Source of the DNA: Mesonia aestuariivivens
GTDB taxonomy: Bacteria; Bacteroidota; Bacteroidia; Flavobacteriales; Flavobacteriaceae
Reading direction: 5' to 3'
Assembly (NCBI RefSeq): GCF_019311235.1
Contig: NZ_JAHWDF010000010.1
Location: forward strand, 62,001 to 126,000
Length of the DNA stretch: 64,000 bases
Shown here in pieces: positions 1 to 64,000 of the stretch. The notes below the pieces were generated by a model. That model made no database searches and was not told the DNA's origin. It saw nothing but the letters and a program-made list of their open reading frames with translations. A program made the position numbers and the translations under genes. The stretch's first letter is position 1, and each line of letters starts with the position of its first letter.

Positions 1-96
1 ACGAGTTGCTTGAAATTCTACACTTTCTAATTTTGCTTGGTAAAGGTGTTTTACAGCTTCTTTAACTTTTTCTGCTAATGTGTCTTGAATAGTCAT
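1..96 (-). CDS. argS: Arginyl-tRNA synthetase, N-terminal fragment
   Basis: Only the first 32 codons lie in the window; the gene runs off the left edge. The enzyme charges tRNA-Arg with arginine in the cytoplasm. The visible residues begin MTIQDTLAEKVKEAV and continue to VEFQATR, which matches my memory of the start of Bacteroidota ArgS, where an amphipathic helix precedes the Add-1 domain. The ATG at 96 is supported by a TATCTTTG promoter element about 22 bases upstream. The identification rests on this short N terminus only. Confidence 0.7.
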   Translation of the reverse strand, partial: MTIQDTLAEKVKEAVKHLYQAKLESVEFQATR

Positions 97-110
97 TTCT
101 TCAAAAAATT

Positions 111-617
111 TTGAACCGCAAAGATAATGAACTCTACGCGAGTTTTTATAATAAGTTTGAATTACCTTTATATAGAATTATTAAGATTATTTTTATGCTT
201 TTAAACGTTTCTTACAATAACCCTGAACGAAAAGAAAAAATTAATACCGAAGTTGGTAAAGCTTTTTCGTTAGCAGAACGCATAAAGATGAAAGGTATAG
301 GCTCTAATAAGCTTTTTATCACCTCAACAAGTATTAAAATTCATAACCTGCTTATTCTTGATAAATATACTAACACGTGTAATATTGAAATGCGCCCAGA
401 CGGAATTATTGTAAGTTTTAGATCGTTGTTAGAAACTTATGCGCTGATAATACCATACTACAAACTTAAGCTCTATAAAGGTAAAGCTGAGGAATATTCT
501 ATTTATCGAGATCACTATTTTATTAAAGTGAAAGTGGACAATAAAAGCACTCATAATTTTATGAAAAAAGTGCTTGACTTTAAGGCCAATCATTGGACTT
601 CTTCATCTCAGCCTTAA
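111..617 (+). CDS. Conserved-looking hypothetical protein next to argS
   Basis: I cannot assign a function. The frame encodes up to 168 residues from a TTG at 111; the first in-frame ATG is at 195 and would give 140 residues. The segment just before that ATG (SFYNKFELPLYRIIKIIFML) looks like real protein, so I keep the long form, but the start is uncertain because the argS promoter element overlaps it. There is no signal peptide or clear membrane helix. The middle is basic and the end carries a YSIYRDHYFIKVKV segment. I have an unverified impression that unnamed proteins of this kind occur in other Flavobacteriaceae. It is divergent from argS. Confidence 0.6.
   Translation: MNRKDNELYASFYNKFELPLYRIIKIIFMLLNVSYNNPERKEKINTEVGKAFSLAERIKMKGIGSNKLFITSTSIKIHNLLILDKYTNTCNIEMRPDGIIVSFRSLLETYALIIPYYKLKLYKGKAEEYSIYRDHYFIKVKVDNKSTHNFMKKVLDFKANHWTSSSQP
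119..126 (-). promoter_or_regulatory. Candidate promoter -7 element for argS
   Basis: On the minus strand this reads TATCTTTG, a perfect match to the Bacteroidota TAnnTTTG -7 consensus, 22 bases before the argS ATG. I see no clear TTG at the expected -33 distance. The element lies inside the first codons of the longest version of the divergent reading frame on the plus strand, which casts doubt on that upstream start. Confidence 0.5.
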
Positions 618-783
618 ACGTTTTATAATTAAAATTTATCAGGTGGTTCTATACAAATGGCCATGAGTATATAAAACATTAAATTCACATACCAACACTT
701 CTTTTTAACCTTTTACAAACATTCATTTAAAGAATTGCTGACTTACATCTAGTTTTAAAAAAACACATTTGCCGCAAAAAAGA

Positions 784-1416
784 ATGGACTTATTTATCTA
801 TGTTTTTGCCGCATTATTTTCTGTAATCAATCCGTTAGGCACAGTTCCTATTTTTGTAGGACTCACCAAAGAAGATAGTAATGCAGAAAAATCTCGAACT
901 TCAATTTTTACCGCTATTAATATTTTTGTGATTTTAGTGATTGCCTTTTTTACTGGAAAATACATTCTCAATTTCTTCGGAATTAGTATTGAATCGCTCC
1001 GTATCGCTGGCGGACTTATTATTGTTTCTTCAGGCTTTGCATTACTTACAGGCTCCTTCAATAAACATAAAGGTATGGATCGTGAAAAAGTAAAAGATGA
1101 CGCCTACCAAAGGGAAAGCGTATCTTTAACTCCACTAGCTATACCCATGTTAGCTGGGCCGGGTTCTATTTCATTTTTAATTGGTTTAAATGAAGAGCGT
1201 AACCTAATCTTAGATAAAATAATAATTGTATTATCAATTCTAACGGTATGTTTTGCTACTTTTTTAGTTTTGAAAAGCGCTCCCTTAATCGTAAAATATT
1301 TAGGCGCATCAGGTATCAATGCTATTTCACGAATTATAGGTTTTATCGTGATCGCTATTGGTATAGAATATATTAGCTCTTCGGTAATGGCAGTTTTAGA
1401 GGTAGCCTTTAGGTAA
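784..1416 (+). CDS. MarC family integral membrane protein
   Basis: This is a 210-residue membrane protein of the MarC/UPF0056 family, whose biochemical role is not settled; the old link to multiple antibiotic resistance has not held up. Six hydrophobic segments are visible. Family-like features are the N-terminal FSVINPLGTVPIFVGLT segment and the repeat-like PLAIPMLAGPGSISFLIGL segment in the second half, consistent with two inverted halves. I chose the ATG at 784 rather than a TTG five codons earlier because MDLFIYVF fits the family start. The gene stands alone on the plus strand. Confidence 0.85.
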   Translation: MDLFIYVFAALFSVINPLGTVPIFVGLTKEDSNAEKSRTSIFTAINIFVILVIAFFTGKYILNFFGISIESLRIAGGLIIVSSGFALLTGSFNKHKGMDREKVKDDAYQRESVSLTPLAIPMLAGPGSISFLIGLNEERNLILDKIIIVLSILTVCFATFLVLKSAPLIVKYLGASGINAISRIIGFIVIAIGIEYISSSVMAVLEVAFR

Positions 1417-1496
1417 TTACTTACAATCGTTATTGTAGTATTTTACTACAGTTCTTATTCCGTTGCGTTTAAAATATTTTGACTTAATTTTTTTTA

Positions 1497-2036
1497 TTAA
1501 TTCTGGACAATCGCTAAAGTATTTTTAGCGATTTTTTTGAAACGTTTAGAATAAGTATTTCCGTTTCGTAAATCGGTAACGACATCTTCACCAGAAACTC
1601 CTAAATAATAATCGAAGTTTGTATACATCATTCCCATACCCGAAGAAGTAACACCTGTATGAGCAGTATTAGAAGTTTTCTTATTAAAATAAAGAATTAC
1701 ATTCCCGTCTGTAAATACTTCTAATAATTTAATAGCATGAGGATATTCGACACCATCAACAATCTTATAAGCGTATTTTTTAAATTCACCATGATCATTT
1801 AAAATAAAATTATTAGCTTTTTTGTAATCATAAAAAACTTTTTTAGCATCAATATTATTTTTAAAAACTATCTCATTATTCAAGTTTAATCTTGCTAATC
1901 CCTGTATTATTTCTCCGTTTCACAATTCGATTTCGGCTTCATAAAATGGGTTAACAGCAAAAAAACCTCCACCTACTTTTTGAGAAAAAGTTAAAAGAGG
2001 TAGGCATAGTAAAAAGGAAATTAATAATTTCATCAT
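1497..2036 (-). pseudogene. Small secreted protein gene interrupted by an in-frame TGA
   Basis: Reading from ATG codons at 2036 or 2033 gives a clean signal peptide (MMKLLISFLLCLPLLTFSQ) followed by KVGGGFFAVNPFYEAEIEL and then a TGA at 1922-1920. The same frame continues directly after the TGA (NGEIIQGLARLNLNNEIVF) to a normal stop at 1497. The whole would be about 179 residues with one nonsense codon. The downstream part could start at the TTG at 1883 but would then lack the export signal. I do not recognise the family. It could be a recent nonsense mutation, a base-call error, or suppressed in vivo. The downstream neighbour on the same strand is an unrelated small membrane protein at 2049-2252. 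Confidence 0.65.
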
Positions 2037-2048
2037 TAAAATAATTTT

Positions 2049-2252
2049 TTATCGTTTTCGAAAAGCAATACCACAAACTAAAGTTAGAATCCCTAAACAG
2101 ATCATAGCGAAAGATTGAGTACTATCGCTTTCCGCTATTACTTTATCTGTTCCGTTTTCTAAAGAAATATGCGGAAAAAGTATAGTGTAAATTCCGTAGC
2201 CAATTAACACCGCTCCAACAAGCAACAAAACAACCTTCAATGTATTTTTCAT
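2049..2252 (-). CDS. Small two-helix membrane protein
   Basis: This is a 67-residue protein starting MKNTLKVVLLLVGAVLIGYG. Two hydrophobic helices (about residues 5-25 and 45-62) flank a short polar loop, and it ends in a basic RKR tail. The general layout resembles DUF3185-type small membrane proteins, but the match is only by shape. I chose the ATG at 2252 instead of an upstream in-frame ATG at 2276 because the latter would put charged residues in front of the first helix. Function is unknown. Confidence 0.6.
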   Translation of the reverse strand: MKNTLKVVLLLVGAVLIGYGIYTILFPHISLENGTDKVIAESDSTQSFAMICLGILTLVCGIAFRKR

Positions 2253-2320
2253 ATTATAAACCCATCTTAAAAGCATCGAAAGTTAAGGATTTAATTGTAA
2301 TTTACTTCAAAAATTAAATC

Positions 2321-3754
2321 ATGAAAATTCTTCTTACCGGCGCCAACGGTTATATTGGTATGCGATTGTTACCTTTATTGCTAGAACAAGGTCACCAAGT
2401 AATTTGCGCAGTAAGAAGTGCTGATAGACTTTCGGTTGATCCTGAAGTAAGAAAGGAAATTGAAATTGTAGAAATAGACTTTCTAAAAGAAGTACAGCAC
2501 AATATACTCCCTAAAGATATTGATGCGGCTTACTATCTTATTCACTCGATGACAACTTCAACTAAAGATTTTGACGAAAAAGAAGCACAAGCAGCTAAAA
2601 ATTTCAATGCTTATTTAGAAACTCTAAATGTTAAGCAAGTTATTTTCCTTACAGGAATGACAAATGATAATGAAAGCTCCAAGCACTTAAGTTCGCGAGA
2701 AGAAGTAGGTAAAATACTACAAGAAGGCAACTTTCACCTCACCCGCTTACAAGCAGGAATTGTTGTAGGTTCTGGAAGTTCTTCTTTTGAAATTATTAGA
2801 GATTTATGTGAGAAGTTACCTTTTATGATTACTCCACGCTGGGTAGATACCAAAACCCAACCTATCGCCATTAGAAATGTTTTACAATACCTTTCTGGAG
2901 TTCTAGGAAATGAAAAATGCTATGATGAAGTTTTTGATATTGGCGGTCCAGAAGTGCTTACCTACAAAAAAATGATGCTGCAGTATTCAAAAATTAGAGG
3001 ATTAAGATTGCATATTTTTGGCGTACCATTTATGACCCCACGACTTTCCTCTTATTGGTTATATTTTGTGACTTCAACCTCTTATAAATTAGCGGTAAAT
3101 TTAGTTGATAGTATGACAGTAGAAGTTACCTCTAAAGATAAACGATTACAAAATATGCTAGGCATTAAACCTATTTCTTATGAGAAAGCAATTGAAATGG
3201 CATTTGATAAAATTGAACAAAATCAAGTTATTTCTAGCTGGAAAGATTCAAAATCTAGTGGCCGATATAAACAAAAAGACCTTAATAAATACGTACAAGT
3301 TCCTATGCACGGTTGCTTGAAAGATAGTCAACAACAAAAAGCTGATGATCCCGATGAATCTCTAGAAAAAATTTGGAGCATAGGCGGAAAAAATGGTTGG
3401 TATTATGCCGACACACTATGGAAATTTAGGGGTTTTTTAGATAAGCTTTTTGGAGGCGTAGGTTTACGTAGAGGAAGAACACATTTTAATAAAATAAACA
3501 CCGGAGACTCCTTAGATTTTTGGCGCGTATTACTTGCGGATAAAGAAAATAAACGTTTATTATTGTTTGCTGAAATGAGAGTTCCTGGAGAAGCTTGGCT
3601 AGAATTTTGTATTGATGATGAAGGAATTGTTCATCAAACCGCAACTTTTAGACCTAAAGGACTTGCAGGAAGAGCTTATTGGTACAGTATGCTTCCGTTT
3701 CATTTTTTTATCTTTAAAGGAATGTTGAATGAAATTGCAAAATCTAGTGATTAA
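2321..3754 (+). CDS. SDR family NAD(P)-binding protein with DUF2867 domain
   Basis: This 477-residue protein has an N-terminal Rossmann fold of the atypical short-chain dehydrogenase type, with the dinucleotide-binding GANGYIG motif at residues 7-13. A second domain from about residue 330 to the end resembles DUF2867 (for example GRAYWYSMLPFHFFIFKGML near the C terminus). The substrate is unknown; proteins of this architecture are usually annotated as SDR oxidoreductases or NAD-dependent epimerases. Its last 26 bases overlap the start of the BCCT transporter gene, so the two are probably translationally coupled. Confidence 0.8.
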   Translation: MKILLTGANGYIGMRLLPLLLEQGHQVICAVRSADRLSVDPEVRKEIEIVEIDFLKEVQHNILPKDIDAAYYLIHSMTTSTKDFDEKEAQAAKNFNAYLETLNVKQVIFLTGMTNDNESSKHLSSREEVGKILQEGNFHLTRLQAGIVVGSGSSSFEIIRDLCEKLPFMITPRWVDTKTQPIAIRNVLQYLSGVLGNEKCYDEVFDIGGPEVLTYKKMMLQYSKIRGLRLHIFGVPFMTPRLSSYWLYFVTSTSYKLAVNLVDSMTVEVTSKDKRLQNMLGIKPISYEKAIEMAFDKIEQNQVISSWKDSKSSGRYKQKDLNKYVQVPMHGCLKDSQQQKADDPDESLEKIWSIGGKNGWYYADTLWKFRGFLDKLFGGVGLRRGRTHFNKINTGDSLDFWRVLLADKENKRLLLFAEMRVPGEAWLEFCIDDEGIVHQTATFRPKGLAGRAYWYSMLPFHFFIFKGMLNEIAKSSD

Positions 3755-5237
3755 CAAAATACTTCAATTTTTAAAAAACAACTTACTCTTATCGATTTCT
3801 ATTGTTTTTATTTTAGCTCTTTCCATATTGATTTTCAGCTCGCCTGAAACTTTTTATTCCTCTATTGAATCATATTCAATAAGCATTAGAAATATCTTCG
3901 GAAGTTTTTATTTATGGTTAGGATTGGGATGTGTATTATTTCTATTGATTTTAGCATTTACACCCTTCGGAAAAATAAGATTAGGTGGCACAAAACCTGA
4001 ATATAAGACTTTATCTTGGATCTCTATGTTATACAGTGCAGGTATGGGCGCTGGTATTTTATTACGAGCGGTACAAGAACCAGTGTTTATGCAGCAAAAT
4101 TCGCCAATTTCAACAACAAGTTCTGCTGAAGTGATTGCGCTAGAATATACCTTTTACCAATGGGGATTTACCGCTTGGGCGTTCTATGTTTTCTTTGCTT
4201 TAGTAATGGGTTATTATCTGTTTGTAAGGAAAAAATCAATGTTGCTCAGCAATGCTTTTCCACAATTTGAGGGAAGTAAGTTAATTAAAGGGGTAGATTT
4301 ACTAACCGTATTAACGACTGTAATTGGCATTGTAGCTGCTATTGGTTTAGGAACTGCACAAATTGAAGGCGGACTTACCTACTTACTCGATACCGAGAAC
4401 AATTATTATTTCGCCTATATTTTTACTTTCATTATTTTCTTGCTTGGCTTTATTTCTGCTTACCGTGGTATTCACCAAGGAATTCAAAAATTATCGAATT
4501 GGAATATTGCACTCACATTTTTATTATTGATTTTCATTTTTGTGCAAAGTGATATTCTTCAAATATTAGAAAATTTTGGATTGGCTACATATCATTATGT
4601 GATAGATTTTCTACCACTAAGTTTAGCTTTAGGAAATTATAATCCAGGAAAAGAATTTTTAACCGATTGGACGCTTTACTATTGGGCATTTTGGTTAGCT
4701 TGGGCTCCGTTTACTGGTGTTTTTATTGCCAGAATTTCTAAAGGAAGAAGCATTCGTCAAATTATATTAGGGGGTATTTTAATTCCATCATTGGGTAGTT
4801 TCTTATGGTTTAGTGTTTTTGGCACTTCTTCTTTCCAGCTCATTGAAGCTATGGGCAACTATAATGGAGGTTTTGATAATGTATTTACCTCCATTTTCGT
4901 TTTTTTAGAAGCTTATCCGCTTGCCACTTTCACCTCTATAATAACGATTGTTTTGTTAGTCGGCTTTTTAATTACCTCGGTAGATTCTGCTATTTACGTG
5001 TTGAGTATGTTTACCGATAAAGGAAAACAAAATCCTAAAAAAACACACCGACTTATTTGGGCGATACTTATGTTTATTTTCACCGAAGCCATTTTAATAT
5101 TAGGAAATTTTAATGCTGAAGTTGATGTACTTACCGCAATGCAAAAATTATTAATTATCACGTCGTTGCCTTTTGCTTTATTGAGTGTTTTAATTGGTAT
5201 TCGATTGGTGAAAGATTTCCGAACTTTAAAGACATAA
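3729..5237 (+). CDS. BCCT family transporter (betaine/choline/carnitine type)
   Basis: This 502-residue integral membrane protein has about twelve hydrophobic segments. The family fingerprint is clear: SAGMGAGILLRAVQEP near residue 105 and YYWAFWLAWAPFTGVFIARI near residues 316-335, which correspond to the glycine-rich TM3 and the tryptophan-rich TM8 of BetP-type carriers. Several aromatic positions differ from typical betaine carriers: the usual FWGVAEP is LRAVQEP, and a Trp of the TM8 box is Phe. The substrate may therefore not be glycine betaine. The start overlaps the upstream SDR gene. A strong bidirectional terminator follows directly. Confidence 0.85.
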   Translation: MKLQNLVINKILQFLKNNLLLSISIVFILALSILIFSSPETFYSSIESYSISIRNIFGSFYLWLGLGCVLFLLILAFTPFGKIRLGGTKPEYKTLSWISMLYSAGMGAGILLRAVQEPVFMQQNSPISTTSSAEVIALEYTFYQWGFTAWAFYVFFALVMGYYLFVRKKSMLLSNAFPQFEGSKLIKGVDLLTVLTTVIGIVAAIGLGTAQIEGGLTYLLDTENNYYFAYIFTFIIFLLGFISAYRGIHQGIQKLSNWNIALTFLLLIFIFVQSDILQILENFGLATYHYVIDFLPLSLALGNYNPGKEFLTDWTLYYWAFWLAWAPFTGVFIARISKGRSIRQIILGGILIPSLGSFLWFSVFGTSSFQLIEAMGNYNGGFDNVFTSIFVFLEAYPLATFTSIITIVLLVGFLITSVDSAIYVLSMFTDKGKQNPKKTHRLIWAILMFIFTEAILILGNFNAEVDVLTAMQKLLIITSLPFALLSVLIGIRLVKDFRTLKT

Positions 5238-5272
5238 AAAAACCTCACCGTTTTAAAACGGTAAGGTTTTTT
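5236..5272. terminator. Bidirectional intrinsic terminator
   Basis: The sequence is a near-perfect hairpin, AAAAACCTCACCGTTTT with AAAACGGTAAGGTTTTT, containing one mismatch. It has A and T tracts on both sides. It sits between the convergent BCCT gene and ctlX, so it can serve both. Confidence 0.85.
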
Positions 5273-5335
5273 CGTTGACTATATTTTAAATCTGGAATCA
5301 GAACTTTTTTCAGATAAAGAAATAGATAGAAAATG

Positions 5336-6274
5336 TTATTCAGAAATTTTTGGTAAGAAAATTTCTGCAAGCATACAACGAGCGCTTCCACCACCAAGTG
5401 TTTCTATAGTTTGTAAACTACTGCTCAAAATTTCGCAATGCTTTTCAATTTTAGTGACTTGATCTTCAGTTAAACATTGATGAGCACGCTCACTCATCAC
5501 TAAAAACTTTTTACCGAAAGCACCCTGTACTTGAAGCATATTGCCAGCAAATTGGTGCATTTGTTCTTCTGTTATCGTAATAATTTCTTTTCCGTCTTCT
5601 TTTAAGCTATTGAGTACAGCTTTACGTTGCTTCTTATCATCTATAGTATCTAAACAAATTACAGCAAATTGTTCTGCCAAGCACATCATCACATTGGTAT
5701 GGTAAATTGCTTTACGCTCACCCTCTACAGTTTGATTCGCTTCAAAAATAACAGGAAAGTATTCAAAATCTTCACAGAATTCGATTAACAGATCTTCACT
5801 TGCACGTTCAGAAAGTGCGCAATACGCTTTTTCGTTTGCACGGTCTAATAACAAACTCCCTGTACCTTCTAGATAAACTTGTTCTTCTTCTCCCGCCGTA
5901 TAATCTATGATATTATTAATTTGAAAACCTTCATCTTCTAAGCGTTGTAGAATATCTTCACGACGCTCTCTACGCCTATTTTCAGCAAACATTGGGTATA
6001 AAGCAATATCTCCTGTTTCGTGAAAAGAAACCCAGTTATTTGGGAAAATTGAATCTGGTGTATTGTTTTCTGCAATATCATCTACTACCATAACTTTCAC
6101 TCCTACTCTTCTAAGTTTAGTTGCGAATTCATCAAATTCTTTTTGCGCCTTTTGGGTAATTTCATCTACATTCCCATCTATATTTTTCTGAAAATAATTA
6201 TTTACCGCCGTCTCTTCATTCATTCGAAATGCAACCGGTCTAATCATTAAAATACTATCTGTAATTTGTTTCAT
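5336..6274 (-). CDS. ctlX: Citrulline utilization hydrolase CtlX-type amidinotransferase
   Basis: This 312-residue protein belongs to the guanidino-group-modifying (amidinotransferase) superfamily. Visible hallmarks are FPNNWVSF in the first third, the histidine segment IYHTNVMM, and a C-terminal GGGSARC motif whose Cys300 would be the nucleophile. The N terminus (ILMIRPVAFRMNEETAVNN) is characteristic of the group annotated as CtlX, thought to act in citrulline breakdown; this assignment is by family resemblance. A second superfamily member lies just upstream on the same strand, separated by a 194-base gap with repeats. Confidence 0.8.
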   Translation of the reverse strand: MKQITDSILMIRPVAFRMNEETAVNNYFQKNIDGNVDEITQKAQKEFDEFATKLRRVGVKVMVVDDIAENNTPDSIFPNNWVSFHETGDIALYPMFAENRRRERREDILQRLEDEGFQINNIIDYTAGEEEQVYLEGTGSLLLDRANEKAYCALSERASEDLLIEFCEDFEYFPVIFEANQTVEGERKAIYHTNVMMCLAEQFAVICLDTIDDKKQRKAVLNSLKEDGKEIITITEEQMHQFAGNMLQVQGAFGKKFLVMSERAHQCLTEDQVTKIEKHCEILSSSLQTIETLGGGSARCMLAEIFLPKISE

Positions 6275-6358
6275 CTTTTTGTACTAAACAATTTAAGTTT
6301 TGTAATTATAAATTTCTTAATACTCTTTAAACTGAATCAAGAAATTATATTTTTCTCT

Positions 6359-6393
6359 GGGCGTCCGGGCAGGCTTTCGCTACTCGCTTTTTT
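6359..6393 (+). repeat. Half-copy of GGGCGT...GGCT.TCGCTA intergenic repeat
   Basis: The segment GGGCGTCCGGGCAGGC then TTTCGCTACTCGCTTTTTTT resembles, on the opposite strand, the right half of the larger repeat in the purK leader (57350-57470): GGGTCGGGCTATTCGCTATA followed by a T run. I recall elements of this form scattered through Bacteroidota intergenic regions, but could not search for them here. Confidence 0.55.
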
Positions 6394-6400
6394 TATCTAT

Positions 6401-6436
6401 CAAACCTTTCGACTCCGCTCAAGGTGACAAAAAAGA
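6401..6436 (+). repeat. TTTCGACTCCGCTCAAGGTGAC intergenic element
   Basis: The GC-richer string TTTCGACTCCGCTCAAGG followed by TGACAAAAAA stands out in an AT-rich gap. Similar strings are, from memory, common intergenic repeats in Flavobacteriia genomes. It directly follows the half-repeat at 6359. Only one copy is present in this window. Confidence 0.4.
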
Positions 6437-6468
6437 GCTCAAACACGCTGGCTTAATCCTTGACGCGG

Positions 6469-7383
6469 TTATTGCCTAATTAAAGGTAAAGTAGAACACC
6501 GCAACAAGCCTTCCTGTTTAGAAATTTCGGCATAAGGGACTTCTTCAACAGTAATACCATTTTGACGAAGCCAAGTATTTAAACGTGTAAAATTCTTTTC
6601 AGAAATAACCACTTCAGAAGAGATTGAAAAAATGTTGCTATTCATATGATACATTTCGTCACTGGTAATTTCAAATACATTTTTTTTTCCGAAAAAATTC
6701 ACCAACCATTCATATTCATCTTCTTCTAAAAATCCGTTTTTATGAATAATCGCTTTGTCTTTGCCTACTGGTTGAAAGCAACAATCTAAATGCAACGCAT
6801 TATTTTTTGCATCTGTGTTTGATTTTCTAAGGTTGAAAGATTTTATTTTTTTATGTGGAAACAATTCTTCCAAAGCTTTTATTGCTTTCGCATTGGTTCT
6901 GGCTGTAATAAAATCTGGGTAATCTTCACCTCGATAAGTTCCTACAAAAATATAATCGCCGTGTGGCATTACATCGCCACCTTCTACGTGCGCTTCTTCA
7001 GGAAAACGAATTAAATTTTCTTGAGGCACCAAATCTATAATATGCTGAATCGCTTCAATCTCACGTTCACGATCAGGCAATATATTGGCAATAATAAATT
7101 TATCTTCAATCACAAAACCAATATCACGGGTAAATATTTGGTTGTAATTTTCTATTACTTTCGGACGATAAACTTCTACATGATGTTTTTTCAACACTTC
7201 TTCTACAGCTTTAATTTCTTTGACCATATCCTGTTCTACAGGATAAGTCCCCGCCTTTAAATGTTCTAAAGATTTGGGATCGTAAGTATCTTCGACACTG
7301 GGTTGATCGCCTATATTTCTGGCAAGACCTAAAATTACGGCTTTAAGGCGATTGGTCTCGTTGGTGATATGTAATGAAAGCAT
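6469..7383 (-). CDS. Arginine deiminase / dimethylargininase-like amidinohydrolase
   Basis: This 304-residue protein is a guanidino-group hydrolase. The expected catalytic pieces are visible: HVEGGDVMPHGDYIFVG (acidic residue loop), NALHLDCCFQPVG (catalytic His), and EGLLRCSTLPL with the nucleophile Cys296 near the C terminus. Members hydrolyse arginine or methylated arginines to citrulline plus ammonia or amine; which substrate applies here is not clear. A TATATTTG element 13 bases before the ATG is its likely promoter, placed just after the gltA terminator. With ctlX downstream it suggests an arginine-to-citrulline-to-ornithine route. Confidence 0.8.
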   Translation of the reverse strand: MLSLHITNETNRLKAVILGLARNIGDQPSVEDTYDPKSLEHLKAGTYPVEQDMVKEIKAVEEVLKKHHVEVYRPKVIENYNQIFTRDIGFVIEDKFIIANILPDREREIEAIQHIIDLVPQENLIRFPEEAHVEGGDVMPHGDYIFVGTYRGEDYPDFITARTNAKAIKALEELFPHKKIKSFNLRKSNTDAKNNALHLDCCFQPVGKDKAIIHKNGFLEEDEYEWLVNFFGKKNVFEITSDEMYHMNSNIFSISSEVVISEKNFTRLNTWLRQNGITVEEVPYAEISKQEGLLRCSTLPLIRQ

Positions 7384-7396
7384 TTTATTTTTTTAG

Positions 7397-7404
7397 CAAA
7401 TATA
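7397..7404 (-). promoter_or_regulatory. Candidate -7 element for the arginine deiminase-like gene
   Basis: On the minus strand this is TATATTTG, matching TAnnTTTG exactly, 13 bases upstream of the ATG at 7383. It abuts the gltA terminator hairpin, so the -33 region would lie inside that hairpin. Confidence 0.5.
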
Positions 7405-7434
7405 AAAAAAGCTCCATATTTCTATGAAGCTTTT
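7404..7434 (-). terminator. Intrinsic terminator of gltA
   Basis: Read on the minus strand, AAGCTTCATAGAAATATGGAGCTT forms an imperfect stem followed by a run of seven T. It lies 20 bases after the gltA stop. Confidence 0.65.
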
Positions 7435-7455
7435 ATGAATTTGATAATGATTTGA

Positions 7456-8742
7456 TTATCTCTTTTCAATATCTTTAAAATCTCTATGATTCTCACCAGT
7501 ATACACCTGACGTGGACGACCAATTGGTTCTTTTTTCAATCTCATTTCTCTCCACTGTGCGATCCATCCTGGTAGTCTACCTAAAGCAAACATTACGGTA
7601 AACATTTCTGTTGGAATACCTAATGCTCTGTAAATAATACCTGAATAGAAATCTACGTTAGGATAAAGTTTTCTTTTTACGAAATAATCGTCTTCTAATG
7701 CTTCTTTTTCTAATCCTTTTGCGATATCTAATACTGGATCTTCAACTCCTAAATCACCTAATACATCATCTGCAGATTTTTTGATGATTTTAGCACGCGG
7801 ATCAAAGTTTTTGTAAACACGGTGACCAAAGCCCATTAATCTAAACGGATCTTCTTTGTCTTTGGCTTTCTCCATGAATTTCTTAGTATCTCCGCCGTCT
7901 TCTTTAATACCTTCAAGCATTTCTATCACTGCCTGATTAGCGCCACCGTGAAGTGGCCCCCAAAGAGCAGAAATACCTGCAGATATAGATGCAAATAAAC
8001 CTGCGTGAGAAGAACCCACAATTCTTACCGTAGAAGTAGAACAGTTTTGCTCATGATCTGCGTGAAGGATTAATAATTTATTTAAAGCTTCAGAAACCTT
8101 AGGATTTACTTTATACTCTTCATTTGGCTTTTTAAACATCATCTTTAATATGTTGTCTACATAGTTTAAAGAGCTATCACCATAATCTAATGGCTTACTA
8201 TTTCTTTTTCTTAGTGTCCAAGCAACTAAAACCGGAAATTTAGCTATTAATTTCACGATTGCTTTGTACATATCTTCTTCTGACTCTACATTTACTGAGC
8301 TTGGGTTAAAAGCTATTAATGCACTGGTTAGAGAAGAAAGCACTCCCATTGGGTGAGCCGTTTTAGGAAAACCGTCTAAGATTTTCTTCATTTCTTCATC
8401 TACGTGAGATTCTTCTTTAATATCTCCGTAAAATTTATCTAATTCTTTTTGACTTGGAAGTTCACCAAAAATTAATAAATATGCTACTTCTAAAAAGCTA
8501 GCTTTTTCAGCTAAATCTTCTATAGAATATCCTCTATACCTAAGAATACCTTCTTCACCGTTTAAAAAAGTAATGGCGCTTTCACAAGAACCTGTATTTT
8601 TAAAACCTGGATCTAATGTAATTAATCCACCAGTATCTCCTCTTAAAGATTTAATTTGAATTGCTTTTTCACCTTCTGTTCCTTCTATAACAGGAAATTC
8701 ATATTTTTTCCCGTCAAGTTCTATCGTAGCTGTTTTTGACAT
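7456..8742 (-). CDS. gltA: Citrate synthase
   Basis: This 428-residue enzyme condenses acetyl-CoA with oxaloacetate at the entry to the TCA cycle. Length and N-terminal beta region fit the type II (E. coli-like) enzyme. Clear active-site segments are the first catalytic histidine region LILHADHEQNCSTST, the LWGPLHGGANQAV loop, and GFGHRVYKNFDPRAKI around residue 305. The gene is preceded by a TAATTTTG promoter-like element and followed by its own terminator, so it appears to be monocistronic although it is co-oriented with eno. Confidence 0.97.
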   Translation of the reverse strand: MSKTATIELDGKKYEFPVIEGTEGEKAIQIKSLRGDTGGLITLDPGFKNTGSCESAITFLNGEEGILRYRGYSIEDLAEKASFLEVAYLLIFGELPSQKELDKFYGDIKEESHVDEEMKKILDGFPKTAHPMGVLSSLTSALIAFNPSSVNVESEEDMYKAIVKLIAKFPVLVAWTLRKRNSKPLDYGDSSLNYVDNILKMMFKKPNEEYKVNPKVSEALNKLLILHADHEQNCSTSTVRIVGSSHAGLFASISAGISALWGPLHGGANQAVIEMLEGIKEDGGDTKKFMEKAKDKEDPFRLMGFGHRVYKNFDPRAKIIKKSADDVLGDLGVEDPVLDIAKGLEKEALEDDYFVKRKLYPNVDFYSGIIYRALGIPTEMFTVMFALGRLPGWIAQWREMRLKKEPIGRPRQVYTGENHRDFKDIEKR

Positions 8743-8785
8743 GTTATGTATAATTGAATTTTAATTTTTAAGTATCGCTAATTTA

Positions 8786-8793
8786 CAAAATTA
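8786..8793 (-). promoter_or_regulatory. Candidate -7 element for gltA
   Basis: The minus strand reads TAATTTTG, a match to TAnnTTTG, about 43 bases upstream of the gltA ATG. There is no exact TTG at -33. Confidence 0.4.
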
Positions 8794-8904
8794 AGTGTTA
8801 AATAGCCGTTAAGAATACTTTATAATTTGACTCTGACCTATAGAATTTTCTTATTTCCGAAAAGGTTATCGTAATTAAACATTTCTAGGTTTTATTTGAT
8901 AACA

Positions 8905-8938
8905 TAAAAAAGTCCTATTCATTAAAATAGGACTTTTT
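8905..8938. terminator. Intrinsic terminator after eno
   Basis: AAAAAGTCCTATT and AATAGGACTTTTT form a 13-bp stem with a short loop. It lies 26 bases downstream of the eno stop on the minus strand. Confidence 0.85.
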
Positions 8939-8963
8939 CAACAATGCTTTATTTATTTAAAAA

Positions 8964-11520
<2,557 letters not shown>

Positions 11521-11550
11521 TACGATTGAATAATATTTTAGGTTAAGTTA

Positions 11551-11590
11551 AAAAAAAAGGATAAACCCTTAGAGTTTATCCTTTTAATAT
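11551..11590 (-). terminator. Terminator of the ribosomal protein supercluster
   Basis: GGATAAAC and GTTTATCC flank a 7-base loop, with a run of eight T on the minus-strand downstream side. It follows the rplQ stop by about 25 bases and closes the long rpsL-to-rplQ run. Confidence 0.85.
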
Positions 11591-11611
11591 TATTGAAAAA
11601 TAAAAATCATT

Positions 11612-12115
11612 TTACTTCTCTTCATTAGATGCTTTTTCATCATTTTCAGGAGTAGTCGCTTCAGAATTAGTTGTTTCTTCTGCATTCTTTTTACCACCTC
11701 TTCTACTACGACGAGTAGTTTTCTTCTTAGCATCGCCACCTTTAGGGTTATAGATCTCGTTGAAATCTACCAACTCAATAAGTGCCATATCAGCATTATC
11801 TCCTAAACGATTACCAAGTTTTATGATTCTAGTATAACCACCTGGACGATCTCCAACTTTAGGTGCAACTTCTCTAAATAATTCACTAACCGCATATTTA
11901 TCACGAAGTTTAGAAAAAACTAATCTTCTGTTGTGCGTAGTATCTTCTTTAGATTTTGTTACTAAAGGCTCAATAAATTGTTTTAAAGCTTTTGCTTTAG
12001 CAACAGTAGTATTGATTCTTTTGTGCTCAATTAAAGAAGCAGCCATATTGGCTAGCATTGCTTTTCTGTGAGCAGTTTTTCTACCTAAGTGGTTTATTTT
12101 TTTTCCGTGTCTCAT
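11612..12115 (-). CDS. rplQ: 50S ribosomal protein L17 with long C-terminal tail
   Basis: The first 120 or so residues are a normal L17 ([40 protein letters not shown]). The protein is 167 residues against about 127 in E. coli. The extra part is a low-complexity tail that is first basic ([14 protein letters not shown]) and then acidic (ending [12 protein letters not shown]). As I recall, such tails are usual in Bacteroidota L17. It is the last gene of the ribosomal cluster, after rpoA. Confidence 0.95.
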
Positions 12116-12180
12116 GACATTGTTGTTTAATCATCATCTTGCTTCCAAACCCTTTTTGATGGGGAGCAAAATATGACGTA

Positions 12181-13173
12181 TTAATCTTTATCTAATTTGT
12201 ATTTTGATAAATCCATTCCGAAGTTAAGCCCTTTTACGTTTACTAGTTCTTCTAGCTCTGTTAAAGATTTTTTACCGAAGTTACGGAACTTCATTAAATC
12301 ATTCTTATTGTAAGAAACTAAGTCTCCTAAAGTATCTACTTCTGCTGCTTTTAAACAGTTTAAAGCTCTTACTGAAAGATCTAAATCTACTAATTTAGAT
12401 TTCAACAACTGTCTCATATGAAGTGATTCTTCATCATAAGTTTCAGTTTGAGCAATTTCATCTGCCTCTAATGTTATTCTTTCATCAGAGAATAACATAA
12501 AGTGATGGATTAATATTTTAGCAGCTTCAGTCAAAGCATCTTTAGGGTGAATTGAACCATCTGAAGAGATTTCAAAAACTAATTTTTCATAATCAGTTTT
12601 TTGTTCTACACGAAAGTTCTCTATACTATATTTTACATTTTTTATTGGTGTATAAATAGAATCTGTAAAAATAGTTCCTAAAGGAGCGTTAGCTTTTTTA
12701 TTTTCTTCAGCAGGCACATAACCACGACCTTTATCGATTGTAAGTTCGATATTGAGATTTACTTTATCTTCCATATTACAAATTACTAAATCTGGATTTA
12801 GTACTTGGAATCCTGAAATAAATTTCTGAAAATCTCCTGCAGTAAGTTGATCCTTACCCGAAAAAGAAATGGTTACAGTTTCATTATCTACATCTTCTAT
12901 TTGTCTTTTAAAACGAACTTGTTTTAAATTTAAAATAATTTCAGTAACGTCTTCTACAACACCAGCAATGGTAGAAAACTCATGATCTACACCTTCTATT
13001 CTCAAAGAGGTTATTGCGAAACCTTCTAATGAAGACAACAGTACTCTTCTAAGAGCGTTACCTACTGTTAATCCATATCCTGGTTCTAAGGGACGAAATT
13101 CAAACTTGCCCTCGAACTCAGTCGAATCAATCATGATAACTTTATCGGGCTTCTGAAAATTTAGTATGGCCAT
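12181..13173 (-). CDS. rpoA: RNA polymerase alpha subunit
   Basis: This 330-residue subunit scaffolds RNA polymerase assembly and contacts activators and upstream promoter DNA. The N-terminal dimerisation domain shows [22 protein letters not shown]. The C-terminal helix-hairpin-helix domain lies near residues 255-325 ([33 protein letters not shown]). The position between rpsD and rplQ is the classic alpha-operon order. Confidence 0.97.
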
Positions 13174-13197
13174 ATTATGAGTTCTGTCTGTTAAAGA

Positions 13198-13803
13198 TTA
13201 TTTCGAATATAATTCGACGATAAATTGTTCGTTAATGTTTTCTGGAATTTGAATTCTTGAAGGTATAGAAACATAAGTTCCTTCTTTCTTCTCAGAATTC
13301 CAGGTAATCCATTCGTAAACATTACTAGCATTTTCCAAAGAACTTTGGATAGCTGTCAAAGATTTAGACTTTTCTCTTACCCCAACTACATCACCAGCTT
13401 TTAATTGGTAAGAAGGTATATTTACGATCTCGCCGTTTACAGTAATATGTCTATGAGAAACTAATTGTCTAGCACCACTTCTAGAAGGAGAAACACCCAT
13501 TCTGTAAGCTACATTATCTAAACGAGATTCACATAATTGCAAAAGAACCTCACCAGTAATACCCTGTGCTGCAGTTGCTTTTTTAAACATATTTCTAAAC
13601 TGACGCTCTAATATACCATAAGTATATTTTGCTTTTTGCTTCTCCATTAACTGGATAGCATATTCAGATTTTTTACCACGGCGTCTGTTGTTTCCGTGTT
13701 GTCCTGGAGGGTAATTTCTTTTTTCGAAAGATTTGTCATCTCCAAAAATAGCTTCTCCAAACTTTCTTGCGATTTTACTCTTTGGACCAGTATATCTTGC
13801 CAT
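13198..13803 (-). CDS. rpsD: 30S ribosomal protein S4
   Basis: This 201-residue primary 16S rRNA-binding protein also acts as the translational repressor of the alpha operon in other bacteria. The S4 RNA-binding domain is visible at [18 protein letters not shown]. The N-terminal region contains [18 protein letters not shown] and lacks a zinc-binding cysteine cluster. It precedes rpoA by 24 bases. The 93-base gap to rpsK is wider than most in the cluster. Confidence 0.97.
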
Positions 13804-13896
13804 TTATTTAAATTTTAAAGAGTGATTATGAATTAAGGTCTTTCTTAAATAATCCTTCGATAATCGTAATACTCTTTGTTGATATTTTCTAATTAA

Positions 13897-14280
13897 TTAA
13901 ACTCTACGTCTTTTAGGAGGACGACAACCGTTGTGCGGTATAGGAGTGATATCGATAATTTCTGTTACTTCAATTCCACCATTATGGATAGAACGAATAG
14001 CAGATTCTCTACCATTACCAGGTCCTTTCACATAAACTTTCACTTTTCTTAAACCTGCTTCGTGAGCAACTTTAGCAGCATCTTCTGCAGCAAGTTGAGC
14101 AGCGTAAGGAGTATTCTTCTTAGATCCTCTAAAACCCATTTTACCGGCAGTTGACCAAGAGATTACATCTCCTTTTTTGTTAGTTAAAGAAACAATGATA
14201 TTATTGAAAGAAGCTGTAATGTGCGCCTCACCAAAAGAATCAACGATTACTTTACGTTTTTTAGTTGTTGACTTTGCCAT
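13897..14280 (-). CDS. rpsK: 30S ribosomal protein S11
   Basis: This 127-residue platform protein shows the S11 signature [20 protein letters not shown] and the invariant C-terminal [13 protein letters not shown]. The core [20 protein letters not shown] is also typical. It follows rpsM by 9 bases. Confidence 0.97.
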
Positions 14281-14289
14281 AACTACTTA

Positions 14290-14664
14290 TTATTTAGTTG
14301 CTTTTTTCTTGTTCGCAACTGTTTTTCTCTTTCCTTTACGCGTTCTAGAGTTATTCTTAGTTCGCTGACCTCTTAATGGAAGACTTGATCTGTGACGAAT
14401 ACCACGGTAACATCCAATATCCATTAAACGCTTAATACTAAGCTGAACTTCGGATCTCAATTCACCTTCAATAGTAAATTGACCAACAGCTTCACGGATT
14501 TTCCCAATTTCTTCATCAGTCCAATCTGAAACTTTAGTACTCTCATCTACTTTGGCAGCTTCAAGAATTTTTTGAGCTCTACTGTTGCCAATTCCGAAGA
14601 TATAGGTTAATGCTATAACTCCTCGCTTTTGTTTAGGTATATCTACCCCTGCAATTCTTGCCAT
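14290..14664 (-). CDS. rpsM: 30S ribosomal protein S13
   Basis: This 124-residue head protein contacts the P-site tRNA and the 50S subunit. It starts [20 protein letters not shown], has the helix-turn region [16 protein letters not shown], and ends in a basic tail with [15 protein letters not shown]. The rpmJ stop is 2 bases upstream, so the two are probably translated in close coupling. Confidence 0.97.
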
Positions 14665-14666
14665 AA

Positions 14667-14783
14667 TTAGCCTTGTCTTTGTTTAAATCTAGGATTCTTT
14701 TTGTTAATAACATAAAGGCGCCCTTTTCTGCGTACAATCTTACAGTCGGCACTTCTCTTTTTTACTGATGCTCTTACTTTCAT
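14667..14783 (-). CDS. rpmJ: 50S ribosomal protein L36, zinc-independent form
   Basis: This 38-residue gene starts [15 protein letters not shown] and ends NPRFKQRQG. The zinc-ribbon form of L36 has three Cys and one His; here only one Cys remains, so this is the zinc-free variant. The ATG at 14783 is preceded by an AT-rich leader with a hairpin and a promoter element. It opens the alpha-operon segment rpmJ-rpsM-rpsK-rpsD-rpoA-rplQ. Confidence 0.95.
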
Positions 14784-14810
14784 CTCATTTATTTTTTTCT
14801 AACAAATGCG

Positions 14811-14833
14811 AAGTTTCTGTTAAATAGAAACTT
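14811..14833 (-). promoter_or_regulatory. Leader hairpin upstream of rpmJ
   Basis: AAGTTTCT and AGAAACTT form a perfect 8-bp stem around a 7-base loop. It lies between the internal promoter element and the rpmJ start, in the position where a leader-based control of the alpha operon would be expected. Confidence 0.45.
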
Positions 14834-14852
14834 ATCAAAATTTTTCAGACTG

Positions 14853-14860
14853 CAAAAGTA
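14853..14860 (-). promoter_or_regulatory. Candidate internal promoter -7 element for the alpha operon
   Basis: On the minus strand this reads TACTTTTG, an exact TAnnTTTG match, inside the 114-base infA-rpmJ gap. No exact TTG is found at -33. Confidence 0.45.
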
Positions 14861-14897
14861 ATAAAAAATTTTGAATAAATCACACTTATAAGATTTA

Positions 14898-15113
14898 TTA
14901 GTATCTATAGGTTATACGAGCCTTCGTTAAATCGTAAGGACTCATTTCCAATTTCACTTTATCGCCAGGCAAAAGTTTTATATAATGCATTCTCATTTTT
15001 CCTGAGATATGAGCGGTAACTACGTGACCGTTCTCCAACTCAACTCTAAACATTGCATTAGATAATGCCTCGATAATTGTTCCGTCTTGCTCTATTGCGG
15101 GTTGCTTTGCCAT
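14898..15113 (-). CDS. infA: Translation initiation factor IF-1
   Basis: This 71-residue protein is a single S1-like OB fold that binds the 30S A site during initiation. Typical segments are [20 protein letters not shown] and [18 protein letters not shown], ending ARITYRY. It follows secY by 2 bases and is separated from rpmJ by the widest gap of the spc-alpha region. Confidence 0.97.
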
Positions 15114-15115
15114 AA

Positions 15116-16459
15116 TTATGCTACTGCTTTTCTATTTCTACCTGATTTCATTAAACCATCGTAGTGTTTATTCAATAAATATGAATTGATTTGTTGCATA
15201 GTATCGATTGCTACACCTACCATAATGATTAAAGAGGTTCCTCCAAAAAATAATGCCCAACCTTGCTGAACTCCTATTGATACCACAATTGCAGGAAAAA
15301 CTGCAATAAGTGCTAAGAACACAGAACCCGGTAAAGTGATTTGAGACATAATTCTATCTAAGTATTCTCCCGTTTCAGAACCCGGTCTAATACCAGGAAT
15401 AAAACCACCACTCCTTTTTAAATCATCGGCCATTTTGTTTGTAGGGACAGTGATCGCTGTATAGAAATAAGTGAATATAATAATTAGTAAACCAAATACT
15501 ACATTATACCACAATCCAAATATATTTTGAAATTCAGCTGTTATACCTTGAGCCATTTCTGAATCTGATAAACCAGCTACAGCGGAAGGAATAAACATAA
15601 TAGCTTGTGCAAAAATGATTGGCATTACCCCTGAAGCATTAAGCTTTAAAGGAATAAACTGTCTAGCTCCGCCAAAAATATTTTTTTCATAACCACCAGT
15701 CGCGTTTCTTCTCGCATATTGAACAGGAATTTGTCTAACAGCCATTACTAACATTACCGAAGCAAAGATAATAGCAAACCAGATAAACAGTTCTATAAGT
15801 ATCATAATAAGACCACCATTAGCATCTGAACCAGATACTCTAGACACCCATTCTTGCAAGAACGACTGCGGCAATCTAGCGATAATACCTACCATAATTA
15901 ATAAAGAAATACCGTTACCAATACCTTTATCTGTAATTCTCTCCCCTAACCACATTGCGAAAATACAACCAGTGGTAAGTATAATTACTGAAGAAGCTAC
16001 AAAACTTATTGAATCACCCAACAAGAAAGCACTATCTGGTAATGTACCATAAAGGTTATAAATATAGCCAGGCCCTTGAACCAATGTAATAGCTATTGTT
16101 AACCATCTTGTTATCTGGTTAATTTTCTTTCTACCACTTTCTCCTTCTTTTTGAAGTTTCTGAAGATAAGGAACAGCTATACCCATTAATTGCACAACAA
16201 TCGATGCTGATATGTAAGGCATAATACCCAAAGCAAATATAGATGCATTAGAAAAAGCACCACCTGTAAACGCATTTAGCAAACCTAATAAACCGTCTTC
16301 GGTTTGGTTTGCTAAACTTGATAATTGCGACGCATCAATACCCGGAAGTACTACTTGAGTACCAAAACGATAGACTAATAGAAGCCCTAAAGTAATCAAA
16401 ATACGATTCTTTAGTTCTTCTATTTTCCAAACGTTCTTTATTGTTTCAATAAATTTCAT
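15116..16459 (-). CDS. secY: Protein translocase subunit SecY
   Basis: This 447-residue channel subunit of the Sec translocon has ten predicted membrane helices. Recognisable segments are [18 protein letters not shown] (TM2 region), [19 protein letters not shown], the cytoplasmic loop [11 protein letters not shown], and [20 protein letters not shown]. It is encoded between rplO and infA as in most bacteria and should be co-transcribed with them. Confidence 0.97.
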
Positions 16460-16468
16460 TCTAAAGTA

Positions 16469-16921
16469 TTATAAGGTTACAGCTTCTCCACCAGCAGCCT
16501 CAATAGCTTCTTTGGCAGTTGCAGTGAACTTATGTGCAGTAACTTTTAGTTTTGCTTTAAGTTCTCCTCTTCCTAATATTTTAACTAGCTCTGATTTTGT
16601 AGCCAATCTATTATCTATTAAAGTCTGAAAATCTACAGTATCTTTAATTTGACCGTTGTCTACTAATTTCTGAAGCGTATCTAAATTTATCCCTTGATAT
16701 TCTTTACGGTTTCTGTTATTGAAACCAAATTTAGGAACTCTTCTTTGAAGTGGCATTTGACCACCTTCAAAACCGATTTTCTTAGAATATCCTGAACGAG
16801 ATTTAGCTCCTTTGTGCCCACGTGTAGAAGTACCACCTTTACCAGATCCTTGACCTCTACCTATACGTTTCGTATTTGCACGAACTGAACCTTTTGCAGG
16901 TTTTAAGTTATTTAATTCCAT
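16469..16921 (-). CDS. rplO: 50S ribosomal protein L15
   Basis: This 150-residue protein has the long basic glycine-rich N-terminal extension of L15 (GRGQGSGKGGTSTRGHKGAK) that threads into 23S rRNA. The globular part ends KEAIEAAGGEAVTL. It lies 10 bases after rpmD and 9 bases before secY. Confidence 0.97.
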   Translation of the reverse strand: MELNNLKPAKGSVRANTKRIGRGQGSGKGGTSTRGHKGAKSRSGYSKKIGFEGGQMPLQRRVPKFGFNNRNRKEYQGINLDTLQKLVDNGQIKDTVDFQTLIDNRLATKSELVKILGRGELKAKLKVTAHKFTATAKEAIEAAGGEAVTL

Positions 16922-16930
16922 CGTATAAGT

Positions 16931-17113
16931 TTATTTTGTTTCTTCAACAGAAACTAAATGTTTTACTTTATTTACCATTCCAAGGATATTAGGCGAATCT
17001 TCGTGTTCGACAGTTTGCCCCATCTTTCTTAAACCTAAAGCTTCCAATGTAAGCTTTTGGTTCTTGGTGCGATTGATAGCACTTTTCACTTTAGTTACTT
17101 TAATCTTTCCCAT
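16931..17113 (-). CDS. rpmD: 50S ribosomal protein L30
   Basis: This 60-residue small subunit shows the L30 pattern IKVTKVKSAINRTKNQKLTL followed by LGLRKMGQTVEHED. It is placed between rpsE and rplO in the standard spc order. Confidence 0.96.
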   Translation of the reverse strand: MGKIKVTKVKSAINRTKNQKLTLEALGLRKMGQTVEHEDSPNILGMVNKVKHLVSVEETK

Positions 17114-17125
17114 TTCCCTGAATTA

Positions 17126-17650
17126 TTATCCGTTAAATACCTTGTCTAATGAAACACCACGTTGTTTCGCTACAGCTTCTGCACTTCTTAGTTGCAGTAA
17201 TGCATCGAAAGTAGCTTTTACCACATTATGTGGATTAGAAGAACCTTGGTTTTTAGAAAGCACATCATGCACTCCAACCGCTTCTAATACCGCACGTATA
17301 GCACCACCAGCAATTACTCCAGTACCCGTTGCAGCAGGAAGTAATAAAACTCTTGCTCCACCGTATTTACCTTTTTGTTCGTGAGGTAGAGTTCCTTTAT
17401 TTAAAGGAATTCTAACTAAATTCTTCTTTGCATCCTCTACAGCTTTAGCTATTGCTTCAGCTACTTCTTTAGACTTGCCTAAACCGTGACCCACAACGCC
17501 GCTTTCATCTCCTACAACAACGATAGCAGAAAAACCAAATGCTCTACCACCTTTTGTAACTTTAGTTACACGTTGTACTCCAACTAAACGATCTTTTAAA
17601 TCTAAACCACTTGGTTTTACAAGCTCTACATTTTTATAATCTTGATACAT
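17126..17650 (-). CDS. rpsE: 30S ribosomal protein S5
   Basis: This 174-residue protein takes part in decoding fidelity and mRNA helicase activity at the 30S entry site. The double-stranded-RNA-binding-like N-terminal domain has [20 protein letters not shown] and [20 protein letters not shown]. The C-terminal domain has [20 protein letters not shown]. It follows rplR by 6 bases. Confidence 0.97.
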
Positions 17651-17656
17651 AATCTT

Positions 17657-18010
17657 TTAGAATTTTAGTCCTCCCTCGCGAGCACCTTCTGCTAATGATT
17701 TAACTCTCCCGTGATATAAATATCCGCTTCTATCAAACGAAATAACTTCTACTCCGGCTTCTTTTGCTTTTTCAGCGATAGCTTTACCTACAGCTTCAGC
17801 TACCTCGCTTTTGGTTCCTTTTTCAGAAACTCCTTTATCTCTAGAAGAAGCAGCTGCAACGGTTTTACCGTTTACATCATCTATAATTTGAGCATAAATT
17901 TCTTTATTGCTTCTAAAAACAGATAGACGCGGTCTACTTTCAGTACCCGTAATTGTCTTACGAATTCTTCTTCTAATTTTATTTCTTCTCTTTACTTTTG
18001 AAAATGCCAT
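17657..18010 (-). CDS. rplR: 50S ribosomal protein L18
   Basis: This 117-residue 5S rRNA-binding protein begins with a basic stretch ([19 protein letters not shown]) and has [20 protein letters not shown]. It ends with the typical [19 protein letters not shown]. It follows rplF by 12 bases. Confidence 0.97.
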
Positions 18011-18022
18011 AATTACACTTTA

Positions 18023-18565
18023 TTAAGCAGATTTACCTGCTTTTCTTCTTATTTGCTCACCTACGAATTTAATACCTTTTCCTTTGTAAGGTTCTGGTTT
18101 ACGGAAAGATCTAATTTTTGCTGCTACTTGACCAACCAACTGTTTGTCAAATGATGATAGCTTAATTATTGGATTCTTACCTTTTTCAGAAATGGTTTCA
18201 ACCTTTACTTCTGGTGCCAAATCTATCACAATGTTATGAGAAAAACCAATTGCCAAATCTAACTTTTGACCTTGATTAGTTGCACGGTAACCCACACCTA
18301 CTAATTCAAGTTGCTTAGTAAAGCCATTAGTAACTCCCTCAATCATATTATTGATTAAAGCTCTATATAAACCGTGTTTAGCTTTGAATACTTTTTTTTC
18401 TGAAGGACGCTCAAGAATTACTTGATCTTCTTCAATCTTTACATCAATATCACTAAACTCCTGGGATAATTCTCCCATTTTTCCTTTTACAGTAACTACT
18501 CCGTCTTTAACGCTTACGGTTACGCCTTCTGGAATTGATACTGGACTTTTACCTATTCTTGACAT
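18023..18565 (-). CDS. rplF: 50S ribosomal protein L6
   Basis: This 180-residue protein lies near the GTPase-associated centre and has two similar alpha-beta domains. It starts MSRIGKSPVSIPEGVTVSV and carries the C-terminal signature PEPYKGKGIKFVGEQIRRK. It follows rpsH by 18 bases. Confidence 0.97.
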   Translation of the reverse strand: MSRIGKSPVSIPEGVTVSVKDGVVTVKGKMGELSQEFSDIDVKIEEDQVILERPSEKKVFKAKHGLYRALINNMIEGVTNGFTKQLELVGVGYRATNQGQKLDLAIGFSHNIVIDLAPEVKVETISEKGKNPIIKLSSFDKQLVGQVAAKIRSFRKPEPYKGKGIKFVGEQIRRKAGKSA

Positions 18566-18583
18566 GTTTTCGTCTTTTAAATA

Positions 18584-18982
18584 TTAGTAAACGTAGCAAA
18601 GAACTTCACCACCTACATTATCTCTTCTTGCTTGCTTATCAGTCATTACTCCGTGAGAAGTAGAGATGATCGCAATACCAAGACCATTTAAGATACGTGG
18701 TAATTCGCCTGAACCAGCATACTTTCGAAGTCCAGGTTTACTAATTCTTTGTATCTTTTTGATGACGGAGTCCTTAGTATCTTTATCATACTTAAGAGCA
18801 ATTTTAATTGTCCCTCTTGAACCCTCTTCTTCAAATTTATAACTAAGAATATACCCTTGATCGAATAATATTTTAGTAATTTGTTTTTTTAGATTAGAAG
18901 CTGGTATTTCTACCACACGGTGACTTGCTGCCACCGCGTTTCTAATTCTAGTTAAATAATCTGCAATAGGATCTGTATTCAT
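18584..18982 (-). CDS. rpsH: 30S ribosomal protein S8
   Basis: This 132-residue primary binder of the 16S central domain begins NTDPIADYLTRIRNAVAASH. It ends with the S8 signature GLGIAIISTSHGVMTDKQAR and GGEVLCYVY. In E. coli S8 represses the spc operon; I see no obvious S8-site mimic in the 59-base gap to rpsN, though a fold search would be needed. Confidence 0.97.
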   Translation of the reverse strand: MNTDPIADYLTRIRNAVAASHRVVEIPASNLKKQITKILFDQGYILSYKFEEEGSRGTIKIALKYDKDTKDSVIKKIQRISKPGLRKYAGSGELPRILNGLGIAIISTSHGVMTDKQARRDNVGGEVLCYVY

Positions 18983-19041
18983 CTATTTTGATTTGTGGTT
19001 GTGGTTTTCTATTTTTCAGAACCTTCAACCGATTAAAATTC

Positions 19042-19311
19042 TTACCAACTAGCTTTTTTAACTCCTGGAATTAATCCTTGGTTCGCCATTTCTCTGAACA
19101 TTACACGAGAAAGTCCAAACTGTCTCATATATCCCTTTGGTCTACCTGTAAGTTTACATCTGTTATGTAAACGAACTGGAGAAGAATTTTTTGGTAATTT
19201 TTGTAATGCTTCATAATCGCCAGCTTCTTTCAAAGCTTCTCTTTTTTCAGCATATTTTTTTACCAAATCTTGTCTTTTTACCTCACGGGCTTTCATTGAT
19301 TCTTTAGCCAT
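19042..19311 (-). CDS. rpsN: 30S ribosomal protein S14, long zinc-free form
   Basis: This 89-residue protein is of the long type without the CxxC zinc-binding pairs of the 61-residue paralogue. The core is [20 protein letters not shown] followed by [20 protein letters not shown]. Together with the Cys-poor L36, this cluster uses zinc-independent versions of two proteins that often have zinc forms. Confidence 0.97.
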
Positions 19312-19313
19312 AA

Positions 19314-19865
19314 TTAGTTCTTTTTAAAAGGTAATCCTAGTTCTGTTAACAATGATTTTGCTTCTTTATCTGTATCTGCAGTAGTTACAAATGTAATATC
19401 CATACCAGAGATTTTATTCACTCTATCGATATTAATTTCAGGAAAAATAATTTGCTCGGTAATACCTAAGTTATAATTTCCTCTACCATCAAAACCAGTA
19501 GCTTTGATTCCGCTAAAATCACGTACACGTGGAAGTGAAGCTGTAATTAAACGGTCTAAAAATTCATACATGCGATCTCCTCTAAGTGTAACCTTAGCAC
19601 CAATTGGCATACCTTTACGCAATTTAAATGAAGCAACATCTTTTTTAGATATTGTTGAAACAGCTTTTTGACCAGTTATTGTAGAAAGTTCATCAACCGC
19701 ATGGTCAATTAATTTCTTATCTGCTACAGCTGCACCAACACCTCTACTTACAACAATCTTTGTAAGTTTTGGTACTTGCATTACATTTTCGTAACTAAAT
19801 TCTTCGGTAAGAGCAGAAATGACCTTGTCATTATACTCTTGTCTAAGTCTTGGTACGTAACTCAT
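19314..19865 (-). CDS. rplE: 50S ribosomal protein L5
   Basis: This 183-residue 5S rRNA-binding protein of the central protuberance contains [20 protein letters not shown], the [20 protein letters not shown]-like region near residue 75, and [19 protein letters not shown]. The rpsN start is 2 bases after its stop. Confidence 0.97.
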
Positions 19866-19867
19866 AA

Positions 19868-20179
19868 CTAAATTACTTCATTAGATTTTTTAGAAAATCT
19901 CACTTTGTTATCTCCGTCCATTTTATAACCTACTCTCGTAGTATCTCCATCTTTAGTCAATAAAGATAAATTTGAAATATGGATAGGAGCTTCTTTTTTT
20001 ACAATTCCTCCTTGAGGATTAGCTGCGCTAGGTTTCTCATGTTTTGATATCATGTTAACCCCCTCAACGATTGCTTTATTTTTCTCAATTAATACCGTTT
20101 TTACAGTACCCTCTTGACCTTTGTGATCTCCAGCGATAACCTTTACAGTATCTCCTGATTTAATTTTAAGCTTTGCCAT
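19868..20179 (-). CDS. rplX: 50S ribosomal protein L24
   Basis: This 103-residue assembly-initiating protein has the KOW motif near its N terminus ([20 protein letters not shown]) and continues [20 protein letters not shown]. It is 2 bases upstream of rplE. Confidence 0.97.
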
Positions 20180-20189
20180 CTTTTGCGTA

Positions 20190-20558
20190 TTAAAGCACCT
20201 CTGGTGCTAATGATACAATTTTCATAAATTGTCTATCGCGAAGTTCTCTAGCTACAGGACCAAAAACACGAGTTCCTCTCATTTCCCCAGTTGGGTTTAA
20301 TAATACACAAGCATTATCATCGAAACGAATATAAGAACCATCTGGTCTGCGAACTTCTTTTTTGGTACGAACTACAACTGCTGTTGAAACCGCTCCTTTT
20401 TTAATGTTTCCATTAGGAGTTGCTTCTTTTACACTTACAACAATTTTATCACCTACAGAAGCATAACGCTTCTTTGTACCACCTAATACTCTAATTGCTA
20501 AAACTTCTTTAGCACCAGTATTATCAGCTACTCTTAATCTAGATTCTTGTTGTACCAT
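20190..20558 (-). CDS. rplN: 50S ribosomal protein L14
   Basis: This 122-residue protein forms part of the inter-subunit bridge near the sarcin-ricin loop. Typical features are [20 protein letters not shown] at the start and [20 protein letters not shown] near the end. It is 2 bases downstream of rpsQ. Confidence 0.97.
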
Positions 20559-20560
20559 AA

Positions 20561-20818
20561 TTACTTCGCTCTTTCAATTATTTCTACTAATCTCCAACTT
20601 TTAGTTTTACTTAAAGGTCTTGTTTCCATGATCTTTACAGTATCGCCTTCGTTGCAGTCATTTTTCTCGTCGTGCGCTACATATTTCTTCGTTTTTAAAA
20701 CGAATTTTCCATACATAGGGTGCTTCATTTTCTTTACTTCAGCAACAACAATAGATTTCTCCATTTTATTACTAGTAACTACACCTATACGCTCTTTTCT
20801 TAAATTTCTTTTTTCCAT
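20561..20818 (-). CDS. rpsQ: 30S ribosomal protein S17
   Basis: This 85-residue OB-fold protein starts [20 protein letters not shown] and carries the S17 signature [20 protein letters not shown]. It follows rpmC with a 1-base gap. Confidence 0.97.
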
Positions 20819-20819
20819 C

Positions 20820-21023
20820 TTACTCAGCAGAATTATTCAATTCTCTTTTTCTCGATTCTGTCGCTAAACGCGCAATAGTCCTTCTTACAGTTCTTAACTG
20901 CGCAGGGTTATCTAAAGGCGTAATTACATGAGCCATTCTCATATCTCTATAAGATTTTCTGCTATTCGCTAACTCATCTTGTAATTCAGCTACTGATAAT
21001 TTCTCTACTTCTGATTGTTTCAT
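20820..21023 (-). CDS. rpmC: 50S ribosomal protein L29
   Basis: This 67-residue two-helix protein lies near the exit tunnel. It reads [20 protein letters not shown] and has the conserved [19 protein letters not shown] end. I start at the ATG at 21023 because MKQSEV is the family start; a TTG at 21032 is in frame but less likely. It lies 12 bases after the rplP stop. Confidence 0.96.
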
Positions 21024-21035
21024 AACTTTCAAAAA

Positions 21036-21455
21036 TTATTCTTGATAATCCCTTGCAACGATAAACTTAGTTCTTACAGGAAGTTTCTGTGCCGCCAAAC
21101 GCAACGCTTCTTTAGCAGTCGCCAATGGCACTCCTCCTAATTCAAAAAGAATTCTTCCTGGTTTCACTACTGCTGCCCAATATTCCACATTACCCTTACC
21201 TTTACCCATACGAACCTCTAAAGGTTTTTTGGTAATTGGCTTGTCTGGGAAAATTTTAATCCATATTGATCCTTCCCTTTTCATAAAACGGGTAGCAGCA
21301 ATACGAGCAGCTTCAATTTGTCTCGCTGTAACAAAACTTGAATCTAAAGATTTGATTCCAAAAGTTCCGTTTGATAATCTATGCCCTCTTTGAGCAAGAC
21401 CTTTCATACGTCCCTTTTGCTGTTTTCTATATTTTGTTCTTTTAGGCTGTAACAT
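21036..21455 (-). CDS. rplP: 50S ribosomal protein L16
   Basis: This 139-residue protein lies next to the A-site tRNA elbow. It starts [20 protein letters not shown] and has the L16 signature [20 protein letters not shown] with [10 protein letters not shown] after it. It follows rpsC by 18 bases. Confidence 0.97.
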
Positions 21456-21473
21456 TTCTTTTACTTTAAAAAA

Positions 21474-22193
21474 TTACTTTCTACGACGTGATTTATTACC
21501 ACCTCGCCCAGATCCAGATTTTCCTCCTTGCTTTTTAGCTAAGCCAACAAGCGGAGATAATTCTCTTTTTCCGTAAACTTCACCTTTCATGATCCACACT
21601 TTAACACCTAATCTACCATAAGTAGTATGTGCCTCAACTAAAGCATAATCAATATCAGCTCTAAATGTTGATAAAGGGATTCTTCCATCTTTATACGCTT
21701 CTGAACGAGCCATCTCAGCACCGTTTAAACGACCTGAAATTTGAATTTTAATTCCTTCAGCGTTCATACGCATTGCAGCTGCAATTGCCATTTTAATTGC
21801 TCGACGATAAGAAATTCTATTTTCTATTTGTCTTGCAACACTTGCACCTACTAAATGAGCATCCAATTCAGGTCTTTTAATTTCAAAAATATTAACCTGA
21901 ACCTCTTTACCTGTAATTTTCTTAAGCTCTTCTTTTAACTTGTCTACCTCTTGACCTCCTTTACCAATAATGATACCAGGACGAGCAGTGGTGATAGTAA
22001 CGGTTACAAGTTTAAGCGTACGCTCAATAATTACTCTTGATACACTCGCTTTAGAAAGACGAGCATGGATATACTTTCTAATCTTATCGTCTTCGGCTAA
22101 TTTATCACCGTAGTCGTTTCCTCCGTACCAGTTGGATTCCCATCCTCTTATGATACCAAGTCTATTCCCGATTGGATTTGTTTTCTGTCCCAT
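21474..22193 (-). CDS. rpsC: 30S ribosomal protein S3
   Basis: This 239-residue protein contains a type II KH domain ([20 protein letters not shown]) and the C-terminal S3 domain ([35 protein letters not shown]). The tail is Gly/Ser/Arg-rich ([17 protein letters not shown]). It lines the mRNA entry channel with S4 and S5. Confidence 0.97.
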
Positions 22194-22201
22194 ACTACTT
22201 C

Positions 22202-22609
22202 TTAGCTTTGTGTATTATTTTTAGACCCCAACACTAATGTAACGTGATTAGATCTCTTTCTTATTCTATGTGCTCTACCTTGAGGCGCCGGTCTCAGTCT
22301 TTTCAACATCGCACCACCATCTACACGAACTTCTTTAATAAATAATTCTGCATCTTCGACACTAGCATCTTCATTCTTCGCTTGCCAATTAGCAATTGCA
22401 GAAAGAAGTAGTTTCTCTAATTTCAAAGAAGCCTCTTTATTATTAAATTTAAGTATTTGAAGCGCTTTCTCTACACCTTCACCTCGAACTAAATCTGCAA
22501 CTAAACGCATCTTTCTTGGTGAAGTAGGGCAGTTATTCAGCTTGGCAAAAGCCACTAGCTTCTTAGCTTCTTTTATCTGCTCTGCTCTTTCTTTTTTTCG
22601 AACTCCCAT
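22202..22609 (-). CDS. rplV: 50S ribosomal protein L22
   Basis: This 135-residue protein has the extended beta hairpin of L22 that reaches into the exit tunnel ([20 protein letters not shown]). The N-terminal part has [20 protein letters not shown]. It is 8 bases after rpsS. Confidence 0.97.
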
Positions 22610-22617
22610 AGCTTCAA

Positions 22618-22896
22618 TTATCTTTTACCTTTATTTTTAGCACCAGCATGTCCTCTAAAAGAACGGGTTGGTGAAAATTCTCCTAATTTATGACCTACCA
22701 TATTCTCTGTAACATAAACAGGAACAAATTGCTTCCCGTTATGAACTCCGATAGTTTGCCCAACGAAATCTGGAGTAATCATAGAAGCACGTGACCAAGT
22801 CTTGATCACAGCCTTCTTACCAGACTCAACGTTTTGAGCTACTTTCTTTTCTAATTTATAGTGAACGTAAGGTCCTTTTTTTAATGAACGTGCCAT
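22618..22896 (-). CDS. rpsS: 30S ribosomal protein S19
   Basis: This 92-residue protein begins [19 protein letters not shown] and has the S19 signature [19 protein letters not shown]. It follows rplB by 6 bases in the S10 order. Confidence 0.97.
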
Positions 22897-22902
22897 ATCT
22901 TA

Positions 22903-23730
22903 TTATTTCTTTCTACGTTCTACAATATACTTATTACTCGATTTGGTCTTAGAACGTGTTCTAAATCCTTTAGCCGGAAGACCTTTTCTTGATCTTGGAT
23001 GACCTCCAGAAGAACGACCTTCACCACCACCCATTGGGTGATCGACAGGGTTCATCACCACTGGTCTAGTTCTAGGTCTTCTACCTAACCAACGACTTCT
23101 ACCAGCTTTACCAGAAACTAACAATTGATGATCACTATTAGAAACTGCTCCAATAGTTGCCAAACAATTAGCTAAAATCATTCTAGTTTCACCAGAAGGA
23201 AGTTTCACTGTAGCGTATTTACCTTCTCTTGCCATTAACTGAGCAAAAGCTCCAGCACTACGAGCCATAACAGCTCCTTGACCAGGACGTAATTCTATAC
23301 AAGAAATAACAGTACCCAACGGTATCTGAGATAACGGCATTGCATTACCTATTTCTGTAGCCACATCAGACTGACCAGAAACTAAATTCTGCCCAACCTG
23401 CAAACCATTTTGAGCAATCACATATCTTTTCTCACCATCTTGGTAATTCAACAATGCAATAAAAGCTGTACGGTTTGGATCGTACTCAATACTCGCTACC
23501 GTTCCAGGAACTCCCTGCTTATCTCTTTTAAAATCGATAACACGATAACGCTTTTTATGACCACCGCCTAAATAGCGCATAGTCATTTTTCCCTGACTGT
23601 TTCTACCACCAGATCTTTTTTTCGGAGCTAACAAACTCTTCTCCGGCTTATCAGTTGTAATAGCGTCATAACCATTAACAACTCTAAAACGCTGACCAGG
23701 TGTGATTGGTTTTAATTTTCTTACTGACAT
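22903..23730 (-). CDS. rplB: 50S ribosomal protein L2
   Basis: This 275-residue protein is required for subunit joining and peptidyl transferase function. Hallmarks are [20 protein letters not shown] and the C-terminal [20 protein letters not shown] with its conserved histidine. It follows rplW by 9 bases. Confidence 0.97.
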
Positions 23731-23739
23731 TTTTTAATC

Positions 23740-24030
23740 TTAAAGATTAGCATATAAATCAATTGTTTCACCTTCCGCCAACTGTACAATCGCTTTCTTA
23801 AAAGCTTTTGTTTTACCAGTTACGATCCCAGTTTTCGTATAACGAGTTCTACGATCTGGACGGACATTCATAGTGCGAACTTTTTCTACTGAAACGCCAT
23901 AAGCAGACTCAACTGCATCTTTAATTTCAATCTTGTTCGCCTTATTATTCACTACAAAAGAGAAACGATTATTCATTTCACTATCGTTAGTAGCTTTTTC
24001 TGTAATAATAGGTTTTATTAAGATACTCAT
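23740..24030 (-). CDS. rplW: 50S ribosomal protein L23
   Basis: This 96-residue protein lies at the tunnel exit and is the dock for trigger factor and SRP. It begins MSILIKPIITEKATNDSEMN and contains YGVSVEKVRTMNVRPDRRTR. It is 5 bases downstream of rplD. Confidence 0.97.
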   Translation of the reverse strand: MSILIKPIITEKATNDSEMNNRFSFVVNNKANKIEIKDAVESAYGVSVEKVRTMNVRPDRRTRYTKTGIVTGKTKAFKKAIVQLAEGETIDLYANL

Positions 24031-24035
24031 AACGT

Positions 24036-24665
24036 TTATTTACTCAAATTCGACTCTACTCCTTCTAAAGACCCCTCTACAAACACAATATTACTTGAAT
24101 TTAATATTTTGTAAGTATTTAATTCTGAAGCTGTTATAACATCAGCAGCCTTCAAATTACGTGAGGACAAATATACATTATTATTTGACTCTGCCAACAC
24201 AAATAATGATTTTTTCCCCTCAATACCAAGACCTTGCATTAGCGAGATAAAGTTTTTAGTTTTTGCTGAATCAAAATCAAGATTATCAACAACCAAAACT
24301 TCTTTATTTTTCGCTTTCTGACTTAATGCAGATTTTCTAGCAAGTTTCTTTAAACTTTTATTTAATTTAAATCCGTAATTTCTTGGTCTAGGACCAAAAA
24401 CTCTACCTCCACCCTTGAAGATAGGAGACTTAATACTACCTGCACGAGCAGTACCTGTACCTTTTTGTTTTTTAATCTTACGGGTACTCCCAGTAATTTC
24501 TGCACGTTCTTTTGCCTTATGTGTACCTTGACGTTGATTTGCCAAGTACTGCTTCACATCTAAATAAATAGCATGCTCATTAGGCTCTACACCGAAAACA
24601 GCATCAGAAAGAGTAACCTTTCTACCTGTTTCTTTTCCTTTAATATCTAATACTGCTACTTCCAT
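24036..24665 (-). CDS. rplD: 50S ribosomal protein L4
   Basis: This 209-residue protein has the internal loop rich in basic residues ([39 protein letters not shown]) that reaches the tunnel wall. In Proteobacteria L4 also attenuates the S10 operon. Its ATG overlaps the rplC stop by one base. Confidence 0.97.
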
Positions 24666-25282
24666 TACTTCTGAATGATTACATAAGCGTTTTTATGACC
24701 AGGAACACATCCTTTAACCACAAGTAGATTTTTATCCGCAACTACTTTTAACACTTTAAGATTTTGTACTTTTACTTTATCACCACCCATTTGACCTGCC
24801 ATACGCATTCCTTTGAATACTCTTGCAGGGTAAGATGCGGCTCCAATTGAACCAGGCGCTCTTAAACGGTTATGTTGACCGTGAGTCGCTTGCCCAACAC
24901 CACCAAAGCCGTGTCTTTTAACAACCCCCTGAAAACCTTTACCTTTAGAAGTACCAGCAACATCTACGAATTCTCCTTCTTTAAAATGTTCAGCAGTAAC
25001 TTCGTCACCTAATTTCAATTCTTCTTTAAACCCTTGAAATTCAATAACACGACGTTTAGCAACAGTACCAGCTTTTTTAAAGTGACCTTTTGCGGCACTT
25101 GTAGTACTCTTGTCTGTCTTGTCATCGAAACCAAGTTGAATTGCTTCATACCCGTCAACCTCTTTGGTTCTGACTTGGGTAACTATGCATGGCCCAGCTT
25201 GAATGACGGTACAAGGGATGTTTTTCCCGTTCTCGTCGAAAATGCTGGTCATACCGATTTTTTTTCCTATTAACCCAGACAT
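24665..25282 (-). CDS. rplC: 50S ribosomal protein L3
   Basis: This 205-residue protein reaches the peptidyl transferase centre. It starts [20 protein letters not shown] and has the L3 signature [20 protein letters not shown]. It is preceded by an unusual 135-base gap with two hairpins that separates it from rpsJ. Confidence 0.97.
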
Positions 25283-25314
25283 AATAATTATTAATTAATG
25301 ATTTATTTAAAAAA

Positions 25315-25347
25315 ATTCAGGGCAAGAAAACACATTCAAGCCCTGAA
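25315..25347 (-). terminator. Terminator-like hairpin between rpsJ and rplC
   Basis: On the minus strand, ATTCAGGGC and GCCCTGAAT form a 9-bp GC-containing stem around a loop of about 16 bases, followed at once by a run of seven T. This is the form of an intrinsic terminator or attenuator, yet it lies inside the ribosomal cluster, about 35 bases before the rplC start. Confidence 0.6.
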
Positions 25348-25396
25348 TATAATTTTCCGTTTTTCCTTCGCACGCGGCTCAGGACATGTTTTTCTG

Positions 25397-25411
25397 AGAA
25401 ATTCTCAGAAA
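25397..25411 (-). repeat. Small palindrome just after rpsJ
   Basis: CTGAGAAATTCTCAG is a perfect 6-bp stem with a 3-base loop, located a few bases past the rpsJ stop, with a run of five T on the minus-strand downstream side. It may be part of the same leader structure as the larger hairpin at 25315-25347. Confidence 0.4.
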
Positions 25412-25417
25412 GTAGGA

Positions 25418-25723
25418 TTATACTTTTATCTCTACTTCTACTCCACTTGGCAATTCAAGTTTCATCAACGCATCAATTGTCTTTGATGAAGAGCTATAAA
25501 TATCAAGTAATCTTTTATAAGAACTTAACTGAAATTGCTCTCTAGACTTTTTGTTCACGTGAGGAGAACGAAGTACGGTAAAAATCTTTTTGTGAGTTGG
25601 TAATGGAATTGGACCCGTAACCACTGCTCCTGTAGTTTTTACAGTTTTCACGATCTTCTCAGCAGATTTATCTACCAAATTATGATCGTAAGACTTTAAT
25701 TTTATTCTAATTTTCTGACTCAT
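25418..25723 (-). CDS. rpsJ: 30S ribosomal protein S10
   Basis: This 101-residue protein also acts in transcription antitermination as NusE. It starts [20 protein letters not shown], has [20 protein letters not shown], and ends [15 protein letters not shown]. It lies 10 bases after fusA, which fuses the str and S10 operons; no tuf gene lies between them. Confidence 0.97.
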
Positions 25724-25733
25724 TTTCCTAATT

Positions 25734-27842
25734 TTAATCGTTTGCTCCTTTTGCTGCTTTTATTACTTCTTCTGAAATATTAGAAGGAGTTTGAGCATAG
25801 TGAGAAAATTCCATTGTAGATGTAGCTCTACCAGAAGACAAAGTTCTTAAGGTAGTTACGTAACCAAACATTTCTGATAAAGGCACTTCAGCTTTAATAA
25901 CTTTAGCCCCAGATCTGTCTGACATACTATTTACCTGACCTCTTCTTCTATTTAAGTCACCTACGATATCTCCCATATTTTCTTCAGGAGTCACAACTTC
26001 ATTCTTCATGATAGGCTCTAGAATCACAGCTCCAGCAGCTTTAGCAGCAGCTTTGAATCCCATTTTTGCAGCCAATTCAAAAGATAATTGATCTGAATCC
26101 ACTGGGTGGAAAGATCCGTCTTTCAATACAACTTTTAAAGTATCTACCTTAAATCCTGCTAATGGACCGTTCTTCATTGCTTCTTCGAAACCTTTCTGAA
26201 CAGAAGGAACAAATTCTTTTGGAATTCTACCCCCTTTAATCTCATCAACAAATTGCAAACCTACACCTTCAAAATCTTCATCCACAGGTCCCATTTCAAA
26301 AACGATATCCGCGAATTTACCTCGACCACCAGACTGCTTCTTATAAACTTCTCTATGTTGAGCAGTTTTAGTAACAGTTTCTTTATACTCAACCTGAGGT
26401 TCACCTTCGTTAACCTCCACCTTGAATTCTCTTTTTAAACGATCTACTAGAATTTCGATATGTAATTCTCCCATACCAGATATAATAGTCTGACCTGAAA
26501 TCTCATCGGTTTTGACAACAAATGTAGGATCTTCTTCAGCTAATTTAGCTAAAGCCATACCCATTTTATCAACATCTGCCTTAGTTTTTGGCTCAACAGC
26601 GATACCAATTACTGGCGCCGGAAAAGTCATTGATTCTAAAACGATAGGATGATTCATATCTGTTAACGTATCACCAGTTTTAATATCTTTAAAACCTACA
26701 GCCGCCCCAATATCTCCTGCTTCGATTCTATCGATAGGTTCTTGTTTATTAGAGTGCATTTGATACATTCTAGAAATACGCTCTTTTTTTCCAGAACGAT
26801 TATTCAAGACATAAGAACCAGCATCTAAAGTACCAGAATAAGTTCTAAAGAATGCTAAACGTCCAACGAAAGGATCTGTAGCAATTTTAAAAGCTAAGGC
26901 TGAGAATGGAGAATCCACGTTAGGTTTACGAGATTCTTCTTCACCTGTATCTGGATTTGTACCCACGATCGCCTCAACATCTACAGGAGAAGGCAAGTAA
27001 CGCATAACCGCATCTAACATTGCCTGAACACCTTTGTTTTTAAATGCAGAACCACACATCATAGGTATGATAGACATATCTATAGTTGCAGCTCTAAGCG
27101 CAGCAATAATTTCATCTTCTGAAATAGAAGACTCATCTTCAAAGAATTTCTCCATTAAAGCTTCGTCATATTCAGCAACTGCTTCAACTAACTGAGCTCT
27201 ATACATATCAACATCATCCTTCAATTCTTCAGGAATGTCAATTTCTTCGTAAGTCATTCCGTGATCTTCATCATTCCAAATAATTGCTTTTTTAGAAATC
27301 AAATCAACCACTCCTCGGAAATCAATCTCATCACCGATAGGAACTTGCAAAGGAACAGGATTACCTCCTAACATTTCTTTCACCTGCTTACACACGTTAA
27401 AGAAATCTGCCCCTTGACGATCCATTTTATTAACAAAACCTAAACGAGGCACTCTATACTTATCAGCCTGTCTCCAAACTGTTTCTGATTGAGGCTCAAC
27501 ACCATCAACCGCACTAAATAAAGCCACAACACCATCAAGCACACGCAATGAGCGCTCAACTTCAACTGTAAAGTCAACGTGACCAGGAGTATCAATAATA
27601 TTCACTATATATTCTTGATCTCTATAAGGCCAAGTACAATGAGTTGCAGCAGAAGTAATTGTAATACCTCTTTCTTGCTCTTGCTCCATCCAGTCCATAG
27701 TAGCAGCTCCATCATGCACTTCTCCTATTTTATGACTAATACCTGTATAATAAAGTATACGCTCTGTTGTTGTTGTTTTACCAGCATCAATATGAGCAGC
27801 AATACCTATATTTCTTGTAAATTTTAAATCTCTCTGTGCCAT
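25734..27842 (-). CDS. fusA: Elongation factor G
   Basis: This 702-residue translocation GTPase has all G-domain motifs visible: [19 protein letters not shown] (P loop), [10 protein letters not shown] (switch I), [17 protein letters not shown] (G3) and [10 protein letters not shown] (G4). Domain IV and V segments such as [20 protein letters not shown] and [17 protein letters not shown] are normal. It lies 5 bases after rpsG and is the expected main EF-G. Confidence 0.97.
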
Positions 27843-27847
27843 TATTT

Positions 27848-28324
27848 TTAGAATCTAAAATGTGAGAATGCTTTATTCGCCTCTGCCATTCTGTGAGTAT
27901 CTACTCTTTTCTTAACAGCAGCACCTTCTTCTTTAGCAGCAGCTAAAACTTCAGCAGCTAATTTAGCAGCCATAGCTTTTTCATTTCTTTTTCTAGAAAA
28001 AGAAATCAACCACTTCATAGCTGTTGACACTTTTCTATCTGGTCTAATCTGCATAGGAATCTGGAACGTAGCACCACCTACTCTTCTACTTCTAACTTCA
28101 ACGTGAGGCATTACATTAGATAAAGCATCTTTCCATACTTCTAATGCAGTCTTCTCGTCGTCTTGCTTTTTTTCCTCTACAATATCCATCGCATCGTAAA
28201 AAATCTTAAACGATACAGATTTCTTACCATCCCACATCATCATGTTAACGAAACGCGTCACTAACTGATCATTAAATTTAGGATCTGGCAAAAGAGGTCT
28301 TTTTTTAGCCTGTCTTTTTCTCAT
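27848..28324 (-). CDS. rpsG: 30S ribosomal protein S7
   Basis: This 158-residue protein nucleates 30S head assembly. Signature segments are [20 protein letters not shown] and [20 protein letters not shown]. It ends with the basic [15 protein letters not shown]. It lies between rpsL and fusA in the usual str order. Confidence 0.97.
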
Positions 28325-28348
28325 TTCTTCTTTTTAAAAGTTCTTTAA

Positions 28349-28723
28349 TTACTTTTTAGGGCGCTTTGCTCCATACTTAGATCTACGTTGAGTTCTACCT
28401 TCAACACCTGCGGTATCTAAAGCTCCTCTCACGATGTGATATCTAACACCTGGCAAATCTTTTACCCTTCCACCTCTAACTAATACTATCGAGTGCTCCT
28501 GTAAATTGTGACCCTCACCAGGGATGTAAGCATTTACTTCTTTACCATTAGTTAACCTTACCCTTGCTACTTTTCGCATAGCAGAGTTAGGCTTCTTAGG
28601 CGTAGTAGTATAAACACGCGTACAAACCCCTCTTCTTTGAGGACACGAATCTAAAGCAGCCGATTTACTCTTCTTAGTTATTTTGGCTCTTCCTTTTCGT
28701 ACTAATTGTGAAATTGTTGGCAT
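28349..28723 (-). CDS. rpsL: 30S ribosomal protein S12
   Basis: This 124-residue decoding-centre protein is the first gene of the cluster. It contains [20 protein letters not shown] and [20 protein letters not shown]. Both lysines whose replacement gives streptomycin resistance in other bacteria are present, so this is the wild-type form. A well-matched Bacteroidota promoter lies upstream. Confidence 0.97.
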
Positions 28724-28778
28724 AAAATCTATTACAACTAATTAATTAAATTTAAATAACCCTATTTTTAAGGGTCTG

Positions 28779-28808
28779 CAAATGTAGAAATATATTTTCA
28801 CTATTCAA
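28779..28808 (-). promoter_or_regulatory. Main promoter of the str-S10-spc cluster
   Basis: On the minus strand a TTG (28808-28806) is followed after 19 bases by TACATTTG (28786-28779). This fits the Bacteroidota sigma-A pattern TTG-N(17-23)-TAnnTTTG in both sequence and spacing. The leader to the rpsL ATG is about 50 bases and begins with a small ACCCT/AGGGT hairpin near 28760-28776. Confidence 0.75.
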
Positions 28809-28906
28809 ATTATAATTCATTAATTTTCAACATGATTAAAAAGAAATAGTCATTTCTACAAGAAAAAAATTAATTTTACGTTTTAAAACAAAATAAATAG
28901 ACAGCG

Positions 28907-30571
28907 ATTAAACTTCTACTCACTTTACTATTTTTATTCTCATTACACACGCCTAGTTGCGGGCAAAATCTACATCTTCAAGTCAAAATTAAAGATCAAG
29001 GCTCCTTATCAGATTCTATTAACTACCGAAATGAATTCAAAAATATAAAGGAATTAAAGAAGGAAGTTTCTTCTGTTCAAAAAAGGTTCATAAAAAAAGG
29101 ACAAATAGACGTTTTTCATAAATTAATAAAAAAAAATGACTCCTTATATATATGTGATTTTTTTTTAGGTTTAAAAATTAAACAAATAAAGATTAACATC
29201 CCTAAAGAGGTTGAAAAAGTTTTACCTAAAAAATATAAAAACAAAAAAGAGTTTACGATCGAATTTCAAAATACCGAAAATTTCTTACAAACATTAAACG
29301 AAGAAATCGCAAATCAAGGTCAGCCTTTTAACTCACTCTTTTTAAAAAATATCGAAAAAAGAGACACCATTCTTATTGGTACCCTTCAAAAAAACATCAA
29401 TCAAAAAAGAACCATAGACAATATCATAATTAAAGGTTACGAGAAATTCCCCAAAAGTTACTTAAAAAACTTTTTAAACATCAGGAAAGGTAGAATTTTC
29501 AACAAAAAGAAGATTGACAAAAATATTAAAAAAATAAAAAACTTAGATTTTGCTAAATCTACAAGAACCCCCGAAGTACTTTTCACCAAAGACTCAACAA
29601 CATTATATCTTTTTCTACAAAAAAAAAACAGCAATACATTTGATGGATTTCTAGGATTCTCTAACGAAGAAGAATCGAATAACCTTCAACTAAACGGCTA
29701 TATTAATCTAAAACTAAAAAACAACTTAAATTACGGTGAAGAATTAACAGTCGAATACAAAAACAATGGAGATAAACTATCACTTTTCTTCGCAAACCTA
29801 AAACTCCCATTTCTTTTTAACACGCCGTTAGGAACAGAAGCATCACTCCGAATTACAAGACAGGATAGCACATTTTCTACTACCAATCAAAAAATAGGAA
29901 TTAATTACCAAATATTACCAGAATTAATTACCGGTATTAATTATGAAACAGAAAACTCTAAATCTTTAGAAAATACAAGTACAGCAGTTCAAACTAATCA
30001 AGAAGACTACGAAACCAACTACCTTAATTTTAAAACTGAATACTCACAAAAACACAATAATGAATTATTTAATAACAAAATATACGGAGCATTAGAAGCG
30101 GGTATCGGAAAACGAATAAGCTTGAATGAAAAAACAGATCAGCAAAAAATAAAATTTTCAGCCAATAAAATATTCAACATTAATAAACGGAATTTTATTT
30201 ATATAGCCAACCATACTGGATTCATTAATTCTGAAAATTATTTAAATAACGAATTATTCAGAACTGGCGGCATACAAAATTTAAGAGGCTTTCAAGAAAA
30301 CAGTATTATCACCAACTTCTATACCTTCTTCAACACAGAATACAGATATCTTTTAGACCAAAATCTTTACACCCACAGTATTTTTGATTTCGGCAAATTC
30401 GAAAATCAAAACCAAAAAACAGACACCAACGTATATAGTATTGGAATTGGGTTAGGCTTAAAAACAAGATCAGGATTATTAAAATTACTAATCGCGAACG
30501 GTAAAACTAATAATCAAAATTTCGAATTTAAGAATACTAAAGTACACTTAAGCCTGACTACACAATTCTAA
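28907..30571 (+). CDS. Omp85/BamA-like outer-membrane protein with non-canonical start
   Basis: The frame is open from just after a TAG at 28898 to the TAA at 30571. The first residues, IKLLLTLLFLFSLHTPSCGQN, form a good signal peptide, but the only sensible start is the ATT at 28907. There is no ATG anywhere in the frame, and no GTG or TTG before 30122. The roughly 554-residue product has a POTRA-like segment (TIDNIIIKGYEKFPKSYLKN, about residues 168-235), then a beta-strand-rich C-terminal half. GGIQNLRGFQENS holds the LRGF motif at residues 459-462, like the VRGF/Y loop-6 motif of Omp85 proteins, and the chain ends in Phe. Lipoprotein export with Cys in PSCGQ is also possible. Family confidence is moderate; start confidence is low. 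Confidence 0.72.
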   Translation: MKLLLTLLFLFSLHTPSCGQNLHLQVKIKDQGSLSDSINYRNEFKNIKELKKEVSSVQKRFIKKGQIDVFHKLIKKNDSLYICDFFLGLKIKQIKINIPKEVEKVLPKKYKNKKEFTIEFQNTENFLQTLNEEIANQGQPFNSLFLKNIEKRDTILIGTLQKNINQKRTIDNIIIKGYEKFPKSYLKNFLNIRKGRIFNKKKIDKNIKKIKNLDFAKSTRTPEVLFTKDSTTLYLFLQKKNSNTFDGFLGFSNEEESNNLQLNGYINLKLKNNLNYGEELTVEYKNNGDKLSLFFANLKLPFLFNTPLGTEASLRITRQDSTFSTTNQKIGINYQILPELITGINYETENSKSLENTSTAVQTNQEDYETNYLNFKTEYSQKHNNELFNNKIYGALEAGIGKRISLNEKTDQQKIKFSANKIFNINKRNFIYIANHTGFINSENYLNNELFRTGGIQNLRGFQENSIITNFYTFFNTEYRYLLDQNLYTHSIFDFGKFENQNQKTDTNVYSIGIGLGLKTRSGLLKLLIANGKTNNQNFEFKNTKVHLSLTTQF

Positions 30572-30630
30572 AAAAGATACCATTTTCTTAACCTTAACTT
30601 CAAGAAAAGATAAATTTTAGTGAAAATTAG

Positions 30631-30661
30631 TTGTGTAATTAACTTTAAATTAGCATTTTTG
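30631..30661 (+). promoter_or_regulatory. Candidate promoter of the SusC-SusD locus
   Basis: TTG at 30631-30633 is followed after 20 bases by CATTTTTG (30654-30661), one mismatch from TAnnTTTG. The predicted leader to the SusC ATG at 30690 is about 23 bases. Confidence 0.4.
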
Positions 30662-30689
30662 GCACTGGCTAATTCAAATAAATTATAAA

Positions 30690-33600
30690 ATGAAAACAAA
30701 GTTTAGTGGATTTTTAACGCTATTACTGGCGTTTGTCGTGCAAATTTCCTTTGCACAAGAAAAAACAATTACCGGTACGGTTACCGACAGTGAGGGATTA
30801 CCGTTACCTGGCGTAAATGTTATTATTGAGGGAACTTCAACAGGAACTCAATCAGATTTTGATGGAAATTACTCCATTAAAGCTGAAATTGGAGAAACCT
30901 TAACCTTTAGTTATGTTGGTTTTGCGAGACAAAATGTAGTAGTTTCAAGAAGAAACTCTTATGACATCGTGATGAATAAAGACTCTGAACTTGATGAAGT
31001 AGTAGTTACAGCGTACAGATCAACAACTAAAAAAAGAAGTAATCAAGCAGTCACTACGATTACTGCAGAAACCTTTGAAAACAGACCTAACGCGTCTCTT
31101 ATTCAGAGTATGCAGGGTCAAATACCTGGTCTTAACATATCAACTAGTAGCGGTCAACCTGGCGCAAACAGCCAGATCATTCTAAGAGGTGTTGGTTCTA
31201 TTAACGGAAATGTAGAACCACTAATGATTGTTGACGGCGTACCTGTAGATGAGGACAATTTCAGAAGTATAAATCCTAGCGATATAGAAAGCGTATCTGT
31301 TTTAAAAGATGCTGCTGCAACATCTATTTACGGTAATAGAGGTGCTAATGGTGTAATAATTATAAATACTAAAGCGGGGAAGTTTAATCAAAACTTATCG
31401 ATTAAATATTCAGCTCAGTATGGATTTGCTAAGCTTCAGAATCTTAATATTGATTTAATGAATTCTAGAGAAAAATTGACTTTTCAAAAATCTTTAGGGC
31501 AAGGATTAGGGGCTGATCTAAGTAATGCAGAAATTGATGCTTTATCTAGAACCACTAACACGTATTGGGAAGATTTCTTTTTTAGAACTGGCACAACCAA
31601 CAATCAAAATTTATCACTTTCTTCAGGTTCTGAGAACACTAACAACTACACCTCTATTGGTTATTTTGAGCAAGAAGGTACTTTTATTGCCTCGGATATT
31701 AAAAGGTTTAGTTTTAGAAATAAATTTACAGGGAAAAGTGAAAACGATAAATTGACTTATACAGCTAATGTGAGTGCTAATTTCTCTCGAAGTAACTATA
31801 GAGACGCAGAAGGTTCAAGAAATACATATTTCAACCCCTTTGCAGCAGCTATGACAAGCTTACCTTTCCTAAGTCCTTATGACACAAACGGAGAAGTAAC
31901 TAAAACGGGAGGTATTCCTTATGGTAGTATTAATGGAATAACTGCAGATCTAAAGCCATACATACTTTTAAATTCTGCTGCTTACAACACTGAATTAGAT
32001 GATGAAATTAAAATCATTGGTAATTTTAACGCTCAGTACAATTTCACTGAAAATTGGCACATAAGAAATTCATTCGGGATGGATTACACAGGTATTACCA
32101 AAAAACAAACTATAGACCCTAAAAGTCTTCTAGGTCCATTTCAAGCACAAAGTGGCGCTGAATTTGGCGGTTTAGAAAGAAATCGTTCTTGGCAAGATGT
32201 ATATTTCAACAACACACTTAACTTAGGTTATTCTACTATAATTAGCAAAAAACATTCTATCGATGTAAATCTATATACTGAGTATGTAAAACAACATAGA
32301 TACAGATTTGGGTTTGAGCAAAGAGGTTTAGATCCAAAATCATTAGGCAGTGGTAATGCTTTTGTTGATGGAACGACTGTAGAAACAATTAATGGAACAG
32401 AAGCAAGACCATATATTCCAACTATAAGCAAAACTAATTTAGAAACTGGATTATTTTCTTATTTTGCTACATTAGATTATGACTTTGACAATAAATATGG
32501 AATTGGTGCTAGTATTAGACGTGATGCATCTTCTAGATTTGAAGATGACTACAAATGGGGTACTTTTTATTCTGTTAGCGGTCGATGGAATATTGAAGAA
32601 GAATCATTTATGGAAGAATCTGCTTTCAATCTTTTAAAACTACGAGCATCTTATGGTACTGCAGGTAATCAAAGAATCATCGGTACCATGTTTGGAGGTT
32701 TAAATCTAACACAAAACTTATATGCATTTACTACAGGGTATAATAATACAAATGGATATGCACCATCTGTTATAGCAAACACCTCACTTAGATGGGAAAA
32801 AACTTCACAAGCTAATATTGGCCTAGATTTTGGATTATGGAATAACAAACTTTCAGGTAGTTTAGATGTTTATGAAAAGAAAACAACAGATTTATTTCAG
32901 GATAGACCTATATCTTTAATTAACGCAACAGAATCTATCCAAGCAAATATTGGATCAATGAGAAACAGAGGTGTTGAAGCTATATTTAACTACAGTATTT
33001 TAAATAATGATAACTGGAGACTTTCAATTAATGCAAATGGATCTTTCAATAAAAATGAAATCTTAGAATTAGCAGGCGCTAATGAAGAAGGTATTATTTT
33101 TGAAGGAGGGTCTACAGCTTTAGGGGAAGGAGAGGCTGTTGGGTCTTTTTACGTAGTTGATTATGTTGGAGTTAATCCTGCTAATGGTAACCCTTTATTT
33201 AAAGATGCTAATGGCAATCTAACCGAAACTTTACAAGATGCCGATAGAAGATTTTCAGATAAATCACAATACCCAACTTGGTCAGGAGGATTTGGAGCAC
33301 AAGTATCATATAAAAATTTCACATTGAGTAATCAGTGGGTGTTTTTTGCTGATGTATATAGAAATAACTTAGATTTATCAGACTTAGAAGCTAATTCAAG
33401 TATTGTAAACAGTAATAGTGCAACGTCACTTTTAAGTGCTTGGAAACAACCAGGTGATATTACCAGTATACCTAGAATGAACGGACAGTTTTCAGGTGTA
33501 GATTTCATCAATATATCAGATAGATATTTAGAAGATGCATCTTACCTTAGAATGAGAAATATTCAGTTAGCTTATAATTTTTCTCCTGAAATTTTAGAAA

Positions 33601-33761
33601 AAACACCTTTCACAGCATTAAATATATATGTTCAAGGAGAAAATCTTTTAACATTTAGCAAATGGAAAGGTTATGACCCACAAAGTGGATTCACAGACAC
33701 AGCTGCATCAAACTATCCTACTCCGAAAATTTACACCTTTGGATTAAATGTTAACTTCTAA
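30690..33761 (+). CDS. SusC/RagA family TonB-linked outer-membrane transporter
   Basis: This 1023-residue protein is the TonB-dependent barrel of a SusCD pair. After a signal peptide (MKTKFSGFLTLLLAFVVQIS, then FAQ) comes a carboxypeptidase-regulatory-like domain at about residues 24-105 (GTVTDSEGLPLPGVNVIIEG). A plug domain at about 115-235 carries ILRGVGSINGNVEPLMIVDG and LKDAAATSIYGNRGANGVII. The remainder is a beta-barrel ending in ...FGLNVNF. The substrate is not determined by sequence; the downstream subtilisin suggests peptides rather than glycans, and no glycosidase is nearby. SusD follows after 11 bases. Confidence 0.95.
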   Translation: MKTKFSGFLTLLLAFVVQISFAQEKTITGTVTDSEGLPLPGVNVIIEGTSTGTQSDFDGNYSIKAEIGETLTFSYVGFARQNVVVSRRNSYDIVMNKDSELDEVVVTAYRSTTKKRSNQAVTTITAETFENRPNASLIQSMQGQIPGLNISTSSGQPGANSQIILRGVGSINGNVEPLMIVDGVPVDEDNFRSINPSDIESVSVLKDAAATSIYGNRGANGVIIINTKAGKFNQNLSIKYSAQYGFAKLQNLNIDLMNSREKLTFQKSLGQGLGADLSNAEIDALSRTTNTYWEDFFFRTGTTNNQNLSLSSGSENTNNYTSIGYFEQEGTFIASDIKRFSFRNKFTGKSENDKLTYTANVSANFSRSNYRDAEGSRNTYFNPFAAAMTSLPFLSPYDTNGEVTKTGGIPYGSINGITADLKPYILLNSAAYNTELDDEIKIIGNFNAQYNFTENWHIRNSFGMDYTGITKKQTIDPKSLLGPFQAQSGAEFGGLERNRSWQDVYFNNTLNLGYSTIISKKHSIDVNLYTEYVKQHRYRFGFEQRGLDPKSLGSGNAFVDGTTVETINGTEARPYIPTISKTNLETGLFSYFATLDYDFDNKYGIGASIRRDASSRFEDDYKWGTFYSVSGRWNIEEESFMEESAFNLLKLRASYGTAGNQRIIGTMFGGLNLTQNLYAFTTGYNNTNGYAPSVIANTSLRWEKTSQANIGLDFGLWNNKLSGSLDVYEKKTTDLFQDRPISLINATESIQANIGSMRNRGVEAIFNYSILNNDNWRLSINANGSFNKNEILELAGANEEGIIFEGGSTALGEGEAVGSFYVVDYVGVNPANGNPLFKDANGNLTETLQDADRRFSDKSQYPTWSGGFGAQVSYKNFTLSNQWVFFADVYRNNLDLSDLEANSSIVNSNSATSLLSAWKQPGDITSIPRMNGQFSGVDFINISDRYLEDASYLRMRNIQLAYNFSPEILEKTPFTALNIYVQGENLLTFSKWKGYDPQSGFTDTAASNYPTPKIYTFGLNVNF

Positions 33762-33772
33762 AAAAAAAGAAA

Positions 33773-35209
33773 ATGAAATTAAATAAAATAAAAATTTTTC
33801 TAGCAAGTACAGGTTTGCTTTTAGGTGCTTCCTGTAATGACGCTAGAGATATCGTTCAAGATGGAATTATAAGTGATCAAAACGTTTGGGAAAACGTGAA
33901 TGATCTTCAATTAGGGTTAAATAGTGTTTATGGACAATATTCGTTCGAAAACCAGATTAATTTTAATGGTATTTTTACAGATAATATTAAAAGAGGAACT
34001 TCTAGTAATGGACAAGGTCAAGGTCTATATAATTTTAATTTAATACCTAATACAAGCGAAGCTACAAGTATATACGCTGGAAATTACGCAGGTATTAATT
34101 ACGCAAATAGAGTTTTAAATGGTGTTGAAACGCTAGAATTTGAAGGTGCAGAACAAGAACAAGAAAATAATATTGAAGCACAATTATTAACTTTACGTGC
34201 TATTTTTCATTTCAATTTGTTTCAGTATTACACAGAAGATTATTCAGATCCGAATGGTTTAGCTATCCCGATAGTAGATTACGTTCCTGAAATTACAGCT
34301 ACTCCAGAAAGAAATACTGTCTCTGAAGTACTTGCATTTATTAATGCTGATTTAGATAGAGCATCGGAATTAATTTCTTCAGAAACCGTAACTGGTGATT
34401 ATTTTTATATTAATGCAAATACTATAAATGCAGTAAAAGCTCAAGTTGCTTTAATTGAGGCTAATTACCAAACCGCAATCAACCTTGCAGAGGAATTAGT
34501 TTCAAAATACCCTTTATCCAATACAGATGAATACACAGCAATGTTTAGAGATGAGGCTCAAGGTGAAGCTATTTTTAGTTTAGCTAGAGGCCAGGGTGAT
34601 TCTCAAGTTGCAGGATTATTTTATTTCAATACTGTTGCGCTTGATGGTGATCCATACTTAGAGGTTTCTAACGGTCTTTATAATGAATTAAACAGTCAAG
34701 ATGTAAGAAAAGAAGTAATAGTTGGTCCTGAATCTCAATATATTGGAGAAGACTCAGAAAACAATATTCTTTTAATTAATAAATACCCAGGTTCTGTAGA
34801 ACCATTAATTAATGACATTAAATTAATAAGATCTAGTGAAATGCAATTAATTATAGCTGAGGCTAAAGCAAGACTTAATGATCTTGCAGGAGCAGCTCAA
34901 GCAATTAAAGAACTTAGAGATGTAAGGTTTGGAAGTACACAACCATTACCAAACTATAGTAATCTAAATAATGCCCTGTCAGAAATTTTAAAAGAAAGAA
35001 GGCTTGAGTTTGCATTTGAAGGCAAAAGATATTTAGATATTAAAAGAATTGGTAAAGACATTAATAGAGGTATAAATAGAAATTCAACAGATTGTGCAAG
35101 CTTTAGTGCTAGTTGTGGCTTGCCTAGACAAGATTACAGATTCACTTTACCTATTCCTCAATTAGAGCTAAATGCAAATTCTAATATTACTCAAAATACA
35201 GGATATTAA
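33773..35209 (+). CDS. SusD/RagB family nutrient-binding lipoprotein
   Basis: This 478-residue lipoprotein forms the lid over the SusC barrel at the cell surface. The lipobox LLLGASC puts the lipidated residue at Cys21. The SusD-like fold is supported by TPR-type helices (AQLLTLRAIFHFNLFQYYTE), by SEMQLIIAEAKARLNDLAGA, and by the C-terminal ILKERRLEFAFEGKRYLDIK. It is encoded directly after SusC and 10 bases before the first of two small lipoproteins, so the four are probably one transcript. Confidence 0.95.
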   Translation: MKLNKIKIFLASTGLLLGASCNDARDIVQDGIISDQNVWENVNDLQLGLNSVYGQYSFENQINFNGIFTDNIKRGTSSNGQGQGLYNFNLIPNTSEATSIYAGNYAGINYANRVLNGVETLEFEGAEQEQENNIEAQLLTLRAIFHFNLFQYYTEDYSDPNGLAIPIVDYVPEITATPERNTVSEVLAFINADLDRASELISSETVTGDYFYINANTINAVKAQVALIEANYQTAINLAEELVSKYPLSNTDEYTAMFRDEAQGEAIFSLARGQGDSQVAGLFYFNTVALDGDPYLEVSNGLYNELNSQDVRKEVIVGPESQYIGEDSENNILLINKYPGSVEPLINDIKLIRSSEMQLIIAEAKARLNDLAGAAQAIKELRDVRFGSTQPLPNYSNLNNALSEILKERRLEFAFEGKRYLDIKRIGKDINRGINRNSTDCASFSASCGLPRQDYRFTLPIPQLELNANSNITQNTGY

Positions 35210-35219
35210 AATTAAAATT

Positions 35220-36086
35220 ATGAAAAAAAACAATATTATATACAAACTATCATTTCTCTTCATTTTAGCAAGTATTTTTGCTTCTTGTGATGATGCAGAA
35301 GAAGCAATTTACAATGGTGATGTTAATAACGATACTTTCGTTAGCTTTGATAAGCAAGCTTATAACTTACCTGTTGAAAGAAATGCCGAAGGATCACTAA
35401 TTATAAAATTACAATCTAGTGCAAAACGCAGTGCAGCTAGAACTTATAATTTAAATGTTATCGACTCCCTAACCTCAGCAGAGCCTAATACTTATGAAAT
35501 ACCTTCTACTATTACTATACCTGCTGATGAATATATAGGAGAAGTAACAATTAAAGGAATTGATAATAATGTAAATATAGCCCCTGAATCTTTATATATT
35601 CAATTTGAAGCTATTGAGGGTGAAAATTTAGGTTATACTGCAGCAGAAATTAGCATTTATGAAGTATGTCCGATACCTCAAGACTTTTTAGTTGGTCAAT
35701 ACGCTATAGAGGATATATCTGCAGCTATAGGACCTGCGAATGGAACTACAAATTTTGGACCAGCAACAGTAAATATTACTATTGGAGAAACTTCAACATC
35801 AAGAGTTTTCACTACAGATTTATATCCTGGCATCGTTGGGTCAAAAACAATAGAAATATCTTTGATTTGTTCAGAATTAGTTTTCGCAAAAGATATAGAC
35901 AGTGGAATAGGATGCTCTGATCCCAATAATTTAATTCTTGCAAAAGCTACGGCTGGGGGCTATATAAACACCACTTACTCATTAGAAGAAGAAGGTGATG
36001 ATTCTATTATTATAAACTATACAGAAGACATCGAAGGATCTTGTGGCGGACCTATGCTAAGTTCATTTAGTCTTACAAAAATCTAA
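35220..36086 (+). CDS. Hypothetical surface lipoprotein of the SusCD locus (first of two)
   Basis: This 288-residue protein has a lipobox IFASC with Cys23 as the lipidation site. The first half looks like a beta-sandwich (VSFDKQAYNLPVERNAEGSL, then EYIGEVTIKGIDNNV). A VCPIP linker near residue 150 leads into a second beta-rich domain with several cysteines (SLICSEL, GIGCSDPNN, GSCGGP). This layout recalls SusE/SusF-type accessory lipoproteins, but I do not recognise the family. I start at the ATG at 35220, since a longer frame would run into susD. Confidence 0.8.
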   Translation: MKKNNIIYKLSFLFILASIFASCDDAEEAIYNGDVNNDTFVSFDKQAYNLPVERNAEGSLIIKLQSSAKRSAARTYNLNVIDSLTSAEPNTYEIPSTITIPADEYIGEVTIKGIDNNVNIAPESLYIQFEAIEGENLGYTAAEISIYEVCPIPQDFLVGQYAIEDISAAIGPANGTTNFGPATVNITIGETSTSRVFTTDLYPGIVGSKTIEISLICSELVFAKDIDSGIGCSDPNNLILAKATAGGYINTTYSLEEEGDDSIIINYTEDIEGSCGGPMLSSFSLTKI

Positions 36087-36097
36087 AAAATCTAAAA

Positions 36098-36925
36098 ATG
36101 AATAAATTATATTTATATACCATAATTGCTTTATCATTTATTACTTTATCTTCTTGTCACCATGATGACCCTAATGAGGATAAATTTGACAGTGATTCAA
36201 ATTCAGGTTGGATAAATTTTGAAACAGCATCCACGCAAACAACAGACAAAATGTCTTCTATAAGCATACCTGTAGAACAAAATTCTGAAACCAATTCTGA
36301 AACAACAAAAATCAACTTCTTAGTTGAAAGTTTAGAAGGAACAGCTCCTAATGAAATTTTAGGAAACTTTACAGCAACTATAAATAAAGATGAGTTAGAC
36401 GGAGAATTAATAATACCTATAACGAAAACCGAAGATAGTTATACGGTACAAATTACAATTTTAAATTCTAATAAAAAGAATTTAAAAATAGGTCTTGATG
36501 AAGAACCTACTAATAAATACCCTATTACTCACTCTTTAACTGTTTGTGATGATACAATTAAAACCGAGACGTCATATTTAGGCTCTTCATTTGTTCAAGG
36601 AGATTTAGCTAGTTCGTTTGAAATTAACCTTATGAATGTAGAAGGAGAAAGTGATGTTTATAAGTTATCTACCGCTTGGGGTGATAATTTTGTTGCAAAT
36701 GTTACAGGCAACGACGATCTACAAGGAATGTTTTTATATGAGGCTTTGTTATACGTAAATGAAGATAATTCTATTATTATTGAGGCGCTAGATCCTGAAA
36801 ATACAGGATTATTCCAAGGTGGATCTGGATCTTACGATGCTTGCACTCGTACATTTACATATTCTTTAAATCAAACTTTATTTACAAGTAACTTCTTGGT
36901 TGATGTGACCCTTGTTACTCAATAA
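36098..36925 (+). CDS. Hypothetical surface lipoprotein of the SusCD locus (second of two)
   Basis: This 275-residue protein has the lipobox TLSSC with Cys20. Its design parallels the preceding gene: an acidic linker after the Cys, a beta-rich domain (GWINFETASTQTTDKMSSIS, LIIPITKTEDSYTVQITIL), then LTVCDD and a C-terminal domain with a final cysteine near YDACTRTFTYSL. It may be a diverged tandem paralogue of the 35220 gene. A hairpin after the stop separates it from the protease gene. Confidence 0.8.
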   Translation: MNKLYLYTIIALSFITLSSCHHDDPNEDKFDSDSNSGWINFETASTQTTDKMSSISIPVEQNSETNSETTKINFLVESLEGTAPNEILGNFTATINKDELDGELIIPITKTEDSYTVQITILNSNKKNLKIGLDEEPTNKYPITHSLTVCDDTIKTETSYLGSSFVQGDLASSFEINLMNVEGESDVYKLSTAWGDNFVANVTGNDDLQGMFLYEALLYVNEDNSIIIEALDPENTGLFQGGSGSYDACTRTFTYSLNQTLFTSNFLVDVTLVTQ

Positions 36926-36938
36926 CATTAAAACTAAG

Positions 36939-36968
36939 CAGCCATAATACCTTAAATTGTTATGGCTG
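36939..36968 (+). terminator. Hairpin between lipoprotein and protease genes
   Basis: CAGCCATAA and TTATGGCTG form a perfect 9-bp stem around a 12-base loop. The following bases (TCTTATTTAAATT) are only a weak T tract, so it may be a partial terminator or an mRNA-stabilising element that lowers protease expression relative to SusCD. Confidence 0.5.
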
Positions 36969-36990
36969 TCTTATTTAAATTAAAGAAATA

Positions 36991-38901
36991 ATGAAAATAA
37001 AAATTGCATATTTATTCTTAACATTACTTTTCCTTATACTTCCAAAAAATTTGGTAGCTCAAGACTATAATAAAAAAATAACAGAGTTAAAATTAAAAGT
37101 TAATGAGAAGAAAAAGAAAGAGATAATAGAAATTACATCATATCTAAAAAATCACAAAATAAACAAAAAGCAATATAATGCTGATGGAACTTTTAAAGAA
37201 CTAATCGGTTTTCATTTTGACGGAACTCCTAGATACTATACTTTAAGTAATATCAATGCAGCAAACACTACAAGAACTAATTATTTGAATCCTGGAGGTA
37301 GTTTAAATTTAAATCTTCAAGGACAGGATATGAGAATAGGCATATGGGATGGAGGAACTATTCTCACCGATCATAATGAATTTACAGATGGTCTTTTCTC
37401 GTATAGATCTTCGATTGGAGAATCTTCTTCATCACAAAATTCAAATAGTGCACATGCGACTCATGTAGCAGGAACAATGGTTGCTTATGGAGTTGTACCA
37501 GAAGCTAAAGGAATGGCTCCAAGGGCTAACATAGTATCGTACAACTGGACAAATGATGCAAGTGAAGTTATAAACGAAATTCAAGAAAATAATTTATTAA
37601 TTTCAAATCATTCATATGGTACTCCAATTTTTAATGAAAATGGAGTACAACAGTTGCCTGCATATTTACCTGGAAAATATGATGATGAAGCTAAACAATG
37701 GGACGAAATAGCTAATGCTTTTCCATATTATTTAATGGTCGTAGCTGCTGGAAACGAAGGCAATCTATCTTACGAAGGCTCTATTATACCAAATAGAGAT
37801 AAGCTAGTTGGAAATACCAATTCTAAAAATAATTTGGTAGTAGCAAACGCACAAAATGCTCAAATTAACCCATCAAATGGAGAATTAGTGACAGTTGCCA
37901 TAGCTAGTTCTAGCAGCCAAGGACCTACAGATGACTTGAGAATTAAACCTGATATAGCTGGAATGGGAACAAATGTTTATTCTTCAATTGACAGTAGTCC
38001 TTCAAGTTATGCCACTTTAACAGGTACTTCAATGGCTTCACCCAATGTAGCTGGAACATTACTTTTGCTTCAAGAATATTATAATAATTTGAATGAAAAT
38101 TATATGAAGGCTGCAACATTAAAAGGTTTAGTTTGTCATACTGCTGACGATGCAGGTAAAATAGGACCTGATATTGTTTTTGGATGGGGTTTATTGAATG
38201 CTAAAAAAGCTGCAGAGACTATTGAAAAAAATAGTGAATTTTCATTAATTGAAGAAAGAACACTTACCCCTTTTGATTCATATACGTTCAATGTTCAAGC
38301 TATAGGTAATGAACCTTTAAAAATATCTATATCTTGGAATGATCCTGCAGGTAATATATCAAATAATACAAATGCAAACGATCCTATTCCTGCTTTAATA
38401 AATGACTTAGACATAAAAGTAGTTCAAAATGAGGTTACCTATTTTCCTTATAAATTAAATCCAAATAATATTAATGGAAATGCTATCAAAGGCAATAACA
38501 ATGTTGATAATTTAGAAATAGTAAATATTGAAAACCCTTCAGGTATTTATACTGTTACTATTTCGCATAAAGGTCTTTTAGAAGACCCGCAAGATTATAG
38601 TATTATTGCAACTGGAATTGATTTTGATTTAAATACTGATAATTTTAATTATTCTAAATTTGTAATTTATCCAAATCCAGTTAAAGATATTTTAAACATT
38701 CAATTTTTAGAAAATTTAAATTCAACTAGTAAACTAGGTTTAAAAATATATGATATTACAGGAAGATTAATATATACTGATAATTCATCAATCAAAAATT
38801 TGAAATCAAATATTAATTTAAAATTTTTAGAGAAAGGCACATATTTTTTAAACGCGAAACTCAATAATAAATTCATTACTAAAAAATTTATCAAGGAATA
38901 A
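36991..38901 (+). CDS. Subtilisin-like (S8) serine protease with type IX sorting domain
   Basis: This 636-residue secreted protease has a signal peptide (MKIKIAYLFLTLLFLILPKN, then LVAQ) and a short propeptide-like region. The S8 triad is present: Asp120 in MRIGIWDGG, His155 in SAHATHVAG, Ser347 in GTSMASPNVAG, with the oxyanion Asn255 in AAGNEGN. A beta-sandwich segment follows. A C-terminal sorting domain at about 555-636 (FVIYPNPVKDILNIQF, IYDITGRLIY) directs export by the type IX secretion system. Next to SusCD and two lipoproteins it probably generates peptides for uptake. Confidence 0.92.
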   Translation: MKIKIAYLFLTLLFLILPKNLVAQDYNKKITELKLKVNEKKKKEIIEITSYLKNHKINKKQYNADGTFKELIGFHFDGTPRYYTLSNINAANTTRTNYLNPGGSLNLNLQGQDMRIGIWDGGTILTDHNEFTDGLFSYRSSIGESSSSQNSNSAHATHVAGTMVAYGVVPEAKGMAPRANIVSYNWTNDASEVINEIQENNLLISNHSYGTPIFNENGVQQLPAYLPGKYDDEAKQWDEIANAFPYYLMVVAAGNEGNLSYEGSIIPNRDKLVGNTNSKNNLVVANAQNAQINPSNGELVTVAIASSSSQGPTDDLRIKPDIAGMGTNVYSSIDSSPSSYATLTGTSMASPNVAGTLLLLQEYYNNLNENYMKAATLKGLVCHTADDAGKIGPDIVFGWGLLNAKKAAETIEKNSEFSLIEERTLTPFDSYTFNVQAIGNEPLKISISWNDPAGNISNNTNANDPIPALINDLDIKVVQNEVTYFPYKLNPNNINGNAIKGNNNVDNLEIVNIENPSGIYTVTISHKGLLEDPQDYSIIATGIDFDLNTDNFNYSKFVIYPNPVKDILNIQFLENLNSTSKLGLKIYDITGRLIYTDNSSIKNLKSNINLKFLEKGTYFLNAKLNNKFITKKFIKE

Positions 38902-38919
38902 TTATAATTAATTTATAAT

Positions 38920-38952
38920 AAAAAAGGGTAGCCAAAGGGCTACCCTTTTTTA
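38920..38952 (+). terminator. Strong intrinsic terminator after the protease gene
   Basis: AAAAAAGGGTAGCC and GGCTACCCTTTTTT form a perfect stem around AAAG. It closes the SusCD-protease locus and lies only about 15 bases before rlmB. Confidence 0.9.
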
Positions 38953-38953
38953 T

Positions 38954-38961
38954 TATATTTG
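38954..38961 (+). promoter_or_regulatory. Candidate -7 element for rlmB, near-leaderless
   Basis: TATATTTG matches TAnnTTTG and ends 5 bases before the rlmB ATG. If functional, the mRNA would begin at or very near the start codon. The -33 position would fall in the preceding terminator and has no TTG. Confidence 0.4.
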
Positions 38962-38966
38962 CCAAT

Positions 38967-39704
38967 ATGGAAACAACTCAAGTTTACGGTGTAAAACCGT
39001 TATTAGAAGCTTTAAAAGCTGATCAAAATATAGAGAAGATTTATGTGCAAAAAAACACACAAGGTGAAGGCATAAAAGAAATTATATCACTTTCTCAAAC
39101 TAAAAATATTCAGGTTTCTTATGTTCCTATTGAGAAGCTTAACAAATTGAGTAAAAACGAAAATCATCAAGGTGTGTTCGCTAGATTATCACCGATAGGA
39201 TATATTAGTATTGAAGAACTTTTAGAAGCTATTCTAAAAGAAAAAGAAAATCCGTTTTTTCTCATTTTAGATGAACTTACAGATGTACGTAATGTAGGAG
39301 CAATAATTAGAACGGCTGAATCTACTGGTGTAGATGGTATTATTATGTTAAAACACGGCGGAGCATCTATTAATGAACAAACAGTCAAAACATCTACAGG
39401 CGCAATTTTCAATATTCCTATTTGTAAAATAGACCATATTAAAGACGCTTTATTTTATATGGATAGCTATAACATTCAAACACTTGCCGCTTCAGAAAAA
39501 ACAGATAAATTAATTTACGAAATAGACTTAAAACAACCTACAGCTTTAATTATGGGTAGCGAGGGAAAAGGAGTGTCTAAAAGCGCATTAAAAATGGCAA
39601 AAGTAAAGGCTAAATTACCGATGCTTGGTGAAACCTCATCTCTAAATGTTTCTGTAGCTTGCGGAGTTATATTATATGAAATGGTAAGACAACGACTAAT
39701 ATAA
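38967..39704 (+). CDS. rlmB: 23S rRNA 2'-O-methyltransferase (SpoU/TrmH family)
   Basis: This 245-residue protein methylates the ribose of a conserved guanosine in 23S rRNA (G2251 in E. coli). The N-terminal substrate-binding domain starts VYGVKPLLEALKADQNIEKI. The SPOUT knot shows LDELTDVRNVGAIIRTAEST, IMGSEGKGVSKSALKMAK and ETSSLNVSVACGVILYEMVR. It is convergent with the rhomboid gene, with a 4-base gap and no terminator visible. Confidence 0.92.
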   Translation: METTQVYGVKPLLEALKADQNIEKIYVQKNTQGEGIKEIISLSQTKNIQVSYVPIEKLNKLSKNENHQGVFARLSPIGYISIEELLEAILKEKENPFFLILDELTDVRNVGAIIRTAESTGVDGIIMLKHGGASINEQTVKTSTGAIFNIPICKIDHIKDALFYMDSYNIQTLAASEKTDKLIYEIDLKQPTALIMGSEGKGVSKSALKMAKVKAKLPMLGETSSLNVSVACGVILYEMVRQRLI

Positions 39705-39708
39705 AAAA

Positions 39709-40494
39709 TTAAATATCTTCTGTTTTGTCTTTTTCGACATTAAATATATAAGTAAATTCTACTTCAGTCATTGTAGAGTCAGCATGATTTTCTTCCGCTT
39801 TTGATTCCATTTCAGAAGAAGGCATAAAATTTCCATCTTCATCAAAATGTCTCATAAACTCATCATCCTTTTCCTCGTAATTGTCTTTTTCCCATTCATA
39901 AGTAGGTTTTTCAATAATTACTACATTTTTATAAGAAAAAGCTAATAACAATCCAGCGAGAAAACCTGCTAAATGTCCTTCCCAACTAATACCAGGAACG
40001 CCCGGTAAAACACCCCAAACTAAGCTACCGTATATAAAAACAATAATTAAGGACAATGCCATTAAGCGATAATGCTTTGACGAAATTCCTTTAAAAAATA
40101 AAAAACTAGCTAATACATATATTAATCCGCTTGCACCAATATGGTAACTTCCCTCCTGCCCCATTAACCAAGTTAATAATCCAGAAATTACTATTCCCCA
40201 TAATAAAACTTTGTAAGCGAGTTTTCTATAAAAATAAAACAAGGCTAAACTCAATAAGAATAACGGAATTGTATTACTGTATAAATGTTTAGCACTCCCA
40301 TGAATAAATGGAGAAAACAAAATACCTCTTAATCCTTTTAAAGTTTGAGGAGCTATTCCGAAACTATTAAAATTAAATCCAAATTTAAACTCAAACCAAT
40401 ACAAGACCCACAGGATTAATACCATAAAAGCAGGCATAAAAATCACATCTTTACGGGGTTTATATAAATGTTGATTATTTATCATTCTAAACAA
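39709..40494 (-). CDS. Rhomboid family intramembrane serine protease
   Basis: This 261-residue membrane protease cleaves substrates within the membrane. The catalytic dyad is visible: Ser122 in HIGASGLIYV and His174 in WEGHLAGFLAG. The HxxxxHxxxN helix is present as His65, His70 and Asn74 (FIHGSAKHLYSN). Six membrane helices are followed by a soluble acidic C-terminal tail of about 65 residues. The start may be the ATG three codons later (MINNQ). The substrate is unknown. Confidence 0.88.
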   Translation of the reverse strand: MFRMINNQHLYKPRKDVIFMPAFMVLILWVLYWFEFKFGFNFNSFGIAPQTLKGLRGILFSPFIHGSAKHLYSNTIPLFLLSLALFYFYRKLAYKVLLWGIVISGLLTWLMGQEGSYHIGASGLIYVLASFLFFKGISSKHYRLMALSLIIVFIYGSLVWGVLPGVPGISWEGHLAGFLAGLLLAFSYKNVVIIEKPTYEWEKDNYEEKDDEFMRHFDEDGNFMPSSEMESKAEENHADSTMTEVEFTYIFNVEKDKTEDI

Positions 40495-40548
40495 AAGACA
40501 AAAGTTTAACCATTTTTAAATTTAGGCAAAATTGTCATATACAAATTA

Positions 40549-40556
40549 TACTTTTG
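40549..40556 (+). promoter_or_regulatory. Candidate -7 element for rarA, near-leaderless
   Basis: TACTTTTG matches TAnnTTTG and ends 4 bases before the rarA ATG. A TTG at 40532-40534 is only 14 bases upstream, shorter than the usual 17-23. Confidence 0.4.
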
Positions 40557-40560
40557 TAGT

Positions 40561-41838
40561 ATGAATAAACCACTTGCAGAACGATTAAGACCTAAAAAAT
40601 TAGAAGAGTATTTAAGTCAATCTCATTTAATTGGTGAAAACGGATCTTTAAAAAATCAAATTAAAAAGGGACTTATACCTTCATTAATTTTATGGGGACC
40701 TCCTGGAGTAGGAAAAACAACATTAGCAAATATTATTGCTAACGAAACCGAACGTCCTTTTTTTACGCTTAGTGCAATTAGTAGCGGAGTTAAAGATGTA
40801 CGTGAAGTTATAGAAAAGGCTAAAAAACAAGACGGTTTATTCACCACTAAAAACCCTATCTTATTTATTGATGAAATTCATCGTTTCAGCAAATCTCAAC
40901 AAGATTCATTATTAGGTGCTGTAGAAAAAGGATGGGTAACTTTAATTGGTGCCACAACAGAAAATCCAAGCTTTGAAGTTATTCCTGCACTACTGTCCAG
41001 ATGTCAGGTTTATATTTTAAATGAATTTTCTAAAGATGATTTAATGCAATTGTTGGCAAGAGCAATGAGAGAAGACAATTTGATGGCTACCTACAACATA
41101 ACTATTAAAGAAAATGAATCTTTACTTAAGCTTAGCGGTGGTGATGCTAGAAAACTACTAAACATATTTGAACTGATTGTAACTTCTGAAGATGATAAAA
41201 AGGTTACCATTACCAATGATATGGTAGAAGATAAAATTCAGAAAAATACGGTACGTTACGATAAAACTGGAGAGCAACATTACGATATTATTTCTGCTTT
41301 TATAAAATCTATTCGGGGCAGTGACCCCAATGCTGCTGTTTATTGGTTAGCACGTATGATTGAAGGCGGAGAGGATATAAAATTCATAGCAAGGAGAATG
41401 CTCATACTCTCGAGTGAAGATATTGGTAATGCTAATCCCACAGCGCTTCAAGTGGCTAACAATACATTTCAGGCTGTTAATACGATAGGTTATCCCGAAG
41501 CAAGAATAATTTTGAGCCAATGTGCTATTTATTTAGCTACTTCTGCTAAAAGCAATGCAAGTTATATGGCTATTAATCATGCCCAACAATTAGTAAAACA
41601 AACAGGAGATCTTTCAGTACCGCTAGGTATTAGAAATGCACCTACAAAATTAATGAAAGATCTAGGCTACGGTAAAGATTACAAATATGCTCACAATTAT
41701 GAAAATAATTTTATACAAGCAGAATTTTTACCTACAGAGATTAAAAACACAACTTTATATCAACCCGGTAATAATAAAAGAGAAAAAGCTTTAAGGGAAT
41801 ACCTTAAAGCTTTATGGAAAGAGAAATATGATTATTAA
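40561..41838 (+). CDS. rarA: Replication-associated recombination protein A (AAA+ ATPase)
   Basis: This 425-residue clamp-loader-like ATPase acts at stalled replication forks. Walker A is GPPGVGKTT at residues 46-54, Walker B is LFIDEIHRF near 102, and sensor and arginine-finger regions follow ([20 protein letters not shown]). The C-terminal MgsA oligomerisation domain has the typical [17 protein letters not shown] and [17 protein letters not shown]. It is convergent with the next gene, with a 3-base gap. Confidence 0.95.
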
Positions 41839-41841
41839 ACT

Positions 41842-42666
41842 TTAATCAATACGATAAAGCGTAACTTTCTCTAATTTACTAGATTTTTTATTGAAGTATT
41901 CTATTTCTAAATCATGATCATCATTAATACTTAGCGTACCATTAATTGATTCTGAATTAAATAAAATTGAATTATTACTGGTAATATTAATAAAGGCTTT
42001 TTTATTTCCCGTAGAATTATTAGTGAGTATAAAGCCTGCCTCTATTTTACGAATGCTATAGTTTTCATTAAACAATGAATAGGTTCCGGGTAAAGTAGTA
42101 TTTAGCTCTTCTTCTAAAGTAGGCTTTTGTGTATTTATTTTATTTGAATTTTCTACCGTAGAGGTTTCACTTTCTAAATAGCTAATTTTTTGATCATAAC
42201 TATTTTTACCATTATAAGAATAGTTAAAAGTATTAAATACTTTAAAAGCATTTTTTAATGCATCATGATATGCCTCTTTATAATTCTTAAGTTTACTTCT
42301 TCCTTCAGATTTAAAAACTATTTGATCATTACAGTCTCTGAGAATTAATTTTAATTGAGTATTCAATGAAAAAAAACTTTCAGATTCACTTTGCACTTCT
42401 GCATATAGCGCTAAGCATTTGTTAAATGCTAAATCTTTGGGTTTTGTTTCTACATTCATATAAGTTTCAAAACCTTCTTCATTAAATAAATGCTTGGTTA
42501 ATGAATTAAGCATATATTTATTTTCTTCATCCTGAAATTTATACTGAACAGGAATCACCACATATTTAAAATAATTTACTCTATCTATATTATTTTCTTG
42601 GGAAACTACCTTATTAGAAAATAATAAAGTAGTCGCTATTATGAATAAAAAACTTATTTTTTTCAT
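41842..42666 (-). CDS. Hypothetical secreted protein, end of the radC-yjjG operon
   Basis: This 274-residue protein starts with a signal peptide (MKKISFLFIIATTLLFSNKV, then VSQ), so it is probably periplasmic. I do not recognise a domain. Features are VVIPVQYKFQDEENKYMLNS near the N terminus, a central region resembling handling of cellular stress or lipocalin-like scaffolds only vaguely, and beta-rich C-terminal strands (GTYSLFNENYSIRKIEAGFI). Its ATG is one base after the yjjG stop, so it is translationally linked to that gene. Confidence 0.75.
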   Translation of the reverse strand: MKKISFLFIIATTLLFSNKVVSQENNIDRVNYFKYVVIPVQYKFQDEENKYMLNSLTKHLFNEEGFETYMNVETKPKDLAFNKCLALYAEVQSESESFFSLNTQLKLILRDCNDQIVFKSEGRSKLKNYKEAYHDALKNAFKVFNTFNYSYNGKNSYDQKISYLESETSTVENSNKINTQKPTLEEELNTTLPGTYSLFNENYSIRKIEAGFILTNNSTGNKKAFINITSNNSILFNSESINGTLSINDDHDLEIEYFNKKSSKLEKVTLYRID

Positions 42667-42667
42667 A

Positions 42668-43351
42668 TTATATTAAATCTAAAATTTGTTTTAATTTTTT
42701 TATTTTATTTCCTGAATATACTATAGAATTATCTATATCATATAATATAGTCTGTATACCAGAAGCTTCTGCTCCTAAAATATCAGTTTCTAAATTATCT
42801 CCAATCATTAAGCTTTCAGAAGCTATTGCTTGAGCTTTATGTAAAGCATATTTAAAAATTTCTGGGTGCGGTTTTTTAACTCCTACTTCTTCAGAAGTAG
42901 TTACTGTAGTAAAATAGTTATTAATATTGCTATTATTCAACTTTAACTGCTGTACTTCAGAAAATCCATTCGTAATTATGTGTAATACATATTTTTTTTG
43001 CAAACTAATTAATGTTGATGTAACATCATCAAATAAAAAGTTATGCTTTGGTAAATAAGAAATATAGTCGTCTGCCAAGGTATTAATTTGAGCATCGCTT
43101 ACATTAATCTTTAATTCTTTAAAGGTATCATTTAATCGTCCAAACCTTAAATTTTCTTTAGAGACTTCATCTTTTCTATACTGAGACCAATACAAGTTAT
43201 TAATTGGTTTATAGCTTTTTAAAAATTGAAGAAGGTCTACTTCTATTTTATTTTTATTAAAAATTTCAGCAAAAGCTAAAGCTGAATTTTTTTCAAAATC
43301 CCAAAGCGTATGATCTAAATCAAAAAAAACATGCTTCAATTTCTTACTCAT
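42668..43351 (-). CDS. yjjG: YjjG-type HAD nucleotidase
   Basis: This 227-residue haloacid-dehalogenase hydrolase is probably a noncanonical pyrimidine nucleotidase that cleans up modified nucleotides. Motif I is FFDLDHTLWDF with Asp11 and Asp13. Motif II is HIITNGFSEVQQLKL and the C-terminal motif is KPHPEIFKYA...MIGDNLETDILGA. It overlaps the preceding gene by 8 bases. Confidence 0.85.
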   Translation of the reverse strand: MSKKLKHVFFDLDHTLWDFEKNSALAFAEIFNKNKIEVDLLQFLKSYKPINNLYWSQYRKDEVSKENLRFGRLNDTFKELKINVSDAQINTLADDYISYLPKHNFLFDDVTSTLISLQKKYVLHIITNGFSEVQQLKLNNSNINNYFTTVTTSEEVGVKKPHPEIFKYALHKAQAIASESLMIGDNLETDILGAEASGIQTILYDIDNSIVYSGNKIKKLKQILDLI

Positions 43352-44645
43352 TGTTAACCATCTTTACTAAATCTAACATTTTTTCATCTTTTCCTGTTTC
43401 TTCAAATATTGAATTTTCAAAAATAACAGAAAGCGTGCCATTTACTTTTTTCACGTTCGCTTTTATGGTTTCTAATTGTTTTTTAATTTCAAAAAAAGAA
43501 AAATTATCAAAAGCATTACTATTTAAAGCCGGCGGATGAAGTATTAACGGAGAAATACGTTCAAAATTAATATCATAGAACAAAAAAGAACTACAAGTAC
43601 CAGCTCTAAAGCCTGGTAATTCTACAAACGCCATTGAGAAATCTTCTTTTATTTCTAACTTATCAAATGTATTGTACAAGTCTGGTAAGTTAATATCAAA
43701 AAAATGACTTAAGCATATCTCTAAAGGTCGGTTAACGATGGCTTCCCACCTGTTTTTTTCTAATTTTAATGTTTTATGCTTAAATAAAGCTTCAAATCCT
43801 GGCAATAAACCAATTTTACCATAGTCTCCCATAGACTTTATAAGTGCATGATATTTAATCTTATTATAGCTTATATTTTTACTATGTATGCTATAATTAC
43901 TAAGCTGAAACATAAAATACCAAGCTAATTTTTCTTGTTTTGAAAATTGAATGAGCGTGTCATAAATATCGTAAGGATCTTTTTTTAGAAACAATAATAC
44001 TTCTAGTCGTTCTAGAAAATTATTAATATTCAACCTAAAAAGATCTCTTAAACTCGCTCCTATACTTCTTACAATTCCTTTCTTTTTATACTTATAAGCT
44101 TCTGCTACCGCTAAAATATTATTTGTAGAATATTTTCTAGAAGGAAAGTCTATATAATCAAAACGTTCTTGTAATTTAGATTTAAATTTATAAGCCCAAA
44201 AATCTACCACTGGTTGCTCGATAAATTTTTTCTTATAAGCTAAACTTTCTTTGTAGGGAAAACGACCGTTTTCATCTTTTACATGGGGCAAATACTCTTC
44301 ATAGCGACTCAACATATAAAAAGTAGCCGCAAAAATATCAAAAGGTAAGTCGCTATCTTTTGAATTTCTAAAAAAACAAACCGTATCACCCCATTTAGAA
44401 ACTCTTACTTCTACATCTGAAAAACCCTGTTCAGATAGTAAGCCCGAGGATTGAATAAATAGTTCATTCCCTAATTTTTGTTTCCCATAAGAGAGTTTCA
44501 TGCCTTCATGGGCAATAAACTCTTCAATTTTAGAAGTAAATTTAATTTGAAGTCCTAAAATATGCGTACATACATGCCTGAATGTATAATTTATTCTAGG
44601 AGTCACTGCACTTACATAAATTAGTAATTTAGGCGTATCGCTCAT
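43344..44645 (-). CDS. Polysaccharide deacetylase-like family protein
   Basis: This 433-residue cytoplasmic protein matches, from memory, a Flavobacteriaceae group annotated as polysaccharide deacetylase family. Segments are TPRINYTFRHVCTHILGLQI, PFDIFAATFYMLSRYEEYLP, and PGFRAGTCSSFLFYDINFER near the C terminus. The classical metal-binding HxxxH motif is not evident, and no signal peptide is seen, so the enzymatic role is doubtful. The start ATG overlaps the radC stop (ATGA, 4 bases). Confidence 0.75.
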   Translation of the reverse strand: MSDTPKLLIYVSAVTPRINYTFRHVCTHILGLQIKFTSKIEEFIAHEGMKLSYGKQKLGNELFIQSSGLLSEQGFSDVEVRVSKWGDTVCFFRNSKDSDLPFDIFAATFYMLSRYEEYLPHVKDENGRFPYKESLAYKKKFIEQPVVDFWAYKFKSKLQERFDYIDFPSRKYSTNNILAVAEAYKYKKKGIVRSIGASLRDLFRLNINNFLERLEVLLFLKKDPYDIYDTLIQFSKQEKLAWYFMFQLSNYSIHSKNISYNKIKYHALIKSMGDYGKIGLLPGFEALFKHKTLKLEKNRWEAIVNRPLEICLSHFFDINLPDLYNTFDKLEIKEDFSMAFVELPGFRAGTCSSFLFYDINFERISPLILHPPALNSNAFDNFSFFEIKKQLETIKANVKKVNGTLSVIFENSIFEETGKDEKMLDLVKMVNNE

Positions 44646-45340
44646 AAAATGCTCTCATTTGCAAAGCTAAAATAGGACTTTTGTGTTACAATTAAATGAT
44701 CAAGCACTTTAATATCTAAACTTTCACCTGCTGTTTTAATTTTCTGAGTTAGTTGTTTGTCTGCTCTACTAGGCGTTAAATTTCCAGATGGATGATTATG
44801 CGCCAAGATGACGGCGGTAGCCCCTACTTCTAATGCTTTTTTAAAGGCTAGACGAATATCTACCAAAGTACCCGTCATGCCACCTTTGCTTAATTGAATC
44901 TTTTGTAAAACTTTATTAGAATTATTTAAATAAAGAATCCAAAACTCTTCATGTTCTAAATCACCAATTAAAGGTTGCATAAGTTCAAAAACTGAATCTG
45001 CAGATGTTATTTTCTTGCGTTCTACTGCTTCTTCACCTCTGCGTCTTCGAGCTAACTCCATTGCAGCAACAATACTTATGGCCTTAGCTTCACCAATTCC
45101 TTTAAATTTTGTGAGTTGTTGTACCGAAAGCTTTCCTAGTTCGTTTAATTTATTTTCAGAATTAGCCAGAATACGTTTAGACAATTCAACTGCACTTTCC
45201 TCACGATTACCAGACCCAATTAAAATAGCAATAAGTTCTGCATCACTTAAACTCATTTTTCCTTTATGCAGTAATTTTTCACGAGGCCTATCTCCTTCTG
45301 CCCAATATTTAATAGAAAATGGTGTTTTGTTTTCTTGCAT
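44642..45340 (-). CDS. radC: RadC family JAB-domain protein
   Basis: This 232-residue protein has the helix-hairpin-helix-like N-terminal region (LTKFKGIGEAKAISIVAAME) and the JAB/MPN metal-binding motif AHNHPSGNLTPSRADKQL. Despite the name, a DNA repair role is poorly supported in the family. I start at the ATG at 45340 (MQENKTPFSIKYWAEGDRPR) rather than six codons earlier. It heads a four-gene run (radC, deacetylase-like, yjjG, secreted protein) with overlaps at two junctions. Confidence 0.92.
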   Translation of the reverse strand: MQENKTPFSIKYWAEGDRPREKLLHKGKMSLSDAELIAILIGSGNREESAVELSKRILANSENKLNELGKLSVQQLTKFKGIGEAKAISIVAAMELARRRRGEEAVERKKITSADSVFELMQPLIGDLEHEEFWILYLNNSNKVLQKIQLSKGGMTGTLVDIRLAFKKALEVGATAVILAHNHPSGNLTPSRADKQLTQKIKTAGESLDIKVLDHLIVTQKSYFSFANESIL

Positions 45341-45430
45341 ACTTAAAGATAAGCACAAAAAAATAAATATGAATTTATGTCTATAGGTTTTATAGTTGAA
45401 GAGTTTATAAATTCATTTTAATTAAAAACA

Positions 45431-45464
45431 AATCCCATCAAAGACTATAGTTTTTGATGGGATT
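45431..45464. terminator. Hairpin terminator downstream of mpl
   Basis: AATCCCATCAAA and TTTGATGGGATT form a 12-bp stem with a loop of about 10 bases. On the minus strand it is followed by TGTTTTT, suiting termination of mpl. Confidence 0.75.
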
Positions 45465-45490
45465 AAAATTGTGCAAACAAGTGTATATTA

Positions 45491-46843
45491 TTAAATCCAC
45501 TCTTTCACTTGCTCAAAATCTAAACCTCCATAATTACCACTACTCATAAATAAAATTACAGTGTTCATGAAAGCTCCGGTTTTTAAGTATTCTTGAAATA
45601 ATTGCGGATTCGTATAAACCTTTAAGTTTTTATGTTGAAAAGCCTCTTCAATGTGTTTTGCATCGATCTCATGTAAGTTTTTAAGCTGAACGGCTTCAGG
45701 AGAATAAAAAACAATCGCTTCGTCTGCAGAAGCTAAAGTATCTTTATATTCTTTTAAAAATTCTGAATTCAGGCTACTATAAGTGTGCAACTCTAAACAA
45801 GCGATCAATCTTTTTTTAGGAAATTGTTGCTTCACTGCTTTTGTGGTTGCTTTTACTTTTGACGGACTATGAGCAAAATCTTTAAAAGCCAAAGTACCGC
45901 GAACATCAGAAATTTTTTCGAGACGCTTAGAAGCCCCACTAAAAGTTGCGATCGCTTCATAAAAATCTTCTTCATCTATACCCATGTGCTGGCAAATCCA
46001 TTTGGCTCCAGCTATATTATTTAGGTTGTGTTCTCCAAAAACCTCAATTGGCATATCTCCTTCTGGGGTTTTTAAAAATGTTTCACCTTCTTCTACAGAA
46101 TACTCGGGAGTTGAATACCCATGTTTTCGGGTAGGTTTCGTGGCGCTTTCTGCAATTTGTTTTACTAAAGGATCTTCTTCATTGTAAACCAAAATACTAC
46201 CATTCACCATAGAATCTGTAAAAAGCTTAAATTGTTCTACATAGATTTCGAAATTTGGGAATACATTAATATGATCCCAAGCGATACCGCTTATTAAAGC
46301 AATATTAGGCTGATAAAGATGAAATTTTGGCCTACTATCGATAGCTGAAGATAAATATTCATCTCCTTCTAATAGCATAAAATCATTTTCTTCTGTTAGA
46401 TGAACCATCGTATCAAACCCTTCTAATTGTGCACCCACCATGAAATCTACCTCTTTATCATGATAATGCAAAACGTGCAAAATCATAGAAGTAATAGTGG
46501 TTTTGCCATGAGAGCCGCCAATAACTACACGCGTTTTATTTTTACTTTGTTCGTATAAAAATTCTGGATAGGAAAATATTTTTAGGTCAAGCTCCTGAGC
46601 TTTTTTTAATTCTGGATTATCTTCTTTGGCGTGCATCCCTAAAATTACGGCATCAAGTTCTGAGGTAATTTTATCGGGAAACCACCCTAGTTCTTCAGGT
46701 AATAAATCTGCTTTTTCCAACCTAGATTTTGAAGGTTCAAAAATAGCATCATCGCTTCCAGTTACTTCGTCTCCTTTTTCTTGTAATGCTAAAGCAAGGT
46801 TATGCATTGCGCTTCCGCCAATAGCAATAAAATGTACACGCAT
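45491..46843 (-). CDS. mpl: Mpl-type UDP-murein tripeptide ligase
   Basis: This 450-residue Mur ligase probably joins UDP-MurNAc to recycled L-Ala-gamma-D-Glu-meso-DAP. The N-terminal Rossmann motif IGGSAMHNLALALQEKGDEV differs from MurC in the way typical of Mpl, and the P loop is GSHGKTTITSMI near residue 112. Other segments include SGIAWDHINVFPNFEIYVEQ and GEHNLNNIAGAKW. It could in principle be MurC, but that gene normally sits in the dcw cluster. It is monocistronic. Confidence 0.88.
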   Translation of the reverse strand: MRVHFIAIGGSAMHNLALALQEKGDEVTGSDDAIFEPSKSRLEKADLLPEELGWFPDKITSELDAVILGMHAKEDNPELKKAQELDLKIFSYPEFLYEQSKNKTRVVIGGSHGKTTITSMILHVLHYHDKEVDFMVGAQLEGFDTMVHLTEENDFMLLEGDEYLSSAIDSRPKFHLYQPNIALISGIAWDHINVFPNFEIYVEQFKLFTDSMVNGSILVYNEEDPLVKQIAESATKPTRKHGYSTPEYSVEEGETFLKTPEGDMPIEVFGEHNLNNIAGAKWICQHMGIDEEDFYEAIATFSGASKRLEKISDVRGTLAFKDFAHSPSKVKATTKAVKQQFPKKRLIACLELHTYSSLNSEFLKEYKDTLASADEAIVFYSPEAVQLKNLHEIDAKHIEEAFQHKNLKVYTNPQLFQEYLKTGAFMNTVILFMSSGNYGGLDFEQVKEWI

Positions 46844-46967
46844 ATAATTTTTTTTTGATCGATTTCTTTAAATTAAATAAAAAGAATGGTTATTAGTATG
46901 TTAGATTTCGAGAACAGCGTTTCACTAAGTCTCGATAGTAGAGTAAAGATATTAATTCATAAAGTTC

Positions 46968-47702
46968 TTATGAAAATTTACGCGAAAAAGAATTCCAATT
47001 TGTACTGGGATAATTTTTCTTAGCTTCTTCTAATAATCTTTTAGCCTTTAAATTTTCTTTTGTATGATTTAAGTATAACTCTAAAAGTTTTTTATAACAC
47101 GTTAATGAAGTTTCGACTTTTAATGCTTTTTTAAAGTTCTCTTCAGCCAAGCTATAATTCCCTTCTTCTTTTGCAATAAACCCTTTGGCTAACCAACCTT
47201 CTACTTCATTAATTTCTTGTAATTGCTCTGCATAATTATAGGCAACTGCGGAGCTTCCGCCTAGCAAACTTGGCAATTTTATGTATAATTCCACCAATGC
47301 CCAACGGGTTTTAATATGTTTCACATCAAGCTGTGCTGCTTTTTTAAGGTAATATTTAATATCTGAAATATAAAATGTTGCTCGCATTTTAGATATTTCG
47401 AGTGCTTTCATCCCTAATGCACCACCGTATTTAAAATTATAATTAGCATTATCTGGATCTTCTTCAACTAAATATTTATAAAAATTTAAAGCTTGATCCC
47501 ACTTTTTTTGCTGAGCTGCAATATCTCCTAAATATTCCTGAGATTTTAAATAATAAGTAGAAGCGTAATTAACTTCTTGAAATTCAGATTTTGCTAAATC
47601 CCAATCTTTATTTTTAAAAAACTTTTCCCCTTTTTCAAATGAATCTTGAGCATTTAAAATACCGCAGATAAGAATTATAATATAAGTAAGTTTTTTTTTC
47701 AT
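46968..47702 (-). CDS. Exported tetratricopeptide-repeat protein
   Basis: This 244-residue protein has a signal peptide (MKKKLTYIIILICGILNAQ) and several TPR-like helical pairs, for example WDLAKSEFQEVNYASTYYLK, WDQALNFYKYLVEEDPDNAN and NYSLAEENFKKALKVETSLT. TPR proteins act as protein-binding scaffolds; the partner is unknown. It is divergent from the large A2M gene, with a 105-base gap. Confidence 0.85.
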   Translation of the reverse strand: MKKKLTYIIILICGILNAQDSFEKGEKFFKNKDWDLAKSEFQEVNYASTYYLKSQEYLGDIAAQQKKWDQALNFYKYLVEEDPDNANYNFKYGGALGMKALEISKMRATFYISDIKYYLKKAAQLDVKHIKTRWALVELYIKLPSLLGGSSAVAYNYAEQLQEINEVEGWLAKGFIAKEEGNYSLAEENFKKALKVETSLTCYKKLLELYLNHTKENLKAKRLLEEAKKNYPSTNWNSFSRKFS

Positions 47703-47807
47703 AAGCTAAAAATAGCAAAAGTGCTGCCAAATAGTATTAATTATTTTAAAAAAAGGTTAATTCTATTTGGTGAAATTAATCTTTATATTTATCGAAAATC
47801 CAATCTT

Positions 47808-50800
47808 ATGAAAAAAATCTACTTGGTAAGCATTATATGTTTTCTCTTTACACAAACGCATTTTGCACAACAAAGATTTGATAAGTGGTGGGAAGAAGTA
47901 GAAAACTTAGAGCTGGAAGGTAAATCTGACAATGCTTTTGAAAAAGCTCTAAAAATCAAACGAAAAGCTGACCGAAAAGAGAACCCTCAACAATTTCTAA
48001 AGGCTTTTTTATATGTCTCTAAGTATAAATTAATTCTGAAAAAAAATAGCCAAGAAGAAGTTTATAAAGATTTTCTAGATGAAATTGAATCTCAAAACAC
48101 ACCAAACCAACAGGTTCTTTATTCCTTTTTAGCTGAAAGTTTAAACGACTATTATAAAGAAAACCGTTACCGCATTAATAAACGTACTAAAATAGATACT
48201 GTTTCTAATGATTTCTTATCGTGGAGTAAAGATGACTTCGAAAATAAAGTGATGGGTTATTACCAAAAATCACTTCAACATGAAAAAAAACTTATTAAAA
48301 CTCCACTTAAAGATTTCACCGAAATATTGAAATACGGAGAAAATTATAATAATTACAGAAGCACGTTATACGATTTACTCGCTAATCGTTACTTCAGTTT
48401 TTTAAAGTATGAACATTATAACTCGCAACAAGAAGAAGTTTATTTTATAAAAGATTCTAGCTTTTTTTCTTCACCTGAAGACTTCATCTCTATAGATTTT
48501 TCTACTTATGAAGATAGAACGCATAAAATAGAAACACTTCAAATTTATCAAGATCTCACGCGATTACACCTTCAGCAAAAGGACTCTTTATCTTTAGTTA
48601 TGACTACGCTAGAACGATTTGAATATTTAAAAAATAAAGGTTCTTATTCCAATTCTGGAGAATTATTTAAAGAATCACTTCAAAACTTACTTAAAAGGAA
48701 AACTAGTAAAATTGGAAAAGCTTGGATAGCGTATAAACTAGCTCAATTCTATTATCAAAATGCTAACAAATACAAAACTCCAGATTACCTCGAAAAAAGT
48801 ATTTCGTTAATTAAAAATATTAAAAGCACGGTACCTAATTCAACACCAGGAATTGGGGCTCTTCAATTAGAAAAGGCTATTATTTCTTCTCAACTCAACA
48901 TTAAAACCAAGCAAAAACCGCTACCCAATCGTAAGTTTAGAGCCTTGGTAAATTTTAAAAATACTGATAGTTTATACCTAAATATTTATAAAATTTCTAG
49001 TCAAACAATTAAGCGAAAAATTAATGACACCGATTCTATCGTTAGAGATTTATATAAAAACGCAAAACCCTTTCAGCAACAACAATTTAAACTTCCCAAA
49101 ATTGAAAATCATTTCTCCTATTCTACCGAGCTTTTGCTAGATGAGTTACCTGTTGGAAATTATTTACTTTTATTTAACAAGTCTAAAAAGATAGATTTTA
49201 AAGAAGATAACTACCAATACCAAAACATACAAGTTACCAACCTTTCTTATACTAATTTTGATTTCAATGAAGATCAGCAATTATACATTACAGATAGAAC
49301 TACAGGAAAACCAATAAAAGATGTAAAAGTAATTTTAGATGACAAACCCTCTAAGATTTATTTTTCAGATGAAAATGGGTTATTAAAAATTCATTATTCA
49401 ACCAATAATTATTACCAAAGAAAGAAAATCACCCTAAATTATAAAGGAGATACCTTAAAATCTAACCTTAATTTTAGAAGAACGTATTCCTCTTCTGGTG
49501 ATCTTAATGAAAAAGAACCCGAAATACGTAGTTTTTTGCTTACCGATCGCGCTATTTACCGCCCAGGGCAAACCATTTATTTTAAAGGAATTCTCTCTTA
49601 CCAAAGTAAAAGCGAAAGAAAAGTGGTTCCTAGTGAGCGAGTTTATGTTGAATTATATGATGCTAATTACGATTTAGTTGATAGTTTAAGCCTTACTACA
49701 AATGAATTTGGTTCAGTACAGGGAGAGTTTAAAATTCCTAAAAGTGTATTGACAGGGAATTTTAAATTAAAATTAGAAGAAAATTTTCAAGAAGATTCAT
49801 ATTACACAGATTTTTACTTTAACAACACCTATAAAAACATTCAAGTTGAAGAATACAAACGGCCTAAATTTGAAGTTGAATTCAAAGACATCGATTCAAC
49901 ATATGTTGTTAATGATTCTATTCAACTGAAAGGAATATCGAAAGCGTTTTTTGGCGGCAATATTACCAATGCTAGAGTTAGTTATACCATAGATAGGCAA
50001 CAAGATTATAATTATTGGTACAGCTACCAATACAATCGTTCAGCAGAGCGAATAGCAACTGGTAAAACAACAACCGACGAGAAAGGGAATTTTGAGACTG
50101 ATTTTAAAGCTATTCCAAATAAAGCTATAGATTCTACAACAACACCTATTTTTACTTATAAAATTGAGGCTACTGTAACAGATATTAATGGAGAAACGCA
50201 AACTGCAGAACAAAGTATTCGAATAGGCTATCACGCTACAGAAATTCATATTCAATCGCCACATCAACCTATAATTGGAGAAAAGCGAGAATTAAAAATA
50301 TTAGCTAAAGATTTAAACAATTTAGCTTCTAAAGCTGAAGGCGAACTCAAGATTTACAAATACATAAAACCCGATCGCATTCTGGTAAATAGAAGTTGGA
50401 TGGCTCCAGAAATTCAGCAAATACCTAAAGAAGAATTTATAAAACATTTTCCCTATACGGTTTATGACAGCTTAGATCTAAAAGAAAATTGGCCTAAAAA
50501 ACTCATCACAACAATTCCTCTAGAGATTGATTCTGTTGCAACAATTCAACTAGATAATTATAGTGAAGACTTAAAAACCGGAGAATACTATTTAAAATTT
50601 AAAGGAATAGGAAAATTAGGTTTTAAAGTTGAAGCTTCTAAAGCTTTGAAAATAAACAACCCTAACGACAAGCTAGATCAAAAAGAAAAAGAATTTATTA
50701 GTTACACTTACGATTTAAAAGAAACCAACGAAAATCATACAGTCACGCTGCATTTCACCTCTTCGCTAGATAGCTTACCTCTGCTTCTAAATATCGCATT

Positions 50801-53800
50801 TGACGATCAGCTTGTCGAACAAAAAAACATTCAACTCAACAAGTGTGAAAATTCAATAAGTTATGTGATTCCTAATAAAACTGAAAATGTTCATTTAGAA
50901 TATACGTTTAATCAGCTAGGATATTATTTCACAAAAAAAGAAAGTATTGGTATTCCACAACCAGAAGAGATTAATAAAAATCTTGAATTTGAAGTAATCT
51001 CTTTCAAAAACAAACTCGAACCTGGCAAACAAGAAACTTGGCAATTAAAAGTGATCGATCACGAGAAAAAACCAGCAAATGCCGAAGTTTTAGCCAGTAT
51101 GTACGATGCTTCTTTAGATGAATTTGTTTCTCATAATTGGCACGCCCAGCTTTATAAAAAACCTTATTCCTATAAAAATAATGGTTTGCCAAATTCATCT
51201 ATACAAATTAATAATTTTTACAGCATCAATTTTATTAATCAAAACTACAATCAATCCAATTATTACAGCTATCCCATAAGGTATTCAGTATTTAAAAATT
51301 TCGGGTATAGCTTTATCAACGCTATAAATACCAATAAATTATTCCTCAATTATTTAGTCATAGAGACTGAAAATAAAGAACACAAAAAAGGTTATATAAA
51401 CGGTACAGTTCTAGACGAACAAGGCATTCCAATTCCTGCGGCTAACGTAATTATTAAAGGAACTACAACTGGCACTACCACCAATTTTGATGGAAATTAT
51501 TCAATTAAAGCCAATGAAAATGATTTCTTAGTTATTAGTGCTTTAGGTTTTAGCAGTGTAGAAAAAAGAGCTGACCAAACGAAATTAATTATCTTAAAAG
51601 CAGATAGTGCAAACCTAGATGAAGTTGTTATTACTGGTTTTGACAATTCAGAAAAACGTTTATTTACCGGCGCAAATTCAACGATTAGTGAAGAAGATAA
51701 TTATTACAGAGGAAATGTTTATCAAAAACTATTCACAGAAAGTTCAGGAGTTGAAAGCACAAACGATTCTCATTATTTTTATTCTAAAAGGATAACTCTA
51801 AGAGGAGTTGGCTCTATTGATGGAAATGCAGAACCATTATATGTGATAGATGGAGTTCCTATTTCTGAGAATGAGTTCAAAGAATTAGCAACCCAAAATA
51901 TTACATCTATAAAAGTACTTAAAGACGCAAGCGCAACTGCTTTATACGGGTCTAGAGCTGCTAACGGAGTCATAATTATCACGACTAAAGCTGCGGAAGA
52001 AGAATTGCAACAGATAGAAACCCGAACTAATTTAAAGGAAACTGCCTTTTTCTTTCCGCAGTTAAAAACCAATAAAAAAGGAGAAGTAATTTTTGAGTTT
52101 GAAACTCCGGAGGCTTTAACCCGTTGGAATTTTCAAGCCTTTGCGCACGATAAAAACTTACACCAAGCAAAACTTGACTTAACCACCATCACGCAAAAAG
52201 ACCTCAACATTATTCCTAATTTCCCGCGTTTTTTTAGAAGTAAAGACACGGTAATTATTTCTGCAAAAGTCAATAATTTATCGAAAAAGGTGCTTACTGG
52301 TGTAATTCAATTAGAATTTACCGATGAAGTAACACAGCAAAAAATTAAATTGGTTGCTGACAAAAATTCAATTAAAAACTTCCGTATGATGCCTAAAGGA
52401 AATACGGAAGTAAGCTGGAAATTAGTCATCCCAGAAAATCTATTAGCAGTTCGTTACCGCATTGTTGCCAAAGCTGGAAACTTTTCTGACGGAGAAGAAA
52501 ATATCATTCCCGTATTATCTAACCGAATTTTCATCACAGAAACACTTCCTATTTGGGTGAATCCGAATGAAAAGAAAGGTGTAACTTTTAACAACTTAAA
52601 AAATAATAATTCAACTACACTTAAAAACCATCAATTGGTATTTGAATACACTTCGAACCCAGCTTGGACGAGCTTGCAAGCACTTCCGTATTTAATTGAA
52701 TATCCTTACGATTGTGCCGAGCAAACCTTTGCTAAGGTTTACGCCAATTATATAACTACAGTTATTTTAGAGAAAAATCCTGAGATTAAAAAAACACTTC
52801 AGCAATGGAAAGAAAATAAAACTGAGCTCTCTGCATTCAACAAAAATGAAGAGTTAAAGCAAATAGCCTTACAAGAAACCCCTTGGCTTAAGGATACAGA
52901 AAGTGAAGAAGAACAGCAAAAACGCTTGGCACAACTGCTCGATATTCAAGAGACAAAAATGAGAACTCAGCAAGCTTTTACTAAACTTTCAGCACTTCAA
53001 CTAAGTTCTGGAGCTTTTCCTTGGTTTAATGGTGGTCGAGCTAATCGCTCTATCTCCTTACATCTTTTAAAAGGAATGGGAAGATTACTCAGCATTTCAC
53101 CTGAATTAGAAAAAAATGAAACTTTCGATGATATCACCACCAATCTTATTATCTATTTAGATAATGAATTTTTAAAGAATGATCGATTCAAGGAAACTGA
53201 TAGCTTTAATACCTCTGAAATAAATTACATCTATGCTAGAAGCTTTTTCTATGGATTTAAAGATGAAAATTTCGAGACTTACAAAGAAAAATTATTTTCA
53301 GAAATAGAAAAAAATTGGATAACACTACCTATACAAACTAAAATGACGCTAGCCGTAATTGCACAGCGTTACGAGAAGAAAAAATTAGCCCGCACTATGT
53401 TAGAATCACTTAAAGAAAATGCAGTTATCGATTCTGAATACGGGATGTATTGGAAAGAAGTTGTAAGCAGCAGGTATTGGTACAACGCTCCAATCGCTAC
53501 TCAAACTTTAGCTATTGAAGCATTTGCAGAAATAGATAAAGACCAAGAAACGATTAATCAATTAAAAACTTGGCTGCTTCGAAATAAAAAAACCGAAGCT
53601 TGGAAATCTACCAAAGCGACTACCGAAGCGATTTATGCATTAATGATTCAGGGAGACCAAGAATTTATAAATGCTAAAATGCCTAAAATGCCTAAAATTA
53701 AAATTGGTAATGAAAAACTAAACTTAGAAACTGAAGGTAAAGCGGGTTATGTAAAGAAATCTTTTCCTGCGGAAAAAATTACAGCAGAAATAGCTAATAT

Positions 53801-54317
53801 AGAAATTAAAAACAATTCTGCATCACCACAATATGGCGCTTATTATTGGCAGTATTTTGAAGAATCAGATCAAGTGCAAGGCAATAACCAACAAGAACTT
53901 TCTATTCAAAAAGAAATCTTTAAAAAAGAAGAAAGTAATAAAGGTTCAACTTTAATTCCTTTAAATAAAAGCAACTTAAAAATTGGCGATTTAGTTACCG
54001 TAAGATTAATTATTAAAGCAGAAGAAAAATTCAGCTTTATGCATTTAAAAGATATGCGTGCTGCAGGTTTAGAACCTATCGATGTGATTTCTGCCTACAA
54101 ATGGCAAGATGGTTTAGGTTATTACCAAAGTACCAAAGATGTAGCCACTCACTTTTTCTTTGATGAAATTAGTAAAGGAACTTATGTTTTTGAATATGAT
54201 TTGAGAGTAAATAACCCAGGGAATTTCTCTAACGGAATCACGCAGTTGCAAAGTATGTACGCACCAGAATTTAAAGTTCAATCTAAAGGAAGTAGAATAG
54301 AATTAATTAAGCAGTAA
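47808..54317 (+). CDS. Alpha-2-macroglobulin with inserted CarboxypepD-reg-like and TonB plug domains
   Basis: This 2169-residue exported protein starts at the ATG at 47808 with a signal peptide (MKKIYLVSIICFLFTQTHFA). Macroglobulin domains include an MG2-type segment near residues 575-670 (LLTDRAIYRPGQTIYFKGIL). At about 1195-1290 there is a carboxypeptidase-regulatory-like domain (GTVLDEQGIPIPAANVIIKG), and to about 1400 a TonB plug (TLRGVGSIDGNAEPLYVIDG, LKDASATALYGSRAANGVII). The A2M domain resumes at 1405 (ALTRWNFQAFAHDK). The thioester motif CAEQ is at Cys1636 in YPYDCAEQTFAKV, followed by a helical thioester domain. Bacterial A2Ms trap proteases; the plug's role is unknown. A terminator follows. 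Confidence 0.92.
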   Translation: MKKIYLVSIICFLFTQTHFAQQRFDKWWEEVENLELEGKSDNAFEKALKIKRKADRKENPQQFLKAFLYVSKYKLILKKNSQEEVYKDFLDEIESQNTPNQQVLYSFLAESLNDYYKENRYRINKRTKIDTVSNDFLSWSKDDFENKVMGYYQKSLQHEKKLIKTPLKDFTEILKYGENYNNYRSTLYDLLANRYFSFLKYEHYNSQQEEVYFIKDSSFFSSPEDFISIDFSTYEDRTHKIETLQIYQDLTRLHLQQKDSLSLVMTTLERFEYLKNKGSYSNSGELFKESLQNLLKRKTSKIGKAWIAYKLAQFYYQNANKYKTPDYLEKSISLIKNIKSTVPNSTPGIGALQLEKAIISSQLNIKTKQKPLPNRKFRALVNFKNTDSLYLNIYKISSQTIKRKINDTDSIVRDLYKNAKPFQQQQFKLPKIENHFSYSTELLLDELPVGNYLLLFNKSKKIDFKEDNYQYQNIQVTNLSYTNFDFNEDQQLYITDRTTGKPIKDVKVILDDKPSKIYFSDENGLLKIHYSTNNYYQRKKITLNYKGDTLKSNLNFRRTYSSSGDLNEKEPEIRSFLLTDRAIYRPGQTIYFKGILSYQSKSERKVVPSERVYVELYDANYDLVDSLSLTTNEFGSVQGEFKIPKSVLTGNFKLKLEENFQEDSYYTDFYFNNTYKNIQVEEYKRPKFEVEFKDIDSTYVVNDSIQLKGISKAFFGGNITNARVSYTIDRQQDYNYWYSYQYNRSAERIATGKTTTDEKGNFETDFKAIPNKAIDSTTTPIFTYKIEATVTDINGETQTAEQSIRIGYHATEIHIQSPHQPIIGEKRELKILAKDLNNLASKAEGELKIYKYIKPDRILVNRSWMAPEIQQIPKEEFIKHFPYTVYDSLDLKENWPKKLITTIPLEIDSVATIQLDNYSEDLKTGEYYLKFKGIGKLGFKVEASKALKINNPNDKLDQKEKEFISYTYDLKETNENHTVTLHFTSSLDSLPLLLNIAFDDQLVEQKNIQLNKCENSISYVIPNKTENVHLEYTFNQLGYYFTKKESIGIPQPEEINKNLEFEVISFKNKLEPGKQETWQLKVIDHEKKPANAEVLASMYDASLDEFVSHNWHAQLYKKPYSYKNNGLPNSSIQINNFYSINFINQNYNQSNYYSYPIRYSVFKNFGYSFINAINTNKLFLNYLVIETENKEHKKGYINGTVLDEQGIPIPAANVIIKGTTTGTTTNFDGNYSIKANENDFLVISALGFSSVEKRADQTKLIILKADSANLDEVVITGFDNSEKRLFTGANSTISEEDNYYRGNVYQKLFTESSGVESTNDSHYFYSKRITLRGVGSIDGNAEPLYVIDGVPISENEFKELATQNITSIKVLKDASATALYGSRAANGVIIITTKAAEEELQQIETRTNLKETAFFFPQLKTNKKGEVIFEFETPEALTRWNFQAFAHDKNLHQAKLDLTTITQKDLNIIPNFPRFFRSKDTVIISAKVNNLSKKVLTGVIQLEFTDEVTQQKIKLVADKNSIKNFRMMPKGNTEVSWKLVIPENLLAVRYRIVAKAGNFSDGEENIIPVLSNRIFITETLPIWVNPNEKKGVTFNNLKNNNSTTLKNHQLVFEYTSNPAWTSLQALPYLIEYPYDCAEQTFAKVYANYITTVILEKNPEIKKTLQQWKENKTELSAFNKNEELKQIALQETPWLKDTESEEEQQKRLAQLLDIQETKMRTQQAFTKLSALQLSSGAFPWFNGGRANRSISLHLLKGMGRLLSISPELEKNETFDDITTNLIIYLDNEFLKNDRFKETDSFNTSEINYIYARSFFYGFKDENFETYKEKLFSEIEKNWITLPIQTKMTLAVIAQRYEKKKLARTMLESLKENAVIDSEYGMYWKEVVSSRYWYNAPIATQTLAIEAFAEIDKDQETINQLKTWLLRNKKTEAWKSTKATTEAIYALMIQGDQEFINAKMPKMPKIKIGNEKLNLETEGKAGYVKKSFPAEKITAEIANIEIKNNSASPQYGAYYWQYFEESDQVQGNNQQELSIQKEIFKKEESNKGSTLIPLNKSNLKIGDLVTVRLIIKAEEKFSFMHLKDMRAAGLEPIDVISAYKWQDGLGYYQSTKDVATHFFFDEISKGTYVFEYDLRVNNPGNFSNGITQLQSMYAPEFKVQSKGSRIELIKQ

Positions 54318-54335
54318 AAATCTTTTAATCAACTA

Positions 54336-54374
54336 AAAAGTTCCTCTAAAATCAAATTCAGAGGAACTTTTTTA
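54336..54374. terminator. Bidirectional terminator after the A2M gene
   Basis: AAAAAGTTCCTCT and AGAGGAACTTTTT form a 13-bp stem around an 11-base loop with A and T tracts. It lies between the convergent A2M and DUF4136 genes. Confidence 0.88.
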
Positions 54375-54398
54375 ATTTAATGAGATTCTAAAACAAGT

Positions 54399-54932
54399 TT
54401 ATTCTTCTTCAGGAGGGTAGCTTTCTAAAGCTTTCTCTACAATTTCACTAAAAAAGTACATGCGCTCTTCTGGGCTTGCTTCCTGTTGGTATTTATGTTC
54501 TACGATTGCTTGCCAGTATAATTCATCATCTTTTGCATTTACAAATTCTAAGGTGACACTCATATACATTTTAGAGCCACCAATAGGTATTCCTCCAGAA
54601 ACGCCACCACCTACAGCTCCGCCACCTCCACCAATACCAAGACCTATACTGCTGTTACTTTGATTTTCAAAAAACTCTGTGTAAAAATTTATTTTAAAAT
54701 CTGGGGTTGCAGAAGATATAAACCCTCGCTTACTTAAACTGGTATTTAAAGCGTCTTTCAATCGTTTCTCATCGAGTTCATTTAAACCACTTTTCATCTC
54801 TTTATAAAAATTATAGGATTGAAATTGATCAAAATTTGCTTTTGAATCGTAATCAAAATATGCTTTAGGTCCACCACAAGAAGTAATAAGTAAAATAAGA
54901 AGTGGAGCTATAAAAGGTATTTTTAGTTTCAT
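54399..54932 (-). CDS. DUF4136 family lipoprotein
   Basis: This 177-residue lipoprotein has the lipobox LLITSC with Cys19 as the lipidation site. The DUF4136 pattern is visible (YFDYDSKANFDQFQSYNFYK, LNTSLSKRGFISSATPDFKI). A glycine-rich run near residues 95-115 (IGLGIGGGGGAVGGGVSGGI) interrupts two beta-rich halves, as in several members. It ends EEE. Function is unknown; it is convergent with the A2M gene. Confidence 0.85.
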   Translation of the reverse strand: MKLKIPFIAPLLILLITSCGGPKAYFDYDSKANFDQFQSYNFYKEMKSGLNELDEKRLKDALNTSLSKRGFISSATPDFKINFYTEFFENQSNSSIGLGIGGGGGAVGGGVSGGIPIGGSKMYMSVTLEFVNAKDDELYWQAIVEHKYQQEASPEERMYFFSEIVEKALESYPPEEE

Positions 54933-55003
54933 TAGGTCTGAATTTATTCTATTAAATTAGGAAAAAACAATGATATGCCACTAATATATAACCTGTTATT
55001 AAC

Positions 55004-55037
55004 AAAAAAACGGAAACTAATAGTTTCCGTTTTTTTA
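55004..55037. terminator. Intrinsic terminator after obg
   Basis: AAAAAAACGGAAACT and AGTTTCCGTTTTTTT form a near-perfect stem with a 3-base loop. It lies about 20 bases beyond the obg stop on the minus strand. Confidence 0.9.
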
Positions 55038-55057
55038 ATTCGTAATCTTATAATTAA

Positions 55058-56071
55058 TTATGCTTCGGGATCTTTATTTAAAATTTTCCAAAGTTCATCT
55101 TTTAGTTTTTGCAATCCAGTTTGTGCTACCGATGAAATAAACACATAAGGAATTCCATTAAAATCTTCCTTCAACTGTTCATCTAATTCGGCTTTTAACT
55201 CTTCATCTAACATATCTGTTTTAGAGACGGCAATTAATCTATCTTTATCTAATAATTCTGGATTGTAACGACGCAATTCATCTAACAAAATATCGTATTG
55301 CTCTTTAATATCGTCTGCATCACAAGGAATTAAAAAGAGCAGCGTTGAATTTCGCTCAATATGTCTTAGAAAGCGATAACCTAAACCTTTTCCTTCTGCT
55401 GCACCTTCTATAATACCTGGAATATCTGCAACTACAAAACTTTGAAAATCGCGGTATTTTACAATTCCTAAATTTGGTTTTAGCGTGGTAAACTCGTAAT
55501 TAGCAATTTTAGGTTTTGCAGAAGTAATCACAGAGAGTAACGTAGACTTTCCTGCATTTGGAAAACCTACTAAACCTACATCTGCCAATACTTTAAGCTC
55601 TAAAGTAATATTTCTTTCTTGTCCGTCTATACCAGGCTGCGAATAACGCGGAGTCTGGTTGGTAGATGATTTAAAATGCCAGTTTCCACGACCTCCCATT
55701 CCGCCTTCAGCGATAATGATTTCTTCGTTGTGGCTGGTTACCTCATTGATTATCTCTTCGGTATCTGTATCTCTAATTACCGTCCCTAAAGGCACATCTA
55801 TATAAATATCTTCTCCATCAGATCCTGTACTTCGCTGCTTACTTCCATTTCCGCCATGACCGGCTTTAAGGTGGCGTTTAAAACTAAACTCGATAAGCGT
55901 CCAAAGATTTTCATTACCTTTTAAAATAACATGACCTCCACGACCACCATCACCACCGTCGGGACCGCCTTTCTCTAAATATTTTTCACGATGTAAATGC
56001 GAAGAACCACTTCCTCCTTTACCAGAAGAAACATGTAGTTTCACATAATCTATAAAATTTCCGTCTTTCAT
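55058..56071 (-). CDS. obg: Obg family GTPase
   Basis: This 337-residue ribosome-associated GTPase is involved in 50S maturation and stress control. The glycine-rich Obg fold is evident at residues 10-150 ([40 protein letters not shown]). The G domain has G1 [10 protein letters not shown]3 [20 protein letters not shown] and G4 SKTDML. There is no long C-terminal OCT domain. It is the third gene of hpt-adk-obg on the minus strand, 68 bases after adk. Confidence 0.95.
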
Positions 56072-56139
56072 ACTTCCTGCTCCACTATTGTGGAAATATT
56101 TACCTTTTTTATCTTTCTAAGTACAAGCTAAGAAAAAAT

Positions 56140-56712
56140 TTATAATTGGTCAATTACATTACTCAAACGTCTTGTAATTTCGTCGATACCACCTTCACCA
56201 TCTACGCCAAAGTATTTATCTTGTTTTTTGTAGTAATTCTTTAAAATTGCGGTCTCATCGTAATAAATCTTAATTCGGTTTTTAATTACGTTCTCATCTG
56301 CATCATCTGCACGGCCAGAAGTTTTTCCGCGTTCTAATAAACGCTTCACCAAAACTTCATCTTCAACTTCTAGAGCAATCATAGCATTTACACTATCTTT
56401 TTTGCTTTCTAACAATTTATCTAAAGCTTTTGCTTGAGCTTCTGTACGAGGAAAACCGTCAAAAATAATACCTTTAGCTTCTGCGTGTTTATCAACTTCA
56501 GCATTCAACATATTAATAGTCACCTCATCTGGTACTAATCTACCTTTATCAATAAATGATTTGGCTGTAACTCCTAAATCTGTTTTATTTTTAATATTGT
56601 ACCGAAAAACATCTCCGGTAGATATATGTACCAATTCGTATTTCTTTTTTAAAATATCTGCCTGTGTTCCTTTTCCGGCTCCCGGAGGGCCAAACAATAC
56701 TATGTTTGTCAT
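56140..56712 (-). CDS. adk: Adenylate kinase
   Basis: This 190-residue enzyme balances AMP, ADP and ATP. The P loop is GPPGAGKGT at residues 8-16 and the AMP-binding region includes HISTGDVFRYNIKNKTDLG. DGFPRTEAQAKALDKLL is typical. The LID is short, with no zinc-finger cysteines. It starts 6 bases after hpt ends and is clearly in one operon with it. Confidence 0.95.
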   Translation of the reverse strand: MTNIVLFGPPGAGKGTQADILKKKYELVHISTGDVFRYNIKNKTDLGVTAKSFIDKGRLVPDEVTINMLNAEVDKHAEAKGIIFDGFPRTEAQAKALDKLLESKKDSVNAMIALEVEDEVLVKRLLERGKTSGRADDADENVIKNRIKIYYDETAILKNYYKKQDKYFGVDGEGGIDEITRRLSNVIDQL

Positions 56713-56718
56713 TTAGAT

Positions 56719-57243
56719 TTATTTAAGTTGATATATTTCTGGTAAATTTCTTCCTAATCCGTCGTAGTCTAAACCATAACCCACAATAAACTTATTCGGT
56801 ATTTCTAACCCAATATAATCTATTTTATGAGATTTCTTATAGGCTACTGGCTTATAACAAAGAGTAGCGATCTTATAACTAGCGACTGCTTCTTTTTCTA
56901 AAATTTTAATAATTTCTGAAATCGTATTTCCGGTATCTACAATATCTTCTACCACAATAACGTCTTTACCTTTTAAGTTGTCGACGCCAATTAAACTTTG
57001 AATCGTTCCTGTAGAAGAAGTGCCTTCGTAAGATTTAAGTTTGGTAAATTCTACTTCACAATCTCCTGGGTAAAATTGAGTTAATGCTGCTGTAAATTGA
57101 TAAGCACCATTTAAAACCCCCAAAAAAACAGGTATTTTCTCCTTATAATCTACGCTAATTTTTTGCGCTAATTTTTTTATACTTTCTTCAATTTCTGCTG
57201 AAGAAATAAAAGGAATAAAAGTTAAATCGTGTAACTGAAGCAT
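56719..57243 (-). CDS. hpt: Hypoxanthine phosphoribosyltransferase
   Basis: This 174-residue purine salvage enzyme converts hypoxanthine or guanine plus PRPP to IMP or GMP. The PRPP-binding loop is VIVVEDIVDTGNT, and the base-binding end reads PNKFIVGYGLDYDGLGRNLP. I start at the ATG at 57243 (MLQLHDLTF). The frame stays open upstream to 57420, but that would pass through the promoter and a repeat. It is divergent from purK, so purine salvage and synthesis genes share a control region. Confidence 0.94.
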   Translation of the reverse strand: MLQLHDLTFIPFISSAEIEESIKKLAQKISVDYKEKIPVFLGVLNGAYQFTAALTQFYPGDCEVEFTKLKSYEGTSSTGTIQSLIGVDNLKGKDVIVVEDIVDTGNTISEIIKILEKEAVASYKIATLCYKPVAYKKSHKIDYIGLEIPNKFIVGYGLDYDGLGRNLPEIYQLK

Positions 57244-57272
57244 ATAGGATTGAGTTTTCACTCGGTTTTTTG

Positions 57273-57280
57273 CAAAGATA
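57273..57280 (-). promoter_or_regulatory. Candidate -7 element for hpt-adk-obg
   Basis: The minus strand reads TATCTTTG, an exact TAnnTTTG match, 29 bases before the hpt ATG. No exact TTG is at -33. Confidence 0.5.
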
Positions 57281-57330
57281 AGGATTACAGAGAGAAAGCC
57301 TATTTTTTCGTTAATTCTCTTAAAAAGAAT

Positions 57331-57338
57331 TATTTTTG
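57331..57338 (+). promoter_or_regulatory. Candidate -7 element for purK
   Basis: TATTTTTG matches TAnnTTTG on the plus strand. It would give a leader of about 135 bases that contains the whole repeat element at 57350-57470. Confidence 0.4.
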
Positions 57339-57349
57339 CATCAACAAAT

Positions 57350-57470
57350 GGCGTTAGGGATAGTAGCGGCATCCTTTTTTGTTTGTAGTTTAGGTTAAAT
57401 TGACTCGTATAGCCCAACAAAAAAGATATAGCGAATAGCCCGACCCGAGTCTTTAAACGAGGGAAACGCG
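57350..57470 (+). repeat. Long structured intergenic repeat in the purK leader
   Basis: The element begins GGCGTTAGGGATAGTAGCGG and ends GAGGGAAACGCG. Inside it, CTTTTTTGTT (57374-57383) and AACAAAAAAG (57416-57425) are a perfect 10-base inverted repeat. The right half, read on the minus strand, is GGGTCGGGCTATTCGCTATA plus a T run, which resembles the shorter element at 6359-6393. From memory, sequences of this form recur between genes in many Flavobacteriia. Confidence 0.6.
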
Positions 57471-57477
57471 CAAATAA

Positions 57478-58653
57478 ATGAAACTAAATTCTATGCATAA
57501 CTATTTTTCTTCAGATTTTAAGCTTGGTATTCTTGGTGGTGGCCAATTAGGTAAAATGATGTTGTACGAGACGAGAAAGTATGATATTCAAACTTATGTA
57601 TTAGAAGCTAATCCCGAGGCGCCTTGTAAAATTGCTTGTGATGTTTTTGAACAAGGTGATTTAATGGACTATGATACAGTTTTAAATTTTGGGCGAAAAG
57701 TAGATGTGCTTACCTTCGAAATAGAACTGGTGAACGTTGATGCGTTAGCGCAATTAGAGCGTGAAGGGAAAAAAGTTTATCCATCCTCTAGTACCTTGAA
57801 AAAAATTCAAGATAAAGGTGTTCAAAAACAATTTTACGCTGACCAAAAAATTCCAACCGCAGCTTTTGAAGTCTACGCGAATAAGTATGAATTAACCGAA
57901 GCTCTTGTCCGCAAAGAATGGGAGTACCCATTTGTATGGAAGAGTTGCACCGGTGGTTATGATGGTAAAGGTGTTTCTGTAATTCGCGAAAAAGAAGATT
58001 TAATTCCGTTACCAGAAGGAGCTTGTATTGCCGAAAAAATGATTCCGTTTAAAAATGAATTAGCGGTTATCGTTGCAAGAAATGTTTCAGGTGAAGTAAA
58101 AACCTATCCAGTAGTGGAGATGGAATTTCATCCGGAAGCCAACCAAGTAGAATATGTAATCTGTCCCGCAAGAATCGATGCTGATGTTGCAGAAAAAGCA
58201 AGAGCTATTGCTAAAAAAGTGTCAGAAAGTTTTGAACACGTAGGTTTATTAGCCGTAGAAATGTTTCAGACTGAAGATGATGAAATTTTAGTGAACGAAG
58301 TCGCACCGAGACCTCATAACAGTGGTCACTATAGTATTGAAGCGAGTTTCACTAATCAGTTTGAGCAACATATTAGAGCAATTCTTAATTTACCTTTAGG
58401 TGATACTGATAGTAAAGTTGGCGGAGTTATGGTAAATTTAGTTGGTGAAGAAAACCATGAAGGAAATGTACTTTATGAAAATATAGAAAAAATCATGCAG
58501 ATGCCGGGAGTTACGCCACATATTTACGGAAAAAAACAAACCCGCCCTTTTCGAAAAATGGGACACGTAACCATCGTCAATAAAGATTTAAGTGAAGCTA
58601 GACGAATCGCTGAAGAAGTAAAGAAAGAAATTAAAGTGATTAGTAGCAGTTAG
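57478..58653 (+). CDS. purK: 5-(carboxyamino)imidazole ribonucleotide synthase
   Basis: This 391-residue ATP-grasp enzyme carboxylates AIR to N5-CAIR in purine synthesis. It contains FKLGILGGGQLGKMMLYETR at the N terminus, WKSCTGGYDGKGV in the ATP-grasp fold, and NEVAPRPHNSGHYSIEASFT near the active site. The start could instead be the ATG five codons later (MHNYFSSDF). It is followed after 96 bases by purE, its pathway partner. Confidence 0.95.
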   Translation: MKLNSMHNYFSSDFKLGILGGGQLGKMMLYETRKYDIQTYVLEANPEAPCKIACDVFEQGDLMDYDTVLNFGRKVDVLTFEIELVNVDALAQLEREGKKVYPSSSTLKKIQDKGVQKQFYADQKIPTAAFEVYANKYELTEALVRKEWEYPFVWKSCTGGYDGKGVSVIREKEDLIPLPEGACIAEKMIPFKNELAVIVARNVSGEVKTYPVVEMEFHPEANQVEYVICPARIDADVAEKARAIAKKVSESFEHVGLLAVEMFQTEDDEILVNEVAPRPHNSGHYSIEASFTNQFEQHIRAILNLPLGDTDSKVGGVMVNLVGEENHEGNVLYENIEKIMQMPGVTPHIYGKKQTRPFRKMGHVTIVNKDLSEARRIAEEVKKEIKVISSS

Positions 58654-58749
58654 GAGAAAAATAAATTAAAAGTAGATTTTAAAAATTAAAACTATCACTT
58701 CTTATTAACCAGCTAAGGGCTTAAAGCCAATAGCTAAAAGCAAGTAAAA

Positions 58750-59238
58750 ATGAGTAAAGTAGGAATTATTATGGGAAGCACAAGCGACCTGCCAGTAATG
58801 CAAGAAGCCATCGATATTTTAAAAGGTTTTGATATTGAAGTTGAAGTCGATATTGTTTCAGCACACAGAACTCCAGAGAAATTATTCGACTACGGAAAAA
58901 ATGCGCACGAACGTGGTTTCAGTGTAATTATCGCTGGGGCAGGCGGAGCGGCTCACCTTCCGGGAATGATCGCTTCACTTTCACCACTTCCAGTGATTGG
59001 CGTGCCTGTAAAATCAAGAAACTCAATCGATGGTTGGGATTCTGTACTTTCTATTTTACAAATGCCTGGGGGCGTTCCTGTAGCAACCGTAGCTCTAGAC
59101 GGAGCTAAAAATGCCGGAATTCTTGCGGCTCAAATTATTGGTGCTTCCGATAAATGTGTGCTTGATAAAATCTTGGTTTATAAAGAAGGATTAAAACAAA
59201 AAGTAATAAAAGGGGCGGAAGAAGTAAAAAACAGGTAA
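58750..59238 (+). CDS. purE: N5-carboxyaminoimidazole ribonucleotide mutase
   Basis: This 162-residue enzyme converts N5-CAIR to CAIR, directly after PurK. Signature segments are IIMGSTSDLPVMQEAIDILK, VSAHRTPEKLFDYGKNAHER and GAGGAAHLPGMIASLSPLPV. The 96-base gap from purK holds short AGCTAA-type strings but no gene. Confidence 0.96.
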   Translation: MSKVGIIMGSTSDLPVMQEAIDILKGFDIEVEVDIVSAHRTPEKLFDYGKNAHERGFSVIIAGAGGAAHLPGMIASLSPLPVIGVPVKSRNSIDGWDSVLSILQMPGGVPVATVALDGAKNAGILAAQIIGASDKCVLDKILVYKEGLKQKVIKGAEEVKNR

Positions 59239-59259
59239 TCTGCATCCAAATATTAAAAA

Positions 59260-59296
59260 CAGCCCTCACAAGTTTTCAAGACTTGTGAGGGTTTTC
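59260..59296. terminator. Intrinsic terminator after purE
   Basis: AGCCCTCACAAGT and ACTTGTGAGGGTT form a stem around TTTTCAAG, followed by TTTTC. It lies between the convergent purE and the small membrane protein gene. Confidence 0.85.
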
Positions 59297-59304
59297 ATTT
59301 TAAA

Positions 59305-59646
59305 TTACGGATAATTTAACTGCATATAAATCATCAAGAAGATTCCAAGTAAACTCGTTAATAAAACAAAAGAAGATATTCTATATTTTTTCTTAAAAAA
59401 CATCAAATAAAGTCCATATCCTATATTTAGGAAAATGAGTAATACGGAAGGAATAATGCTCAGTTCAAAAATCGCTCCTAAAAACACTGACTTAAACCGA
59501 TAAATCCACTGCAAACAGAGCGCTGCTAATACTATTACCGCAAAGCTATTTGCAATTAACATCAACTTTGAAAGGTCGGAAAACTTAGATTGATTATTGG
59601 TATACATTTTTATACTAGAATTACTATTATATTGATCGCTTTTCAC
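59305..59646 (-). CDS. Hypothetical membrane protein with three helices
   Basis: This 113-residue protein has three clear hydrophobic helices: LMLIANSFAVIVLAALCLQW, IIPSVLLIFLNIGYGLYLMF, and ISSFVLLTSLLGIFLMIYMQ. The first 25 residues are polar and Ser/Asn-rich, and the start may be a later ATG at codon 14. I do not recognise it. It stands alone between purE and a small PH-like gene. Confidence 0.6.
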   Translation of the reverse strand: MKSDQYNSNSSIKMYTNNQSKFSDLSKLMLIANSFAVIVLAALCLQWIYRFKSVFLGAIFELSIIPSVLLIFLNIGYGLYLMFFKKKYRISSFVLLTSLLGIFLMIYMQLNYP

Positions 59647-59831
59647 ACAACTTTAAATCTAAAAATTTTATTGATTATTCCATTAATATTCGATGTTAAA
59701 ATAATATTCACAAACGGTATTTTTATTTTCAGTTTCTAATGTAATGTAGTTATCTCCTACTCATAAGCCTATCACAGAAAGAAAATATTTCAATAAGTTT
59801 TTGTATTTTAGAAATTTACATACATAAATTC

Positions 59832-60242
59832 ATGACTATCTACAAGGCCAAGAAAAGTATATCTATCTATATTTTATTATTATTATTTTTTATACTTATC
59901 ATAATTATACTTTTCTATTCAAAAGAAGATCAGGTCTTAAATTTTATAATTGCTTCCATTCCTTTAATCCTATTAATCTGGATTGTTCTTAGTACTAAAT
60001 ACAAAATACAAGAAAAAAAATTGCATTATAGTTCTGGATTTATAAAAGGTAAAATCAATATTAATGATATAAAAGAAATTACTATAGGCAAAACAAAATG
60101 GTCAGGATTAAAACCAGCTCTTGCTACTGATGGTTTAATTATAAAATATAATTTTGAAGAAATTTATATAGCACCTATTAAAAAAGCTGAAATGGTTAAG
60201 AAGTTATTAAGTATTAATCCAAATATAAAAGTGAATGAATAA
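59832..60242 (+). CDS. Small membrane protein with bacterial PH-like domain
   Basis: This 136-residue protein has two adjacent membrane helices at about residues 10-30 and 38-57. A soluble C-terminal part (KYKIQEKKLHYSSGFIKGKI, INDIKEITIGKTKWSG, EEIYIAPIKKAEMVKKLL) fits the bacterial PH-like (YyaB/DUF1200) pattern. Function is unknown. The 185 bases before it hold no other gene that I can see. Confidence 0.7.
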   Translation: MTIYKAKKSISIYILLLLFFILIIIILFYSKEDQVLNFIIASIPLILLIWIVLSTKYKIQEKKLHYSSGFIKGKININDIKEITIGKTKWSGLKPALATDGLIIKYNFEEIYIAPIKKAEMVKKLLSINPNIKVNE

Positions 60243-60342
60243 ACTTATCAATTTCACTTAAAATCTAAATTTACAATCAGTTTTAATCTAACTGAAATCC
60301 CCTTACTCTTTGTATCTTTACGTTTTACAGAAAAATAAATCT

Positions 60343-62370
60343 ATGAGTCAGGAAAATCCTTTATTGGAGCCGTTTAATGCCGCTCCTTTTTCTAAAATAA
60401 AAAATGAACATTTTAAACCGGCCTTTCAAGAAGCCATCCAAAAAGCCAAAGCAGAAATTGATGCGATTACAGCTAATGAAGAAGCACCAACTTTTGAAAA
60501 TACCTTAGAAGCATTAGAATTTGCAGGCGAAACTTTAAGCAGGGTTTCCAGTATATTTTTCAATTTAAATTCGGCGGAAACCAATGAAGAAATTCAGAAA
60601 ATTGCGCAAGAAGTTTCGCCTTGGTTAAGTGAATTTAGCAATGACCTCACGTTAAACGAAGAATTATTTAAACGAGTAAAAACCGTTTATGAGCAAAAAG
60701 AAAGCTTAGATCTTACTGTAGAACAAAAAACTTTACTCGATAAACACTATAAAAGTTTTACCCGAAACGGAGCCAATCTACCGGAAGATAAAAAAGAACA
60801 ACTTCGTGAAATTGACAAAGAGTTATCGAAGCTTTCGCTTTCATTTGGAGAAAACGTGTTGGCAGAAACCAATCGCTATGAGCTTCACATAACCGACGAA
60901 AATGAACTCAAAGGTTTACCGGAAAGTGAACTAGAAACCGCTAATCAACTTGCAAAAGTTAAAGGAAAAGAAGGTTATATTTTTACGCTTCAATACCCGA
61001 GTTATATTCCGTTTATGAAATATGCTGAAAATCGCGAACTGCGTAAAAAATTGTCGATTGCATTTGGCGCTAAAGGTTTTCAAAATGATAAATATGACAA
61101 TCAGGAAAACGTACTTAAAATTGCTAAACTTCGTCATCAACGTGCCAATTTATTAGGATTTAAAACGCACGCACATTTCATTTTGGAAGAGCGAATGGCA
61201 AAAAGTCCTGAGAAAGTCAATGAGTTTTTAAATGAAATGCTCGAAAAAGCAAAACCGGCAGCTCAGCAAGAATTTGATGAGTTAGAGCAATTCGCCAAAG
61301 AATTGGATGGTATCGATCATTTAGAGAAATGGGACAGTGCTTATTATGCTGAAAAATTAAAGCAAAAGCGTTTTCAATTAGACGATGAACAACTGAAACC
61401 TTATTTTAAACTCGATAATGTGATTCATGGAGTCTTTACAGTTGCAAAAAAACTTTATGATATTCATTTTAAAGAGGTTTTTGATATTGATAAATACCAC
61501 GAAGAAGTAAAAACTTACGAAGTTTATGATGGCGATCATAACTTTCTAGCGCTTTTTTATGCCGATTTTCATCCCCGTGAAGGAAAAAGAAATGGTGCTT
61601 GGATGACGATGTATAAAGATCAAAAAGTGAAAGACGGCAAAAATGAACGTCCACATGTTTCTAACGTTTGTAATTTTACCCGACCAACTTCTAAAAAACC
61701 ATCCTTGCTAACTTTTAATGAAGTAACAACTTTATTTCATGAGTTTGGTCACGCTTTACACGGCATGTTAGCTAACTCTACCTACCCAAGTTTATCAGGA
61801 GCTTCGGTCTATTGGGATTTTGTTGAACTTCCTAGCCAGATGTTAGAAAACTGGTGTTACGAACCAGAAGCTTTAGAATTGTTCGCTCGCCATTATGAAA
61901 CCGATGAAGTAATTCCTATGGAAATGATCGAGAAAATCAAAAAGTCGGCCAATTTTCATGAAGGAATGCAAACCGTTCGCCAACTAAGTTTTGGAATGTT
62001 AGATATGGCCTGGCACGCCGTTGATCCTTCCACAATTCATGATGTAAAAGCAAATGAATTAAAAGCTTTTGAAGCCACCAAACTGTATCCTGATGTAGCT
62101 GAAAATTGTATGAGTACTTCTTTTTCTCATATATTTCAAGGTGGTTATTCTGCGGGTTATTATTCTTATAAATGGGCAGAAGTATTAGATGCAGATGCCT
62201 TCGCCTATTTTCAAGAAGAAGGAATTTTCAACAAGAGTGTTGCCGATAAATTTAAAAACAATATTTTAAGCAAAGGAGGCACTGAAGACCCGATGGTTTT
62301 GTATAAACGTTTCCGCGGAAAAGAACCTAACCCTGAAGCATTATTAAAGCGTGCTGGGTTGATTAATTAA
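60343..62370 (+). CDS. dcp: M3 family metallopeptidase (peptidyl-dipeptidase Dcp type)
   Basis: This 675-residue zinc peptidase removes dipeptides from the C terminus of peptides. The zinc motif is HEFGH at residues 466-470, with the third ligand Glu495 in YWDFVELPSQMLENW. The C-terminal part includes STSFSHIFQGGYSAGYYSYK. I start at the ATG at 60343 (MSQENPLLEPFN), so no signal peptide is evident and a cytoplasmic location is likely. It may finish degradation of peptides imported by the cell. It is followed by a strong terminator. Confidence 0.93.
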   Translation: MSQENPLLEPFNAAPFSKIKNEHFKPAFQEAIQKAKAEIDAITANEEAPTFENTLEALEFAGETLSRVSSIFFNLNSAETNEEIQKIAQEVSPWLSEFSNDLTLNEELFKRVKTVYEQKESLDLTVEQKTLLDKHYKSFTRNGANLPEDKKEQLREIDKELSKLSLSFGENVLAETNRYELHITDENELKGLPESELETANQLAKVKGKEGYIFTLQYPSYIPFMKYAENRELRKKLSIAFGAKGFQNDKYDNQENVLKIAKLRHQRANLLGFKTHAHFILEERMAKSPEKVNEFLNEMLEKAKPAAQQEFDELEQFAKELDGIDHLEKWDSAYYAEKLKQKRFQLDDEQLKPYFKLDNVIHGVFTVAKKLYDIHFKEVFDIDKYHEEVKTYEVYDGDHNFLALFYADFHPREGKRNGAWMTMYKDQKVKDGKNERPHVSNVCNFTRPTSKKPSLLTFNEVTTLFHEFGHALHGMLANSTYPSLSGASVYWDFVELPSQMLENWCYEPEALELFARHYETDEVIPMEMIEKIKKSANFHEGMQTVRQLSFGMLDMAWHAVDPSTIHDVKANELKAFEATKLYPDVAENCMSTSFSHIFQGGYSAGYYSYKWAEVLDADAFAYFQEEGIFNKSVADKFKNNILSKGGTEDPMVLYKRFRGKEPNPEALLKRAGLIN

Positions 62371-62381
62371 GCTTTATTAAT

Positions 62382-62414
62382 AAAAAATCCCGAATATTTT
62401 ATTCGGGATTTTTT
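62382..62414. terminator. Bidirectional terminator after the M3 peptidase gene
   Basis: AAAAAATCCCGAATA and TATTCGGGATTTTTT form a near-perfect stem with a short loop and A/T tracts on both sides. It sits between convergent genes. Confidence 0.9.
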
Positions 62415-62470
62415 ATTATAATTTGGTAATGATAGTCAACTAAAAATGCGGCTCTAAATGAATTTAAAAA

Positions 62471-63019
62471 TTATTCTTCAATCCACTTTATGATTTTTTC
62501 ATCTGTAGGCAAAGTTCTAGGATCTATAACTTCTACTAACTTTCCTTCTTCGTTGATTAAGTATTTCTGAAAGTTCCAAGAAACTTCAGAATCTGCATAT
62601 CCGTTTTTAGATTTTTGAGTTAAAAACTGATACAACTCATGCATATCTTCACCTTTAACAGAAATCTTACTCATCATAGGGAAAGTAACTCCGTAATTAC
62701 GTTCACAAAACTGAGCTATTTCTTTATCACTCCCTGGCTCTTGACTTGCAAAATTATTAGCAGGAAAACCAATAATTACAAAATTTTCGTCTTTATATTT
62801 TTTATACAATTCCTCTAACTGCTCGTATTGGGGAGTTAACCCACATTTACTAGCAGTATTGACAATCATAACTTTTTCACCTTTTAGTGAATTCAAATCG
62901 AATGAATTACCTTCAATATCTTCAACTTGAAATTGATAAATTGTTTGTTCCATACTTTTTTCTTTTTGTGCTACCATTGCAAGAGGAAATAGTAGACACA
63001 ACAAAATTATTTTTTTCAT
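62471..63019 (-). CDS. Glutathione peroxidase family protein, Cys type, exported
   Basis: This 182-residue thiol peroxidase has a signal peptide (MKKIILLCLLFPLAMVAQ), so it probably acts in the periplasm. The peroxidatic residue is Cys59 in NTASKCGLTPQ in place of selenocysteine. The other conserved pieces are GFPANNFASQEPGS and the tryptophan motif VSWNFQKYL. Such Cys enzymes often use thioredoxin. It is 3 bases downstream of ferritin, suggesting a shared oxidative and iron stress role. Confidence 0.92.
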   Translation of the reverse strand: MKKIILLCLLFPLAMVAQKEKSMEQTIYQFQVEDIEGNSFDLNSLKGEKVMIVNTASKCGLTPQYEQLEELYKKYKDENFVIIGFPANNFASQEPGSDKEIAQFCERNYGVTFPMMSKISVKGEDMHELYQFLTQKSKNGYADSEVSWNFQKYLINEEGKLVEVIDPRTLPTDEKIIKWIEE

Positions 63020-63022
63020 TAT

Positions 63023-63577
63023 TTACTGGGGTTTATCTCCGGAAGCTTCTCGGGCTAAAGTAACCTCGTCTTCCATTTTATTAAATTGCGCATCTAAATA
63101 CAATAAAGATTCGGGGGTTGCTTTTGTACCTCCGGCAACTTTTAATTTATCGAGTAAGTCTAAGACTAAAGCTTCTTCTTCTATCTGTTCTTTTACAAAC
63201 CATTGAGCAAAATTCCAAGTGGCCCAATCTTTTTCTTCTTGGGATAAATTCACAATATCATAAATCGCCTTCGTATTATCTACTTCATGTGTAAAAACTA
63301 ACTCTAAACATTCTTGCAAATTTTCAGGATCTTTCACAGGATCATCTATTCCGGTAATTTTTACTCTACCGCCACGCTCCATAATATAATCCATCACCTT
63401 TATCATATGGTTACGCTCTTCTTGTGCATGGCGAAATAGAAAATCAGCCATTCCTGCGTAGCCTTCACTATCTGCCCAAGCACCTAAAGATAGGTAAATT
63501 TGAGAAGCTGTTGCTTCTTTTTTTACTTGATGATTTAAAATCTTTTCAATTGGTATTGAAAGTCTATTGGTGTTCAT
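63023..63577 (-). CDS. ftnA: Ferritin
   Basis: This 184-residue non-heme ferritin oxidises and stores iron. The ferroxidase-centre helices show EATASQIYLSLGAWADSEGY, LFRHAQEERNHMIKVMDYIM and FVKEQIEEEALVLDLLDKL. No Met-based heme site is apparent, so it is not bacterioferritin. It is followed after 3 bases by the peroxidase gene and forms a two-gene unit with it. Confidence 0.93.
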   Translation of the reverse strand: MNTNRLSIPIEKILNHQVKKEATASQIYLSLGAWADSEGYAGMADFLFRHAQEERNHMIKVMDYIMERGGRVKITGIDDPVKDPENLQECLELVFTHEVDNTKAIYDIVNLSQEEKDWATWNFAQWFVKEQIEEEALVLDLLDKLKVAGGTKATPESLLYLDAQFNKMEDEVTLAREASGDKPQ

Positions 63578-63648
63578 TATTTTATTTTTGTATGAAGGTA
63601 ATTCATGTAAGAAAAAGACTAGATGTTATTCATAAATCTTTAACAATA

Positions 63649-64000
63649 CTACTTAATTTTATCTGGGTTTTTGCTTACAAATGAAGCCCAGCCTGAATAG
63701 CTTTTTCCTGTTTCTACCTTACTAGAATTATAGAAATGGCATACCGCAGCCGCCAACCCATCTGTAGAATCTAAGTTTTTGGGTAAGCTTTTTAATTTTA
63801 GTGTACTCTGAAGCATTCTTGCGACTTGCTCTTTACTGGCATTTCCGTTACCAGTAATTGCCATTTTAATTTTTTTAGGGGAATATTCGGTCACTGGTAT
63901 TTCTCTACTTAAACCTGCCGCCATCGCAACACCTTGTGCTCTACCTAACTTCAACATAGATTGCACATTTTTACCAAAAAAAGGCGCTTCAATAGCAATT
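63649..64000 (-). CDS. ruvC: Holliday junction endonuclease RuvC, C-terminal part
   Basis: The gene runs off the right edge; about 116 C-terminal residues are visible. RuvC resolves Holliday junctions with RuvAB. Recognisable parts are [20 protein letters not shown], with the catalytic Glu, and [14 protein letters not shown] with the final acidic residue. The N terminus with the first catalytic Asp is outside the window. Confidence 0.92.

Follow-up and report, generated by a model that had tools for sequence, protein, structure and literature searches.

A SusC-type module at the bait-region position of a Mesonia alpha-2-macroglobulin: a possible self-derived decoy for proteases

Why a protein of the alpha-2-macroglobulin (A2M) type should carry the N-terminal module of a SusC-type transporter is the question raised by a gene of Mesonia aestuariivivens. 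We analysed a stretch of 64,000 nucleotides, called the window throughout, in which the protein, here P0001, is encoded by a single open reading frame (Table 1, coordinates including the stop codon). The Pfam domains PF01835, PF00207 and PF17973 all exceeded their cut-offs, and the cysteine, glutamate and glutamine of the thioester motif CxEQ are conserved without exception in the 14 A2M halves aligned. Judged by its sequence, P0001 is a bacterial A2M of the thioester type (type I), whose CAEQ motif had already been recognized in an earlier note on this DNA. P0001 has no match to a broad lipobox pattern, and of 73 full-length named relatives 72 likewise lack one, the exception being L307, which a narrower pattern missed (0/73). 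The signal peptide without a lipobox suggests that P0001 is probably exported to the periplasm.

Table 1. Position of the A2M gene and its features in the window
Feature	Coordinates	Strand	Basis
A2M gene with SusC-type insert	47808..54317	+	2169 aa; frame list, Pfam, NCBIfam
Signal peptide, about residues 1-21, no lipobox	47808..47870	+	by eye; cleavage site without tool prediction
MG2 macroglobulin domain, residues 575-665	49530..49802	+	Pfam PF01835, 8.1e-17
Insert at bait-region position, residues 1167-1403	51306..52016	+	alignment anchors; ECAM comparison; ECAM fold match
SusC-type N-terminal extension (CarbopepD_reg_2), residues 1197-1275	51396..51632	+	PF13715, 3e-17
Ton-box-like motif LDEVVITG, residues 1270-1277	51615..51638	+	motif position; likeness to Bt1763 Ton box
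GldJ-like decamer NYYRGNVYQK, residues 1298-1307, weak	51699..51728	+	9/10 identical to GldJ of G185
TonB-dependent receptor plug, residues 1307-1388, with most of the SusC signature (1365-1394)	51726..51971	+	PF07715, TIGR04057
A2M domain, residues 1412-1501	52041..52310	+	Pfam PF00207
Thioester motif CAEQ, residues 1636-1639	52713..52724	+	motif position; conserved in relatives
bMG10 C-terminal macroglobulin domain, residues 2031-2154	53898..54269	+	PF17973, 1.9e-32

The earlier note had also placed a SusC-type module, with a complete plug and no beta-barrel, ahead of the A2M/thioester half. Profile searches agree with this order of parts (MG2, CarbopepD_reg_2, Plug, A2M, bMG10). The NCBIfam profile TIGR04056 (SusC/RagA) matched residues 1197–1410 (2.6e-66) over profile positions 3–220 of 981 only, scoring 224.7 bits against a family cut-off of 368.25, and no beta-barrel was matched in P0001 in the Pfam and NCBIfam searches. 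The SusC signature TIGR04057 was found with 1.1e-16. The plug itself proved less complete than claimed: PF07715 (1.5e-11) covers profile positions 27–107 of 107, the first 26 being unmatched, and apart from these the N-terminal extension, Ton box, plug and signature of SusC/RagA proteins are all present. AlphaFold2 predicted the regulatory domain (about residues 1201–1260) and the C-terminal half of the plug (about 1341–1400) with confidence, at block mean pLDDT values of 82–93 and 76–86, but gave about 50–70 on residues 1301–1340 and about 30 on residues 1271–1300, the location of the Ton box. The N-terminal extension matched 9hfj, the structure of a SusC N-terminal extension, with a TM score of 0.82 on the target. 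Since LDEVVITG resembles the Ton box of Bt1763 (82-DEVVVTG-88), demonstrated by mutation (PMC7782687), it could possibly bind TonB.

In a search of 60 genomes with P0001, 12 further genomes gave a single match that covered almost the whole protein, to within about 10 residues of each end: eight of the same genus (G001, G002, G003, G005, G006, G007, G009, G015) and four of other genera (G017, G021, G025, G029). An assembly join of two genes, the artefact the note had considered, is ruled out by genes of the same architecture in many genomes. Within the genus, four of 16 genomes had no match and one had a distant A2M only; the gene, missing from some members, is therefore dispensable. TIGR04056 was matched by 104 of 116 inserts of at least 100 aa (116 of 121 were used; the five A2Ms omitted lacked the left anchor and had a short bait). 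Among the shorter inserts (150 of 153 used, omitting L332, L334 and L335) 27 matched the SusC family; of the other 123, all but four had no other family match. Loose Ton-box, IRG and GxxxGV patterns occurred in 55, 36 and 42 of 101 short inserts, against shuffle means of 4.8, 7.4 and 6.3; of all patterns counted, the Ton box occurred most often. Two patterns from the C-terminal half of the plug, found in 1 and 12 of the 101, did not exceed the shuffle means of 1.9 and 16.3. The module also sits at the same place in L344 and L345, second A2Ms of G548 and G654, which fall in a separate clade in a tree of 91 columns made by quick search, with long-branch warnings for both. The SusC-type module in A2Ms is thus real and recurs across Flavobacteriaceae and beyond; the note had suggested looking for such recurrence across Flavobacteriia. 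A literature search, limited to the best-ranked papers and not exhaustive, found nothing of this kind described.

The insert of P0001 lies between MYDASLD (1098) and RTNLxETAFF (1406). The equivalent anchors in the E. coli A2M (ECAM), SAVDSGVL (897) and VNHVNIVV (962), flank bait residues 923–942, which have no electron density when the protein is cleaved (PMC4498604). Because MAFFT misplaced the left anchor, its counterpart was identified by eye in the alignment. An hhalign comparison of nine orthologs with the single ECAM sequence failed; the bait position therefore rests on the anchors, followed through intermediate A2Ms, and on the fold match, the ECAM structure 5a42 being the top fold match of P0001 (E 3e-27, TM 0.34 on the query). 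By these alignments the SusC module occupies the bait region ahead of the A2M domain. A folded domain is an odd bait, given the disorder of the bait in the E. coli protein. In many orthologs a short stretch replaces the module: 158 of 266 anchored distinct inserts are below 112 aa.

The insert is the fast-changing part of the gene. Between the Mesonia genes of G009 and G011 identity per 60 residues is 75–100% outside the insert and 50–63% inside, and eroded module shards lie in scrambled order within the hypervariable insert. The module of G006 shares 73% identity with a SusC encoded in the same genome vs 35–42% with the A2M modules of three other compared genomes, and no A2M module in a wider comparison exceeds 53%; directly past the Ton box of the G006 module a tract of 40 codons reaches 90% nucleotide identity, other blocks 53–75%. 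The module of G002 is 62% identical to its own SusC vs 57% to the nearest A2M modules. For the module of the window no recent donor was found, the SusCs of its own genome being 46–48% identical. In a tree of 14 A2M and 36 SusC modules, from which 19 near-duplicates of 69 had been removed and in which some rows were long-branched, a single clade of A2M modules was rejected (AU p 0.00093), and with it one inherited plug for these modules. One SusC of G002 was placed inside an A2M group in this tree. Identities of this kind indicate that the module is swapped or eroded among close relatives, and copying would run from the envelope gene into the A2M.

SusC is not the only apparent source. At E 1e-3, LptD was matched by 8, TonB by 8 and GldJ by 3 of the 266 inserts, the donor library containing two LptD proteins after a motif filter and other LptD rows being compared separately. 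The GldJ shards are those of L083 (4.3e-10), L301 and L180. LptD and TonB surfaced in whole-genome searches, which covered six inserts or modules and could have let other donors escape, and were identified by PF19838 and PF03544. The eight TonB cases may represent one event in Flavobacterium; in another family, TonB-linker shards in L226 (G524, 4.6e-4) and L222 (G507, 0.02) match the TonB of their own genomes. NCBIfam tonB_Cterm gave 24.0 and 24.4 bits on TonB genes, below its cut-off of 27.1, while Pfam TonB_C was above its own. L475 and L473, proteins of G507 and G524, are frames with a TonB_C domain and barrel-less plug-like halves, not A2Ms. The own-genome TonB was the best of five in three of five rows and at most 2 score points below the best in the other two; the own LptD was the best of seven in five of seven rows, with a lead of just 2 points in two of them. 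No donor was matched by shuffled inserts in the donor-library and TonB-linker searches, the latter run without a low-complexity filter, for which L320, L321, L322, L115, L212 and L244 (proline-rich or acidic) were discounted. At 1e-3, 105 of 266 inserts also matched 19 of 779 flanking open frames via regulatory-like domains, one frame being an A2M itself and about three looking like chance (shuffled inserts gave two matches at 0.05), so that likeness in the regulatory domain alone is no proof of copying. The GldJ-like decamer of P0001 is not the best local match to its own genome's GldJ and carries no weight, and loose k-mer matching, tried as a way to more recurrent shards, returned noise only. 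Each of the four identified donors is an envelope protein, and the parts that supplied the shards are held to face the periplasm.

Macroglobulin bait regions are stretches cut by many proteases, and the origin of the bait can be read here from the sequence. We consider the chances about even that the cell's own proteins exposed to the periplasm supply the material from which the A2M bait is rebuilt again and again, as a decoy for the proteases attacking them. The bait of P0001 would have been rebuilt from the SusC N-terminal module, and in this Bacteroidota A2M lineage the bait would be refreshed repeatedly by in-frame copying, probably gene conversion, of the SusC N-terminal extension with Ton box and plug, the TonB linker, the N-terminal part of LptD, and GldJ. 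A protease attacking the donor proteins would meet the same cleavage sites in the bait and cut there; the A2M would then spring and bind the protease by its thioester. Serving as decoy is the most likely use of a self-derived bait, a function we infer, as we do cleavage, trapping and the choice of donors as protease targets. More tentatively, the bait may be an updatable set of self decoys (SusC, TonB, LptD, GldJ), replaced between species and kept near the versions now in the genome, so that anything cutting the envelope machines would set off the trap. If this reading is true, the trap imitates in its bait the very proteins that it protects, and a defence gene owes its diversity to exchange with a large family of transporters. 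As decoys, the pieces would indicate which proteins come under attack in the periplasm of Bacteroidota, and would open to direct testing the long-standing question of the threats that bacterial A2Ms counter.

The strongest competitor, though an unlikely one, is that the bait tolerates almost any in-frame sequence and that ectopic gene conversion, from SusC above all, inserts drifting and eroding pieces without selection for their identity. The hypervariable insert with its scrambled shards is what such drift would leave, likely donors are many (one module had 30–44 matches in each genome, counting regulatory-domain proteins), and some congeners lack the gene or have a broken copy. Against it, all four identified donors are envelope proteins contributing periplasm-facing parts, although the need for an export-compatible sequence could bias donors in that direction; LptD and TonB came from unbiased whole-genome searches, the three patterns in short inserts lie far above shuffles, and a separate A2M clade has the same kind of module.

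A weaker rival than neutral gene conversion, and an improbable one, is the docking raised in the earlier note, in which Ton box and module bind TonB or place the A2M at SusC transporters, where proteases or protein substrates enter, or that TonB pulls the bait. The Ton-box motif of P0001 does lie in a stretch of low pLDDT, like the flexible Ton box after the N-terminal extension of Bt1763 (PMC7782687), and its loose pattern leads the counts in short inserts. The box is missing from many inserts, however, the plug is often partial, and shards of GldJ, LptD and the TonB linker, which occupy this place in some orthologs, would give no docking on TonB through a Ton box; the module's position is that of the bait, and it is swapped or eroded between close relatives and exchanged for a short stretch in many orthologs. 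Slightly less probable still is that the A2M restrains a protease of the cell's own envelope: the shards would mimic natural substrates of a quality-control protease, which the A2M traps when it is overactive. The shards do resemble the cell's own proteins from that compartment, and the closest copy is often the one in the same genome, but the evidence here separates no own from foreign protease.

Read as a self-derived bait, P0001 can be compared with three known systems. With the E. coli and Salmonella A2Ms (YfhM/ECAM, SaA2M) it shares MG2, A2M domain, thioester CxEQ and C-terminal MG domains, and with ECAM a bait region between the same anchors; their structures 5a42 and 4u48 rank 1 and 6 among its fold matches. 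The span between the anchors is about 65 residues in the E. coli protein vs about 300, with the SusC module, in P0001. ECAM is described as anchored to the inner membrane (PMC4498604), whereas P0001, having no lipobox, does not show a lipoprotein anchor of the E. coli type. With SusC/RagA transporters (Bt1763 and relatives) it shares N-terminal extension, Ton box, plug and SusC signature in the same order; unlike them it has no barrel and stays below the family cut-off. Plant immune receptors with integrated decoys are defence proteins carrying a copy of a self protein targeted by attackers. The group of P0001 differs from these in being a bacterial protease trap with several donors, whose copies would be renewed by exchange and whose decoy function is a proposed one.

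The open frame P0001 encodes an alpha-2-macroglobulin (A2M) with profile matches to MG2, CarbopepD_reg_2, TonB plug, A2M domain and bMG10, and with the thioester motif CAEQ at residue 1636. The SusC/RagA family of NCBIfam spans residues 1197–1410, covering only profile positions 3–220 of 981, and an NCBIfam SusC signature was additionally found. The Ton-box motif LDEVVITG is located at residue 1270. An N-terminal pattern check detected no lipobox in the exported protein; among 73 full-length relatives checked, the N-terminus of locus L307 was the sole one to fit a lipobox.

Window positions of the A2M gene and of a neighboring SusC gene
Feature	Position	Strand	Description
A2M gene P0001	47808-54317	+	open frame, 2169 aa
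SusC gene	30690-33761		about 14 kb upstream of the A2M gene; possible nearby donor

In cleaved E. coli A2M, bait residues 923–942 are described as being without electron density (PMC4498604). In translated yfhM these residues are flanked by SAVDSGVL (897) and VNHVNIVV (962), and both anchors recur in L342, L343 and L346–L348, distant A2Ms of Bacteroidota whose bait is short and glycine-rich. The insert of P0001 falls between the corresponding anchors MYDASLD (1098) and RTNL (1406), of which the right one was aligned by MAFFT and the left one, misplaced by MAFFT, was matched by eye instead. For an AlphaFold2 model of residues 571–1545 (mean pLDDT 79.5), the best-ranked PDB entry was 5a42, the A2M of E. 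coli (E 3e-27, TM 0.34 relative to the query). Confidence is good over the SusC N-terminal extension, which matches the solved extension 9hfj, and over the C-terminal half of the plug, and falls to about 30 at the Ton box. The place holding the insert is the A2M bait.

Within the genus, 11 of 16 genomes strongly match the A2M half, one weakly matches it through a distant A2M and four show no match; in the Mesonia genome G012 (L230/L052) the A2M gene is broken into several open pieces. At the family level 235/397 genomes match at 1e-3, a count that takes in weak hits on remote A2Ms; the sample of the phylum gave 95/296. The stretch carried between the anchors ranges from 48 aa to 281 aa: 158 of the 266 anchored distinct inserts are shorter than 112 aa, 61 measure 112–199 aa and 47 at least 200 aa. 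Among the 116 inserts of at least 100 aa, the SusC family TIGR04056 was found in 104, CarbopepD_reg_2 in 85, Plug in 67 and GldJ in 2. BamP was matched by 61 of these 116, and the P0001 insert also resembles chain E of 9n2d, from the BAM complex of F. johnsoniae, both probably via the shared regulatory-domain fold. Baits of other A2M groups (L219, L224, L225; L336–L341) contain domains of a regulatory-like (transthyretin-like) kind but no SusC plug.

The 150 shorter inserts matched TIGR04056 in 27 cases at 0.01 and GldJ in two; matches to two further families look like chance. An earlier set of 101 short unique inserts had strict, core and loose Ton-box patterns in 15, 28 and 55 members, where shuffling gave means of 0.0, 0.2 and 4.8; for IRG and GxxxGV the counts were 36 and 42, with shuffled means of 7.4 and 6.3. 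Patterns from the plug's C-terminal half were no commoner in this set than in shuffles. Some short inserts carry plug shards in an order different from that of SusC, for example L025, L087 and L082 with IRGxxS, then (S)GRVAG or alike, then LDEVVVxGYG, the reverse of SusC.

The whole module also occurs in L344 and L345 (TIGR04056 1.4e-64 and 1.6e-55), two A2Ms roughly 1950 and 2000 aa long. They match the A2M half of P0001 only partially (29%), and their genomes, G548 and G654, also carry an A2M copy of the main kind. Both fall into a separate clade with SH-aLRT 97, in a tree limited to 91 columns that also drew a warning about long branches.

SusC is accompanied by further donors. At 1e-3, 127 of the 266 inserts match SusC, 8 LptD, 8 TonB and 3 GldJ, and shuffled inserts gave zero donor matches at this threshold. 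As background, 105/266 inserts match 19/779 open frames from the flanks of relatives at 1e-3, nearly all via regulatory-like domains, so that likeness of the regulatory domain alone is no proof of copying. GldJ is matched by the inserts of L083 (4.3e-10), weakly L165 (0.0091), L301 and L180, and corresponding stretches are visible in the GldJ genes of four genomes. Whole-genome searches with the L133 insert returned a protein of 924–935 aa in 6/6 genomes (8.7e-8 to 7.4e-4), and with the L204 insert proteins of 912–917 aa and 266–271 aa in 3/3 genomes as well as many frames of SusC size. Among these proteins, LptD was identified by PF19838 (6.7e-165 to 1.2e-177) and TonB by PF03544 (about 1e-11), each in 3/3 examined. 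In LptD, the shards map ahead of the LptD_2 domain or right at its beginning; in TonB, they map to the linker that precedes TonB_C. All of these regions, together with GldJ and the N-terminus of SusC, are known to face the periplasm.

L201, L226 and L101 match the TonB of their own genome best, and for L204 and L203 the own TonB lies at most 2 score points off the best. In another family, L226 (G524) shares 65% over 26 aa with its own TonB linker (4.6e-4) and L222 (G507) 59% over 27 aa (0.02). Of 7 rows compared for LptD, 5 have the copy of their own genome on top (L082, L199, L181, L204, L095), by only two points in L199 and L095; L094 and L133 do not. Two side observations concern other receptors and loci. 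The bait inserts of L221 and L339 contain the motif EVxVxxERPxIxxSxTN, which resembles the start of another type of TonB-dependent receptor and suggests acquisition from a non-SusC receptor. A search for TonB C-terminal domains retrieved the loci L475 (G507) and L473 (G524), whose frames additionally contain barrel-less SusC plug halves, another place of plug-half reuse.

Exchange of the insert is visible between closely related genes. Outside the insert, G009 and G011 share 75–100% of residues in every 60-residue block, with 77% in the block straddling the insert start and 98% in the first block past it. Inside the insert identity is 50–63% across three blocks, which have 2, 51 and 60 aligned residues because the G011 module lacks the regulatory domain. 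Apart from the A2M itself, the G006 module is closest to a SusC encoded in the same genome (73%); A2M modules reach 42% (G003), 40% (G002) and 35% (G001), and none in a wider comparison exceeds 53%. The 40 codons directly following the Ton box agree with this SusC in 90% of nucleotides and 90–100% of residues, the other blocks in 53–75% of nucleotides. The G002 module shows 62% to its own SusC versus 57% to the A2M modules of G000 and G009, the G003 module 63% versus 58% to that of G015. No such recent donor was found for the P0001 module, which shares 46–48% with its own SusCs over most of its length and 57% with the G002 A2M module. A tree combining 36 SusC modules with 14 modules from A2Ms requires 6 changes for the A2M rows, at least 4 of them forced by well-supported branches, and a single clade of A2M modules was rejected (AU p 0.00093). 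SusC matches on the A2M contig, at a distance similar to that of the SusC gene in the table, were noticed in G001, G003, G005, G011, G012 and G015.

Judged by sequence, the bait would contain pieces copied from envelope proteins of the cell itself, taken from regions that face the periplasm; the pieces appear to be renewed, at least in part, from the same genome. Neutral conversion would account for the variability of the insert, and export compatibility could bias the donors under it, but the choice of donors is less well explained. Docking of A2M on TonB would give a role to the Ton box, which in the SusC-type transporter Bt1763 reads DEVVVTG and whose mutants are described as growing on levan nearly as badly as a strain with SusD deleted (PMC7782687), yet docking accounts for the Ton box only. 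A decoy bait would account for position, donors and renewal together, and we infer cleavage, trapping and location as its further parts. Such a bait would resemble the integrated decoys of plants.
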